In this document: piece after piece, positions 1 to 48,656 of the stretch
How positions within the stretch are numbered: the stretch's first letter is position 1
Layout of the letters: each line of letters begins with the position of its first letter
Source: Chloroflexota bacterium
Lineage (GTDB): Bacteria > Chloroflexota > Anaerolineae > B4-G1 > SLSP01
Assembly: GCA_019873725.1 (NCBI GenBank)
Contig: JAIOAS010000003.1
Span: forward strand, 1 to 48,656
Direction: 5' to 3'
Length of the DNA stretch: 48,656 nt
Made by a program: the position numbers and the translations under genes
The notes under the pieces: generated by a model
Seen by the model: the letters and a program-made list of their open reading frames with translations, nothing else
What the model was told of the DNA's origin: nothing
Database searches by the model: none

Positions 1-106
1 TCAACTATGTGCTGAGCCGTCCCAAGTACACAATGTGCTGAGCCGTTCTCAAGAGTAACTGTCAACTATGTGCTGAGACTTTTAAAGTACACTATGTCCT
101 GAGACT
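1..106. repeat. Two tandem units (61-bp period) each with two ATGTGCTGAG motifs
   Basis: TCAACTATGTGCTGAG occurs at 1 and again at 62, each followed about 25 bp later by AAGTACAC and a second ATGTGCTGAG or ATGTCCTGAG. This gives four ten-base motifs in about 106 bp. Repeated short motifs of this kind resemble the multiple transposase-binding repeats at the ends of IS21-type elements, but no transposase lies in the window and the left side is cut by the window edge. A 14-base match (GTGCTGAGACTTTT) recurs at 22215-22228. The IS-end interpretation is inference only. Confidence 0.55.
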
Positions 107-111
107 AACCA

Positions 112-155
112 ATTACTCATTACCGATTACTCATTACTCATTACCGATTACTGTA
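112..155. repeat. Short-word repeat (TTACTCATTACCGA)
   Basis: The words ATTACTCATTACCGATTACTC recur two to three times immediately upstream of ftsQ. They belong to the same word family as the GGTAATGAGTAATGAGTAA block at 25546-25600. No coding content is seen. Confidence 0.6.
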
Positions 156-177
156 ACACAAAGACCGAGGCGACAAG

Positions 178-1083
178 ATGACCAAGAAACCGGAGCAACG
201 ACCCTATTATCGCACAGCCGCCTTGCTGGGCGCGCAACAGCAGCCATACGGCGGCCTGCGCCTGCCGGCACAACCGCGCGCGTCCGGTTATCGCGCTCGC
301 CGGTCGGAGCTACACCTGGCTATGCCGTGGAAGTTCATTGCGACGTTCGCGCTGATCGGCATGGCGGTGCTCTGGCTCCTGTTGGATAACCAATGGTATT
401 TGATGGGTGAAGATATTCGCGTGATCGGAGCCAGTTCCCCGGAAACGGCCAGGCAGGTAGCCATCGCCTCGGATTTGCTCGGCTGGCACGGCCTGCGCCT
501 GCGTCCCGCTGCTGCTACGACGGCGATCACAGCACAAGTGCCGGCCATCATCGCGGCCCAAGTCGAGTGCAATCGCTTCCCGGCGGAATGTGTCATCCGC
601 GTGCAGGAACGCGAGCCGGTCCTCAACTGGATCGCAGAACAGGGTGGCGGGCAAAACCTGGCCGCCACTACCACGGGTATCTATTGGATCGACGCCACGG
701 GCGTACTCATGCCCGCTCACGAAGTACGCGCCGGGCTACCCGTAGTGCGCGGTCCGCTGCCCGCTCTGGAAGAGAGCAGCAGCAGCCGTGAGCGCGTCGC
801 CGTGCTGGAGGGGGTAACGGCGTTGGCCGCTCTCGGCGTCGACTCGACAGCAGACGGAAACGGCCTGGAATACCACCCGGAGCGCGGCCTCATCTGGACC
901 GATCCTCAGGGCCGGCGGGTCGCTTTCGGTGTCGGAGCGAATATGGAAGCCAGATGGAACATCTACGTCACGCTCATCGCGCATCTGGAAGCGCGCGCCG
1001 CTGCCGGCAACGGCGTCTTCCCCTGGACGATCGACGTGCGCTTCCCGGAAGCTCCAACGTACTCACTCGAACGCTTGTGGTAA
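178..1083 (+). CDS. ftsQ: Cell division protein FtsQ/DivIB-like
   Basis: Bitopic division protein of 301 residues expected to link the early Z-ring to the septal peptidoglycan synthases. A basic cytoplasmic N-terminus (about residues 1-48) precedes one membrane helix (about 50-68, FIATFALIGMAVLWLLL). A POTRA-like segment follows (about 75-145, with IRVIGASSPETARQVAIAS) and then the FtsQ beta domain with the hallmark EREPVLNWI and YWIDATGVLMP stretches. ftsA begins 18 bp downstream, giving the usual dcw order ftsQ-ftsA-ftsZ. The upstream dcw genes (mur genes) are not visible because the window starts with repeats. The ribosome site is weak (CGAGGCGACAAG). The family call rests on domain layout and synteny. 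Confidence 0.88.
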   Translation: MTKKPEQRPYYRTAALLGAQQQPYGGLRLPAQPRASGYRARRSELHLAMPWKFIATFALIGMAVLWLLLDNQWYLMGEDIRVIGASSPETARQVAIASDLLGWHGLRLRPAAATTAITAQVPAIIAAQVECNRFPAECVIRVQEREPVLNWIAEQGGGQNLAATTTGIYWIDATGVLMPAHEVRAGLPVVRGPLPALEESSSSRERVAVLEGVTALAALGVDSTADGNGLEYHPERGLIWTDPQGRRVAFGVGANMEARWNIYVTLIAHLEARAAAGNGVFPWTIDVRFPEAPTYSLERLW

Positions 1084-1101
1084 GGTAAAGGGGGTGTTAA
1101 T

Positions 1102-2340
1102 GTGGAACGTTCGGTCGTAGGCATTGATATTGGCAGTCACCGCATCCTGGTTTTGGTGGGCGAAGTGCCGGAGAGCGTCGCCGCGGCGGGGGAAGGCACG
1201 CGCATCGTCGGCGTGGGCAGCGTCCCCAGCCGGGGCATCAAGAAAGGCGTCGTCGTCAATGTCGCCGAGGCGACCGCGGCCATCGCCGAAGCGGTAGAAC
1301 GCGCCGAGCAAAGCTCCGGCTACCAGATCGAGCGTGCTTATGTCGGCGTGACGGGGGCGCACATCAGCTCGCGCAACAGCCAGGGCGTGGTCGGCGTGGC
1401 GCGGCGCGACCGGGGCATCACGCCCGACGATGTGGATCGCGTCTTGGAGGCCGCCGGCGCCATCGTGCTGCCGCAGAACCAGGAATTGATCCACATCATT
1501 CCCCGCAGCTACACGGTGGACGGGCAACAGGGCGTGCGCGACCCGCTGGGGATGCACGGCTTTCGCCTGGAGGTCGAAGCCCACGTGGTGATGGGGTCGA
1601 GCACGGCGGTGCAGAACTTGCGCAAGTGCGTGCAAGGCGCGGGCATCGAGGTCAGCGAACTGGTGCTCACCGGGCTGGCATCGGGCAAGGCGATACTCTC
1701 GGACACGGAGAAGGAAATGGGTGTGGTGCTGGTCGATATTGGGGAAGGCACCACCGACATCGCCATCTTCATCGAGGGGACGGTATGGCACACGCGCTCA
1801 CTGGCGCTGGGCGGCGAATACATCACCAACGACATCGCCATCGGCCTGCGGCTGCCGCCTGAAGTCGCCGAACAGGTAAAGATTCACCACGGGCATGCGT
1901 TGGCGGCACAGGTCGCCGAAGAGGAACGCTTCACCATCTCCCCCTACGGCGAAGGCAGCCCGGTGGTGGTGCCCCGCTGGAAACTCGCGCAGATCGTCCA
2001 GGCGCGCTGCGAGGAAATTCTGGAAAACGTGCAGCAAGAGATCAAACGTTCCGGGTACGATGGCCTGCTGCCGGCGGGATTGGTGTTGTGCGGCGGAACG
2101 GCGCAGTTGCCGGGCCTGCGCGAGCTGGCGCGTGATATGTTCCAGTTGCCGGTGCAGATTGGCATCCCCAAAAATATCACTGGCCTGACCGATCAGGTCG
2201 TCAACCCGGCTGCCGCCGTCGCGGTTGGATTGGTGGAGTGGACGCCCATGTGGGAAGAAGGCGGTGGGGGATGGCGCACCGTGCGCATCCCATGGTGGAA
2301 ACGACTGGGGCCCTGGCTGAAGACATTGTTGCCGGGATGA
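1102..2340 (+). CDS. ftsA: Cell division protein FtsA (actin-like)
   Basis: Actin-fold ATPase that anchors FtsZ to the membrane; 412 residues, a normal length. Phosphate-1 loop VVGIDIGSHRILVLVGE lies at the N-terminus, the SHS2/1C subdomain follows, then the phosphate-2 loop VLVDIGEGTTDIAIF (one Gly of the usual GGGT is Glu) and the adenosine motif GLVLCGGTAQLPGL. The C-terminus ends in an amphipathic Trp- and Lys-rich helix (WWKRLGPWLKTLLPG) typical of the FtsA membrane-targeting sequence. The start is GTG at 1102 with AAAGGGGGTG just upstream; the encoded MERSVVGIDIG begins exactly where FtsA homologues do. It is the middle gene of ftsQ-ftsA-ftsZ. Confidence 0.95.
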   Translation: MERSVVGIDIGSHRILVLVGEVPESVAAAGEGTRIVGVGSVPSRGIKKGVVVNVAEATAAIAEAVERAEQSSGYQIERAYVGVTGAHISSRNSQGVVGVARRDRGITPDDVDRVLEAAGAIVLPQNQELIHIIPRSYTVDGQQGVRDPLGMHGFRLEVEAHVVMGSSTAVQNLRKCVQGAGIEVSELVLTGLASGKAILSDTEKEMGVVLVDIGEGTTDIAIFIEGTVWHTRSLALGGEYITNDIAIGLRLPPEVAEQVKIHHGHALAAQVAEEERFTISPYGEGSPVVVPRWKLAQIVQARCEEILENVQQEIKRSGYDGLLPAGLVLCGGTAQLPGLRELARDMFQLPVQIGIPKNITGLTDQVVNPAAAVAVGLVEWTPMWEEGGGGWRTVRIPWWKRLGPWLKTLLPG

Positions 2341-2437
2341 GGGGTAAAGAGTAAAGAGTGATGAGTAAAGAGTGATGGAAAGAAAACTCATTTCTCATTT
2401 CTCATTTCTCATTTCTCATTTCTCACTTTGTAATTTC
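2341..2437. repeat. Inverted short-word repeat between ftsA and ftsZ
   Basis: GAGTAAAGAGTGATGAGTAAAGAGTGATGG is followed by five copies of CTCATTTCTCATTT-type words, so the two halves can pair imperfectly as a long hairpin. The same GAGTAAAGA/TCTTTACTC vocabulary appears between pgk and tpiA (24190-24355). It could attenuate or stabilise the ftsA-ftsZ transcript; no promoter is obvious. Confidence 0.6.
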
Positions 2438-2519
2438 TGTTGTTCAGAAGGAAGGGGTAACAATGAATTATAGGAGCTTGTCATCACAACGGAAAACATA
2501 TTTTGATGGAGGTGCGACT

Positions 2520-3626
2520 ATGGGTAACAAGGGAGAGAACTTTGCTCAGATCCGCGTCGTTGGCGTGGGGGGCGGCGGTAGCAACGCCGTCAATCGGATG
2601 ATTGCCGAGGGGCTTCAGGGCGTGGATTTCATCGCCGTGAACACCGACGCGCAAGCCCTGATGTTGTGCAATGCGCCCAAGCTGCTGCGCATCGGCGACA
2701 CGGTCACACGCGGGCTGGGCGCAGGCGGGAACCCCGAGGAAGGCCGCAAAGCTGCCGAGGAATCGCAAGACGAAATCCGCGACATGCTGCAAGGCTCCGA
2801 CATGGTCTTCGTGACCGCCGGGATGGGGGGCGGCACCGGCACGGGCGCGGCGCCGATCATCGCCCGCATTGCCAAAGAGGAGCTGAAGGCCCTCACCATC
2901 GGCGTGGTGACGCGCCCCTTCCAGTTCGAAGGCGCCAAGCGCGCCCGCTCGGCTGCCGAAGGCATCGAGGCCCTCAAGCAAGTGGTCGACACCCTCATCG
3001 TCATCCCCAACGACCGCCTGCTGGAGATCACGGAGAAGCGCGTCTCGCTGACCGATGCGTTCCGCGTAGCCGACGACGTGCTGCGCCAGGGCATCCAGGG
3101 CATCACCGAAGTCATCACCGTGCCCGGCCTGATCAACCTGGACTTCGCCGACGTGAAGGCGATCATGCAGGAAGGCGGGGCCGCGTTGATGGCGGTGGGA
3201 AGAGCCGCGGGTGAAAATCGTGCGCTCGAAGCCGCGCAGCAGGCCATCTCCAGCCGCCTGCTGGACATCACCATCGATGGGGCGCGGGGCATCCTCTTCA
3301 ACATCACCGGTGGCGAAAACCTGACCCTCTACGAAGTCAACGAAGCCGCATCGGTCATCCGCGAGACGGCGCACCCCGACGTCAACCTGATCTTCGGGGC
3401 CGTCATCGACAAGGCCATGGCCGACGAAGTGCGCATCACCGTCATTGCCACGGGCTTCGATGGCGATGAGCGCCCGGAGCGGATGCGTGTGGTGCAGCCG
3501 CAGTCGCGCCGCGCTGAGACGCACGATCTGTTCAGCGCCCGCGTCGATGCCGTCGCGGCTGCCGCAACGCACAGCGTCATCGACCGCGACAACATCGAAA
3601 TCCCGGCATTTTTGCGGCGTCGGTAA
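2520..3626 (+). CDS. ftsZ: Cell division GTPase FtsZ
   Basis: Tubulin-like GTPase that forms the cytokinetic ring. The N-terminal nucleotide loop [15 protein letters not shown], the tubulin signature [12 protein letters not shown] (GTP phosphates) and the T7-loop segment [11 protein letters not shown] are all present, and the conserved C-terminal peptide [11 protein letters not shown] that binds FtsA is intact. I place the start at ATG 2520, preceded by GGAGGTG at 2508-2514. An in-frame ATG at 2463 with GAAGGGG upstream would add 19 unusual residues. From 2520 the protein is 368 residues, within the normal range. It is separated from ftsA by an inverted repeat and followed by a perfect short hairpin. 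Confidence 0.96.
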
Positions 3627-3642
3627 GCAGCAGTATACGGTG

Positions 3643-3662
3643 CGGCTCCGAAGACGGAGCCG
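3643..3662 (+). terminator. Hairpin after ftsZ, possible terminator
   Basis: Perfect 8-bp stem CGGCTCCG/CGGAGCCG with an AAGA loop, 17 bp after the ftsZ stop. There is no T tract, so it may be a transcript-stabilising hairpin instead of an intrinsic terminator. Confidence 0.35.
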
Positions 3663-3703
3663 GGAAAGCAGCCAGGGCGCGAAGCTTTGCGTGCCGGCTT
3701 GTC

Positions 3704-3756
3704 CAGACCTGACAGGTCTTCAGCAAACCAGGAGTTTGCATGACCTGTCAGGTCTG
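3704..3756. repeat. 15-bp inverted repeat (CAGACCTGACAGGTC)
   Basis: CAGACCTGACAGGTC at 3704-3718 is perfectly inverted at 3742-3756, and each arm is itself almost palindromic (GACCTG-A-CAGGTC). It lies 80 bp after ftsZ. It could work as a terminator-like element or be another dispersed palindrome. Confidence 0.6.
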
Positions 3757-3774
3757 AAGCGTCACTGAACCAGT

Positions 3775-3802
3775 TTGACCATTTCCCCATTTCCTCTATA
3801 CT
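3775..3802 (+). promoter_or_regulatory. Sigma-70-type promoter, TTGACC-16-TATACT
   Basis: TTGACC at 3775-3780 and TATACT at 3797-3802 are separated by 16 bp. Transcription would begin near 3809, about 190 bp before the next gene start, leaving an unusually long leader. The gene originally served may have been replaced by the AT-rich gene at 4001. Confidence 0.55.
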
Positions 3803-4000
3803 TACCCCTACAATAAAGAGCACCCTCGCTCCGAACAAAGGCACCGCAATCCGATCAGGTGACGCAACCACCTAACTGGCTCCGAACTGTGGGTTTAGCG
3901 CACTTCGCGCTATCCGACCAACGCCGCGCCGCCTGGTAAAGCACTGGCGATGCGTTTGCGTTATGTCCCTAGTCCATTGAGGAGAGCCGGAGGTAAACCT

Positions 4001-4549
4001 ATGGACACTATAAAAAAACACTGGAAGCTGATTTCAGCGGTTTTTGTACTAGGCTTTGCACTTGCTACTTTGGCATGGGCATTCTGCATTGTGCCAACCT
4101 CGATCAGCATATTTGGCTTTGAGTACGCTCTTCCTGATTGTCCAAGAACTCAGAAGGATCTTTGCCGTGAGTATGGATTTGAAATTGATGAGCCACAGGG
4201 CGGATACATCCTTGCCGATGGACAGGTCCGTATAAATGGTTCAGTTAAAGAACTACCGCCGTATGGGAGCGCATGGTTGATGACAATAGCAGATAGTAAT
4301 CCTGTGTCATATTGGCCGCAAACCAGGATAAGAGTTGATCCTACATCGAGGAAATGGAATGGTGTCATTTATTCATCATACGATGTCAAAGTCGCGGTAG
4401 TGATGTTGGGAGATGATGGGAAGATACTCTTTGATTACTTCTCACATGTAGTTGACACAGCGATAAGAAATAATGCGCCCTATCCCGGTTTTGATCAACT
4501 AACCAAAGATGTCCAGACGTGTGTTGAGGTCGAAGTAAGGCGTCAATAG
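4001..4549 (+). CDS. Orphan membrane-anchored protein, AT-rich
   Basis: Unrecognised 182-residue protein. A short basic N-terminus (MDTIKKHWK) leads into one hydrophobic helix at about residues 10-30, so it is probably membrane-anchored or secreted. The rest is mostly beta-type sequence with three cysteines after the helix. The central part (VRINGSVKELPPYGSAWLMT, then YWPQ and RKWNG) resembles a small beta-sandwich module but I cannot name it. I chose the ATG at 4001 because GGAGGT sits 7 bp upstream; a longer form starting at 3950 has no ribosome site. Base composition is clearly more AT-rich than flanking genes, which suggests recent acquisition. It is flanked by degraded sequence. Confidence 0.7.
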   Translation: MDTIKKHWKLISAVFVLGFALATLAWAFCIVPTSISIFGFEYALPDCPRTQKDLCREYGFEIDEPQGGYILADGQVRINGSVKELPPYGSAWLMTIADSNPVSYWPQTRIRVDPTSRKWNGVIYSSYDVKVAVVMLGDDGKILFDYFSHVVDTAIRNNAPYPGFDQLTKDVQTCVEVEVRRQ

Positions 4550-4567
4550 CCCTGCTGGAAGACAATT

Positions 4568-4764
4568 ACTTGTCCCGCAGACGAACTCGACGCTTTTTTC
4601 GCCTACCTCTACCGCCTCACCCACGATGACCTCGAACACATCCTGACCACCTTCCCCCTTGTCTTCCCCAACGACGCCGTCGACTCCGCAAAAAAGTCAC
4701 CCTACTTCAGGTGGATGACGCCTTCAATGATATGGTCACGGACCTCGCTCGGGCCGGCCTCTGA
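4568..4764 (+). pseudogene. C-terminal remnant of a restriction-modification enzyme, frameshifted
   Basis: Reading from 4571 gives CPADELDAFFAYLYRLTHDD followed by LEHILTTFPLVF. This strongly resembles the C-terminal segment found in Type IIG/Eco57I-like restriction-modification proteins (ELDALVAHLYGLT..., YILxTFP). After an A6 run at 4690-4695 the sense reading moves to another frame (KKVTLLQVDDAFNDMVTDLA), which ends at TGA 4762-4764. No start codon or N-terminal methylase domain is present. I read this as a decayed fragment; the family assignment is from motif memory and moderately sure. The second part could come from a different gene. Confidence 0.5.
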
Positions 4765-4881
4765 CTGTGTCCGCCGATGCCAGACACCACGGCATCGTGA
4801 TCGGAGGCCGGCATAGCTTCGGGGAATTACTTTTACGAACCCTAAGCTTCCCGAAAAGTCAGAGCAAAACGCCCGTTTCCG

Positions 4882-4890
4882 TGGTATAAT
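4882..4890 (+). promoter_or_regulatory. Extended -10 promoter (TGGTATAAT) for the ABC exporter
   Basis: TATAAT at 4885-4890 is preceded by TG with one base between, the extended -10 form that needs no strong -35. It lies 29 bp before the ATG at 4920, with GGAAGGA in between as ribosome site. Confidence 0.65.
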
Positions 4891-4919
4891 TCCTCTATAT
4901 ACCGTGGAAGGATAACGGC

Positions 4920-5894
4920 ATGATCGAGATCGAAGGGTTGACGAAGGCATTTGACACACTGGTGGCCGTGGACAACGTCACGTTAACGGTCCGGCCGGGC
5001 GAAGTGCTGGCCCTGTTAGGGCCTAACGGCGCCGGCAAAACGACGACGGTGCGCATGCTCTCCGCCATTCTCAAACCCACCGCCGGGCGGGCGCGCGTCG
5101 CCGGATATGATGTAGCCACCCAGGGAGACGCCGTGCGGCGCAATGTCGGGATGCTCACCGAAGCGCCCGGCCTCTACAGCCGGATGACCGGGCGTGAATA
5201 CCTGGATTTCTTCGGCCAATTGCGCCAGATTCCCACCCCTGAACGGCATAAACGCATCAACGAGCTTGCCGAATGGTTCAAAATCACGCCCGCAGCCAAG
5301 ACCAGGCCCACGGGAAATCAGAAGGATGCGCTGGACCGCCGTCTGGGCGAATACTCCAAAGGCATGGCCCAGAAGATCGCGCTGATCCGCACGCTGCTCC
5401 ACGATCCGCCGGTGCTGTTGCTCGACGAGCCGACCTCCGCGATGGATCCGGCCAGCGCGCGGTTGGTGCGCGACACCATCGCGCAACTGCGCAACGATGC
5501 CCACCGCGCCATCATCCTCTGTACCCACAACCTGCCGGAGGCCGAGGAACTGGCCGACCGCATTGCGATCATCCGCCAGGGACGCATCGTGGAACAGGAT
5601 GCTACGCCCGCGCTCAAAGCACGCTTGCTCGGACCGGCGCTGATGGAAATCCGCCTGGCCCACCCTTCACAAAACGGGATCGTGACGTTGATCGAGCGTA
5701 CCATCGCCGGCTACGGGGCACAAGTGCAAGATGCAGGTGAGAACTGGGTCCGCTACAGCACGCCCGATCCGGCCGTCACCAACCCCGCCCTGCTGCAGGC
5801 ACTCATCGCCTCCGGGGTCGCCGTGATGACCTTGAGCGAGGTTACCCAAAGCCTGGAAGCCGTCTACCTGCGGGCGGTGGAGGGAGACGTATGA
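4920..5894 (+). CDS. ABC transporter ATP-binding protein (NatA/DrrA-like)
   Basis: ATPase subunit of a two-component exporter, 324 residues. Walker A GPNGAGKT is at about residues 34-41, the signature is the SKGM variant (EYSKGMAQKIAL) common in NatA/DrrA-type exporters instead of LSGGQ, Walker B with the catalytic Glu is PPVLLLDEPTSAMDP, and the switch His follows in ILCTHNLPEAEELADRI. A C-terminal extension of about 100 residues is typical of this group. The stop overlaps the next start (ATGA at 5891-5894), so it is translationally coupled to its permease. Substrate unknown; the family includes sodium, antibiotic and copper (NosF-type) exporters. Confidence 0.9.
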   Translation: MIEIEGLTKAFDTLVAVDNVTLTVRPGEVLALLGPNGAGKTTTVRMLSAILKPTAGRARVAGYDVATQGDAVRRNVGMLTEAPGLYSRMTGREYLDFFGQLRQIPTPERHKRINELAEWFKITPAAKTRPTGNQKDALDRRLGEYSKGMAQKIALIRTLLHDPPVLLLDEPTSAMDPASARLVRDTIAQLRNDAHRAIILCTHNLPEAEELADRIAIIRQGRIVEQDATPALKARLLGPALMEIRLAHPSQNGIVTLIERTIAGYGAQVQDAGENWVRYSTPDPAVTNPALLQALIASGVAVMTLSEVTQSLEAVYLRAVEGDV

Positions 5895-7387
5895 ACATCG
5901 AAGCACGCATCACGTCAACACCTGCCGCGCCAACGAGGTTCTCTGCCATCTGGCAACGGATGCACTCCGCGTGGTGGCCGGCGTGGGTCATTTTCCGGCG
6001 GGAGATCAGGGATACGCTACGCGACTGGCGCATCGTGCTGCCCATCGTTATCCTGGTGGTCGGGTTTCCGTTTCTGGCAAATTTCGCCGCCAACCGGGGA
6101 TTGACGTTCGTCAATCAATACGGCGCGTCGTTAATCATCGAACGCCTTTTACCGTCCTTAATGTTGGTGGTGGGCTTCTTCCCCAGCTCCTTTTCCCTGG
6201 TGATCGCGCTGGAAACCTTCGCCGGTGAAAAAGAACGCCGCAGTCTGGAATCCCTGTTGGCGACGCCGCTGACCGATCTACAGCTCTACGTGGGCAAACT
6301 GCTCGCAGCGACCACCCCGCCTGTCCTGGCCAGCTACGTGGGGATAGGGAGCTACTTGCTGCTGATAGGCTTTACGCTGGACTGGTGGCCGCCCCTTTCG
6401 CTGTTGCTGGTGTCGATGACGCTGTCCACGGTGCAATCGCTGGTGATGGTCTCCGGCGCGGTGATCGTCTCCAGCCAATCCACCAGTGTGCGGGCGGCCA
6501 ATCTCCTGGCGAGCTTCATCATCATCCCGATGGCCTTCGTGTTGCAGGCCGAGGCCAGTCTGCTGCTCTTCGCCGACTACACCGTCCTCTGGTTGATCGC
6601 GTTATGCATGGTGGTGGTGAATGTGCTGCTGATCCGCCTGGGCACCCACGTGTTCAACCGCGAGCAACTGTTGGGCCGGGATATCGACGAACTGAACCTG
6701 CAGCACGCCTGGCAGGTGTTTTGGGAGGCCGCCTGGCCGCATCACGGGCTGAAAGCGCTGTATACCCGCGAGATTCCCGCCATCATCCGCGGGATGCGTC
6801 CCGAACTGCTGATCACCGTGCTGGTCATCCTGGTGGGCGGCATGATTGTCGGCGTCTGGGGCATACAACGTTTTCCATTGCCGGCAGAGGCATTTGATCT
6901 GTCTCAGGTTCAGAACCTGGAGACTATCGGCTCGATCGTCTCGCAGAGTGGGCTTTTAACGTCTTTCTCACCGTGGGCTATCTTTTACAACAATGCGCGC
7001 GCATTGCTGGTCGCCGGGGGAGCGGCGTTGATTTCGTTGGGCATCCTGGCACTTTTGCTGCTGATGGCCCCGGTCGCCATCATCGTCTACGTTGTCGGGC
7101 AGATCGGAGGGATCGGCATCAACCCGTGGCTGTTTCTGGCAGTCACCGTGCTGCCGCATGGCATCGTAGAACTACCGGCAGCCATTCTGGCAACAGCGCA
7201 GGCCATGCGGATGGGGGATGTGATGCTCGCGCCGCCCGAAGAAGGCGGGGGAGTCGACGGGATTCTGCGCGAAAGCGGGCGCTTCATCAAGCTCTTCATG
7301 GGGGCGGTGATACCGCTGTTGTTGATCGCAGCCTGGATTGAGGCGCGGATTACGCCTCACTTGCTGCTCAATTTCCTGGGGAGATAA
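5891..7387 (+). CDS. ABC-2 type transporter permease
   Basis: Membrane partner of the upstream ATPase, 498 residues. The N-terminal cytoplasmic helix carries a FRREIRDTLRDWRIVL stretch typical of ABC-2 permeases. It is followed by roughly ten to twelve hydrophobic segments, with the family-like GEKERRSLESLLATPLTDLQLYVGK coupling segment after the second helix. The C-terminal half contains a second permease-like set with a stage-II-sporulation-M-like look (NNARALLVAGGAAL, LPHGIVELPAAIL), suggesting an ABC-2 core joined to a SpoIIM-like domain. Start at the ATGA overlap, with GGAGGGAG just upstream. The exported substrate cannot be read from sequence. Confidence 0.85.
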   Translation: MNIEARITSTPAAPTRFSAIWQRMHSAWWPAWVIFRREIRDTLRDWRIVLPIVILVVGFPFLANFAANRGLTFVNQYGASLIIERLLPSLMLVVGFFPSSFSLVIALETFAGEKERRSLESLLATPLTDLQLYVGKLLAATTPPVLASYVGIGSYLLLIGFTLDWWPPLSLLLVSMTLSTVQSLVMVSGAVIVSSQSTSVRAANLLASFIIIPMAFVLQAEASLLLFADYTVLWLIALCMVVVNVLLIRLGTHVFNREQLLGRDIDELNLQHAWQVFWEAAWPHHGLKALYTREIPAIIRGMRPELLITVLVILVGGMIVGVWGIQRFPLPAEAFDLSQVQNLETIGSIVSQSGLLTSFSPWAIFYNNARALLVAGGAALISLGILALLLLMAPVAIIVYVVGQIGGIGINPWLFLAVTVLPHGIVELPAAILATAQAMRMGDVMLAPPEEGGGVDGILRESGRFIKLFMGAVIPLLLIAAWIEARITPHLLLNFLGR

Positions 7388-7422
7388 CGGCGGGCTCAGA
7401 AATCGAAAATTAAAAAGCCGGG

Positions 7423-7467
7423 ATCGGTGATTAGGCTCAGAACGGCTGCTAATTCCTAATCACCGAT
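7423..7467. repeat. 13-bp perfect inverted repeat between convergent genes
   Basis: ATCGGTGATTAGG at 7423-7435 is inverted at 7455-7467. It lies between two convergent genes and contributes the stop codon and last residues of the minus-strand 77-residue protein. A two-way terminator role is plausible. The words match the CCTAATCACTGATGACCGG block at 25660-25680. Confidence 0.6.
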
Positions 7468-7689
7468 GACCGTTGACTGACTACGCCCCCCCTTTTCTTC
7501 TATTGCCCGGCACGTGGCGTGGAGGTAAGCAAAGTCTCCCATCGGGGGAACCAGCTCTTGTACTTCGATGATCTCGCACATTTGCTCATCCAACTCGATG
7601 TGCTGGCCTACCTGAGGCGCCTGCTCCTGATTGATCACCATGCCGCGATGCTGCCCACCCACGATGACATAACTGACCTTGTAAATCAT
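7456..7689 (-). CDS. Small conserved-looking hypothetical protein (77 aa)
   Basis: Unrecognised soluble protein. The sequence is mostly beta (KVSYVIVGGQHRGMVIN, IELDEQMCEIIEVQELVPP) and could be a small barrel. Its ATG overlaps the stop of the cNMP-binding gene by four bases and GGGAGG lies just upstream, so the two are translated together and probably act together. The last residues (STVIGD) are encoded by an intergenic inverted repeat, which may have replaced the original C-terminus. Confidence 0.65.
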   Translation of the reverse strand: MIYKVSYVIVGGQHRGMVINQEQAPQVGQHIELDEQMCEIIEVQELVPPMGDFAYLHATCRAIEEKGGRSQSTVIGD

Positions 7690-8150
7690 AGGTTCCCTCC
7701 CCCTTTGGGCAGCGCGCTCGTCAAATTCCGAATGCGGAGCTTGAAGGCCAGATCACGAGCAATGTTGAAGAGCATCCGGTAGCCTACCCGGCTCTCCTTG
7801 TCCCAAAACGCTAATAAATCATCGCGGCTGAACGTCAGCAGCGTTGCCTCAGGCGATAGACAGCGAATCGTCGCAGAGCGGGGACCGGCATCCAACAACG
7901 ACATCTCACCGAAGCTCTGTCCCGCTCCCAAAATGATGAGGCTGGTGGTATTCTCGGTCAACTCAGAGACAACCTCTACCTGCCCCTTCAGCACCACATA
8001 GACAGCGGTACTTTGCTCGCCCTCTTTCAAGATGATATCCCCGCGGTGAAATACCGAGACCTGCCCCACCGCCGCCAGCGCCGTCAACTGCGCTTCACTC
8101 AATCCCGTAAAGAGTTCGGCAATACGTAAAACCGAAGGCGTTATTTCCAT
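7686..8150 (-). CDS. Cyclic-nucleotide-binding-domain protein (CRP N-domain only)
   Basis: A 154-residue protein consisting of a CRP/FNR-type cNMP-binding beta-roll without a DNA-binding helix-turn-helix. The phosphate-binding cassette is recognisable as SFGEMSLLDAGPRSATIRC, and the upstream strands GDIILKEGEQSTAVYVVLKGQVEVV fit the fold. I start it at ATG 8150, where GGAGGAG precedes by 6 bp; nine extra residues upstream are possible. Its role is probably a ligand-sensing partner for another protein, perhaps the overlapping 77-residue product. Confidence 0.85.
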   Translation of the reverse strand: MEITPSVLRIAELFTGLSEAQLTALAAVGQVSVFHRGDIILKEGEQSTAVYVVLKGQVEVVSELTENTTSLIILGAGQSFGEMSLLDAGPRSATIRCLSPEATLLTFSRDDLLAFWDKESRVGYRMLFNIARDLAFKLRIRNLTSALPKGGGNL

Positions 8151-8193
8151 ATAAGCTCCTCCATCCCAAAACAGCAAACAATCCTATACCTTT

Positions 8194-8221
8194 ATTATAT
8201 GCAAATTGAAAACAAACAAAA
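8194..8221 (-). promoter_or_regulatory. Possible promoter of the cNMP gene (TATAAT)
   Basis: On the minus strand TATAAT (8199-8194) lies 43 bp before the ATG at 8150, with a weak -35 (TTTTGT at 8221-8216, 16-bp spacer). Confidence 0.4.
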
Positions 8222-8228
8222 GTCTGGA

Positions 8229-9431
8229 TTAGCGTCCTAACACGGCGGCGATCTCACCAAGCGCCCAGTCCAGCACATCACGGGTGATGATCAGCGGCGG
8301 CGCAAAGCGGATGACCGTCTTGTGGGTCTCGTGCGCCAGGATACCGCGCGCCTGCAACTGCTCGCAGAAGGGGCGCGCGTCGCCGACCTCATCCTTCAAG
8401 ACGACGCCCACAAGCAAGCCTTTGCCGCGGATCTCGGCCACGTAGGGGCTGTCGATGGCGCGCAGCCCCTCCATGAAGTACGCTCCCATCTCCCGTGCCC
8501 GCTCCGGTAATTGCTCATCGACAATCACGCGCAGTGCAGCGCGGGCCACCGCACTCGCCATCGGGTTGCCGCCAAAGGTCGAACCATGCATCCCCGGTTT
8601 GTACAACCCCATAATTTCGCGGTCAGCAAGAGCGGCAGAAATCGGCATCATCCCACCGGAGAGTGCCTTGCCGATCAGCACGATGTCAGGCCGCACGTCT
8701 TCCCAGTCGCAGGCGAACAGTTTGCCGGTGCGTCCCAGTCCGGTCTGAATTTCATCGGCGATCAATAGTACATTGTGCCGGTCACAGATTTCGCGCACGG
8801 CGCGCAGATAACCGTCTGGCGGGACAATCACCCCACCCTCACCCTGAATCGGTTCCACAAGGAAACCCGCCGTATGGGGGGTGATCGCAGCCTCCAACGC
8901 CTCGGCATCACCAAAGGGGACAGGTTTGAAACCCGGCGTCAGCGGTCCAAAATCCTTCTTGTACAAAGGGGTTGTCGAAAGTGAAATCGCCGTGATGGTA
9001 CGCCCGTGGAAATTGTGCTCGCAGACGATGATCTCGGCCTGATCGTCGGGGATACCCTTGACCTGGTAGCCCCACAAGCGCGCCGATTTGATCCCCGCCT
9101 CCACCGCCTCCGCGCCGGAATTCATCATAATCAACATATCATACCCGGTCAGGTCGCACAGTTCCTTTGCCAGGAGGGGGAATTGGTCATTGTAGAACGC
9201 GCGCGAAGTCAGAGTCACGCGCTGTGCCTGCTCGATCATCGCCGCGATGATGCGCGGATGGCGGTGGCCCTGGTTCAACGCCGAATAGGCGCTCAGGCAG
9301 TCGAGATACTTCTTACCCTCGACATCCCACACCCACACGCCCTCACCTCGGCTGAGTACCACCTCCAAAGGGGTGTACGTGTGTGTAGCGTGGGTTCTTT
9401 CCAGGTTGATATAGTCTGCTGTGTGCATCAT
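8229..9431 (-). CDS. rocD: Ornithine--oxo-acid aminotransferase-like, class III PLP enzyme
   Basis: PLP-dependent class III aminotransferase of 400 residues, the length of RocD. It would convert ornithine and 2-oxoglutarate to glutamate semialdehyde and glutamate. Visible family marks are YLDCLSAYSALNQGHRHPRI near the N-terminus, MNSGAEAVE (phosphate site), HNFHGRT, the Asp-containing LLIADEIQTGLGRTGK and the Schiff-base lysine region VLIGKALSGGMMPISA. GSTFGGNPMASAVA follows. The N-terminus (MMHTADYINLERTHATHTY) matches the ornithine branch better than the acetylornithine (ArgD) branch, but substrate should be tested. GGAAGGAG precedes two adjacent ATG codons; a minus-strand promoter lies at 9505-9532. 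Confidence 0.88.
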   Translation of the reverse strand: MMHTADYINLERTHATHTYTPLEVVLSRGEGVWVWDVEGKKYLDCLSAYSALNQGHRHPRIIAAMIEQAQRVTLTSRAFYNDQFPLLAKELCDLTGYDMLIMMNSGAEAVEAGIKSARLWGYQVKGIPDDQAEIIVCEHNFHGRTITAISLSTTPLYKKDFGPLTPGFKPVPFGDAEALEAAITPHTAGFLVEPIQGEGGVIVPPDGYLRAVREICDRHNVLLIADEIQTGLGRTGKLFACDWEDVRPDIVLIGKALSGGMMPISAALADREIMGLYKPGMHGSTFGGNPMASAVARAALRVIVDEQLPERAREMGAYFMEGLRAIDSPYVAEIRGKGLLVGVVLKDEVGDARPFCEQLQARGILAHETHKTVIRFAPPLIITRDVLDWALGEIAAVLGR

Positions 9432-9451
9432 TGATGTGCTCCTTCCAAAAT

Positions 9452-9490
9452 AGTCGCATAGTCGTTAGTCTTGTCGTCGCATAGTCGGAA
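9452..9490. repeat. TAGTCG-word repeat upstream of rocD
   Basis: TAGTCGCATAGTCGTTAGTC continues with TTGTCGTCGCATAGTCGG; the same words recur at 15370-15415, 37968-38045 and, inverted, 22250-22375. Confidence 0.6.
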
Positions 9491-9504
9491 TACTATCCCC
9501 TTCG

Positions 9505-9532
9505 ATAGTAGCATAGGCAAAAACCAGGTCAA
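9505..9532 (-). promoter_or_regulatory. Promoter of rocD, TTGACC-16-TACTAT
   Basis: On the minus strand TTGACC (9532-9527) and TACTAT (9510-9505) have a 16-bp spacer, about 75 bp before the rocD start. The TAGTCG repeat block lies between promoter and gene and so would be transcribed in the leader. Confidence 0.6.
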
Positions 9533-9604
9533 GTGATGCTTATCCATTTGCCTTATGGGAAAATCATCCCATATTGACATAATCGTGTGCAAAATGTAAC
9601 TATC

Positions 9605-9632
9605 TTGACATAAATAAAAAATAACTTATACT
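9605..9632 (+). promoter_or_regulatory. Promoter TTGACA-16-TATACT for the KAP-FGE gene
   Basis: TTGACA at 9605-9610 and TATACT at 9627-9632 sit in a markedly AT-rich stretch, about 68 bp before the chosen start. A second weaker pair (TTGACA 9574-9579, TAACTA 9597-9602, 17-bp spacer) lies just upstream. Confidence 0.65.
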
Positions 9633-9699
9633 GGTTACAAGTATATATTTATTGAAACAAGTTATCCGCCAAATCTTTTGGCAAAGAGGAGTTGAGACG

Positions 9700-11709
9700 A
9701 TGTCTCACACATTCTACAACGATCGACCGATTACGACGGTGGCAGAGGACGCCTTCGGCTTTTGCCCCTATGCCGAGGCGCTGACCCGGCTGGCGTTGGA
9801 GGGTGACGCGCCATGCACCATCGGCATCTTTGGCCCGGCCGGGTGTGGGAAGACCAGCCTGTTGCACCTGATCGCCGCCGCGCTGGAGGAACAGGAAGCC
9901 GCCGCCGCTCGTCCTGTCGTCAACCTGTGGTTTGATGCGGCGCAATACACCGAGCCGGGGGGCACACGGCGTGCCTTGTTGCGGCAGGCGCTTGCCAGGC
10001 TCAAGTCCCTCGATCTGCCTCCCGAAGACACCCAACGACTCGCCGACTGGGAAATCAGCCTGACCTATGATGCCGATTTTGACACATTTGCCGGGTTTGG
10101 CGTGCTCGTCCAGTGGGTGAAAGACTATGTCTCCGCCCGCCAGGAACGGCTGGTCATCTTCCTGGACGGTCTCGACGCCTGTCCGCCACAGCGCGCCGTG
10201 GAGGCACTCGAAGTCACGCAGCAGTTCCTCGGTGCGCCAGGCAGCCTGTGTTTTGTGGCTGCTGACTACGACCGGCTCAATGCCAGTCTCGCCGCGCATT
10301 ATGATGAAACGCCCGCCGCCGTTTCCGGCAGCGCCAGTGCCGCCAGCCCGCATCTGCAACGGATGGTCCAGGTGGCGTTCGCCTTACCGCCCCTCTCGAC
10401 AGCACACATCGATGCATTTCTGGCTCATCTCGCCCCTGACCTGCCGGCTCCAGTGCGCGACGTTCTCGCGGTGGGGTTGCCGCCCACCCCCAGACGCATC
10501 AAACAAGCTCTCAACAGCTTGCGCCTGCGTCAAAGGCTGACACAGCCCACTGCGAATGTGCCGCAAGGTCCCCATCCACTCCTGCTGGCGAAGGCCGTTG
10601 TTCTGCAAGAACGCTGGCCTGAACTATGGACGACACTGGTACAGCATCCCGATCTGCTCCAGGAGCTGGAAGTGCATCTATGCAACGCACAGGCCACCCA
10701 AGACGGCACGCCGCTCCCTGGCGCGAAATCGTTGCCTCTGCCTATGGCCCGCTACGCCGCCGATCCACTCCTTGCGCGCGTACTGGCTTCGGCAGAGCCG
10801 ATCACGGCCTCGTTCGCCCATCTGGCACCGCACGAACTGCGCGCCTGCCTCGGCCTCGCGCCCAGCGCCCGCGATCCCGATCGCCAGGTGTGGGACGACC
10901 TCCTGAGCGGCAACGTAGCGCGCCTGCGCGCTGCCGTCGAAGTTGCCCGGCAACACCAACCGGCCTACAGTCGTGCGCTCGTCAGATTGATGCACCGCCA
11001 GTACTCCGCTCCTATCGCGCAACGCCTTTCCGCAGGGCTGGCGCTGGCTCACCTGGGGGACCCGCGCGACTTCACCGCCACAGTGACCATCCAGGCAGGG
11101 GAGTTCCTGTGTGGAGCAGAAAGACGCCCCTGCACCCTGCCGGCTTTCCGCATTGGGCGTTACCTCGTCACGCAAGCCCAGTATGCCAGGTTCCTGCAAG
11201 CTCACCCGGACATCCCCGTTCCTTACGTCGACGAGGACTGGGCGCGCGTTTACAATTGGGATCCTGAGACGCGCACTTATCCCGCCGGACGCAGCAACCA
11301 GCCGGTTGTGCTCGTCACCTGGGACGAAGCTGCCGCCTACTGTGCCTGGGTCGGCGGTCGCTTACCCACCCAGGAAGAATGGGAGCGCGCCGCGCGCGGC
11401 AGCGATGGGCGGAGCTACCCGTGGGGTGAGACCTTCACCCCGGCCCATGCAAACACCCGCGAGAGCGGCGTGGGGGGGCCGACCCCCGTGGGGGTCTTCG
11501 TGGAAGGCGAAAGTCCCAGCGGGGCGCTGGACATGGCCGGCAATGTCTGGGAATGGACCGCCAGCGATCACGATCAAAACACCAAAGTCCTGCGGGGTGG
11601 AGCGTGGAACTTCCCCGCCGAATCCGCCCGCACCTTCGTCTCCGAGTACAGCCGGCCCTACAATCGCTCGCACGCTATCAGTTTCCGGGTGGTCTTTCCT
11701 ATCACTTGA
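9700..11709 (+). CDS. KAP-type P-loop NTPase fused to an FGE/SUMF1-like domain
   Basis: Two-module protein of 669 residues. Residues about 15-300 form a KAP/STAND-like NTPase: Walker A GPAGCGKT at 45-52 and Walker B LVIFLDGLD at 151-159, with a PRRIKQALNSLRLR segment as seen in KAP ATPases. A linker region of about 150 residues follows. Residues about 461-669 form a formylglycine-generating-enzyme-like domain (IGRYLVTQAQYARFL, GGRLPTQEEWERAARG, GALDMAGNVWEWT, RGGAW). The paired cysteines expected near RGGAW in true FGEs are absent, so it is probably a binding module. NTPases with FGE-like C-termini are typical of predicted conflict or signalling systems; I infer such a role. Start at ATG 9700, preceded by AGAGGAG. 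Confidence 0.82.
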   Translation: MSHTFYNDRPITTVAEDAFGFCPYAEALTRLALEGDAPCTIGIFGPAGCGKTSLLHLIAAALEEQEAAAARPVVNLWFDAAQYTEPGGTRRALLRQALARLKSLDLPPEDTQRLADWEISLTYDADFDTFAGFGVLVQWVKDYVSARQERLVIFLDGLDACPPQRAVEALEVTQQFLGAPGSLCFVAADYDRLNASLAAHYDETPAAVSGSASAASPHLQRMVQVAFALPPLSTAHIDAFLAHLAPDLPAPVRDVLAVGLPPTPRRIKQALNSLRLRQRLTQPTANVPQGPHPLLLAKAVVLQERWPELWTTLVQHPDLLQELEVHLCNAQATQDGTPLPGAKSLPLPMARYAADPLLARVLASAEPITASFAHLAPHELRACLGLAPSARDPDRQVWDDLLSGNVARLRAAVEVARQHQPAYSRALVRLMHRQYSAPIAQRLSAGLALAHLGDPRDFTATVTIQAGEFLCGAERRPCTLPAFRIGRYLVTQAQYARFLQAHPDIPVPYVDEDWARVYNWDPETRTYPAGRSNQPVVLVTWDEAAAYCAWVGGRLPTQEEWERAARGSDGRSYPWGETFTPAHANTRESGVGGPTPVGVFVEGESPSGALDMAGNVWEWTASDHDQNTKVLRGGAWNFPAESARTFVSEYSRPYNRSHAISFRVVFPIT

Positions 11710-11734
11710 CCGAATCCCAGTTCTTTCCTATAAT
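11706..11734 (+). promoter_or_regulatory. Promoter TTGACC-17-TATAAT for the pseudo-receiver gene
   Basis: TTGACC at 11706-11711 overlaps the stop codon of the KAP-FGE gene; TATAAT is at 11729-11734 with an ideal 17-bp spacer. The gene starts 35 bp downstream of the -10 box. Confidence 0.7.
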
Positions 11735-11768
11735 AAGGACAGAATTGGTCAGGTTCAAGGAGTGAAGC

Positions 11769-12626
11769 GTGGAAGGACGAGTATTACTGATCGAAGACCA
11801 CGACGGCAATCGTGAGTTGTTATCCAAACAATTCATCAAAGAAGGATTGGAAGTAGCCGAAGCGACCAACGGCGCGGACGGCGTCAAAATCGCGGCCCGC
11901 TTTATGCCGCAGGTCATCCTCATCAACACCACCCTGCCCGATATGAGCAGTCTGGAAGTCATCCGCCGCTTGCGCGAAATCAACCGCACCAAACATACGT
12001 TTCTCATGTTGTTTGGTGATGAAGAAAACCGCGAGGAACGTCTCGCCAGCCTGGAGAGCGGCGCCAACGACTTTATCGATAGTCCACTGGATCCAGAGCT
12101 GGTTGCGCTGCGCGTCCGCAATGCCATCAACCGCAAGAACCTGGACAACATCACCGACCCCACCACCGGTCTGCCCGCCGGGCGGCAGGTACACGAAGAA
12201 TTGCTCAACCTGCTGCGCACGCCAGAGGGCGACTGGGCGCTGATGCACTTCCGCATCCAAAAGCTCGATCCATTCCGCGAAGTCTACGGTTTTATGGCCG
12301 GCGAGAAGTTGCTCCACGACACAGGGCGTCTGATTGCCGAAGCGCTGACGCACGATGAGATTGAGAATGATTTCATCGGTTACGGCGGTCACGACGATTT
12401 CATCGTCATCACCCGCCAGGAACGTGCCGCCGCGCTCGAGGCCGAAGTGCGGGCGGCATTCGCGCAGACCCTTATCGAGCACTATGGCGAAACAGCTTAC
12501 GCTCAGGGTTACATTGAAGTTGACCGACGCCAGCACGCCCTGGCAGGCCTGCGCGTCCGCTGTGTCACCCCCGCTAACGGCCCCTTCTACGACATCCGCT
12601 CTCTCAGCGAGGCCATCGCGGGCTAA
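11769..12626 (+). CDS. Pseudo-receiver plus degenerate GGDEF domain protein
   Basis: A 285-residue signalling protein. Residues 1-120 have the CheY fold (VLLIEDHDGNRELLSKQF), but the phosphorylated Asp is Asn53 (ILINTTLPDM) and the conserved Lys is replaced (DFIDSPLD). Phosphotransfer is therefore not expected. Residues about 130-285 follow a GGDEF-like pattern (DPTTGLPAGRQVHEELLNLL, then GYGGHDDFIVI in place of GGDEF), so diguanylate cyclase activity is unlikely. GTG start with AAGGAG upstream. Probably a phosphorylation-independent output or scaffold protein. It has its own promoter and is followed 36 bp later by comEC, which may be co-transcribed. Confidence 0.82.
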   Translation: MEGRVLLIEDHDGNRELLSKQFIKEGLEVAEATNGADGVKIAARFMPQVILINTTLPDMSSLEVIRRLREINRTKHTFLMLFGDEENREERLASLESGANDFIDSPLDPELVALRVRNAINRKNLDNITDPTTGLPAGRQVHEELLNLLRTPEGDWALMHFRIQKLDPFREVYGFMAGEKLLHDTGRLIAEALTHDEIENDFIGYGGHDDFIVITRQERAAALEAEVRAAFAQTLIEHYGETAYAQGYIEVDRRQHALAGLRVRCVTPANGPFYDIRSLSEAIAG

Positions 12627-12662
12627 TACCTGGATCGCCATAAACGGCGACAATCCCCAGGG

Positions 12663-15014
12663 ATGACCCTACTTGTGATCTACGTGCTGGCCTGGGCCGG
12701 GGGCGTACTCCTGGCCCAGGCTTCGCTTTTTCCGCCGGTGTGGCTGCTCTTGGGGCTGCCCCTCGCTTTCTTTCTCCGTACCGGATGGGGAAACTGCCGC
12801 TCGGTCCGTCTCGTCGCCTTCGCTTTGATTTGGTTCCTCGCTGGTGCAGGCCGCCTGCTGATGGCCCAGCCGCACATCGATGCAGGCCACATCGCCTTCT
12901 ACAACGGGGCCGGGCGCGTTGTGCTGCAAGGTGTCGTCAGCCGCGAACCGGACCGCCGCCCCACCCTCACCAATCTGCACCTCAACGTTGAGGCGCTCAT
13001 CCTCGCCGATGGCGCTACCGTTCCCCTGCACGGGCGCGTCCTCGTCAAAGCCCCGGCCTACACAACGGTCGAATACGGCGATCGCATCCACGCCACCGGC
13101 CTGTTGGAAGCGCCGCCGGTCTTCGAGAGCTTCTCTTACCGCGACTATCTGGCCCGCCAGGGTATCCACTCCCTGCTCCGCCAGGCTGACATCACCGTCA
13201 TCGATTCAAGCCATGGGTTCTTCTTGTGGGAATGGCTTTACCGTTTCAAGGCGCACGCGCTCAAGAGGCTGCTGGCGATGTGGCCTGAGCCGGAGGCATC
13301 GCTGCTCGCCGGTATTCTCCTCGGTGTCGAAAGCGGCATTCCCGACGATCTGAACGCCGCTTTCGTCACCACCGGGACCAGTCATATCGTCGCCATCTCC
13401 GGCTTCAACCTCTCGATCATTGCCGCGGTTTTCGTGCAGATGGGCAGACGGCTGCTCAAAGGGCGTGGAAAGACGCTCCTGCCGCTGGTGGGCCTGTGGC
13501 TGTACACCATCCTGGTGGGAGCATCGGCGGCGGTGCTGCGGGCCGCCGTCATGGCGACGGTGACAATCTTCGCCCGGCGTGAAGGTCGCGCCACCCACGG
13601 GCCAACCTCCCTGGCGGCAGCCGTGTTGTTTATGGGGATGTTGAATCCGTACGTGCTGTGGGATGTAGGATTTCAACTCAGTCTGGCAGCGACGCTGGGG
13701 CTGATTCTCTACACGGAGCCGGTCACGCGCTGGTTTCAACGCCTCTTCGAGCGCCTCACCGACCAGGAACGCGCACAGAAAATCGTGGGGTTGTTGAGCG
13801 ATGCCCTGATCGTCACCATCGCCGCGCAGATCACGACCACCGGCGTCATCATCGGCGTGTTCCGCCGTCTCTCGCTGGTGACATTGCTTACCAATCTGCT
13901 TATATTGCCCGCCCAACAGCAGGTCATGTTCACCGGCGGTGTAGCGCTGATTGTCGGGTTGATTCTGCGACCGCTGGGACAGGTCTTGAGCTGGCTCGCG
14001 TGGGTCTTTCTCGCTTACACCATCGCCGTGGTGCGCTGGACGGCGACTTTTCCGCTGGCGTCGGTGGAACTGGGCAACGTCACGCTGCCGCTGGTGTGGG
14101 GCTACTACATCATCCTGGGGGGCGTAACGTGGTGGTTCAGCCATCCGGCTGAAGAACGCCGGCGCTACCGGCTGGCGCTCAAGAAGATGAGTTGGGGACA
14201 GATCGCCACGATCATCGCCATGCTCGTGCTCGTGGTCGCCTACTTCTACGCAGCGCCCGATGGTCAACTGCACGTCATTGTATTGGATGCCGGCCAGGGC
14301 GATGCCATTTTCATCCAGACGCCGCATGGCAAGCAAGTATTGATCGACGGCGGCGCAGACGCCCCCCAAACTCTCGCGCAGATAGGGCAGCACATGCCGT
14401 TCTGGGATCGACGGCTAGATATGGTCATCCTCACGTCGCCCACCGGAGGGCGTTTGCCGGGGTTGATTCCGGTGTTGGAGCGGTACGATGTGGATTTCGT
14501 GAATATCAGCCCTGAAACGGGGCGTGGTAATGTTTACGAACGGTGGGCAACGCTCCTGGCGGCACGGCCCACGGGGAGCGTGGGAACGCTATGGGCGGGT
14601 ATGACGTGGGAAATCGATACAGGCGTCACCTTGCAAACACTGTGGCCCGAACCGGGCAGTGCGGGCGGGCCACTGGTGTTGCGCCTCATATACGGCAACA
14701 CCAGCTTCCTTTTAGGTGGCGATGCCACTGCCCTGATCGAAGAAACGTTGGTAGCGCGTGAAGGTCACCATCTGCGCAGCAATGTGCTGCTGCTGGCGCG
14801 CCACGGCGCAAAAACGGCCTCGACGCCGGCCTTCGTACAAGCCGTCGCGCCGGAGGCCGTTATCATCAACGCCGAAGGGGACGCCCGCGGGCCAGACGCC
14901 GAGGTGCTGGCGCGGGTCATGGATAAACCCATCTACCGCACCGACGAGGCCGGCGCGATTGCAATCACATCCGACGGGCGGCAAATTCACGTGCGCGGCA
15001 CCCGCCGCCCATAG
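12663..15014 (+). CDS. comEC: ComEC/Rec2-family DNA uptake channel with degenerate MBL domain
   Basis: Multi-spanning protein of 783 residues, full length for ComEC, which forms the channel for single-stranded DNA during transformation. N-terminal helices and a DUF4131-like OB region cover about residues 1-180. The competence domain follows (EASLLAGILLGVESGIPDDL, SHIVAISGFNLSIIA), with many helices to about residue 520. A metallo-beta-lactamase-like domain runs from about 536 (VLDAGQGDAIF, VLIDGGAD). The metal motif normally read as SHPDADH is here TSPTGGR at 591-597, so all four ligands are gone, while RHGAKTAS keeps a later His. Nuclease activity is thus doubtful. The ribosome site is weak (AGGG next to ATG). 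Confidence 0.9.
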   Translation: MTLLVIYVLAWAGGVLLAQASLFPPVWLLLGLPLAFFLRTGWGNCRSVRLVAFALIWFLAGAGRLLMAQPHIDAGHIAFYNGAGRVVLQGVVSREPDRRPTLTNLHLNVEALILADGATVPLHGRVLVKAPAYTTVEYGDRIHATGLLEAPPVFESFSYRDYLARQGIHSLLRQADITVIDSSHGFFLWEWLYRFKAHALKRLLAMWPEPEASLLAGILLGVESGIPDDLNAAFVTTGTSHIVAISGFNLSIIAAVFVQMGRRLLKGRGKTLLPLVGLWLYTILVGASAAVLRAAVMATVTIFARREGRATHGPTSLAAAVLFMGMLNPYVLWDVGFQLSLAATLGLILYTEPVTRWFQRLFERLTDQERAQKIVGLLSDALIVTIAAQITTTGVIIGVFRRLSLVTLLTNLLILPAQQQVMFTGGVALIVGLILRPLGQVLSWLAWVFLAYTIAVVRWTATFPLASVELGNVTLPLVWGYYIILGGVTWWFSHPAEERRRYRLALKKMSWGQIATIIAMLVLVVAYFYAAPDGQLHVIVLDAGQGDAIFIQTPHGKQVLIDGGADAPQTLAQIGQHMPFWDRRLDMVILTSPTGGRLPGLIPVLERYDVDFVNISPETGRGNVYERWATLLAARPTGSVGTLWAGMTWEIDTGVTLQTLWPEPGSAGGPLVLRLIYGNTSFLLGGDATALIEETLVAREGHHLRSNVLLLARHGAKTASTPAFVQAVAPEAVIINAEGDARGPDAEVLARVMDKPIYRTDEAGAIAITSDGRQIHVRGTRRP

Positions 15015-15040
15015 ACAGCAGCCAGGCCGAAGGGGAATGT

Positions 15041-15358
15041 TTACTGGAGCACGCTGCGCTCGCAGTAGCTCGGCCAGCCGTGCGGCAAATCCATATCACA
15101 GATGTCGGCGTCTGCCGGGTAATGCGCCAGTTCGGTCGCCAGATCCAGGGCATCGGCGAAATCTTCCAGCGTCGCGGCAATCCCCGCGTCCTCGCCTCGC
15201 ACGGTCGCCAACCGCTCTCGAATCCACTCCGCCGTTTTCGCCCGCCGTCCTTCTGTGGCCTTCACCAGGATCAATTCCCCGTTGCCGATCGCTTCCAAAA
15301 TCGCATCGATGCTGCTGTAGCCCATCGTCCTGGCAATATCCCGTGCTCTGTTGATCAT
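15041..15358 (-). CDS. Hypothetical protein (105 aa)
   Basis: Unrecognised soluble, mostly helical protein (MINRARDIARTMGYSSIDAI, LATVRGEDAGIAATLEDFAD). GGAGG lies 5 bp before the ATG, which supports real translation. It is convergent with comEC and divergent from the lipoprotein gene. No function proposed. Confidence 0.65.
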   Translation of the reverse strand: MINRARDIARTMGYSSIDAILEAIGNGELILVKATEGRRAKTAEWIRERLATVRGEDAGIAATLEDFADALDLATELAHYPADADICDMDLPHGWPSYCERSVLQ

Positions 15359-15369
15359 CGTCGCCTCCT

Positions 15370-15425
15370 TAAGATAGTCTAGTAGTCGTTAGTCTGATAG
15401 TCGTCAGGTTCATAATCGCGTATCG
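15370..15425. repeat. TAGTCG-word repeat
   Basis: TAGTCTAGTAGTCGTTAGTC followed by TGATAGTCGTCAGG, upstream of the minus-strand 105-residue gene. It shares words with the blocks at 9452 and 37968. The rest of 15426-15530 shows no gene. Confidence 0.55.
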
Positions 15426-15533
15426 TCTCGATCCTCAGTATCCATCGAATTGACAAAAACGTCAACCCCCACCGCATCCAGCACCCACGACCGGGGAACT
15501 CTGCGTGCACAGGACACGTCTCTAAAGCAAGAA

Positions 15534-15542
15534 TGGTATAAT
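15534..15542 (+). promoter_or_regulatory. Extended -10 promoter TGGTATAAT
   Basis: TATAAT at 15537-15542 with TG one base upstream, 23 bp before the lipoprotein ATG. No convincing -35, as for the other TGGTATAAT promoter at 4882. Confidence 0.6.
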
Positions 15543-15565
15543 GGACTAACGTTGAGGAGGTTAAG

Positions 15566-16279
15566 ATGAAAAAATCTGCATTTCTATGGGTGATGGTGCT
15601 GCTGCTGGTCGCCTGTGGCCGGCCGACGACCGGCGCCCCAACGGAATCGCCACTACCGACCGCGCCGGTCTTTACGGTTTCGCCGCTGCCTGTGCCACAG
15701 GTCGAGTCAGCCACAAGAGAGCAAAAGCTGACAACGTTGCAAGCGCAGGTCGCAGAACAGCTTGGCCTATCAGCCACGGCGCTGACCCTGGTCTCCGCCG
15801 AACAAGTAACCTGGCCGGACATGAGCCTGGGATGCCCACAACCGGATATGACCTACGCGCAAGTCCTTACACCTGGGTGGCGGATCGTGTTCGAGGATGA
15901 AAATGGACAAACATATCACGTCCACACCGCCGAAAAAAGCGGATACTTCGTCATCTGTGAACCGTCCGCCGAACCGACGCTTTCCCCATCCTTCTACCAG
16001 GATAACCCTGCCGTCGCAGCGGCGATCAAAGCCCTGGCAGAACAAGAGGGCATTGCGGCAGCCTCCATAGGCGTGGTGGATGTCGCCCCCGTCGAGTGGT
16101 CCAACTCCTGCTTGGGATGCGAAAAGCAGGGCCAATATTGCTTGATGGTGATCACGCCCGGTTATCGCATTGTCCTGCAAAGTGGTACGGAGACGTATGC
16201 AGTGCATACCGACCGCAGCGGTAAGCGCGCCATCATCTGCACCGAACCAGGCTTCACGCCGCCGCGCTCGGATTCGTAA
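15566..16279 (+). CDS. Lipoprotein with two tandem copies of an unnamed domain
   Basis: A 237-residue exported protein. The signal peptide ends in a lipobox (LLLVACGRPT, Cys at about residue 17), so it should be lipid-anchored outside the membrane, followed by a Thr-Pro linker. Two copies of a ~75-residue module follow at about 50-130 and 150-230. The first reads LGLSATALTLVSAEQVTWPD, then MSLGCPQP and LTPGWRIV; the second reads EGIAAASIGVVDVAPVEWSN, then CLGC and ITPGYRIVL. The conserved Trp, LGC and TPG(W/Y)RIV positions indicate an internal duplication. GAGGAGG precedes the ATG. Function unknown. Confidence 0.82.
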   Translation: MKKSAFLWVMVLLLVACGRPTTGAPTESPLPTAPVFTVSPLPVPQVESATREQKLTTLQAQVAEQLGLSATALTLVSAEQVTWPDMSLGCPQPDMTYAQVLTPGWRIVFEDENGQTYHVHTAEKSGYFVICEPSAEPTLSPSFYQDNPAVAAAIKALAEQEGIAAASIGVVDVAPVEWSNSCLGCEKQGQYCLMVITPGYRIVLQSGTETYAVHTDRSGKRAIICTEPGFTPPRSDS

Positions 16280-16289
16280 CCGTGCGGCG

Positions 16290-16317
16290 CTTGCTCCTTT
16301 AAGGAAGACGGGTATAC
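16290..16317 (+). promoter_or_regulatory. Promoter TTGCTC-16-TATACT for the fmdB cluster
   Basis: TTGCTC at 16290-16295 and TATACT at 16312-16317. Transcription would start near 16324, just before an 11-bp hairpin. Confidence 0.6.
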
Positions 16318-16339
16318 TCACTATTCGTGGAGTTACAAG

Positions 16340-16371
16340 CAGGCTCCCGTTCTTATGCAGACGGGAGCCTG
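16340..16371 (+). promoter_or_regulatory. Perfect 11-bp hairpin in the fmdB leader
   Basis: CAGGCTCCCGT at 16340-16350 is perfectly inverted at 16361-16371 with a 10-base loop. It sits between the promoter at 16290 and the fmdB ATG at 16390. It lacks a T run, so a 5' stabiliser or attenuator is as likely as a terminator for the lipoprotein gene. Confidence 0.5.
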
Positions 16372-16389
16372 TTGTGGATGTAGGAAACT

Positions 16390-16938
16390 ATGCCAATTTA
16401 CGAGTATTACTGTCCTATGTGCGAAGGACGTTTCCGGCACCTGGCGCGGCGCATTGATGCACCACCGCCACCCTGCCCACGCTGCGGAAACGTCGAGGTT
16501 GAGCGGTTGATCAGCGCCGCCAACGTGGTGCACAGCGCTGCGCACCACGAGCAAGAGTTGCGCCATGCCGCGGCCCAGGTGAACGCTGACGATCCACGCG
16601 CCATTGCGCGCTTTTTGCAGGACTCGGGGCGGCTCGCCGATGCCGAAGGCGTCTATGGCACTCCGGCATACCGCGAACTGCTTGCCCGCCGCGCCGAGGG
16701 CGCAACTGACGCCGACGTGACCGACCTGGTCGATGACCTCACAACGTCGATGCAGGCTTCGGAGGCTGGTCAAATGGCCGGCGCGCTGATCTTCACGGAT
16801 CGGGTCGAAAACCGGATGCTGGCCGAAGGGCCGCCTGAAGAGCACGAACACGCAACCACGGATAAAACTGACGCGGAACCAGCGCGCAAAACGTCGCATG
16901 CACACCGTCGAGCAGCAAAAGACTTGGGCTGGGGGTAA
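16390..16938 (+). CDS. FmdB-family zinc-ribbon protein
   Basis: The first 45 residues form the FmdB/CxxC_CxxC_SSSS-type ribbon: MPIYEYYCPMC, then CPRCGNVEVERLIS, with two CxxC pairs to bind zinc. The remaining residues to 182 are a helical tail with a long charged C-terminus that is longer than in most family members and probably disordered. First gene of an apparent five-gene run (fmdB, membrane protein, two glycosidase-like proteins, phosphohexomutase); the next gene starts 1 bp after its stop. Molecular role of the family is regulatory but poorly defined. Confidence 0.85.
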   Translation: MPIYEYYCPMCEGRFRHLARRIDAPPPPCPRCGNVEVERLISAANVVHSAAHHEQELRHAAAQVNADDPRAIARFLQDSGRLADAEGVYGTPAYRELLARRAEGATDADVTDLVDDLTTSMQASEAGQMAGALIFTDRVENRMLAEGPPEEHEHATTDKTDAEPARKTSHAHRRAAKDLGWG

Positions 16939-16939
16939 A

Positions 16940-17788
16940 ATGGCCGCATCTACGAATGAAACTTGGAGCGAATGGGCTGCCAACACAACGGAAGAAAACG
17001 CCGGAGAAGAGGCGGCAATTCATGAACCCGCTGCGGACGCTTTGGTTGGAGAGGTCCTTACCGAGTCACCAGAAGTAACACCGGACCCGGTCAGCATAGG
17101 TCCCATACCGCTGAACGCGGCCTTTCCCTCGATGGCGCAAGCTGTCATGCTGAAAGATATGCGCTCCTGGGCATGGTGGCTGATAGGATTTGGCGCGTTG
17201 CACCTGTTCACAGCGGGCGTCAACGGTGTCGGATGGGCCGGGCTGCTATTCATAATAGCCGTGGGGTCTTTTGTTTTCAAAGACGCGGTGATGTATGTCC
17301 TCTACACCGTCACGCTGGCGTGGGCGGGTATCAGCAATCTCGTCTCTGGGCAAACCGGCTGGATTTTCTTTTCTTTCCTGCAATTCTACATGGCGTATCA
17401 AACCTTTCGCAGTTACAAACGGTTCCAGAATCTACAGGATGGCATTGCGCGCATCCAGATGGCCGAGACCGTGCCCGCAAAGCGCACATGGTTTGTCGCG
17501 CCCAAAGTCTTCCCCTGGCTGGGCGGATTGTTGGGCATCAGCGCACTGGCCGGGCTGGTGCTTTCGTTCGGAGTCTTGTTCGCTATCGGCCTGATGGGCG
17601 CCCAGCAACCATCCGATACCCTGTTTATCCTGGCGTGGGAGATCGTTGTCAACGCCGCCGTGATGGGGATGGCGGTAAGTCTGGGGGCGCTACTCGCGCG
17701 CTACCGGTATAAGGCGGCCTCTATCTTTGGCTTAATCACCAGTAGCCTGGTCCTGATCATCTGGCTGATACTGGTCGTGTTCGTATAA
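16940..17788 (+). CDS. Multi-pass membrane protein, unrecognised
   Basis: A 282-residue protein with an acidic, disordered N-terminus (about residues 1-65) and seven or so hydrophobic helices (WWLIGFGALHLFTAGVNGVG, ITSSLVLIIWLILVVFV and others). I place the start at ATG 16940, immediately after the fmdB stop and preceded by GGGGG, giving tight coupling. It is followed 18 bp later by the first glycosidase-like gene. No family recognised. Confidence 0.8.
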   Translation: MAASTNETWSEWAANTTEENAGEEAAIHEPAADALVGEVLTESPEVTPDPVSIGPIPLNAAFPSMAQAVMLKDMRSWAWWLIGFGALHLFTAGVNGVGWAGLLFIIAVGSFVFKDAVMYVLYTVTLAWAGISNLVSGQTGWIFFSFLQFYMAYQTFRSYKRFQNLQDGIARIQMAETVPAKRTWFVAPKVFPWLGGLLGISALAGLVLSFGVLFAIGLMGAQQPSDTLFILAWEIVVNAAVMGMAVSLGALLARYRYKAASIFGLITSSLVLIIWLILVVFV

Positions 17789-17806
17789 ACTGCACATGGA
17801 GGATCA

Positions 17807-19156
17807 ATGGATAGCCCATTTTTGCAACATGTTGGGGACATTTTTTCTGGATTGAAAGGTCGCAAACTGACCATAGCGGCGGTCATCTGGGGCATGTTGT
17901 TGCTGGTGGCGCTGGCATGCGCCTTCGGTCTGATCAAATTACCCGGCGGAAAAGCGCCGGCCGCTCCGGCAAAGCCCCCGGCAACCCTCCCGACCCCACA
18001 AGCCACAGCGACGCAACAAGGTTTCACGGTACTGCCCACGCCGACGCCTCAAAGCGGCTCACCGGCCTACCCTAAATTACCGTGGGGGGATTTCGGCTAC
18101 GGGGTTGCCGCAAACGCCATTATCATGCCGGATTACACCCTCAACCAGATTGCACACCAACTGAAGTTCACCTGGGTCAAACAGCAGGTGCGTTGGGATC
18201 ACTTCTCGCCCGGCCCGGGGCAGATGGACTGGAGCGGCTATGACGTGATGGTGGAATTCGCCCACGAACGCAATCTCAAAGTGCTGTTGAGCGTGGTCGG
18301 CGCGCCGGCCTGGAGTCTCAGCTACCGCGACGCCAACCCGCAAGCCGCCCCGCCCGATGACATCACGCTTTACATTAACTTCCTGGGCGAAATGGTCGAC
18401 CGCTACAAGGGCAAAATCCACGCCATCGAGGTCTGGAACGAGCAAAACCTTGACCGCGAGTGGGACACCGCGCAGGGTGTGAATGCGGCCAGCTATGTAG
18501 AAATGCTGCGCCTGGCCTATCAAGCCATCAAGAGCCGCGATCCCAGCATCATCGTCATCAGCGGGGCGCTATCGCCGACCGGCGCTTCGGCTACCGATTC
18601 CGCCAACCCGAACCGGGTGATCTACATGGACGATTTCGTTTACTTCCAGCAAATGATCGATGCGGGCTTCCTCAACTATGCAGACTGTGTGGGCGCTCAT
18701 CATAACGGCATCAACATGCCGCCTGATGTGGCATGGAATGAAGGCTACAACGACCCCACTGCGAAGTTCCGGGGGCCGTTCGACAATCCCGATCACTCCT
18801 GGTCGTTCAAGAGCACGCTCTGGGGTTATCACGATATGATCCAGAAAGCGGGCTTCAACAAGCCACTGTGTGTCACCGAGTTTGGGTGGGCCACCTCAGA
18901 AGGGTTTGGCGCCACCCCGGTAGGCTTCGAGTTTGCCGACGACAATACCCTGGAAGAGCAAGCCCAATGGACGGTTCAGGCTTTCCAACTGATGCGCGAG
19001 TGGGGCTTTGTCCACCTGGCGTTCCTATGGAACCTGGACTACTCGTATAAAGGGCCTGGCCCCAGCGACCCCAACGCCCCGTATGCCATTTTGGATATGC
19101 AAGGGGCTGCCCGTCCGGCGTATAGCGCACTCGGGGAGATGCCAAAGATTCCCTAG
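17807..19156 (+). CDS. Membrane-anchored glycoside-hydrolase-like protein (clan A TIM barrel)
   Basis: A 449-residue extracellular enzyme candidate. One N-terminal helix (about residues 22-45) and a Pro/Thr/Ala linker to about residue 85 anchor a TIM-barrel domain resembling GH5/GH39-type cellulases and xylosidases. The acid/base Glu lies in EVWNEQNLDREW (Glu212, the family's NEP-like motif) and the nucleophile Glu in LCVTEFGWAT (Glu358). The downstream gene is a paralogue with the same plan. GGAGGATCA precedes the ATG. Substrate unknown; a role in polysaccharide trimming at the cell surface is inferred. Confidence 0.83.
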   Translation: MDSPFLQHVGDIFSGLKGRKLTIAAVIWGMLLLVALACAFGLIKLPGGKAPAAPAKPPATLPTPQATATQQGFTVLPTPTPQSGSPAYPKLPWGDFGYGVAANAIIMPDYTLNQIAHQLKFTWVKQQVRWDHFSPGPGQMDWSGYDVMVEFAHERNLKVLLSVVGAPAWSLSYRDANPQAAPPDDITLYINFLGEMVDRYKGKIHAIEVWNEQNLDREWDTAQGVNAASYVEMLRLAYQAIKSRDPSIIVISGALSPTGASATDSANPNRVIYMDDFVYFQQMIDAGFLNYADCVGAHHNGINMPPDVAWNEGYNDPTAKFRGPFDNPDHSWSFKSTLWGYHDMIQKAGFNKPLCVTEFGWATSEGFGATPVGFEFADDNTLEEQAQWTVQAFQLMREWGFVHLAFLWNLDYSYKGPGPSDPNAPYAILDMQGAARPAYSALGEMPKIP

Positions 19157-19167
19157 TCGTCTTCGTC

Positions 19168-20442
19168 ATGGTGATGACCGATCCTTCACAAGCAACACAA
19201 GCACAGTCTTCAAAACGGCGGCGGCTTCTGGTGGGTAGCGCGCTGGGGGGACTGGCGCTCCTGATATTTGTGGGATGGCTGCTGGTAACACAGACCGGTC
19301 TGTTTGCGGAATGGCGTGCCCCCACCCCCACCCTTGAGCCAACGCCAACCCCGTGGCCTGTGCCGCTGCGTTTCAACTCGCCCGCATACGGGATCAACAT
19401 CCACATGTGGTGGGATCCGTGGGCCGCCGTCCGGCGCGATTGGACACTGGTGCGCGAGGCCGGGTTTACCTGGGTCAAACAGCGACTGGCATGGTTCGAT
19501 GTCGAGGCCGCCGGGCCGGGGCGGTACGAGTGGTTCGCTGCCGACCGGCTGGTCAAGGAAGCAGAAGAAACCGGCGTCAAGCTGGTTTTTCGCGTGGATT
19601 GCCCGCCGCTGTGGGCCAGGCCCACAGAACCGGATGCCAACGGGCGAATGTTGCCGGTGGATATCGAAGCCTTTGGCAGCTTCTGCCATACGATGGCCGA
19701 ACGGTACAAAGGGCGCGTGGCCGGCTATCAGGTCTGGAACGAACCGAATCTGTCCCGCGAGTGGAACAACCTGACGCCCAACGCTGCCGACTACGTCGCT
19801 GTGTTGCGGGCGTGCTACGTGGGCGTCAAAACAGCGGACCCGGATGCGCTGGTCATCTCGGCGGGACTGGCACCCACCGGTTCCGGTCCGCCAGAAGCGA
19901 TACCGGACGTCGACTATCTGAAGGGAATGTACGAAGCCGGCGCAGCGCCCTATTTCGATTTATTGGGGCTGAACGCCCCCGGCTATAAGGCCGCGCCCGA
20001 AATCTCACCTGCCGAGGCGGCAGATCCTGCAAACGGCTATGGTGGGCATCAGGTCTTCTGTTTCCGCCACGTCGAGAACATGCGGGCCATCATGGAGCAG
20101 TATGGCGATGGGGCAAAGCAAGTGGCGATTCTGGAATTCGGCTGGCACACCGACAACCGGCCCGAAAACCCCGACTACGCCTGGTTTGCCGTGACGCCGG
20201 AGCAACAGGCGGATTACCTGGTACGCGCTTTCCGCTACGCGCGTGAACATTGGTCGCCCTGGATAGGCCCGATGTTCGTGTGGAATCTACCCGATCCCAC
20301 ATGGGGACCGCAGAATGAGGAATTCTGGTGGGGTATCGTCGATCCGTTCTGGTGGGGCCTGGGCGACGGCGATATGGGCACGTGGCCGGGCGGCGCGGTA
20401 CGTCCGGCTTACACCGCCCTGGCCGAGATGGAGAAACCATGA
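19168..20442 (+). CDS. Membrane-anchored glycoside-hydrolase-like protein, paralogue
   Basis: A 424-residue paralogue of the preceding protein. Membrane helix at about residues 20-42, Thr-Pro linker (APTPTLEPTPTPWP), then the same barrel: WVKQRLAWFDVE parallels WVKQQVRWDHFS, the acid/base Glu192 is in YQVWNEPNLSREW and the nucleophile Glu323 in VAILEFGWHT. The first gene ends 11 bp upstream. Two ATG codons six bases apart (19168, 19174) are possible starts and no clear ribosome site is seen, so coupling to the upstream gene is likely. Divergence between the copies is large, so this is an old duplication. Confidence 0.83.
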   Translation: MVMTDPSQATQAQSSKRRRLLVGSALGGLALLIFVGWLLVTQTGLFAEWRAPTPTLEPTPTPWPVPLRFNSPAYGINIHMWWDPWAAVRRDWTLVREAGFTWVKQRLAWFDVEAAGPGRYEWFAADRLVKEAEETGVKLVFRVDCPPLWARPTEPDANGRMLPVDIEAFGSFCHTMAERYKGRVAGYQVWNEPNLSREWNNLTPNAADYVAVLRACYVGVKTADPDALVISAGLAPTGSGPPEAIPDVDYLKGMYEAGAAPYFDLLGLNAPGYKAAPEISPAEAADPANGYGGHQVFCFRHVENMRAIMEQYGDGAKQVAILEFGWHTDNRPENPDYAWFAVTPEQQADYLVRAFRYAREHWSPWIGPMFVWNLPDPTWGPQNEEFWWGIVDPFWWGLGDGDMGTWPGGAVRPAYTALAEMEKP

Positions 20443-20490
20443 CGTGATGCGCGCTGTGTGATACGTGAAACGCGATAAGGGAGGGTGATA

Positions 20491-21918
20491 ATGACAATTG
20501 CATTTGGTACGGATGGGTGGCGAGCGGTCATCAGCGACACGTTCACCTTTGAGAACCTGCGCCTGCTGGCGCAGGCGATTGCCGACTACGTGCGCGAACA
20601 AAGCGAGCGCGCTCAGGCGGAGGTGGTCATCGGCTACGACACACGCTTCCTCTCGGATCGCTACGCGCGCGAGGTGGCGCGTGTGATGGCAGGGAACGGC
20701 ATCATCGCGCACCTCACCCGCGCCGACGCTCCCACGCCGGCAGTCTCTTACGCCGTGGTCGACAAAAAGGCCGAAGCGGGTGTGATGATCACCGCCAGTC
20801 ACAACCCGCCGCGTTACAACGGCGTCAAGCTCAAGGCGGCTTTTGGTGGTTCAGCGTTACCGGAACAAGCGCGACAGGTCGAAGCATTGCTGGAGCGCAA
20901 TCAACGTGAAGCGCGCGGCCCCAATATGATGGAGTACCAGCAAGCGATCAACCTCGGCTTGATTCGGCTCTTCGACCCGGCATGGGCCTACTATCAACAC
21001 CTCTCGACCCTGCTCAACCTGGATACGATCTCCAAAGGGGAGCTGCAGATAGTCGCCGACGGGATGTACGGTTCCGGGCGCGGCGCTTTCCGCGACATGC
21101 TGAGCCGCACGCGCTGCCGCCTGCACGAAATCCGCTGTGAGATGAACCCAGGCTTCGGCGGCATCCACCCCGAACCGCTGAAGCACTTCTTGCAGGCCCT
21201 CAGCGCCGCGATCCAGACTTATCACGCCGACGTGGGCCTGGCGACGGATGGCGACGCCGACCGCATCGGCGCGATGGATGCGCACGGCAACTTCGTCGAT
21301 CCGCATCACATCTTCGCCCTGGCCTTGCGCTATCTGGTGGAGAAACGCGGCTGGACCGGCGCGGTCGTCAAGAGTGTCTCCACAACGCGGATGGTAGACC
21401 GACTGGCGAAGCGGTACGGCCTGCCGTTGTACGAGACGCCGGTGGGCTTCAATTACATTGCCGACTATATGCGCGAGGGTGATGTGTTGATCGGCGGCGA
21501 GGAATCGGGGGGCTTGTCGATCAAGGGGCACATTCCCGAAGGAGATGGGGTGCTGATGGGCCTGCTACTGCTGGAAGTGATGGCCGAAGCGAACGCTCCC
21601 CTGCACGAGCTGATCGCCGACATTCAACGAGAGGTGGGACCGGCGCGCTACGCCCGCACCGACATTCCGCTCCAGCGTCCGGTGCCCAAGAAGGCGATGG
21701 TAACGCGACTTTCGGAACATGCTCCGGCAACGCTGGCCGGCGAGACGGTGATCGAAGTCAGCCAAAAAGACGGCGTCAAGTACATCCTGGCAGATGATTC
21801 CTGGCTGCTGATCCGCCCTTCAGGCACCGAGCCGGTGCTGCGCGTCTACGCGGAAGGCCGCTCGGATGAGGAAGTCGCCGCACTGCTGGCGTATGGCGAA
21901 GAAGTGGCACAGGGGTAG
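20491..21918 (+). CDS. Phosphoglucomutase/phosphomannomutase
   Basis: Alpha-D-phosphohexomutase of 475 residues, interconverting hexose 1- and 6-phosphates for cell-envelope sugars or glycolysis. The phosphoserine loop is MITASHNPP (Ser103), the Mg site DGDADR is at 253-258, the sugar loop GGEESGG follows, and the phosphate-binding loop RPSGTEPVLRVYAE is near the C-terminus. All four domains are intact. I start at ATG 20491 with GGGAGG 6 bp upstream; a GTG two codons earlier is less likely. Whether glucose or mannose is preferred cannot be read from the sequence. It ends the fmdB gene run. Confidence 0.92.
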   Translation: MTIAFGTDGWRAVISDTFTFENLRLLAQAIADYVREQSERAQAEVVIGYDTRFLSDRYAREVARVMAGNGIIAHLTRADAPTPAVSYAVVDKKAEAGVMITASHNPPRYNGVKLKAAFGGSALPEQARQVEALLERNQREARGPNMMEYQQAINLGLIRLFDPAWAYYQHLSTLLNLDTISKGELQIVADGMYGSGRGAFRDMLSRTRCRLHEIRCEMNPGFGGIHPEPLKHFLQALSAAIQTYHADVGLATDGDADRIGAMDAHGNFVDPHHIFALALRYLVEKRGWTGAVVKSVSTTRMVDRLAKRYGLPLYETPVGFNYIADYMREGDVLIGGEESGGLSIKGHIPEGDGVLMGLLLLEVMAEANAPLHELIADIQREVGPARYARTDIPLQRPVPKKAMVTRLSEHAPATLAGETVIEVSQKDGVKYILADDSWLLIRPSGTEPVLRVYAEGRSDEEVAALLAYGEEVAQG

Positions 21919-21928
21919 CTCGCCACAT

Positions 21929-21956
21929 TTGCTTACGCCCTCATTTGACGTATAAT
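21929..21956 (+). promoter_or_regulatory. tRNA-Leu promoter, TTGCTT-16-TATAAT
   Basis: TTGCTT at 21929-21934 and TATAAT at 21951-21956 with a 16-bp spacer; the tRNA begins 11 bp after the -10 box. Confidence 0.65.
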
Positions 21957-21966
21957 GGCGGCTACT

Positions 21967-22048
21967 GGGGAAGTGTCGGAACAGGCAGACGAGCATGACT
22001 TAGGATCATGTGCTGAAAAGCGTGCGGGTTCAAGTCCCGCCTTCCCCA
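21967..22048 (+). tRNA. tRNA-Leu (anticodon TAG)
   Basis: An 82-nt class II tRNA. The acceptor stem pairs GGGGAAG (21967-21973) with CTTCCCC (22041-22047), with A as discriminator. The anticodon stem is CATGA/TCATG around the loop CTTAGGA, giving anticodon TAG at 22001-22003 (Leu, CUA codon). The long variable arm GTGCTGAAAAGCGT and the T arm GCGGGTTCAAGTCCCGC are clear. The 3' CCA is not encoded, so it must be added after transcription. Confidence 0.95.
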
Positions 22049-22064
22049 ACGTGGATAGACAGTA

Positions 22065-22119
22065 GGCGGTAGACGGTAAACAGGACAAGTCCCTGTTCGC
22101 CGTTTACCGCCTGCTTTTT
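22065..22119 (+). terminator. Terminator after tRNA-Leu
   Basis: GGCGGTAGACGGTAAACAGG pairs with CTGTTCGCCGTTTACCGCC (a few mismatches) and is followed by a run of five T at 22115-22119. It follows the tRNA by 16 bp. Confidence 0.75.
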
Positions 22120-22144
22120 ATTCAACGTCTCGCTGCACCAGACC

Positions 22145-22230
22145 ACAAAAGTCTCACGAGGCACCTGTTTGAGCCAATATCTGCGTTAAACGACAGCTTT
22201 TCAAGGCGCAATGCGTGCTGAGACTTTTGT
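22145..22230. repeat. 12-bp perfect inverted repeat with window-start motif
   Basis: ACAAAAGTCTCA (22145-22156) is perfectly inverted as TGAGACTTTTGT (22219-22230). The right arm lies in GTGCTGAGACTTTT, identical to 70-83 in the repeat at the start of the window. The enclosed 62 bp hold no gene. Confidence 0.55.
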
Positions 22231-22249
22231 AGCCTCTACCCTGATTGCC

Positions 22250-22375
22250 CAAGACTACCTGACTATCCAACTACCTGACTATCTGGCTACCCGACTATCC
22301 AACTACCTGACCATCTGGCTACCTGACTACCCGACTATCCAACTACTCGACTACCTGACTATCTGACTACCCTAT
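22250..22375. repeat. CTGACTAC-word repeat block
   Basis: About 125 bp made of words such as CTGACTAT, CCGACTATC, CAACTACCTGAC and CTGGCTAC. It is the inverse vocabulary of the TAGTCG blocks at 9452, 15370 and 37968. No ORF of note; 22376-22487 likewise shows no gene. Confidence 0.7.
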
Positions 22376-22487
22376 GTAACAGTCTGTACACCTGCCCTTA
22401 ATCATATTTTAACGTTCGAGAGCCGAAATTCTAGTAGTATAGAAGAGTAGCGAGTTGAGTGTCAACATAATGATTGAGGGTACACTG

Positions 22488-22859
22488 ATGACAACAGTAC
22501 TGGTTGTGGATGATGAATTGTCGATTCGGCGAATGTTGGGCTATATGCTCGGCAAAACCGATTACACGGTGTTGATGGCGAGCGATGGCGAAGAAGCCTT
22601 GGAAAAACTGGCGAACAACCCGGTGAATGTGCTACTTTTGGATGTCGCTATGCCCAATATGGATGGTCTGACCTTATTGCGGCATGTACGCGCTATGCCC
22701 AATTATCAATCGCTGCCAATCATTATGCTGACAGCCAGCACCGACGAACTGAAGCGTGCCAAAGCTCTGGATGCGGGCGCCAACATGTTCCTCAACAAGT
22801 TCATCAAGCCAAGTGAATTGGTGAAGATGATTGATCAAACCGTGCAAAAGGCTAATTGA
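22488..22859 (+). CDS. Single-domain response regulator (CheY-like)
   Basis: A 123-residue receiver with no output domain. The acidic pair is Asp8-Asp9 (VLVVDDELSIRRML), the phosphoacceptor is Asp52 (VLLLDVAMPNMDG), Thr is in IIMLTAST and the conserved Lys lies in FLNKFIKPSEL. Unlike the receiver at 11769, all catalytic positions are intact. ATG 22488 has GAGGG about 8 bp upstream; in-frame ATGs at 22455 and 22470 are alternatives. No kinase gene is adjacent, so its partner is elsewhere. A strong terminator follows. Confidence 0.9.
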   Translation: MTTVLVVDDELSIRRMLGYMLGKTDYTVLMASDGEEALEKLANNPVNVLLLDVAMPNMDGLTLLRHVRAMPNYQSLPIIMLTASTDELKRAKALDAGANMFLNKFIKPSELVKMIDQTVQKAN

Positions 22860-22883
22860 GCACATCCTATAGCCCATCGAATG

Positions 22884-22919
22884 AAAGCCGGTCGGATTTG
22901 AATCCGACCGGCTTTGTTT
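22884..22919. terminator. Perfect 15-bp hairpin terminator
   Basis: AAAGCCGGTCGGATT (22884-22898) and its exact inverse (22901-22915) are followed by TTTGTTT. It lies between the response regulator and the convergent minus-strand gene, so it may act in both directions. Confidence 0.8.
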
Positions 22920-22968
22920 GGGTGATAGATGTACGCTGCGTTCTCAGGTTTGTCTCGGCGTTGACGCG

Positions 22969-23373
22969 CTAACGATAGTCTGGCGGCGCGTACCCGCGCG
23001 CCGGCCCGGCTACCAGCCACTCAAACAGGAGATACCCGCCGCCGTAAGGGACCAAGAAAACGCTCAGGAATAAGGCTACCATCGTCTCGCCGGGTGACAT
23101 AAAGCGCATGCCCCATTTCGCAAGAGCGCCAACGAGGCTCACGAGCAACCCTGCTGAGCCAATGAACCAAAACAACAAGCGTTTGCGCAGGCAAGACTCG
23201 TGGCCCGGTGCAGTTGCCATAGGACGTTTTGTGCTGTAACGACCGCCCAACGTCAGCGGAACGTTTACTGTGGCCGTTGTTTCGCGCCCACAGAACACAC
23301 AAGCGACAGGTTGGGATGGCATCTTATCCGGCGATGACATTGGGCCCACTCCATAAAAAAGCTGGAAGCTCAT
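22969..23373 (-). CDS. Small membrane protein with N-terminal CxxC
   Basis: A 134-residue unrecognised protein. A CVFCGRETTATVNVPL segment suggests half of a zinc-binding knuckle, with a later Cys in HESCLRKRLLFW, followed by two or three hydrophobic helices (LLFWFIGSAGLLVSLVGALA and a second near LFLSVFLVPYGGGYLLF). GGGAG lies 5 bp before the ATG at 23373; ATG 23340 is an alternative. It is the last gene after tpiA in the minus-strand run and may be co-transcribed. Confidence 0.65.
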   Translation of the reverse strand: MSFQLFYGVGPMSSPDKMPSQPVACVFCGRETTATVNVPLTLGGRYSTKRPMATAPGHESCLRKRLLFWFIGSAGLLVSLVGALAKWGMRFMSPGETMVALFLSVFLVPYGGGYLLFEWLVAGPARGYAPPDYR

Positions 23374-23403
23374 TGAACTCCCGACTTGGAGTTTTCATTT
23401 CCC

Positions 23404-24174
23404 TTACATCCCCAGCGCCGCCAGCGCGTTCTTCACAATCCCTGTAAACGAATCCACTTTGAGACTCGCGCCGCCGACCAGCGCGCCGTCGATGTTGGGC
23501 ATCACGATGAAGTCGGCCATATTGTCGGCCTTGACACTGCCGCCATACTGCACTCGAATCGCCTCGGCGACGGCACCATCGTACAGTTCAGCGAGCACGT
23601 CGCGGATGGCGACCTGGATGATACGATCGGCGTCCTCCGGTGTGGCGGTCAGTCCGGTGCCGATGGCCCAGATCGGTTCATAGGCCAGCACAACGTTGAC
23701 GGCCTCCGCAGCAGAGACCCCCGCGAATGCGCCGCGAATCTGCGCCCCGACGAATGGCACCGTTTCCCCGGCCTTGTTCTGTTCCAGGCTCTCACCGATG
23801 CAGACGATGGGGGTGAGGCCATGCGCCAGCGCCGCCTTGAGCTTCAGGTTGACGGTTTCATCCGTCTCGCCGAAGTACTGACGGCGTTCCGAGTGCCCGA
23901 TGATGACGTACCGCGCCAACTCCTTGACCATCACGGGCGAAATTTCGCCGGTGAACGCGCCCTCATCCTTCCAGTACATATTCTGCGCGCCGACGCCGAT
24001 GTTCGACCCCGCAAGCGCGCCACTGACCGCCGCCAGCGCCGTCGCCGGCGTGCAGACGGCTAGCTCCATCGTCGTCACATCCGCCAACGCCGTCTTGAGT
24101 CCGTTTGCCAGGCTCACCGCCTCGGCCACGGTCTTATACATCTTCCAGTTGCCGGCAATGAATGGTTTGCGCAT
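23404..24174 (-). CDS. tpiA: Triosephosphate isomerase
   Basis: Glycolytic enzyme interconverting dihydroxyacetone phosphate and glyceraldehyde 3-phosphate; 256 residues. Asn-Lys of AGNWKMYKT, the catalytic His in VIIGHSERRQYFGE, the catalytic Glu and loop 6 in YEPIWAIGTG and the phosphate-binding GGSVKADN are intact. The start is ATG 24174 (MRKPFIAGNWKM) with TTGGAG upstream. It is third in yvcK-gap-pgk-tpiA on the minus strand, separated from pgk by a 180-bp repeat block. Confidence 0.96.
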   Translation of the reverse strand: MRKPFIAGNWKMYKTVAEAVSLANGLKTALADVTTMELAVCTPATALAAVSGALAGSNIGVGAQNMYWKDEGAFTGEISPVMVKELARYVIIGHSERRQYFGETDETVNLKLKAALAHGLTPIVCIGESLEQNKAGETVPFVGAQIRGAFAGVSAAEAVNVVLAYEPIWAIGTGLTATPEDADRIIQVAIRDVLAELYDGAVAEAIRVQYGGSVKADNMADFIVMPNIDGALVGGASLKVDSFTGIVKNALAALGM

Positions 24175-24189
24175 AGGTTCTCCAATCAT

Positions 24190-24355
24190 AGAAATGAGTA
24201 AAGAGAAATGAGTAAAGAGAAATGAGTGAAGAGAAATGAGTAAGGAGAAATGAGTTGAGTAAGGAGAAATGAGTAAAGAATCAATTCACTCCCTACTTCT
24301 TACTCCTCACTCTTTACTTCTTACTCTTTACTTCTTACTCTTTACTCTTTACTGG
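24190..24355. repeat. Long inverted short-word repeat between pgk and tpiA
   Basis: About six GAGTAAAGAGAAAT-like units (24190-24280) face about six CTTACTCTTTACTT-like units (24295-24355). Transcript through the region could fold into one long imperfect hairpin between two glycolytic cistrons. No coding capacity is recognised. Confidence 0.75.
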
Positions 24356-25531
24356 TTACTTGTCTTGCAACGCCGCCACACCAGGCAGCACTTTGCCTTC
24401 GAGGAATTCCAGGCTCGCGCCGCCGCCCGTGGAAACGTGGCTGACCTTGTCGGCAACACCGGCCTTCTTCACCGCCGAGGCCGAGTCGCCGCCGCCGATG
24501 ACAGTCACGGCGTCCAGATCTGCCAGCACCCGCGCGATGGCGAAGGTGCCCTCGGCAAAGTTCGGCATCTCGAACACGCCCATTGGGCCATTCCAGGCCA
24601 CCGTCTTGGCCGTCTTGAGAATTTCGGCATATTTGGCAACCGTCTGCGGGCCGATGTCCAGCAGCCGCCAACCGGGTTCAACCGCATCTACGGAGACAAC
24701 CTTACGATTCGCTTCGTTATCGAAGGCATCGGCCACCACCCCATCCACCGGCAGCACCAGCTTGTCGCCACCCTCGGCCAGGAGCGCCTTAGCGGTATCG
24801 AGCACGCCGTCTTCCACCAGCGAATCGCCCATCTCCAGGCCCTGCGCCTTGAAGAACGTGTTCGCCATCCCGCCACCGATGAGCACTTTATCGGCGATCT
24901 TCAACATGTTCTGGATGACGGCAATCTTGTCGGACACCTTCGCACCGCCCAGGATCACCACGTAAGGATGCTCGGCGGCATCGGTGGCCTTGCTGAGGAA
25001 CGCCACCTCTTTCTCCATCAGGAAACCGGCAACGGCGGGCAGATAGTGCGCCACGCCTTCGGTGGACGATTGCGCGCGGTGCGCCGTCCCAAAAGCGTCC
25101 ATCACAAAAATCTCGCCCAGCTTCGCCAGTTGTTCGGAAATCTTAGGGTCGTTCTTGGTCTCCGCCTTGTAGAAGCGGACGTTTTCCAGCAGCATCACCT
25201 CGCCGGGTTGCAGCGCCGCCGCCATCGCTTCGACCTCCGGGCCGATGCAATCGGGCGCGAACTTGACCGGCTTGCCCAGCAGCTCCGCCAGACGGTCGGC
25301 CACCGGCTTGAGGCTGAACTCGGCCTCGTAGCCCGTTCCCGCCGGGCGGCCCAGGTGCGACATCAGCACGAGCGCCGCGCCCTGTTCCAGAATGTAGTTG
25401 ATCGTCGGCAGCGTCGCCTTGATGCGCTTATCGTCGCTAATCACACCGTCTTTGATCGGCACGTTGAAATCCGCGCGCATCAGCACGCGCTTGCCCTGCA
25501 AATCGACATCACGAACGGTTTTCTTGTTCAT
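24356..25531 (-). CDS. pgk: Phosphoglycerate kinase
   Basis: Substrate-level ATP-forming step of glycolysis; 391 residues, a normal length. The N-terminal substrate site [20 protein letters not shown], the hinge region and the nucleotide-site motifs GPMGVFE and [15 protein letters not shown] are all present. GAGGTG precedes the ATG. It lies between gap and tpiA; both intergenic gaps are about 160-180 bp and filled with repeats instead of promoters that I can recognise. Confidence 0.97.
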
Positions 25532-25549
25532 CTTTTCACCTCAATCGTG

Positions 25550-25694
25550 GAAATCGGTAATGAGTAATGAGTAACTGGTAATCAGTAACCGGTGATGAGT
25601 CACTGACGTTTGAGAAATCAGAAAATTAGGGATTAGGTCGCTTTGTTGTCAGCCCTAATCCCTAATCACTGATGACCGGTTACCGATTACAGCT
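25550..25694. repeat. Repeat block between gap and pgk
   Basis: GGTAATGAGTAATGAGTAAC and related words (25554-25600) are followed by TTAGGGATTAGG ... CCTAATCCCTAA (25625-25667), an inverted repeat, and then TGATGACCGGTTACCGATTAC next to the gap stop codon. A terminator or processing site between gap and pgk is possible. Confidence 0.65.
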
Positions 25695-28080
<2,386 letters not shown>

Positions 28081-28087
28081 CGAAGAA

Positions 28088-28115
28088 ATTATACTCAAAA
28101 AGAAAGTGGTGTCAA
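28088..28115 (-). promoter_or_regulatory. Consensus promoter TTGACA-16-TATAAT directly at the yvcK start
   Basis: On the minus strand TTGACA (28115-28110) and TATAAT (28093-28088) match consensus at all positions. Only seven bases separate the -10 box from the ATG at 28080, so the transcript should begin at or within a base of the start codon (leaderless). Confidence 0.8.
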
Positions 28116-28146
28116 TAAACCCAAACTGGTGGGCATAGGACAAATT

Positions 28147-28314
28147 GCGGATCGCCAGATCCGCGCCCCCATCTCTCGCTTCAGCGGATCGCCAGATCCG
28201 CGCCCTCATCTCTCGCTCCAAGCGGATCGCCAGATCCGCGCCTTATCTCTTGCTCCAAGCGGATCGCCAGATCCGCGCCCCCATCTCTCGCTTCAGCGGA
28301 TCGCCAGATCCGCG
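28147..28314. repeat. Five-copy hairpin array, 37/38-bp period
   Basis: GCGGATCGCCAGATCCGCG occurs at 28147, 28184, 28222, 28259 and 28296. Each is a 7-bp stem GCGGATC/GATCCGC with loop GCCA. The 18-19-bp spacers are near-identical CCCCCATCTCTCGCTTCA variants. The array fills the space upstream of the yvcK promoter. It shares its hairpin with the 15-copy array at 47038. Confidence 0.9.
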
Positions 28315-28318
28315 TCTT

Positions 28319-28470
28319 GGGTGCATTTCAGAATGGAGGCGACTTTTCTTAAATTGCACCGCAGAGCACGCAGCGTCCGCAGAGTTGCCAGAAATTTCTC
28401 CGCGTTCTCTGCGAACTCTGCGGTTAAATCAAACGTTTATCTGGCTTTTGCCCCCGAATTGAAATGCGCC
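28319..28470. mobile_element. Non-autonomous element (MITE-like), copy A, with 9-bp target duplication
   Basis: A 152-bp element with inverted ends (GGGTGCATTTCAGAAT on the left, inverse GGCGCATTTCAATTC on the right) flanked by the direct 9-bp repeat CCGCGTCTT (28310-28318 and 28471-28479). Its interior is about 90% identical by eye to the reverse complement of 45451-45602. The target duplication includes the last bases of the hairpin array, so the element inserted after the array existed. It carries no transposase. Spurious short ORFs arise from the CTCTGCGG/CCGCAGAG interior. Confidence 0.8.
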
Positions 28471-28617
28471 CCGCGTCTTTTGAAAATGGGAAGACCCGAT
28501 TTGTGTAGAATTCCCAACTTGTGTTAAGATTACCCTAACCCGGACAAGCCGGAAATAAAAAGGCCCTGCGACGCCCGTTTTGTGCTCGTTGGGCAAGAAT
28601 TTGCGTGGTTAGGCTCT

Positions 28618-31389
28618 ATGCTCACATCCCTGGTTGTGACCAAACTCTACATCCCGCCGACGCGCCCCAACCTGGTGGCGCGCCCGCGCCTGCTCGCGCA
28701 ACTCGACGAGGGGCTGCGCGCCGGCAAGCGGCTTGCGCTCCTCTCCGCGCCGGCCGGGTTCGGCAAGACGACGCTGATCACCGAATGGGTGTGCGCCACC
28801 GCGCGCGAAATCGCCTGGCTCTCGCTGGATGAAGGCGACAACGACCCGCTGCACTTCCTCGCCTACCTCATCGCCGCGCTCCAACAGGCCGACGGGCGCA
28901 TCGGGCGCTCCGTCCAGGCGCTCCTGCAACCGGCCGGCCTCGCCCAGACCAACGCGACGGCGCTCGACCGGCTGATCGCGCCGCTCATCGCGGACATCGC
29001 CGCCGCCGGGACGCCGCTGGTGCTCGTGCTCGACGACTACCACTTCATCACCAACGACGCCGTCCACGCCATCACGCGCTTCCTGCTGGAAAATCAGCCG
29101 CCGATTATGCACACCGTCATCAACACCCGCGAGGACCCGCCGCTCCCCCTGCCCCGCCTGCGCGCCCGCAACCAGGTCGTCGAACTGCGCGAGCGCGACC
29201 TGCGCTTCACCGCCGCAGAGGCCGCCGCCTTCCTCAGCCAAACCATGCGGCTGACGCTCTCGCCGCAGGTCGTAGAGGCGTTGGAAGCACGCACCGAGGG
29301 CTGGATCGCCGGGCTGCAACTGGCGGCGCTGGCCCTGCAGGACATGGCAACGCGCCAGGGCGGGCAGGCCGATACGCGCACCTTCATCGCGGCCTTCAGC
29401 GGCGATAACCGCTACGTGCTCGATTACCTCGTAGCCGAAGTGCTCCAACGCCAGCCGCCGGCCGTGCGCGACTTTCTCCGGCAAACCGTCATCCTCGACC
29501 GGCTCACGGCCCCGCTGTGCGATGCGGTGACGGACCGCGACGACAGCCAGGCCATGCTCGAACGCCTGGAGGCCGCCAATCTGTTCCTCATCCCGCTCGA
29601 TCATCGCCGCGAATGGTACCGCTATCACCGCCTCTTCGCCGAGACGCTGCGCCCCACCCTCCCGCCCGACAAGGCCGCCCGGTTGCACCACCGCGCGGCG
29701 CTGTGGTACGAAAGGCAGGGCGAACTCTCAACCGCCATCCAGCACGCCCTTTCCGGCGCAGCCGTCGCCGACGATCCCGCCGTGGCGAACGGGCTACTCA
29801 ACGACGCCGAACGCCTCATCCGCCAGGCCGCCGAACCCACCCTGCACAGCGGCGGCGTCACAACGGTGCGCGGCTGGCTCGACGCCCTGCCCGACGCTTG
29901 CGTGCGCGCCGACAGCACGCTGGCAACCACCAAAGGCTGGATTCTTGTGTTCACCGGTGATGTGGAACCGGCGGAAGTCTACGCCGACGCCGCCGAAGCC
30001 TGCCTGCGCGCGACGTATCCCGACGCTTTCCCCGATGCCGCCGACAAACGCCCCCGTCCGGGCAAAATCCCGCCCGCCGACCTGGGCAAGCTGTGGCTGC
30101 TGCGCGGCTACATCGCCCTGGGCCGCCGTGACTACGAATGTGCCACAGAGCACATCGACGCTGCGCTGCGCCTGCTCAAGAAGGAGCACCCGCACTGGCG
30201 CATCCTCGGCCTGTGGGGCATGGCCGAAGCAGAAGAGCGCACCGGCGACATCGCCAAAGCCATCGCCACCCTGCGCGAGGCGCAACAGATCGGAAAATCG
30301 CTGGAGAACCAGGTCTTCGCCGTCGTTGTGGAAATGTCGCTGGCGGCGGCACTCGACAGCCACGGCAAACGCCGCGAGGCCGTCGCCCTCTGCCACCAGG
30401 CCATCGAGCGTTACACCGAGGCGGCGGGGCAGCCCTCACCACTGGCGGGCCTGGTTTTCACCCGCCTGGCGCTGCTCCACTACGAGGCCAACCAGCTCGA
30501 GCTGGCGCGCCGGTATCTCGAACAAGGCCAGGCCCTCAGCGAACCGCTCGCCATCGGCAGCCTGCTGATGTTATCGCTCGGCATCGCTGCGCCGATCCTG
30601 TACGCTTGCGGCGAAACCGAGGCCGCGCTCGATGCCGTGCAACGCGCCCAACATTTCGCCTCGCAAGAAGCTCTCACCGACGCGCACTGGCTGGCGGCAA
30701 CCGAAGCCAATCTGCGCCTGCGCCAGGGCGACCTCAACTTTGTGATACAATGGGCCGAGACGATGCAGTTATCGCTCGATGATAATACGCCGGCATATCT
30801 GCGTATCGAAGGGCACCTGGTCTACGCGCGGTTGCTGCTGGCGCAAGGCCGGATTGCCGACGCGCGGCAGTGGCTTGCGCGCCTGGAACGCTTCACGCAG
30901 GAGCGCGGCCTGGGGCGCTGGCTGGTGACGGTGTACATCCTGCAGGCGCTCACCGAAGCGGCAGCCGGCTACCATCCCACGGCGCTGGAACGGCTGACGC
31001 GCGCCGTCAAACTCGCCGCGCCGCAGGACTACGTCCGCGCTTTTCTCGACGAGGACGCGCGCGTGCTGGCGCTGCTGCCCGACGTCAAACGCGCGGCGCC
31101 GGCCTTCGTGGAGCAGGTCGTCGCGGAGGGTGGCGCGGTCAGAGACCGGCCACAGCACAGAGAAGACCGGCCACAGCACAGAGAACAGGCGCTCGTCGAG
31201 CCGCTCAGTGAACGCGAAATTGAGGTGCTGCGGATGCTGGCGGTCGGCGCGTCCAACAAGGAGATTGCCGCCAAACTCTTCATCGCCACAGGAACGGTGA
31301 AACAGCACCTGAAGAGCATCTACAGCAAACTCGACGTCCACAACCGTACCGAGGCCACCCACCGCGCCGGAGAACTGGGGCTGCTATAG
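28618..31389 (+). CDS. MalT-type LuxR transcriptional regulator (LAL family)
   Basis: Large ATP-binding regulator of 923 residues. The N-terminus [20 protein letters not shown] is typical of the family. Walker [10 protein letters not shown] and Walker [12 protein letters not shown] define the STAND-type ATPase (about residues 30-320). A long TPR-like superhelix (about 350-820) follows, and the C-terminal LuxR helix-turn-helix ([20 protein letters not shown], about 855-920) binds DNA. Between TPR and HTH a 21-bp tandem duplication encodes DRPQHRE twice. The start at ATG 28618 is chosen by homology of the N-terminus; a GTG at 28582 is open. Inducer and targets unknown; the next plus-strand gene is a hydrolase. 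Confidence 0.92.
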
Positions 31390-31398
31390 GAGGAATCG

Positions 31399-31472
31399 TA
31401 CACAGATTTCACGGATGCTATGGATTGTTTTCATGACAAAAAAATCCGTCCTTTCCGGGTTCATCCGTGTAC
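31399..31472. repeat. Inverted repeat, GTACAC.../...GTGTAC family
   Basis: GTACACAGATTTCACGGAT is followed by AATCCGTCC and ATCCGTGTACC, giving an imperfect hairpin. It lies between the LuxR gene and the hydrolase gene. Word type (ACGGAT/ATCCGT) differs from the other families here. A terminator function is possible but there is no clean T run. Confidence 0.5.
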
Positions 31473-31523
31473 CAATCCCAAAAATCTGCTTGATCTGCTC
31501 AATCTGCTGACAGAAAGGAAACT

Positions 31524-32759
31524 ATGCAAAACACAAAATCACACAAACGCCAGGACCTTCTCGCGTGGCTCTCCACGCTGTTGACGCTCGGCACGGGCGC
31601 GCTGTTCTTCGTCAAGACCGGCTCGCCGCTCAACCGTGGCCTTTACGTGGCGAAGATGCTCGCCACGGCGCTGTCGCCGCTCGTCGCGCTGTTCGGGATT
31701 TCACGGATGTTGCGCGGCATGGGATCGGGCAGACGCGCCCCCCAGATTGCCGGCGGCGCGAGCGGCGTGCTGGCACTCCTTTACACGTGGCGCGTGCTAA
31801 CGCAGAACACCGACTTCGAGCGCGCGTTTGGTCCGCACTGGCGCGACAAAATTCCCCCGGCACAGGCGGCCCGCATCCGCCGCGCGCGGTGGCTGTGGTA
31901 TTTGCCCCAGGGCATCTCACCCGCCCCCAAGCCCCGCTGGACGCGCGACGTCATCTACTGGAAACTTCCACTGCCTGAATCCGACGCCGTCCGTCCGCTC
32001 CTCTGCGATGTATGGCAGCCACCGAAAGGCGTCAAACCTTCCGGCCTGGCGCTCATCTACTGTCACGGCGGCAGTTGGCGTTACCTGAACAAGGACATCG
32101 GCACGCGCCCCATCTTCCGCTATCTGGCAGCGCAGGGCCACGTCGTTATGGACATCGCCTATCGCCTGTGGCCCGAAACCGACCTCTTCGGCATGATCGG
32201 CGATGTGAAGCGTGCCATCGTCTGGCTCAAGGCCAACGCCCGGCGACTGAGCATCGACCCGGCGCGGATCGTCGTTTCCGGCGGATCGGCAGGCGGGCAT
32301 CTCGCGCTGCTGACAGCCTACACGCCCCATCACCCCGCGTTCACGCCGGACGATCTGCGCACCGCCGACGTTTCGGTGCGCGCCGTCGTCTCGTTCTACG
32401 GCGCGGTGGACATGCGCGCCACGTACTACAACGTCCCCGCCAACCCGGAGATCGGGCTGCTGCTGGGCGGGTCGCCGGACGAAGTCCCCGACATCTACGC
32501 ACTGGCCTCACCCATCGAACACGTCAGCCCGGCGTGCCCGCCCACGCTGCTCATCCAGGGCACGCACGACTGGTACATGCCGTTGGAAGCCACCCGCGCC
32601 ATGCATCGCAAGCTGTTGGAGGCCGGCGTGCCGGCGGTCTACGCCGAATTTCCCCAAACCGATCACGCCTTCGACCTCGTCCTGCCGCGCTACGCCCCCG
32701 CCGCCCGCGCCGCCCGTCGCGCCGTCGAGCGGTTTCTCGCGTTGATGCTGGCGGACTGA
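31524..32759 (+). CDS. Alpha/beta hydrolase (carboxylesterase/lipase type) with N-terminal membrane helices
   Basis: A 411-residue protein. Two to three hydrophobic segments (about residues 12-95) anchor a hydrolase domain. The oxyanion segment is YCHGGSWR (HGGS), the nucleophile elbow is VSGGSAGGHLALL, the acid Asp is in THDWYMPLE and the catalytic His in TDHAFD, so the triad is complete. The HGG and GGSAGG motifs place it near the hormone-sensitive lipase/BD-FAE group. Substrate unknown. AAAGGAA precedes the ATG. It is followed by the first copy of the ACACAGAG repeat. Confidence 0.88.
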   Translation: MQNTKSHKRQDLLAWLSTLLTLGTGALFFVKTGSPLNRGLYVAKMLATALSPLVALFGISRMLRGMGSGRRAPQIAGGASGVLALLYTWRVLTQNTDFERAFGPHWRDKIPPAQAARIRRARWLWYLPQGISPAPKPRWTRDVIYWKLPLPESDAVRPLLCDVWQPPKGVKPSGLALIYCHGGSWRYLNKDIGTRPIFRYLAAQGHVVMDIAYRLWPETDLFGMIGDVKRAIVWLKANARRLSIDPARIVVSGGSAGGHLALLTAYTPHHPAFTPDDLRTADVSVRAVVSFYGAVDMRATYYNVPANPEIGLLLGGSPDEVPDIYALASPIEHVSPACPPTLLIQGTHDWYMPLEATRAMHRKLLEAGVPAVYAEFPQTDHAFDLVLPRYAPAARAARRAVERFLALMLAD

Positions 32760-32763
32760 CCTA

Positions 32764-32831
32764 AACACAGAGACACAGAGATCACAGAGTTTTTTTTGGT
32801 TTTCTCTGTGCTCTCCGTGTCTCTGTGGTAA
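32764..32831. repeat. ACACAGAG/CTCTGTG inverted repeat, copy 1
   Basis: Left arm ACACAGAGACACAGAGATCA (from 32765) continues to CACAGAG; after an eight-T stretch the right arm TCTCTGTGCTCTCCGTGTCT runs to 32830. Copies 2-4 are at 35321, 35787 and 36876. It directly follows the hydrolase stop and could terminate it. The 200 bp from here to plsC hold no gene that I recognise. Confidence 0.85.
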
Positions 32832-33038
32832 ACCTCTTCCTCAACGCAAATACCCCCTCAATACCCCCTTTGGGGCATGCGAAATCCGCCCACATGCAGT
32901 ATCCTGTCTACAGTTTGCAGAATCCAACACCTTAACCGCGAATCGCGCGCGGCGTTACGGGGTTATAAAAGACTACACGAATGTAGACACCCGCGTAGCG
33001 TGGCAAGAGTAGCGGGGGATATTCTGGGAGGGAAATTT

Positions 33039-33824
33039 ATGCTTTTCGAAGGATACGCCAGACCTTACTTCCGGCCTCTTGAGTGGCCCAGGCGCGAACC
33101 GCAGCCCATCAACTGGGAGGACGTGCTGTACACCGTAGGCCACCCGCTCGTGGCGCTGTACTACAAGCTCACGCTCAACCCGGACGTCGTCTTCCACCAC
33201 CCCCTGCCGGCCGGGCCGAAAATCCTCGTCGCCAACCACCCCAGCACCACCGATCCGTTGATCCTGACGACGCTCTGCGCCGAGCCGGTGCGCATCCTCA
33301 TCACAGAATCCGTCTTCACCATCCCGGTGGTGGGACGGCTGTTGCGGCGGACGGGGCAGATTCCCGTGGCACACGACAACGGGCGCGCCGCCTTCGACGA
33401 GGCGTTGCGACGGCTCAAGGACGGGCAGACGGTGGGCATCTTCCCGGAAGGCTCGCTCAGCCCGCGCGAGGGCGGACTGCACGGCCCGCGCACAGGCGCG
33501 GCGCGACTGGCGCTGCTGACCGGCGCGCCGATCATCCCGGTGGGCATCCACCTGGACCGCGAGCGGCTGCACTACGGCGCCAGGCAGCTCGACGAACGCG
33601 ACGAACCCATCCGCTGGTACTGGCGCGGCCCCTACGCGATGACCGTGGGCCAGCCGATCCACCTGCAAGGCGACGTGGAGGACCGCGACGGCGTTCACGC
33701 GGCGTCGGAACGCATGATGCAGTCCATCCATCACCTGGCAGGAGAAAGCGAGAAACGGCTCATCAGCCGCGCGCGAGTACCAGCCCCGAATAAGCGTCGA
33801 GCAACTGAATGGGTGCAAGGCTAA
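33039..33824 (+). CDS. plsC: 1-acyl-sn-glycerol-3-phosphate acyltransferase (PlsC/LPLAT)
   Basis: Membrane-associated acyltransferase of 261 residues forming phosphatidic acid or a related lipid. Motif I is NHPSTTD (H67-x4-D72). Motif III is FPEGSLSPREGGLHGPRTGA, with the Glu of PEG, and motif IV is GAPIIPVGI. I start at ATG 33039 because GGGAGG lies 7 bp upstream; an upstream open frame of 54 codons has no ribosome site. A strong terminator follows. Acyl acceptor could differ from lysophosphatidate. Confidence 0.88.
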   Translation: MLFEGYARPYFRPLEWPRREPQPINWEDVLYTVGHPLVALYYKLTLNPDVVFHHPLPAGPKILVANHPSTTDPLILTTLCAEPVRILITESVFTIPVVGRLLRRTGQIPVAHDNGRAAFDEALRRLKDGQTVGIFPEGSLSPREGGLHGPRTGAARLALLTGAPIIPVGIHLDRERLHYGARQLDERDEPIRWYWRGPYAMTVGQPIHLQGDVEDRDGVHAASERMMQSIHHLAGESEKRLISRARVPAPNKRRATEWVQG

Positions 33825-33837
33825 AACCTGCGTGCAG

Positions 33838-33873
33838 AAAACGAAGCCACGTTCCTGTGGCTTCGTTTTTTTT
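33838..33873 (+). terminator. Intrinsic terminator after plsC
   Basis: Stem AAAACGAAGCCAC/TGTGGCTTCGTTTT with loop GTTCC and a run of eight T. Confidence 0.9.
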
Positions 33874-33905
33874 GCATAACCTCTCTTTTTCAGCGATAAC
33901 ATACA

Positions 33906-33933
33906 TTGCTTTAAGTCACGATGATAGTACAAT
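33906..33933 (+). promoter_or_regulatory. Promoter TTGCTT-16-TACAAT for the sugar cluster
   Basis: TTGCTT at 33906-33911 and TACAAT at 33928-33933. It lies about 87 bp before the aldolase ATG, just after the plsC terminator. Confidence 0.55.
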
Positions 33934-34019
33934 CCAGATAAACGCAACATTCACCACCGAGTCCCGAATTCTATTCGTGAACATTCGTGCGGATTCGAGG
34001 TTTATTCTGGAGGCAGACG

Positions 34020-35303
34020 ATGAAATTTTCGTTATTACATCCGCGCGTCCAGTTGGTCACCATTATGGAGCGCATCTACGGCTACGGGATGACAACGACA
34101 TCCGGCGGGAACCTCTCCATCCTGGACGAGAACGGCGATATGTGGATCACGCCGGCCGGGGTGGACAAGGGCACGCTCAAGCCGCAGGACATCATCTGTG
34201 TGAAACCGGACGGGACAATGGTGGGGCCGCACAAGCCGTCGTCGGAGTACCCGTTCCACCGCGCGATCTACCAGAAGCGCCCCGACTTCCGCGCCATCGT
34301 CCACGCGCACCCGCCCGCGCTGATCGCGTTCAGCATCGCGCGCCAGATTCCCAACACGCGCATCATCCCGCAAGCGCACACCGTCTGTGGGCAGGTGGGC
34401 TACGCGCCCTACCGGCTGCCCGGCAGTCTGGAACTCGGCGCGGTGATCGCCGACACGTTCGCACAGGGATTCGACGTGGTGTTGCTCGAAAACCACGGCG
34501 TCGTCGCCGGCGGAGAGAGCCTGCTGGGAGCCTTCCAACGCTTCGAGACGCTGGACTTCTGCGCGCGGACGCTCATCCAGGCGCACTCCGTGGGTGAAGT
34601 CCACTCGCTCACCGACGACGAAATCGCCCTGACGCGCAAGCACGGCGAGAAGCTCCCCACCTTCAAACCGACGTTCCACACCAGCCGCGAGCGCGAACTG
34701 CGCCAGCACATCATCGACCTGGTGCACCGCGCCTACGACCAGCGGTTGATGACGAGCACGGCGGGCACCGTCTCGGCCCGCGTGGACGAGAACAGCTTCC
34801 TCATCACGCCTTACGGGCTGGACCGCCTGTACCTCGACCTGGACGACATCGTGCTGATCCGCGACGGGCAGCGCGAGCGCCGCAAGCAGCCGAGCCGCGC
34901 CACACGGCTGCACATGGCGATCTACCAGGCCCACCCGGAGATCGGTGCGATCATCAGCGCGCAGTCACCGAACGCCGTCGCCTACTGCGTCACCCGGCGC
35001 AAGCTCGATACGCGCACGATCCCGGAGAGCTACATCGTGCTGCGCGACATCCCACTGCTGCCCTACGGCGTGCAATTCGGGGACGGGAAGAAGATCATCA
35101 AGCAACTGGGAAAAGACAAACCCGTGCTCCTGCTGGAAAACGACGCCATCCTCACCACCGGCGCGACGCTGATGCAAGCGTTCGACCGGCTGGAAGTGGC
35201 CGAATTCAGCGCCCAGGCCGTCATCGCCACAACCCACATCGGCGAACTCGTGCCGATTGGGGCGGAGGAGGTGAAGGAGCTGGAGGCGAAGTTTCTATCC
35301 TGA
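34020..35303 (+). CDS. Tandem class II aldolase (fuculose-phosphate aldolase type), second domain degenerate
   Basis: A 427-residue protein with two class II aldolase/adducin domains in a row. Domain 1 (about 1-205) is complete: SGGNLS, the catalytic Glu in SSEYPFHRAIY, zinc ligands His95 and His97 (HAHPP) and His159 (ENHGV). Domain 2 (about 225-420) has the fold (STAGTVSARVDENSFLITPY) but carries SAQSP at 313-317 in place of HxH and ENDAI (Asp375) in place of ENHG, and ATRLHMAIY lacks the Glu. It is therefore probably structural or regulatory. GGAGGC precedes the ATG. Neighbours (aldo/keto reductase, Gfo/Idh, epimerase) point to catabolism of a deoxy- or uncommon sugar. Confidence 0.9.
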   Translation: MKFSLLHPRVQLVTIMERIYGYGMTTTSGGNLSILDENGDMWITPAGVDKGTLKPQDIICVKPDGTMVGPHKPSSEYPFHRAIYQKRPDFRAIVHAHPPALIAFSIARQIPNTRIIPQAHTVCGQVGYAPYRLPGSLELGAVIADTFAQGFDVVLLENHGVVAGGESLLGAFQRFETLDFCARTLIQAHSVGEVHSLTDDEIALTRKHGEKLPTFKPTFHTSRERELRQHIIDLVHRAYDQRLMTSTAGTVSARVDENSFLITPYGLDRLYLDLDDIVLIRDGQRERRKQPSRATRLHMAIYQAHPEIGAIISAQSPNAVAYCVTRRKLDTRTIPESYIVLRDIPLLPYGVQFGDGKKIIKQLGKDKPVLLLENDAILTTGATLMQAFDRLEVAEFSAQAVIATTHIGELVPIGAEEVKELEAKFLS

Positions 35304-35320
35304 CAAGGTTTAGGAGATAA

Positions 35321-35388
35321 AAACACAGAGACACAGAGGACACAGGGATTTTTTATCTTTCCTCTGTGCTCTCCGTGTCTCTGTGGTA
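35321..35388. repeat. ACACAGAG/CTCTGTG inverted repeat, copy 2
   Basis: Left arm AACACAGAGACACAGAGGAC continues to CACAGG; right arm CCTCTGTGCTCTCCGTGTCT continues to CTGTGGT. It ends 16 bp before the GxxExxY start. Same orientation as copy 3. Confidence 0.88.
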
Positions 35389-35404
35389 TTCAAGGAGGGA
35401 TGTT

Positions 35405-35779
35405 ATGTTCTACGAAAAAGCGTTGACTGAAAATATTATCGGGGCAGCTATTGAAGTTCATCGCGCATTAGGGCCTGGATTGTTGGAATCAGTCTATCAG
35501 GCATGTCTGGCAAGAGAGTTTTCGCTTCGCGGCTTGACCTTCGAACAGGAAAAACCAATACCAGTCACGTACAAAGATGTAAATCTGGATTGCGGTTATC
35601 GTGTGGATTTTTTGGTCAATGGCAAAGTTGTCGTAGAACTAAAAGCCGTGGAACAAATGCATCCGGTTTACGAAGCACAATTGTTAACATATCTGAAGTT
35701 GACAGGATGTAAGGTAGGTCTGTTGATAAATTTCAACGTTTCAGTACTCAAAGATGGGATTGTACGTCGCGTGTTATGA
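35405..35779 (+). CDS. GxxExxY protein, PD-(D/E)XK nuclease-like fold
   Basis: A 124-residue protein with the family signature GLLESVY at 25-31. The nuclease-type core is Asp68 in YRVDFLV and Glu78-Leu-Lys80 (VVELKAVE), followed by a YEAQLLTYLK helix, so the PD-(D/E)XK residues are in place. Biochemical function of the family is not established to my knowledge; DNA binding or cleavage is inferred from the fold. Composition is more AT-rich than its neighbours and it interrupts a sugar cluster. It lies exactly between two direct copies of a 67-bp palindrome (35321-35388 and 35787-35852), 16 and 7 bp away. AAGGAGGG precedes the ATG. Confidence 0.88.
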   Translation: MFYEKALTENIIGAAIEVHRALGPGLLESVYQACLAREFSLRGLTFEQEKPIPVTYKDVNLDCGYRVDFLVNGKVVVELKAVEQMHPVYEAQLLTYLKLTGCKVGLLINFNVSVLKDGIVRRVL

Positions 35780-35786
35780 GAATTTC

Positions 35787-35852
35787 AACACAGAGACACA
35801 GAGGACACAGAGATTTCTATCTTTCCTCTGTGCTCTCCGTGTCTCTGTGGTA
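35787..35852. repeat. ACACAGAG/CTCTGTG inverted repeat, copy 3
   Basis: Left arm AACACAGAGACACAGAGGAC continues to ACAGAG; right arm CCTCTGTGCTCTCCGTGTCT continues to CTGTGGT. It is nearly identical to copy 2, begins 7 bp after the GxxExxY stop and ends 16 bp before the next start. Confidence 0.88.
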
Positions 35853-35868
35853 ATCTTTAGGAGGCAAC

Positions 35869-36870
35869 ATGGAATATCGCAAACTCGGTAAAAGCGACCT
35901 CGACGTCAGCGTCATCACGATGGGCTGTTGGGCCATTGCCGGAGACCGGTTGTGGGGACCGCAGGACGAGGCGGAGGCCATCGGCGCGCTGCACGCGGCG
36001 GTGGAGGTGGGGATCAACTTTTTCGACAGCGCGGAGGGCTACGGCGCGGGCCGCTCGGAGGCGTTGATCGGCAAGGCGTTCAAGGGTCATTTGCGCGATA
36101 AGGTCATCGTCGCCACCAAGGTCTCGCAGAGCCATCTGCGCCCCGCCGATTTGCGCGCGGCCTGCGAGAACAGCCTGCGCAACCTGGGCATGGACACGAT
36201 TGACGTGTACTACATCCACTGGCCCAACTGGGACATCCCCCTCGCCGACACGCTCGGCGAGATGCAGCGCCTCAAGGAAGAGGGCAAGATTCGCTTCGTG
36301 GGCTGCTCCAACTTCGGCAAACGCGACCTCACGGAGATGCTGGCGCTGGAGCACGTGGAGATCAACCAACTGGCCTATAACCTGCTGTTTCGCGCCATCG
36401 AGTACGAGATCGCGCCGCTGTGCGTGGCAGAGCAAGTGAGCATCGCGCCCTACAGCCCGCTGCAACACGGTATCCTCACCGGCAAGTTTGCCACGCTGGA
36501 CGACATCCCCGACGAGCGCGCGCGGACGCGCCACTTCGCCGCGACGCACCGCGCGATGACGCGCCACGGTGAACCCGGCGCAGAGGCCGAAACCGCCGCC
36601 GCGCTGGCCGCCATCCGCGCTATCTGCGACACCGCCGGCCTGCCGATGGCAAACGTCGCGCTGGCGTGGCTGCTCGCCCAACCGGGCGTCGCCACCGTCA
36701 TCGCGGGCGCGCGCAACCCGGCGCAAATCCACGCCAACGCCGCAGCCGCCGCCCTCAAGCTGCCCGCCGACGTGCTCGCCGCTCTGACGCAAGCCACCGA
36801 GCCGCTCAAAGCCGCCCTCGGCCCCAACCCGGACATGTGGCAAAGCGCCGCTAATTCGCGGATGCGATGA
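35869..36870 (+). CDS. Aldo/keto reductase
   Basis: NAD(P)H-dependent oxidoreductase, 333 residues, TIM barrel. The catalytic tetrad is visible: Asp and Tyr in FFDSAEGYGAGRSE, Lys in VIVATKVSQSH and His in VYYIHWPNWD. The C-terminal GARNPAQIHANAAA loop binds the coenzyme phosphate. AGGAGG precedes the ATG by 4 bp. It belongs to the YajO/general stress 69 type. In this cluster it likely reduces a sugar-derived aldehyde or oxidises a sugar; the direction is unknown. Confidence 0.93.
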   Translation: MEYRKLGKSDLDVSVITMGCWAIAGDRLWGPQDEAEAIGALHAAVEVGINFFDSAEGYGAGRSEALIGKAFKGHLRDKVIVATKVSQSHLRPADLRAACENSLRNLGMDTIDVYYIHWPNWDIPLADTLGEMQRLKEEGKIRFVGCSNFGKRDLTEMLALEHVEINQLAYNLLFRAIEYEIAPLCVAEQVSIAPYSPLQHGILTGKFATLDDIPDERARTRHFAATHRAMTRHGEPGAEAETAAALAAIRAICDTAGLPMANVALAWLLAQPGVATVIAGARNPAQIHANAAAAALKLPADVLAALTQATEPLKAALGPNPDMWQSAANSRMR

Positions 36871-36875
36871 AAGTT

Positions 36876-36940
36876 TCACCACGGAGACACTGAGAACACT
36901 GAGTTTTTTATCCCTCTGTGCTCTCTGTGTCTCAGTGTTT
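36876..36940. repeat. ACACAGAG/CTCTGTG inverted repeat, copy 4 (diverged)
   Basis: CACCACGGAGACACTGAGAA continues to CACTGAG and faces CCTCTGTGCTCTCTGTGTCT continuing to CAGTG. The paired changes (ACACTGAG against CTCAGTG, where copies 2 and 3 have ACACAGAG against CTCTGTG) keep the arms complementary. Confidence 0.8.
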
Positions 36941-36962
36941 ATTTTCTGAGAGGAGTTCACCT

Positions 36963-37967
36963 ATGCTAAAAGTCGGAATTCTCGGTATGGGGGGCATGGG
37001 ATGGCACCATGCCCGGCGCTATCCACACGTGCCTGATGCGCAGATTGTGGCGATTGCGGACGTTATTCCAGAGCGTCTGGAAGCGAAGGATGCCGTCGCC
37101 ATCAATCTGGCAGGCGGCGAAGCCACCCTTGATCTCTCGCGGGCGGCGCGCTACCCGGAGGCCGCGCAGTTGATCGCCGAAGCGGACGTAGATGTGGTCG
37201 ACATCTGCCTGCCCACGTATTTGCACGCGCAGTACGCCATCGCTGCGCTGGAAGCCGGGCTGCACGTGCTGTGCGAAAAGCCGATGGCGCTCTCTGTCGC
37301 CGACTGCGACCGCATGATCGCGGCGGCGCGCGCGGCGGACCGACGGCTGATGATCGCGCAGTGCCTCCGCTTCTGGCCGGAGTATCTCTACCTCCAAAAA
37401 CTGATAACGGAACAACCGTTGGGTGCGCTGCTTTCCTTGAATATGTTCCGCATCGGCGGACGCCCGCGCTGGTCGCCGGACAACTGGTTCCTCGATCCCA
37501 AGCGCAGCGGCGGCGCGCTACTCGACCTGCACATCCACGACGTAGACTACGTCAATGCCGTGTTCGGTATGCCGGATAGTCTGTACGCGACGGGCCGCAC
37601 CACCGAGGAGCCGGAGAGCTACGACATCATCCATGCCTGTTTCAACTACGACGGCGGCCCGCAGATTCACATGCACGCGGGATGGAGCACGGCGCAAGTG
37701 CCGTTCCAGGCGGGATTCGATGCGTGGTTCGAGCGCGGCTTCGTGCGCTACGCGGATTGGAAGCTCACCGTCTTCGACAACCTGGAGAAGACGGAAGGCC
37801 ATCCCGCCGATATCGAACCGGGCGACGGCTACCTCAACGAAATCGCCTACTTCCTCGATTGCGTCGAAACCGGCACGCAGCCTACCCGCTGTCTACCCGA
37901 ATCCACCCGCGACTCCATCGCCCTGATCGACAAAGAGATCGAGAGTATCGAGTCGTTAGTCCGATAG
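36963..37967 (+). CDS. Gfo/Idh/MocA-family oxidoreductase
   Basis: NAD(P)-dependent sugar or inositol dehydrogenase, 334 residues. The Rossmann motif is VGILGMGGMGWHHARRY, the catalytic Lys lies in the EKPMALSVADCD motif, and the C-terminal substrate domain includes GGALLDLHIHDVDYVN (conserved Asp and His). AGGAG lies upstream of ATG 36963. It follows the aldo/keto reductase across repeat copy 4. Substrate is likely a sugar or cyclitol handled with the neighbouring isomerase. Confidence 0.93.
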   Translation: MLKVGILGMGGMGWHHARRYPHVPDAQIVAIADVIPERLEAKDAVAINLAGGEATLDLSRAARYPEAAQLIAEADVDVVDICLPTYLHAQYAIAALEAGLHVLCEKPMALSVADCDRMIAAARAADRRLMIAQCLRFWPEYLYLQKLITEQPLGALLSLNMFRIGGRPRWSPDNWFLDPKRSGGALLDLHIHDVDYVNAVFGMPDSLYATGRTTEEPESYDIIHACFNYDGGPQIHMHAGWSTAQVPFQAGFDAWFERGFVRYADWKLTVFDNLEKTEGHPADIEPGDGYLNEIAYFLDCVETGTQPTRCLPESTRDSIALIDKEIESIESLVR

Positions 37968-38102
37968 TCGTTAGTCGTGTAGTCGTTAGTCGTTAGTCGT
38001 ATAGTCGTGTAGTCGTGTAGTCGTGTAGTCGTTAGTCGTGTAGTCTGAAATTCCTTGACTACCTGACTACTTGACTACCTGACTACCTGACTACCTGACT
38101 AC
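37968..38102. repeat. TAGTCG/GACTAC long inverted repeat
   Basis: About ten TAGTCGT-type words (37968-38045) face six GACTACCTGACTAC words (38055-38101), able to pair as a long hairpin. It lies in the gap between two sugar-cluster genes, next to the ribosome site of the second. Confidence 0.8.
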
Positions 38103-38127
38103 AAAACCAAAATCAAAGGAGAAAATT

Positions 38128-38949
38128 ATGACGACATTGAAACTCGGAGTGATGGCCCCACTGGAACACGGGCCGGAAGAAGAACTGAAGCGCGTGCGCG
38201 AGTTCGGCTTGCCAACCTGCCAGGTGGTCTGCTGGCATCAGGAATTGTTCACGCCGGAAATGGCCGACCGGCTGGTCGCCGCAGCAGAGCAGTATCAAGT
38301 CGAAGTCACCACGATCTGGACGGGCGTGCCCGGCCCGCACATCTGGGACTTTGTCAAAGGTCCGGTGTCCATCGGCATTGTGCCACCGGAATTCCGCGCC
38401 GAGCGGATGGTCGCGCTCAAGGCCGGGGCGGACTTTGCCGCGCGGGTAGGTGCGCCGAGCATCACCACCCACGTCGGTTTCATCCCGGAGAATATGACCG
38501 ATCCCCTCTATCCCGGCGTGATTGACGCGCTGCGCGAGATCGTCGAATATTGCGGCGAGCGGGCCTTGGGCTTCTGGTTCGAGACCGGGCAGGAGACGCC
38601 GGTGGTGCTCCTGCGGGTGATCGAAGAGCTGGGCTACGACAACCTGGGCATCAACCTCGACCCCGCGAACCTGCTGATGTACGGCAAGGCCAATCCGGTG
38701 GATGCGCTGGACGTGTTCGGCCAATACGTGCGCGGTGTCCATGCCAAGGATGGTGAATATCCCACCAACGGGCGGCAGTTGGGCGTCGAAAAGCCACTCG
38801 GCGAAGGGCGCGTCAACTTCCCGGTGCTCATCCCCAAACTGAAGGCCCTCGGCTATACCGGCGCGCTGACCATCGAACGCGAAATCAGCGGCCCCAAGCA
38901 GATCGAGGACATCAAACACGCCATCGCGGTGCTCTCCCGGCTCGCATAA
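38128..38949 (+). CDS. Sugar phosphate isomerase/epimerase (xylose-isomerase-like TIM barrel)
   Basis: A 273-residue AP-endonuclease-2/xylose-isomerase-type barrel. Metal-binding positions are recognisable: Glu in FWFETGQETP, Asp in INLDPANLLM, His-Lys-Asp in VRGVHAKDGEY and Glu in LTIEREISG. AAAGGAG precedes the ATG. With the Gfo/Idh dehydrogenase upstream, the pair resembles inositol or uncommon-sugar pathways (IolE/IolI or tagaturonate-epimerase-like partners). Exact reaction unknown. A hairpin repeat follows the stop. Confidence 0.88.
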   Translation: MTTLKLGVMAPLEHGPEEELKRVREFGLPTCQVVCWHQELFTPEMADRLVAAAEQYQVEVTTIWTGVPGPHIWDFVKGPVSIGIVPPEFRAERMVALKAGADFAARVGAPSITTHVGFIPENMTDPLYPGVIDALREIVEYCGERALGFWFETGQETPVVLLRVIEELGYDNLGINLDPANLLMYGKANPVDALDVFGQYVRGVHAKDGEYPTNGRQLGVEKPLGEGRVNFPVLIPKLKALGYTGALTIEREISGPKQIEDIKHAIAVLSRLA

Positions 38950-38955
38950 GCGCTC

Positions 38956-38997
38956 AGCGTTCAGCCGTCAGCAGCACAAAGCTGACGACTGAACGCT
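38956..38997. repeat. 17-bp inverted repeat after the isomerase gene
   Basis: AGCGTTCAGCCGTCAGC (38956-38972) and GCTGACGACTGAACGCT (38981-38997) pair with one mismatch across an 8-base loop. It begins 7 bp after the stop and could serve as a terminator without a T tract. Confidence 0.65.
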
Positions 38998-39018
38998 GAC
39001 AGCTAATAGCTTCTCCAC

Positions 39019-39046
39019 TTGCTTCTTACGGAGGCCCTGTTATACT
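39019..39046 (+). promoter_or_regulatory. Promoter TTGCTT-16-TATACT for the FtsX-type permease
   Basis: TTGCTT at 39019-39024 and TATACT at 39041-39046, 83 bp before the chosen start. Confidence 0.6.
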
Positions 39047-39128
39047 TACGGGGCTTGCAGGTTGCGTCTCCCTGGCGGGGAGGATGACGCGCCATAAGTC
39101 ACAATTTACAAAAGCTGGTGTCAAATCT

Positions 39129-41975
39129 ATGATCAAACTGTTACTTAGACTTATTGCGGTCACTCGTCTTGCGTCAAAGCGGCTGTGGAACCATCCCGGC
39201 CTGACAGTATTGGCGCTCCTGGGCATTATCTTTGCCGTGGCGATGGTCAACAGCGCCTCGTTCTTTGCGAAAGCTGTCGATCAGGTCATCTTGGATCAGG
39301 AACTGGCCGCCTTCAGCAAAATGACCGGGCGGCCCGCCTTCTCGACAAGCATCTATACCTTTTCCTCTGCCCGGGTACCCATTTCACTGCGCGATGCGGA
39401 GAATTTGTCGACTAACCACGTAGCCGCCACCCTCTCCGGCGAAGTCGGACTGCCGGTTCGCTATACAGGGCTGGAAGTCCACAGCGGCAATATGATGTTG
39501 CGTTCCAAAGAGGGCGCATCTTACACCAAAACGGAACAAGATTATCTTGAATCCACCGACGTCGTCTACATCGAGGGCGTCGCCGACGAAATGGAGATCC
39601 TCGATGGCGATCCGATGGATGAAGATGGTGTGTCCGGCGACGTGCTGGATGTCTGGATGCACACGCGCATGGCCGAGAAGATGGGCATCAATGTCGGCGA
39701 AGAGTTCAAACTGGGCGTTAATATCGTCTCTCCAGCGGTCACCATTCGCGTGCGCGGTTTCTGGCAAGCCAAAGATGTCACGTCGGAATTTTGGTTCGAG
39801 AACCCCGACGCCACGCTCCAAAACAAGCTCCTCGTGCGCCGTCAGGACTATATCAACCATATAGAACCGATAGTGCCCGGCAAGACCTGGTTCGTCAACT
39901 GGCACATCATTCTGGATGAAAACGAAGTGCGGCCTGACAAAACAGTCCAATACATCGAGGGGTTCGAGCGCAGCATTGTCATCATCAATAAATTTCTGCC
40001 GGAGGCCCGCATCAACACCCCGCCCTTGGACCCGCTCAAGTCGTTCGTCCAACGCGGCAACACGCTGACCATTTTGCTCCTGGGCTTCAACCTGCCCGCG
40101 TTCGGCTTCCTCCTCTACTTCCTGGTGCTGACCTCGGCCATCATCGCGCGTTGGCAGGTGCGCGAGACGGCCACCCTGGTCAGCCGCGGGATGCGTTCTT
40201 CCAGCATCCTCACGCTCACCATGGTCGAAGAGCTGATCCTCTTTATCCTGGGAACGCCGATCGGCATCGCGGTGGGCATGGGATTGGCACAGTTGATGGG
40301 CCAAACGGCCAGCTTCCTCACCTTCGTGCAACGCGATCCCCTGCCAACCACCCTGCGCGGCATCACGATTCCCATGACGCTGGTGGCCCTGTTCATCACG
40401 ATGATGGCCCGCATCCTGCCGGCAATTCAGGCCACCCGCCAGAGCCTCATCGATGTGGAGCGCGAACGCGCCCGCCCGCAACGTTCACCCTTCTGGTATC
40501 GCGCTTACCTCGACTTCATCCTGCTCATCCCTACCGTGTACGCCTACCGGCAACTGACCCGCTACGGCACACTGGCCCTGTTGGTGCGCGATAAGCCGGA
40601 GGACTTGTATCAGGACCCCTTGCTCATTCTGGTGCCGGCCCTGGCGATTATCACCTTTGCGCTGCTCACCCTGCGCATCTTCCCGTTGATTATGCGCGCC
40701 ATCGACGTGATCGCTAGCCTCACCCCCTGGGCTACGCCCCATCTGGCGCTGCGCCAGTTGGGCCGCGAGAGCCAGGCGTACATTAACCCGTTGCTACTGG
40801 TGATTGTGTCACTGGCGCTCGGTGTCTATACCATTTCGATGGCGGCCAGCCTCGACCAATGGCTGGTAGATCGCATGTATTATCGCGCCGGCACCGATCT
40901 GGCGTTCAGCGTCTATTTGCCCGACACAACCTCGTCCGGCCCCCCTGAAGCAACCACACCGGTGACCGGCGAATGGATTCCCCTACCGACGCAATTCGAG
41001 GCGCTCGAAGGCGTCGCCAAAGCCACGCGGGTCGGAAACTACAGTATGTCCACGGCTCTCCCTGCCAGCGGCAACATCAACGGACGCTTTATCGCCGTGG
41101 ATCGAGCCGACTTCAGCCAGGTCGGCTGGTTTCGCTACGACTTTGCGAATGAGCCATTAGGCGGGTTGATGAATCAACTTGCGTTATGGCCCAACGCCGT
41201 GCTCGTCCCGGAGAAACTGTTTGCCGAGAACCATCTCCAAATTGGCGACGAAATCAATCTCCTCGTCAGCATCAATTACGAGTTCAGCGTCAGCACGCCG
41301 TTCAAAGTGGCCGGAACCTACCGGTACTTCCCCACCGTCTACGATGACAAAATTGCCTTTATCGGCAACCTGGATTACCTTACGTTCTATATCGGGATGG
41401 TGGTGCCGCACGACATTTGGATTCGACTTAAGGATGGCGCTACCGGCGACCAGGTGGTCAAGCAGATTCCCAAGCTGCGGGTGCTTCCCGGTGTCGTGCG
41501 AGATGCCCCCGCGATGATTCAGGCGGAACAGGCGAAATTCGAGCGGGTCGGTGTCTTTGGCACCCTGTCGGTTGGCTTTCTCGCCGCCGTCGTCATGGCC
41601 GCGATGGGGTTGTTGATCTACACGTATGCTTCGCTGCACGATCGCATCCGCCGCTTCACCATCCTGCGCGCGGTGGGTCTGCAACGTCGCCAGATCAGCA
41701 TGCAGGTGATTATGGAATACCTGTTCCTGACGTCGTTTGGGGCCATTGCCGGTTCGCTCATCGGGGCGGGGGCTTCGCACTTCTTCGTCCCGCTGTTCCG
41801 CGTGACCGGCGAGAAAGGCGTCCCGCTACCGACACTGATTCCGGTAATCGCGCAGGACAAGGTTGCCCAACTGGTCGTCGTTTTCGTGGCCTTTATCGTG
41901 CTGTCTGAAGTGGTGGTTATCGCCCGTGCGCTCTCGCAACGCGCGTACACGATGTTGAAAGGCGTGTGGGGATAA
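39129..41975 (+). CDS. Large FtsX/MacB-type permease
   Basis: A 948-residue membrane protein. An N-terminal helix (about residues 25-45) is followed by a large extracytoplasmic region of about 270 residues. A first FtsX core lies at about 310-440 (NLPAFGFLLYFLVLTSAIIA, VSRGMRSSSILTLTMVEELI), a middle helical and second extracytoplasmic part follows, and a C-terminal FtsX core closes the protein (about 810-945, with FTILRAVGLQRRQISMQV). This duplicated layout is that of MacB/LolC-like permeases. No ABC ATPase gene lies next to it, so it must use a distant one. The start is uncertain: ATG 39084 is also in frame, but a GAGG directly touching it is too close to act as a ribosome site. Confidence 0.85.
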   Translation: MIKLLLRLIAVTRLASKRLWNHPGLTVLALLGIIFAVAMVNSASFFAKAVDQVILDQELAAFSKMTGRPAFSTSIYTFSSARVPISLRDAENLSTNHVAATLSGEVGLPVRYTGLEVHSGNMMLRSKEGASYTKTEQDYLESTDVVYIEGVADEMEILDGDPMDEDGVSGDVLDVWMHTRMAEKMGINVGEEFKLGVNIVSPAVTIRVRGFWQAKDVTSEFWFENPDATLQNKLLVRRQDYINHIEPIVPGKTWFVNWHIILDENEVRPDKTVQYIEGFERSIVIINKFLPEARINTPPLDPLKSFVQRGNTLTILLLGFNLPAFGFLLYFLVLTSAIIARWQVRETATLVSRGMRSSSILTLTMVEELILFILGTPIGIAVGMGLAQLMGQTASFLTFVQRDPLPTTLRGITIPMTLVALFITMMARILPAIQATRQSLIDVERERARPQRSPFWYRAYLDFILLIPTVYAYRQLTRYGTLALLVRDKPEDLYQDPLLILVPALAIITFALLTLRIFPLIMRAIDVIASLTPWATPHLALRQLGRESQAYINPLLLVIVSLALGVYTISMAASLDQWLVDRMYYRAGTDLAFSVYLPDTTSSGPPEATTPVTGEWIPLPTQFEALEGVAKATRVGNYSMSTALPASGNINGRFIAVDRADFSQVGWFRYDFANEPLGGLMNQLALWPNAVLVPEKLFAENHLQIGDEINLLVSINYEFSVSTPFKVAGTYRYFPTVYDDKIAFIGNLDYLTFYIGMVVPHDIWIRLKDGATGDQVVKQIPKLRVLPGVVRDAPAMIQAEQAKFERVGVFGTLSVGFLAAVVMAAMGLLIYTYASLHDRIRRFTILRAVGLQRRQISMQVIMEYLFLTSFGAIAGSLIGAGASHFFVPLFRVTGEKGVPLPTLIPVIAQDKVAQLVVVFVAFIVLSEVVVIARALSQRAYTMLKGVWG

Positions 41976-41978
41976 GGG

Positions 41979-42025
41979 GATTTCGGATTTTGGATTTCGG
42001 ATTTTAGATTTTGGATTTTGGGTTT
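41979..42025. repeat. GGATTTCGGATTTT-word repeat
   Basis: Four or five copies of GGATTT(C/T)GGATTTT-like words between the permease and the PBP gene; no coding content. Confidence 0.55.
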
Positions 42026-42060
42026 GCGATGGCTCACGCCATAATAGCACGAGGGATAGG

Positions 42061-45000
42061 ATGCCGCTCGAACCTGACCAGAAACATCACGATGCAGCGC
42101 CGGACAAGCCGGAGAACAGCGGGGAGGAAAAGCCATCATCCACATGGCAACCGGCCGAGTTGCGCCCCCGCAATCCACACGTGCCTGGCCCGGCAGAGGC
42201 TACCGTGCGCTTTCCCCGTCCCGGAACGATAGCACCGGAAGAACACCAATCCGCGCCGCCGGCTGCCGAACCGACCCGCCGGCTGCCGCAGCACCCCCAA
42301 GAGCCACGACAACCCGTAGCGCCGGAACCATCTACGCCCGATTTGTACCCGCCGGCGGAGGCGACGCGCCGCATCCAGATTCCGCCATCTGAAGCCACAC
42401 GCCGTCTCCAGGTGCCGCCTTCTGAACCGATACCCCGGCAGCCACAACCTGCCGAACCTACCCGCCAGATTCCGGCCTGGCAGGCGCGAACGCCGACCGA
42501 CGATGTGCCCACGCAGCCCATTCCCGTCATTCGCCCAACCGGGGCGGGGCCGCAGCAGACTGCGGGGCCGCAGCAGACTGCGGGGCCGCAGGTGAGGCGA
42601 ACGGCCACACCCCCACCGCCCCCCAAGTCGACGCCTCCCGCGCCGCAGACCGCGGGGATGCCGGCCGGCAAACCCAAACGCACAGGCCGCGCGGCTTCGA
42701 TCTTGCTCAGCGTCACCCTTGCCGGCGTGGCGCTGTTTTTCCTGGCCCTGTTGGCTATGGTGATCGGCTACATCGCGCTGGCGTCGCAACTGCCCTCGCC
42801 GGATGAACTGCGCGCCCGCCAGCCCAACTTCGCCAGCAGTCAAATCTATGGGCGGGATGGACGGCTGCTCCACGAAATCATCGATCCCACCGCCGGAAAG
42901 CGCACCTATGTCCCCATCTCACAAATCTCGCGCTATCTGCAACTGGCAACCGTCGCCACCGAGGACCGCAACTTCTACGTGCACACCGGCTTCGATCCCA
43001 TTGCCCTGGCCCGTGCCATCTACTACGCGCTGCAAGAGCGTGAAGTCGTCTCCGGGGCCAGCACCATCACCCAACAGGTAGCGCGCAACATCCTGCTGCC
43101 CGACGAAGCCGCCGAGCGCACCGCCAGCCGCAAGATCAAGGAAATCGTGCTGGCGACCGAACTCACGCGCCGCTACACCAAAGACGAAATCCTCGAAATT
43201 TACGTCAACAACAACAACTACGGCAACCTCGCCTACGGCATCGACGCGGCGGCGCGCACCTATTTCGGCACCAACGCCGCCAGCCTCACCCTGGCTCAGG
43301 CGTCATTCCTGGCCGGGCTGCCGCAACTGCCCAGCGTTTACGATCCCTTCCACGGCGGGCGCGACGCCGCGCTCAAACGGCACAAGGTCGTGCTCAGCCT
43401 GATGGTCGAAGCCGGATTCATCACGCAGGCCGAAGCCAACGCCGCCGCCGCCGAAATGGAAGCCTACAGTTTCCAGCCCATCTACACGGACGTCATCCCC
43501 GCGCCGCACTTCGTCGTCTACGTGCGCCAGTGGGTGGAAAAGGAACTCGGCCCGGACGCGCTATACAAAGGCGCGGGGCTGCGCATCTACACCACCCTGG
43601 ACCGCACCCTACAACAGATCGCCGAAGAGGAAGTCCGCAACGGCGTCGCCGCTCTGGCCGACCGCAACGTCACCAACGGCGCGCTCGTCGCCATCGAACC
43701 GGCCACCGGGCATATCCTGGCGATGGTCGGCAGCGCCGATTTCTACGACGAGGCCCACGGCGGACAGGTCAACGTGACCACACGCTGCCGCCAGCCCGGC
43801 TCGGCCATCAAGCCGCTCACGTATCTGGCGGCATTCGAGAAAGGCTGGACGCCGGCGACCATCCTGTGGGACATTCCCACCGTCTACACCGACACCGCCG
43901 GCAACACCTACCGGCCGGTCAACTACGACGGCAAATTCCGCGGTCCGGTGTCGATTCGCACCTCGCTGGCGAACTCGTTGAACGTCCCTGCCGTCAAGGC
44001 GCTGGAATTCGTCGGCGTCGATGGCTTGCTCGACATTTCGGCGCGCCTGGGCGCAACCTCGATCGTCTCGCCGCACCTCGAATGTCCCGACTATCCCTAC
44101 GACACTCGCCCGTATTACGGCCTGGCGCTGACGCTCGGCGGCGGCGAGATGAAGCCCCTCGATCTGACCGCCGCCTACGCCACATTGGCAAACGGCGGGC
44201 TGAGCATGCCCCCCACCCCCATCTTGTGGGTCGAAACCACCCGCGGCGAGGTCTTGATCGATAACCGCCAGCCCAAAGGCAAACAAGCCGTGGCGCCCGA
44301 ACTGGCCTACCTTATCTCGCACATCCTCTCCGACACCAAAGCGCGCTGCCTCGTCTTTGCCTGCCCGAACAACCTGGAACTGCCCGACCGCCCGGTGGCG
44401 GCGAAAACCGGCACGACCAACGACAACCGCGACGCCTGGACGGTCGGCTATACGCCTGATCTGGCAGCCGGGGTGTGGATCGGCAACAACGACAACACCG
44501 AGATGGACGGCGTCGCCGGGGCGGGCGGCGCTGCGCCGATCTGGAATGCCTTCATGCGCCGCGCCCACGCGAACATCCAGCCGCACAGCTTCCCGCGTCC
44601 GGCCGGGGTGATCGACCGCGAGATCTGCACCTTCTCCGGCACAGAACCTTCGCCGTATTGCCCGGAAAAGCGCACCGAGGTCTTTGCGACCAATTTCCTG
44701 CCGCCCAGAGCCGACCAGGACTGGTTCCAGCAGATCGAAATCGATGGCAACAGTGGCCTGCGCGCCAACCAATTCTGTCGCGCCAACGTCTTCACCAAAG
44801 TGATGGTCGTGCTGGACCAAATCCAGGATCCCGGCGGACGAGCGTGGATGCAGCAGTGGGCGGCGGAACGCGGCATGGAGATCGCGCCCAACGATTACTG
44901 CACCGCCGGAGAAAGCTCGCCGCAGGTGAGCATCACCTCCCCCAAGAATGGCGAAGAGGTGCACGGCTGGGTGGAGATTCGCGGCACCGTCGAGTTTGCC

Positions 45001-45423
45001 GACTTCGACCACTATGAAATCACCTACGGCGTTGGCGGCAATCCCCAGGCCTGGGGCTGGGTCAGCGGGCCGCATTTGGCAGTGGTGCGCGACGGGCTGC
45101 TCGGCGCGTGGCAAATCCCCATCGAGATGGCGCCCGGCCCGTATACGCTGCGCGTTGTGGCCTTCAATACGCGCGGTGCGCAGTTCGAGACGCGGGTACA
45201 GGTCAACGTTGTTGGCCCAACGGCTACCCCCACGGCGGAGATCACGCCTACCGAAACGCCCACCGTGACGCCAACCCCCACCGAGACACCCACGGTGACC
45301 CCGACGCCGACCGAGACACCCACATTCACCGAAACGCCGACGCCCACCGAAACACCAACGGTGACGCCGACCGAGACGCCCACCGAAACGCCAACGCCGA
45401 CTGAAACGCCGCCGGCGCCCTGA
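42061..45423 (+). CDS. Class A penicillin-binding protein (PBP1A) with disordered ends
   Basis: Bifunctional peptidoglycan synthase of 1120 residues, long for the family. A Pro-rich cytoplasmic N-terminus of about 215 residues holds repeats (PPSEATRRL; GPQQTA twice). A membrane helix (about 220-245) follows. The GT51 glycosyltransferase has TEDRNFYVHTGFD (catalytic Glu), GASTITQQVARNILL and EILEIYVNNNNYG. The transpeptidase has SAIK (in CRQPGSAIKPLTYL), SLN and KTGTTNDNRDAW. After that comes a beta-sandwich-like module (VSITSPKNGEEVHGWVEIRG) and a Thr-Pro-Glu tail of about 65 residues (TPTETPTVTP). ATG 42061 follows GAGGGATAGG. The tail may span or decorate the cell wall. Confidence 0.94.
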   Translation: MPLEPDQKHHDAAPDKPENSGEEKPSSTWQPAELRPRNPHVPGPAEATVRFPRPGTIAPEEHQSAPPAAEPTRRLPQHPQEPRQPVAPEPSTPDLYPPAEATRRIQIPPSEATRRLQVPPSEPIPRQPQPAEPTRQIPAWQARTPTDDVPTQPIPVIRPTGAGPQQTAGPQQTAGPQVRRTATPPPPPKSTPPAPQTAGMPAGKPKRTGRAASILLSVTLAGVALFFLALLAMVIGYIALASQLPSPDELRARQPNFASSQIYGRDGRLLHEIIDPTAGKRTYVPISQISRYLQLATVATEDRNFYVHTGFDPIALARAIYYALQEREVVSGASTITQQVARNILLPDEAAERTASRKIKEIVLATELTRRYTKDEILEIYVNNNNYGNLAYGIDAAARTYFGTNAASLTLAQASFLAGLPQLPSVYDPFHGGRDAALKRHKVVLSLMVEAGFITQAEANAAAAEMEAYSFQPIYTDVIPAPHFVVYVRQWVEKELGPDALYKGAGLRIYTTLDRTLQQIAEEEVRNGVAALADRNVTNGALVAIEPATGHILAMVGSADFYDEAHGGQVNVTTRCRQPGSAIKPLTYLAAFEKGWTPATILWDIPTVYTDTAGNTYRPVNYDGKFRGPVSIRTSLANSLNVPAVKALEFVGVDGLLDISARLGATSIVSPHLECPDYPYDTRPYYGLALTLGGGEMKPLDLTAAYATLANGGLSMPPTPILWVETTRGEVLIDNRQPKGKQAVAPELAYLISHILSDTKARCLVFACPNNLELPDRPVAAKTGTTNDNRDAWTVGYTPDLAAGVWIGNNDNTEMDGVAGAGGAAPIWNAFMRRAHANIQPHSFPRPAGVIDREICTFSGTEPSPYCPEKRTEVFATNFLPPRADQDWFQQIEIDGNSGLRANQFCRANVFTKVMVVLDQIQDPGGRAWMQQWAAERGMEIAPNDYCTAGESSPQVSITSPKNGEEVHGWVEIRGTVEFADFDHYEITYGVGGNPQAWGWVSGPHLAVVRDGLLGAWQIPIEMAPGPYTLRVVAFNTRGAQFETRVQVNVVGPTATPTAEITPTETPTVTPTPTETPTVTPTPTETPTFTETPTPTETPTVTPTETPTETPTPTETPPAP

Positions 45424-45450
45424 AAAGCCGGATAAACCGGTTCATCTGTC

Positions 45451-45602
45451 GGGGTGCATTTCAATTCGGGGGCAAAAGCTAGATAAGCGTTTGATTTAGC
45501 CGCAGAGTTCGCTGAGAACGCAGAGAAATTTCTGGCAACTCTGCGGACACTGCGTGCTCTGCGGTGCAATTTAAGAAAAGCCGCCCCAATTCTGAAATGC
45601 AC
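45451..45602. mobile_element. Non-autonomous element (MITE-like), copy B, with 9-10-bp target duplication
   Basis: A 152-bp element in reverse orientation to copy A (28319). Inverted ends: GGTGCATTTCAATTCGGGGG on the left and the inverse of GTGCATTTCAGAATTGGGGC on the right. It is flanked by the direct repeat TCATCTGTC(G) at 45442-45451 and 45603-45612. It inserted 7 bp upstream of the -35 box of the infC promoter and about 30 bp after the PBP stop. No transposase inside. Confidence 0.82.
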
Positions 45603-45618
45603 TCATCTGTCGAGCGAA

Positions 45619-45647
45619 TTTGACAGAACGTACAATTCTGTTATGAT
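45619..45647 (+). promoter_or_regulatory. infC operon promoter, TTGACA-17-TATGAT
   Basis: TTGACA at 45619-45624 and TATGAT at 45642-45647 with an ideal spacer. The expected transcript start near 45654 gives a leader of about 175 nt. Confidence 0.8.
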
Positions 45648-45651
45648 AGCT

Positions 45652-45786
45652 AGACAGTCACGTCAGGCATCTCTACAACAAGATGCAGTAGATCCAAAAA
45701 TGCTCCAAGGGGATCGTCAGATCCCCGTTCTGGTCTGGATCTGGCGATCGACCAAGCAAAATTGGATCTACTGAGACTGTCTGACG
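45652..45786 (+). promoter_or_regulatory. Foldable leader of infC-rpmI-rplT
   Basis: An outer stem AGTAGATCCAA (45687-45697) / TTGGATCTACT (45762-45772) is perfect over 11 bp. It encloses the hairpin GGGGATC-GTCA-GATCCCC (45709-45726) and the weaker GGTCTGGATCTGGCGATCGACC (45732-45753). AGACAGTC (45652-45659) can pair with GACTGTCT (45775-45782), while CGTCAG (45661-45666) can pair with CTGACG (45781-45786); the two choices overlap. In Bacillus this operon is controlled by an L20-binding leader; whether that applies here is inference. Confidence 0.55.
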
Positions 45787-45829
45787 AAAGACTATCTGAC
45801 TAACGACTAACCGAACGAAGGAGGTCACT

Positions 45830-46348
45830 ATCAGTAAGCAGAAGTATCGCGTGAATCGAGAAATCCGTGTCCCGGAAGTTCGAGTGATCGATGCCGAGGG
45901 AAATAACCTGGGTGTGCTTTCAACAATGGAGGCCATCCGGCTTGCGCAAGAGGCCGAACTCGATCTGGTAGAGGTGGCGCCGAACGCCGAACCGCCGGTC
46001 ACCCGCATTATGGATTTCGGCAAGTTCTTATACGAGCAATCAAAGAAAGAGCGCGAAGCACGCAAAGCGCAAAAGCAAATTGAAATCAAAGAGATCCAAC
46101 TGCGCCCGAAAACGAATGAACACCATACCCAGTTCAAAGTCAAAAGTGCGCGTAGCTGGCTCGAAGAAGGGAACAAGGTCAAGGTTCGCATCCGGTTCCG
46201 GGGACGCGAAATCACGTATCCAGAAATGGCGATGGAACAGCTTCAGGAAATTGTCGACGAACTTACTGATGTCGCAGTGGTAGAACAGCCCCCCCAGTTG
46301 GATGGGCGGACTATGTTGATGGTGTTAGCGCCAAAAAAGAAAAAGTAG
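45830..46348 (+). CDS. infC: Translation initiation factor IF-3, ATC start
   Basis: IF-3 of 172 residues: N-terminal domain (YRVNREIRVPEVRVIDAEG, then NLGVLSTMEAIRLAQEAELD), a basic linker (KKEREARKAQKQIEIKEIQL) and the C-domain (RPKTNEHHTQFKVKSARSWL). It checks initiator tRNA and start codons on the 30S subunit. The best start is ATC at 45830: AAGGAGG ends 5 bp before it and the residues SKQKYRVN match the normal N-terminus of the family. The next candidate, GTG 45851, is 26 bp from the ribosome site. Rare AUU/AUC-type starts are established for infC in other bacteria and allow IF-3 to repress its own translation. First gene of infC-rpmI-rplT. Confidence 0.95.
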   Translation: MSKQKYRVNREIRVPEVRVIDAEGNNLGVLSTMEAIRLAQEAELDLVEVAPNAEPPVTRIMDFGKFLYEQSKKEREARKAQKQIEIKEIQLRPKTNEHHTQFKVKSARSWLEEGNKVKVRIRFRGREITYPEMAMEQLQEIVDELTDVAVVEQPPQLDGRTMLMVLAPKKKK

Positions 46349-46365
46349 CTGTAGGAGGAATTCAA

Positions 46366-46584
46366 GTGCCGAAACTCAAGACTCATAAATCAACGTCTAA
46401 GCGCTTCCGCATTTCCAAAGGTGGGAAGGGATTGCTGATGCGCACGCGGCAGGGAAAGAGCCATTTCCGCCGCAACAAGCCGAACAGCGTGCGCAGCATG
46501 TTCGATGACATGCACGTGGTTACGTGTGCGGGCATCAAGCGCCGCGTGCGCCGTTTGGCCCCGTATTTGCACGAAAAGTCATAG
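46366..46584 (+). CDS. rpmI: Ribosomal protein L35
   Basis: A 72-residue basic protein of the 50S subunit beginning PKLKTHKSTSKRFRISKGGK, the universal L35 start, and ending LAPYLHEKS. It starts with GTG, with GGAGGAA upstream, 17 bp after infC. In the canonical infC-rpmI-rplT order. Confidence 0.97.
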   Translation: MPKLKTHKSTSKRFRISKGGKGLLMRTRQGKSHFRRNKPNSVRSMFDDMHVVTCAGIKRRVRRLAPYLHEKS

Positions 46585-46603
46585 TTTATACTGAGGTGAA
46601 ATT

Positions 46604-46951
46604 GTGAGAGTAAAAGCAGGAACCGTAACACGCCGTCGCCATAAGAAGATCATCAAGCAAACGCAAGGTTTCTTTGGGACGCGCCGTAAGTTGTTTCGGC
46701 GAGCTAATGAAGCATGGATGAAGTCTATGGCCTACGCCTATCGCGACCGCCGCAGCCGCAAACGCGATATGCGCCGCCTGTGGATCATCCGCATCAATGC
46801 AGCCGCCCGCATCAACGGCGTATCCTACAGCCGCCTGGTCAATGGTCTTAAAAAGGCAAACATCGCGCTCGACCGCAAGATGCTGGCGGAACTGGCTGTC
46901 AACAACCCGGCGGCCTTTGCCGCAGTTGTCCAAACGGCCACACAAGCATAA
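46604..46951 (+). CDS. rplT: Ribosomal protein L20
   Basis: 50S assembly protein and operon autoregulator in other bacteria; 115 residues. The sequence [20 protein letters not shown], then [20 protein letters not shown], is diagnostic. GTG start with GAGGTG upstream, 19 bp after rpmI. A strong terminator follows at 46971. Confidence 0.97.
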
Positions 46952-46970
46952 CACACGGTCTTTCGCACCC

Positions 46971-47000
46971 AAAAAGGCGACGCTGATGCGTCGCCTTTTT
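46971..47000 (+). terminator. Terminator of the infC operon
   Basis: AAAAAGGCGACGC/GCGTCGCCTTTTT with loop TGAT, a perfect 13-bp stem ending in five T. Confidence 0.93.
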
Positions 47001-47037
47001 GTTTGACGGCAACGAGCCGCGCAAAATTGTGCTTCAA

Positions 47038-47784
47038 GCGGATCGCCAGATCCGCGGACGGCAGCGAGCCGCGCAAAACCGTGCTTCGAGCGGATCGCCA
47101 GATCCGCGGACGGCAACGAGCCGCGCAAAACCGTGCTTCGAGCGGATCGCCAGATCCGCGGACGGCAGCGAGCCGCGCAAAACTGTGCTTCGAGCGGATC
47201 GCCAGATCCGCGGACGGCAGCGAGCCGCGCAAAACTGTGCTTCGAGCGGATCGCCAGATCCGCGGACGGCAGCGAGCCGCGCAAAACTGTGCTTCGAGCG
47301 GATCGCCAGATCCGCGGACGGCAGCGAGCCGCGCAAAACTGTGCTTCGAGCGGATCGCCAGATCCGCGGACGGCAGCGAGCCGCGCAAAACTGTGCTTCG
47401 AGCGGATCGCCAGATCCGCGGACGGCAGCGAGCCGCGCAAAACTGTGCTTCGAGCGGATCGCCAGATCCGCGGACGGCAGCGAGCCGCGCAAAACTGTGC
47501 TTCGAGCGGATCGCCAGATCCGCGGACGGCAGCGAGCCGCGCAAAACTGTGCTTCGAGCGGATCGCCAGATCCGCGGACGGCAGCGAGCCGCGCAAAATT
47601 GTGCTTCGAGCGGATCGCCAGACCCGCGGACGGCAACGAGCCGCGCAAAACCGTGCTTCAAGCGGGTCGCCAGACCCGCGGACGGCAGCGAGCCGCGCAA
47701 AATTGTGCTTCGAGCGGATCGCCAGATCCGCGGACGGCAGCGAGCCGCGCAAAACTGTGCTTCGAGCGGATCGCCAGATCCGCG
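47038..47784. repeat. Fifteen-copy 52-bp array with GATC hairpins
   Basis: The hairpin GCGGATC-GCCA-GATCCGC begins at 47038 and then every 52 bp exactly to 47766 (15 copies). The rest of the unit (GACGGCAGCGAGCCGCGC, then AAAACTGTGCTTCGA) is almost invariant, with C/T and G/A changes only. At 47610 the right arm is GACCCGC (single change), and at 47662 the left arm is also changed to GCGGGTC, restoring the pair. All reading frames stay open because 52 is not a multiple of 3, so the long ORFs here are artefacts. It begins 38 bp after the rplT terminator. Confidence 0.95.
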
Positions 47785-48049
47785 TTTTGTGCCCCATTTC
47801 AGGAACATTCCCCTCGGAGCAAGAATGATGAGCCCCCGCCGAAGGTCCGCTTTTGTCGTCCACAATTTCGAGTATGATATGAGTACTGTTACCTTTTTAT
47901 CGTCACAACGACATACTTGTTGAACTCCTAACCCGGGTTAAGCAACACCGCATAGGTGCTCACTGCCTGTCTTCTGATTGTGAGGCATAACCGCAGGCCA
48001 GTAGGCCCTGTCAGTGCTGCGCAAACGGTCACAGACCGAAGGAGTAATT
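47785..48049. other. Intergenic stretch without a recognised gene
   Basis: The array gives way to non-repetitive sequence. A TATGAT (47875-47880) has no good -35, and CTAACCCGGGTTAAG near 47930 is a short palindrome that could be an operator. I see no gene here. Confidence 0.5.
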
Positions 48050-48601
48050 GTGGAACAAAACTATGCTGAACTTGCAGATAACGACCTGGCGCGCCTGGCG
48101 CGCAACGATCACGACGCATTCGAGGCTCTTTACCGACGCTACGTGACGCCGATCTACCGCTACTGCTACGCGCGCACCGACAACAGTGCCGATGCGGAAG
48201 ACTTGACGGCGCAGACGTTCATGGCGGTGGTGGAATCCATCGACCACTATCGTGGGGTGCAGAACTTCCCGGCCTGGCTCTTTGGAATTGCGCGGCACAA
48301 ATGCGCAGACTACCATCGCACGACCTACGCCACACCGCAACAGCCTTTGGACGACATCGAAATGGCCGACCCGGAACCGGAGAACGTCGAAGAACGTCTG
48401 TTTCGACACAATATACTGGAATGTATAGAACGCCTGCTCGCGCAGCTCAGCCCGGATCGGATTGAGGCGCTACGCCTGCGGTATTGGGGAGGACTGAGCA
48501 TGCGCGAGGCCGCGACCGTGATGCGACGTAGCGAGGCCGCTTTCAAAATGCTCGTCTCGCGTGCCATCTCAGACTTGAGAGAAAGATGTGTGACCGCATG
48601 A
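48050..48601 (+). CDS. RNA polymerase ECF-type sigma factor
   Basis: A 183-residue sigma-70 family protein with regions 2 and 4 only. Region 2 (about residues 10-85) holds FEALYRRYVTPIYRYCYART, the DAEDLTAQTFM core-binding helix and NFPAWLFGIARHKCADYHR. Region 4 (about 125-180) holds LSPDRIEALRLRYWGGLSMR and EAATVMRRSEAAFKMLVSRA, the -35-binding helix-turn-helix. GTG start at 48050 with AAGGAG upstream. Its stop overlaps the next ATG (ATGA), the arrangement expected for a partner anti-sigma gene, which is cut by the window end. Confidence 0.93.
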   Translation: MEQNYAELADNDLARLARNDHDAFEALYRRYVTPIYRYCYARTDNSADAEDLTAQTFMAVVESIDHYRGVQNFPAWLFGIARHKCADYHRTTYATPQQPLDDIEMADPEPENVEERLFRHNILECIERLLAQLSPDRIEALRLRYWGGLSMREAATVMRRSEAAFKMLVSRAISDLRERCVTA

Positions 48602-48656
48602 ATACAATGGCAAATAACGAATCGGCGAATGAACGAATGAACGAATCGGCAAATGA
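48598..48656 (+). CDS. Start of a downstream gene (partial), possibly the anti-sigma partner
   Basis: ATG 48598 overlaps the sigma stop. Only 19 codons are visible (MNTMANNESANERMNESAN), rich in Asn and Glu, and the DNA itself is a short-word repeat (GAATCGGCGAATGAACGAAT), so a repeat block rather than a gene is also possible. Position alone suggests an anti-sigma factor. Confidence 0.35.
   Translation, partial: MNTMANNESANERMNESAN

Follow-up and report, generated by a model that had tools for sequence, protein, structure and literature searches.

Downstream of rplT in a Chloroflexota genome, the same short hairpin recurs at strictly regular intervals, raising the question of whether the array is a phased, functional structure or the product of a mobile repeat. 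The initial annotation of the window (the whole 48,656-nucleotide stretch analysed here, from contig JAIOAS010000003.1) favored the former and knew of no described system with this unit. We find that this last statement does not hold at the family level, as the array belongs to a system of repetitive extragenic palindromes (REPs) and REP-associated tyrosine transposases (RAYTs), and very probably represents a local tandem expansion of a mobile REP hairpin with a partner RAYT, a variant of known REP/RAYT systems.

The array and its dispersed hairpin family

Tandem Repeats Finder confirms the 52-bp spaced hairpin array of the initial annotation and places it at 47005-47784 on the plus strand, with a period of 52, 15.0 copies, 97% matches and 0% indels. 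Each unit joins a 34-bp flank, ending in the tag GCTTCGA or GCTTCAA, to an 18-bp REP hairpin. The first hairpin (GCGGATC-GCCA-GATCCGC; plus strand, 47038-47055; -8.3 kcal/mol including the tag) is followed by another at exactly every 52 bp, up to 47766-47783; with its tag, the array hairpin reads GCTTCGA-GCGGATCGCCAGATCCGC. Across the window, 39 matches to the hairpin pattern were found when allowing up to 3 mismatches, compared with 0.49 expected from shuffles. They include another, five-copy array of this hairpin (period 37/38; plus strand, 28147-28313), detected by both Tandem Repeats Finder and pattern search and missing from the initial annotation. An Rfam search of the window at gathering thresholds returned a single tRNA and no family at the array. 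Two other readings were rejected: reading frames stay open through the array on both strands, but the resulting repeat translations are without support, and a CRISPR array is contradicted by the segments between hairpins, which are copies of one 34-bp sequence rather than unique spacers. The 34-bp flank was likewise discarded as a dispersed element in its own right, since a genome-wide search recovered no occurrence outside the array.

Only seven distinct units make up the array, and 6 of the 52 columns vary. Units 4-11 share one sequence with unit 15, and variants are confined to units 1-3 and 12-14, the pattern expected from slippage or unequal recombination. The count of fifteen units in the initial annotation is correct for the sequence as assembled but is not firm, because eight neighboring units are identical over 416 bp, and an assembly of 415 contigs may have collapsed or mis-counted them.

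The hairpins of units 12 and 13 read as initially described. Unit 12 (plus strand, 47610-47627) carries a change in one arm only (GCGGATC/GACCCGC) and is mismatched, whereas unit 13 (plus strand, 47662-47679) carries both changes (GCGGGTC/GACCCGC), is paired and retains no GATC. Folded as single-stranded DNA, the consensus, the singly changed and the doubly changed hairpins are predicted at -8.3, -4.5 and -9.3 kcal/mol, respectively, so that the one-sided change removes roughly half of the stability predicted for the fold and the second restores it. From this compensated unit, the paired stem had been proposed to be selected or copied as a unit. Taken alone, the unit is weak evidence, because 36 hairpins at loci sampled from the same genome have a single mismatched pair, and no more than four types of fully paired stem were seen there. 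Both parts of the proposal gain support elsewhere, from the full stems kept by the hairpins of homologous RAYTs (see below) and from tandem units that include flanking DNA.

Beyond the window, a search of the genome and its relatives, the check suggested at the outset, recovered, in this genome, the 18-mer hairpin in 94 exact copies and in 345 copies with up to 3 mismatches, against 10 for a reversed-pattern control. Copy numbers vary strongly among relatives: a degenerate hairpin pattern matched 350 times in this genome, 60, 11 and 4 times in the congeners G002, G001 and G003, 184 times in G012 from another genus, and 0-5 times in the remaining genomes of the family. Copies occur singly, as inverted pairs and in arrays whose periods span 35-152 bp. 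The typical single copy is an inverted pair, or REPIN, in which GCTTCGA followed by GCGGATC-GCCA-GATCCGC faces GCTCCGA followed by GGGGAAC-GCCA-GTTCCCC. This REP element is built from a conserved, unpaired GCTY tag at the 5' base of the stem-loop, a 7-bp stem and a GYCA loop, and it displays the hallmarks of REPs and REPINs: a short hairpin dispersed in high copy, a tag, inverted pairs and, at one locus, a RAYT gene flanked by the same hairpin. Copies in this genome carry the tags GCTTCGA, GCTTCAA or GCTCCGA, which places them outside the GTAG and CGTC REP super-families.

A partner transposase and its relatives

The genome encodes two Y1_Tnp genes, both scoring above the cut-off of the NCBIfam ‘REP-associated tyrosine transposase’ model. 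One of these RAYT genes (contig C87, 9237-9794, minus strand) has array hairpins on both sides, one lying 7 nt past the stop codon and another 36 nt before the start codon; no MITE ends were seen around these crowded hairpins. Its assignment as a RAYT rests on a score of 92.7 bits against a cut-off of 80 for family model NF047646, with an invariant HuH motif (NHIH) and an invariant tyrosine, Y141. The protein resembles RAYT subclass 2.6 (Quentin et al. 2018, PMC6006769; group 5 of Bertels et al. 2017), whose genes are flanked by atypical, non-GTAG structures. By comparison of published motifs rather than a tree, the subclass signature (NH[LIV]H, WQ, YIH[QN]NP, spacing of about 82) is matched here by NHIH, YIHDNP or YIHNNP and a HuH-Y spacing of 80, with WE in place of WQ at the tryptophan motif. 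Further similarities are the length of 186, the atypical non-GTAG hairpins and the closest homologs outside the Chloroflexota, which are mostly from Bacteroidota, while the host here is a member of the Chloroflexota and not of the Bacteroidota.

Relatives of this gene are consistently accompanied by hairpins. A homolog with 88% identity occupies the same place in a congener (locus L091, from a Chloroflexi metagenome-assembled genome, MAG), flanked by GGGGATC, GCGGATC, GGGGAAC and AGGAAC hairpins and a gctc-type tag. The predicted structure of its protein (pLDDT 93) has as best PDB match 4er8, a RAYT bound to a REP hairpin. Eight further Chloroflexota homologs (49-60% identity) each possess their own hairpins. 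Together, the flanks of these nine loci contain 26 perfect stems of at least 8 bp compared with 0.39 expected, a count to which L091 contributes zero as its stems are 7 bp long, and 19 of the 26 are GCTY-tagged compared with 0.01 expected. Stem sequence differs from lineage to lineage with pairing complete. Among homologs from Bacteroidota and related groups, most of those inspected bear hairpins of which GTTGTTGGTG/CACCAACAAC are examples, in many cases on either side of the gene, as tallied by inspection without a shuffle control. That stems change in sequence yet stay paired across RAYT homologs points to recognition by the RAYT, and these lineage-wide paired stems offer a stronger form of the covariation argument than the single compensated unit. 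In G012, on the other hand, where 184 hairpins occur, a single RAYT homolog was found (34% identity), and its flanks lack this hairpin; this MAG is 80% complete.

Lineage-specific variation was also apparent among the mostly Bacteroidota RAYT loci L100-L170, where most of those inspected were flanked by hairpins of the TTGTTGGTG/CACCAACAA type in lineage-specific variants, often behind a GCC-like tag. The second RAYT of the genome (contig C304; 2182-2811 of locus L042) is 20% identical to the first and is flanked by different palindromes, of the CCGACTGAAGTCGG and CCGGCTTCAGCCGG types, so that the genome holds two RAYT-palindrome pairs. A palindrome adjoining this second gene, GCCGACTGAAGTCGG, was considered as part of the array and rejected, having no close copy in the window.

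MITEs with REPIN cores and the rplT site

Many single REPINs lie inside a miniature inverted-repeat transposable element (MITE) of about 123 bp, with ends reading CAGGGYYTTATCATTCT, 17-bp terminal repeats and 8-10-bp target duplications. The end pattern of this MITE matched 111 times in the genome, compared with one match for a control. Of 72 element rows, which include both strands of one element plus nested copies, 27 had flanks that agreed at no fewer than 8 of 10 bases; among shuffled pairs this held for 0.3%, and none reached 9. The dispersed copies thus possess both terminal inverted repeats and target-site duplications. The same genome contains an ISAs1-type insertion sequence (IS) whose right end is AGAGCGTTGATAAGCCCTG, reading CAGGGCTTATCAACGCTCT inwards, and given the similarity of these ends this IS or a relative is the likely mover of the 123-bp MITE. 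ISAs1 target duplications are of comparable length to the 8-10 bp seen here. An ISAs1-type transposase gene lies at the end of contig C73 (locus L235), where the end CAGGGCTTATCAACGCTCT resembles the ends of the 123-bp MITE and the IS terminus coincides exactly with the contig break. As the REPIN forms the core of a MITE with target duplications, part of REPIN dispersal proceeds by double-strand transposition, as seen for many single copies.

Such hairpin cores occur in three MITE families. The second, of about 90 bp, has a single window copy (plus strand, 45686-45773) with ends CAGTAGATCC and GGATCTACTG and an inverted pair of GCTY-tagged hairpins as its core; this copy is absent from the orthologous site in G001 and G003. 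Genome-wide, the family (ends CAGTAGATCC; window copy and loci L260-L289) has 90 end matches, and its 5-bp target duplication is identical in 18 of 23 cases compared with 11% of shuffled pairs. The third family is CTAG-bounded (ends TACAGCGCGGCG) and contains a GCGGATC/GGGGAAC REPIN core in G012 (L236-L255) and G002 (L189, L192). REPINs serving as MITE cores were not described in the literature searched, at the level of titles, abstracts and term counts.

The array itself begins immediately past a hairpin and T-run behind rplT (plus strand, 46971-47004), which, as read from the sequence, is a probable terminator. At the orthologous site the array is absent from all three congeners examined (G001, G002 and G003), each of which has the equivalent rplT terminator. 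G002 and G003 retain a sigma-factor gene beside this site. In G001 (L173), this gene, which follows rplT in the three remaining genomes, is replaced by unrelated sequence. On the right-hand side of the array, 29 bp (plus strand, 47808-47836) align to the CAGGG-type MITE and represent what is left of its right end (TTCCCCTCGGAGCAAGAATGATGAGCCCC); the alignment scores 48, and 500 shuffles gave no more than 27. A left end was not found at the array, and the array therefore cannot be classed as a MITE, for which both terminal repeats are required.

Six sites were compared between this genome and a relative, of which the C88 and infC sites gave readable empty sites; junction alignment was too poor for exact breakpoints at C53, C165, C180 and C127. 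In the C88 array, the element and adjoining target DNA together make up each unit, and this target DNA is present only once at the empty site in G001, which directly shows that flanking DNA was amplified together with the repeat.

Origin of the array and its place among known systems

E. coli TnpA-REP handles its tagged hairpin as single-stranded DNA, cutting and joining it. By analogy, the RAYT described here would recognize the tagged hairpin in single-stranded form and cut and join it, and this recognition or cleavage would keep the REP stem paired over evolution. A REPIN-cored MITE may have inserted downstream of rplT and subsequently decayed, after which one REP with 34 bp of adjoining DNA would have been duplicated repeatedly by slippage or unequal recombination, a step suggested by the identical interior units. 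Repeated duplication would result in a homogenized, species-specific 52-bp array, and the exact period would then be a by-product of tandem duplication.

Alternatively, the hairpins could be mere internal parts of MITEs moved in trans by DDE transposases, with an incidental link to the RAYT. The many single copies within MITEs bearing target duplications, the presence of such hairpins in three MITE families and the 184 hairpins of G012, where no RAYT is flanked by them, agree with this explanation. We nonetheless judge it quite improbable, as hairpins crowd both sides of the C87 gene where MITE ends were not seen, tagged or paired hairpins with lineage-specific stems adjoin nine of nine Chloroflexota homologs, and most inspected Bacteroidota homologs are similarly flanked. 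It is also unlikely that the array is maintained for a local function, for instance by clustering sites that bind gyrase or another protein, or by acting as a barrier to transcription between rplT and the sigma-factor gene. Its position straight after the rplT terminator would suit such a role, and tandem BIME-2 elements of E. coli bind gyrase (PMC2817692); however, the site is empty in three of three congeners, and similar arrays of many periods occur at unrelated loci. Effects on gyrase or transcripts, as for E. coli BIMEs, are possible, and our analysis found no evidence of a function for the array itself.

The phased arrangement initially envisaged, with all hairpins on one face of the DNA and a role in GATC methylation or chromosome organization, fares worst and appears highly improbable. 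It draws on the 52-bp period, equal to 4.95 helical turns, and on the 27 of the window's 280 GATC sites that fall inside the 780-bp array. Sister arrays are nevertheless scattered in helical phase, with modal periods of 35, 41, 54, 76, 80, 88, 91, 94, 96, 104, 117, 122 and 152 bp, which cautions more generally that regular spacing need not mean phasing. GATC is incidental to the array hairpin: the paired partner hairpin GGGGAAC-GCCA-GTTCCCC has none, and the compensated unit at 47662 keeps its stem while losing both. A conserved chromosome-organizing array is not supported either, as the orthologous site lacks it in every congener compared.

Tandem expansion of a RAYT-linked REP, the reading we prefer, has clear precedents, as REPs and REPINs of Pseudomonas and other bacteria are reiterated in tandem with flanking DNA (PMC3116915, PMC3733652). 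The REPIN clusters of Pseudomonas fluorescens SBW25 (PMC3116915) share with the present system short tagged hairpins, high copy number, inverted pairs, a flanking RAYT gene and tandem clusters that include flanking DNA, but differ in their GTAG tag, where GCTY is found here in a Chloroflexota host with many pairs inside MITEs. Similarly, the GTAG and CGTC super-families (PMC3733652) have stem-loops of similar size, a one-sided tag and clusters reiterated with flanking DNA, with tags distinct from those seen here; GTAG repeats have already been reported in Chloroflexi (PMC3733652). MITEs with ISAs1-like ends are comparable in the CAGGG ends and target duplications of the dispersed copies and in the similarly ended IS of the genome, whereas the core here is a RAYT-linked REPIN and the window array keeps only a right-end remnant. 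BrickBuilt, a minisatellite inside a Porphyromonas gingivalis MITE (PMC4596501), also associates a tandem repeat with a MITE; its 23-bp units are without spacers, and its abstract describes no RAYT-linked REP hairpin.

Judged by the literature searched, three features are new: the GCTY tag, the Chloroflexota host of a RAYT resembling subclass 2.6, and the REPIN cores in three MITE families. GCTY-tagged REPINs might constitute a further REP super-family of Chloroflexota whose cores three or more unrelated MITE families have acquired; the resulting composites would spread by double-strand transposition and perhaps also be processed by a RAYT as single-stranded DNA. We advance this proposal tentatively, with somewhat more doubt than confidence. 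As an array the locus is ordinary; as a REP system it is moderately interesting. What looked like an unknown array can be read as REP biology in a phylum that has received little study, and it comes with a defined tag, empty sites and a partner transposase. How REPs spread can be tested here, since one hairpin core is found beside a RAYT, within MITEs and in tandem arrays, and a duplicated array flank can be compared with the empty site in a sister species. The window additionally contains degenerate 7-8-bp microsatellites (GACTACC, TTACTC and TAGTCGTG types) at 22253-22372, 24190-24361 and 37951-38102.
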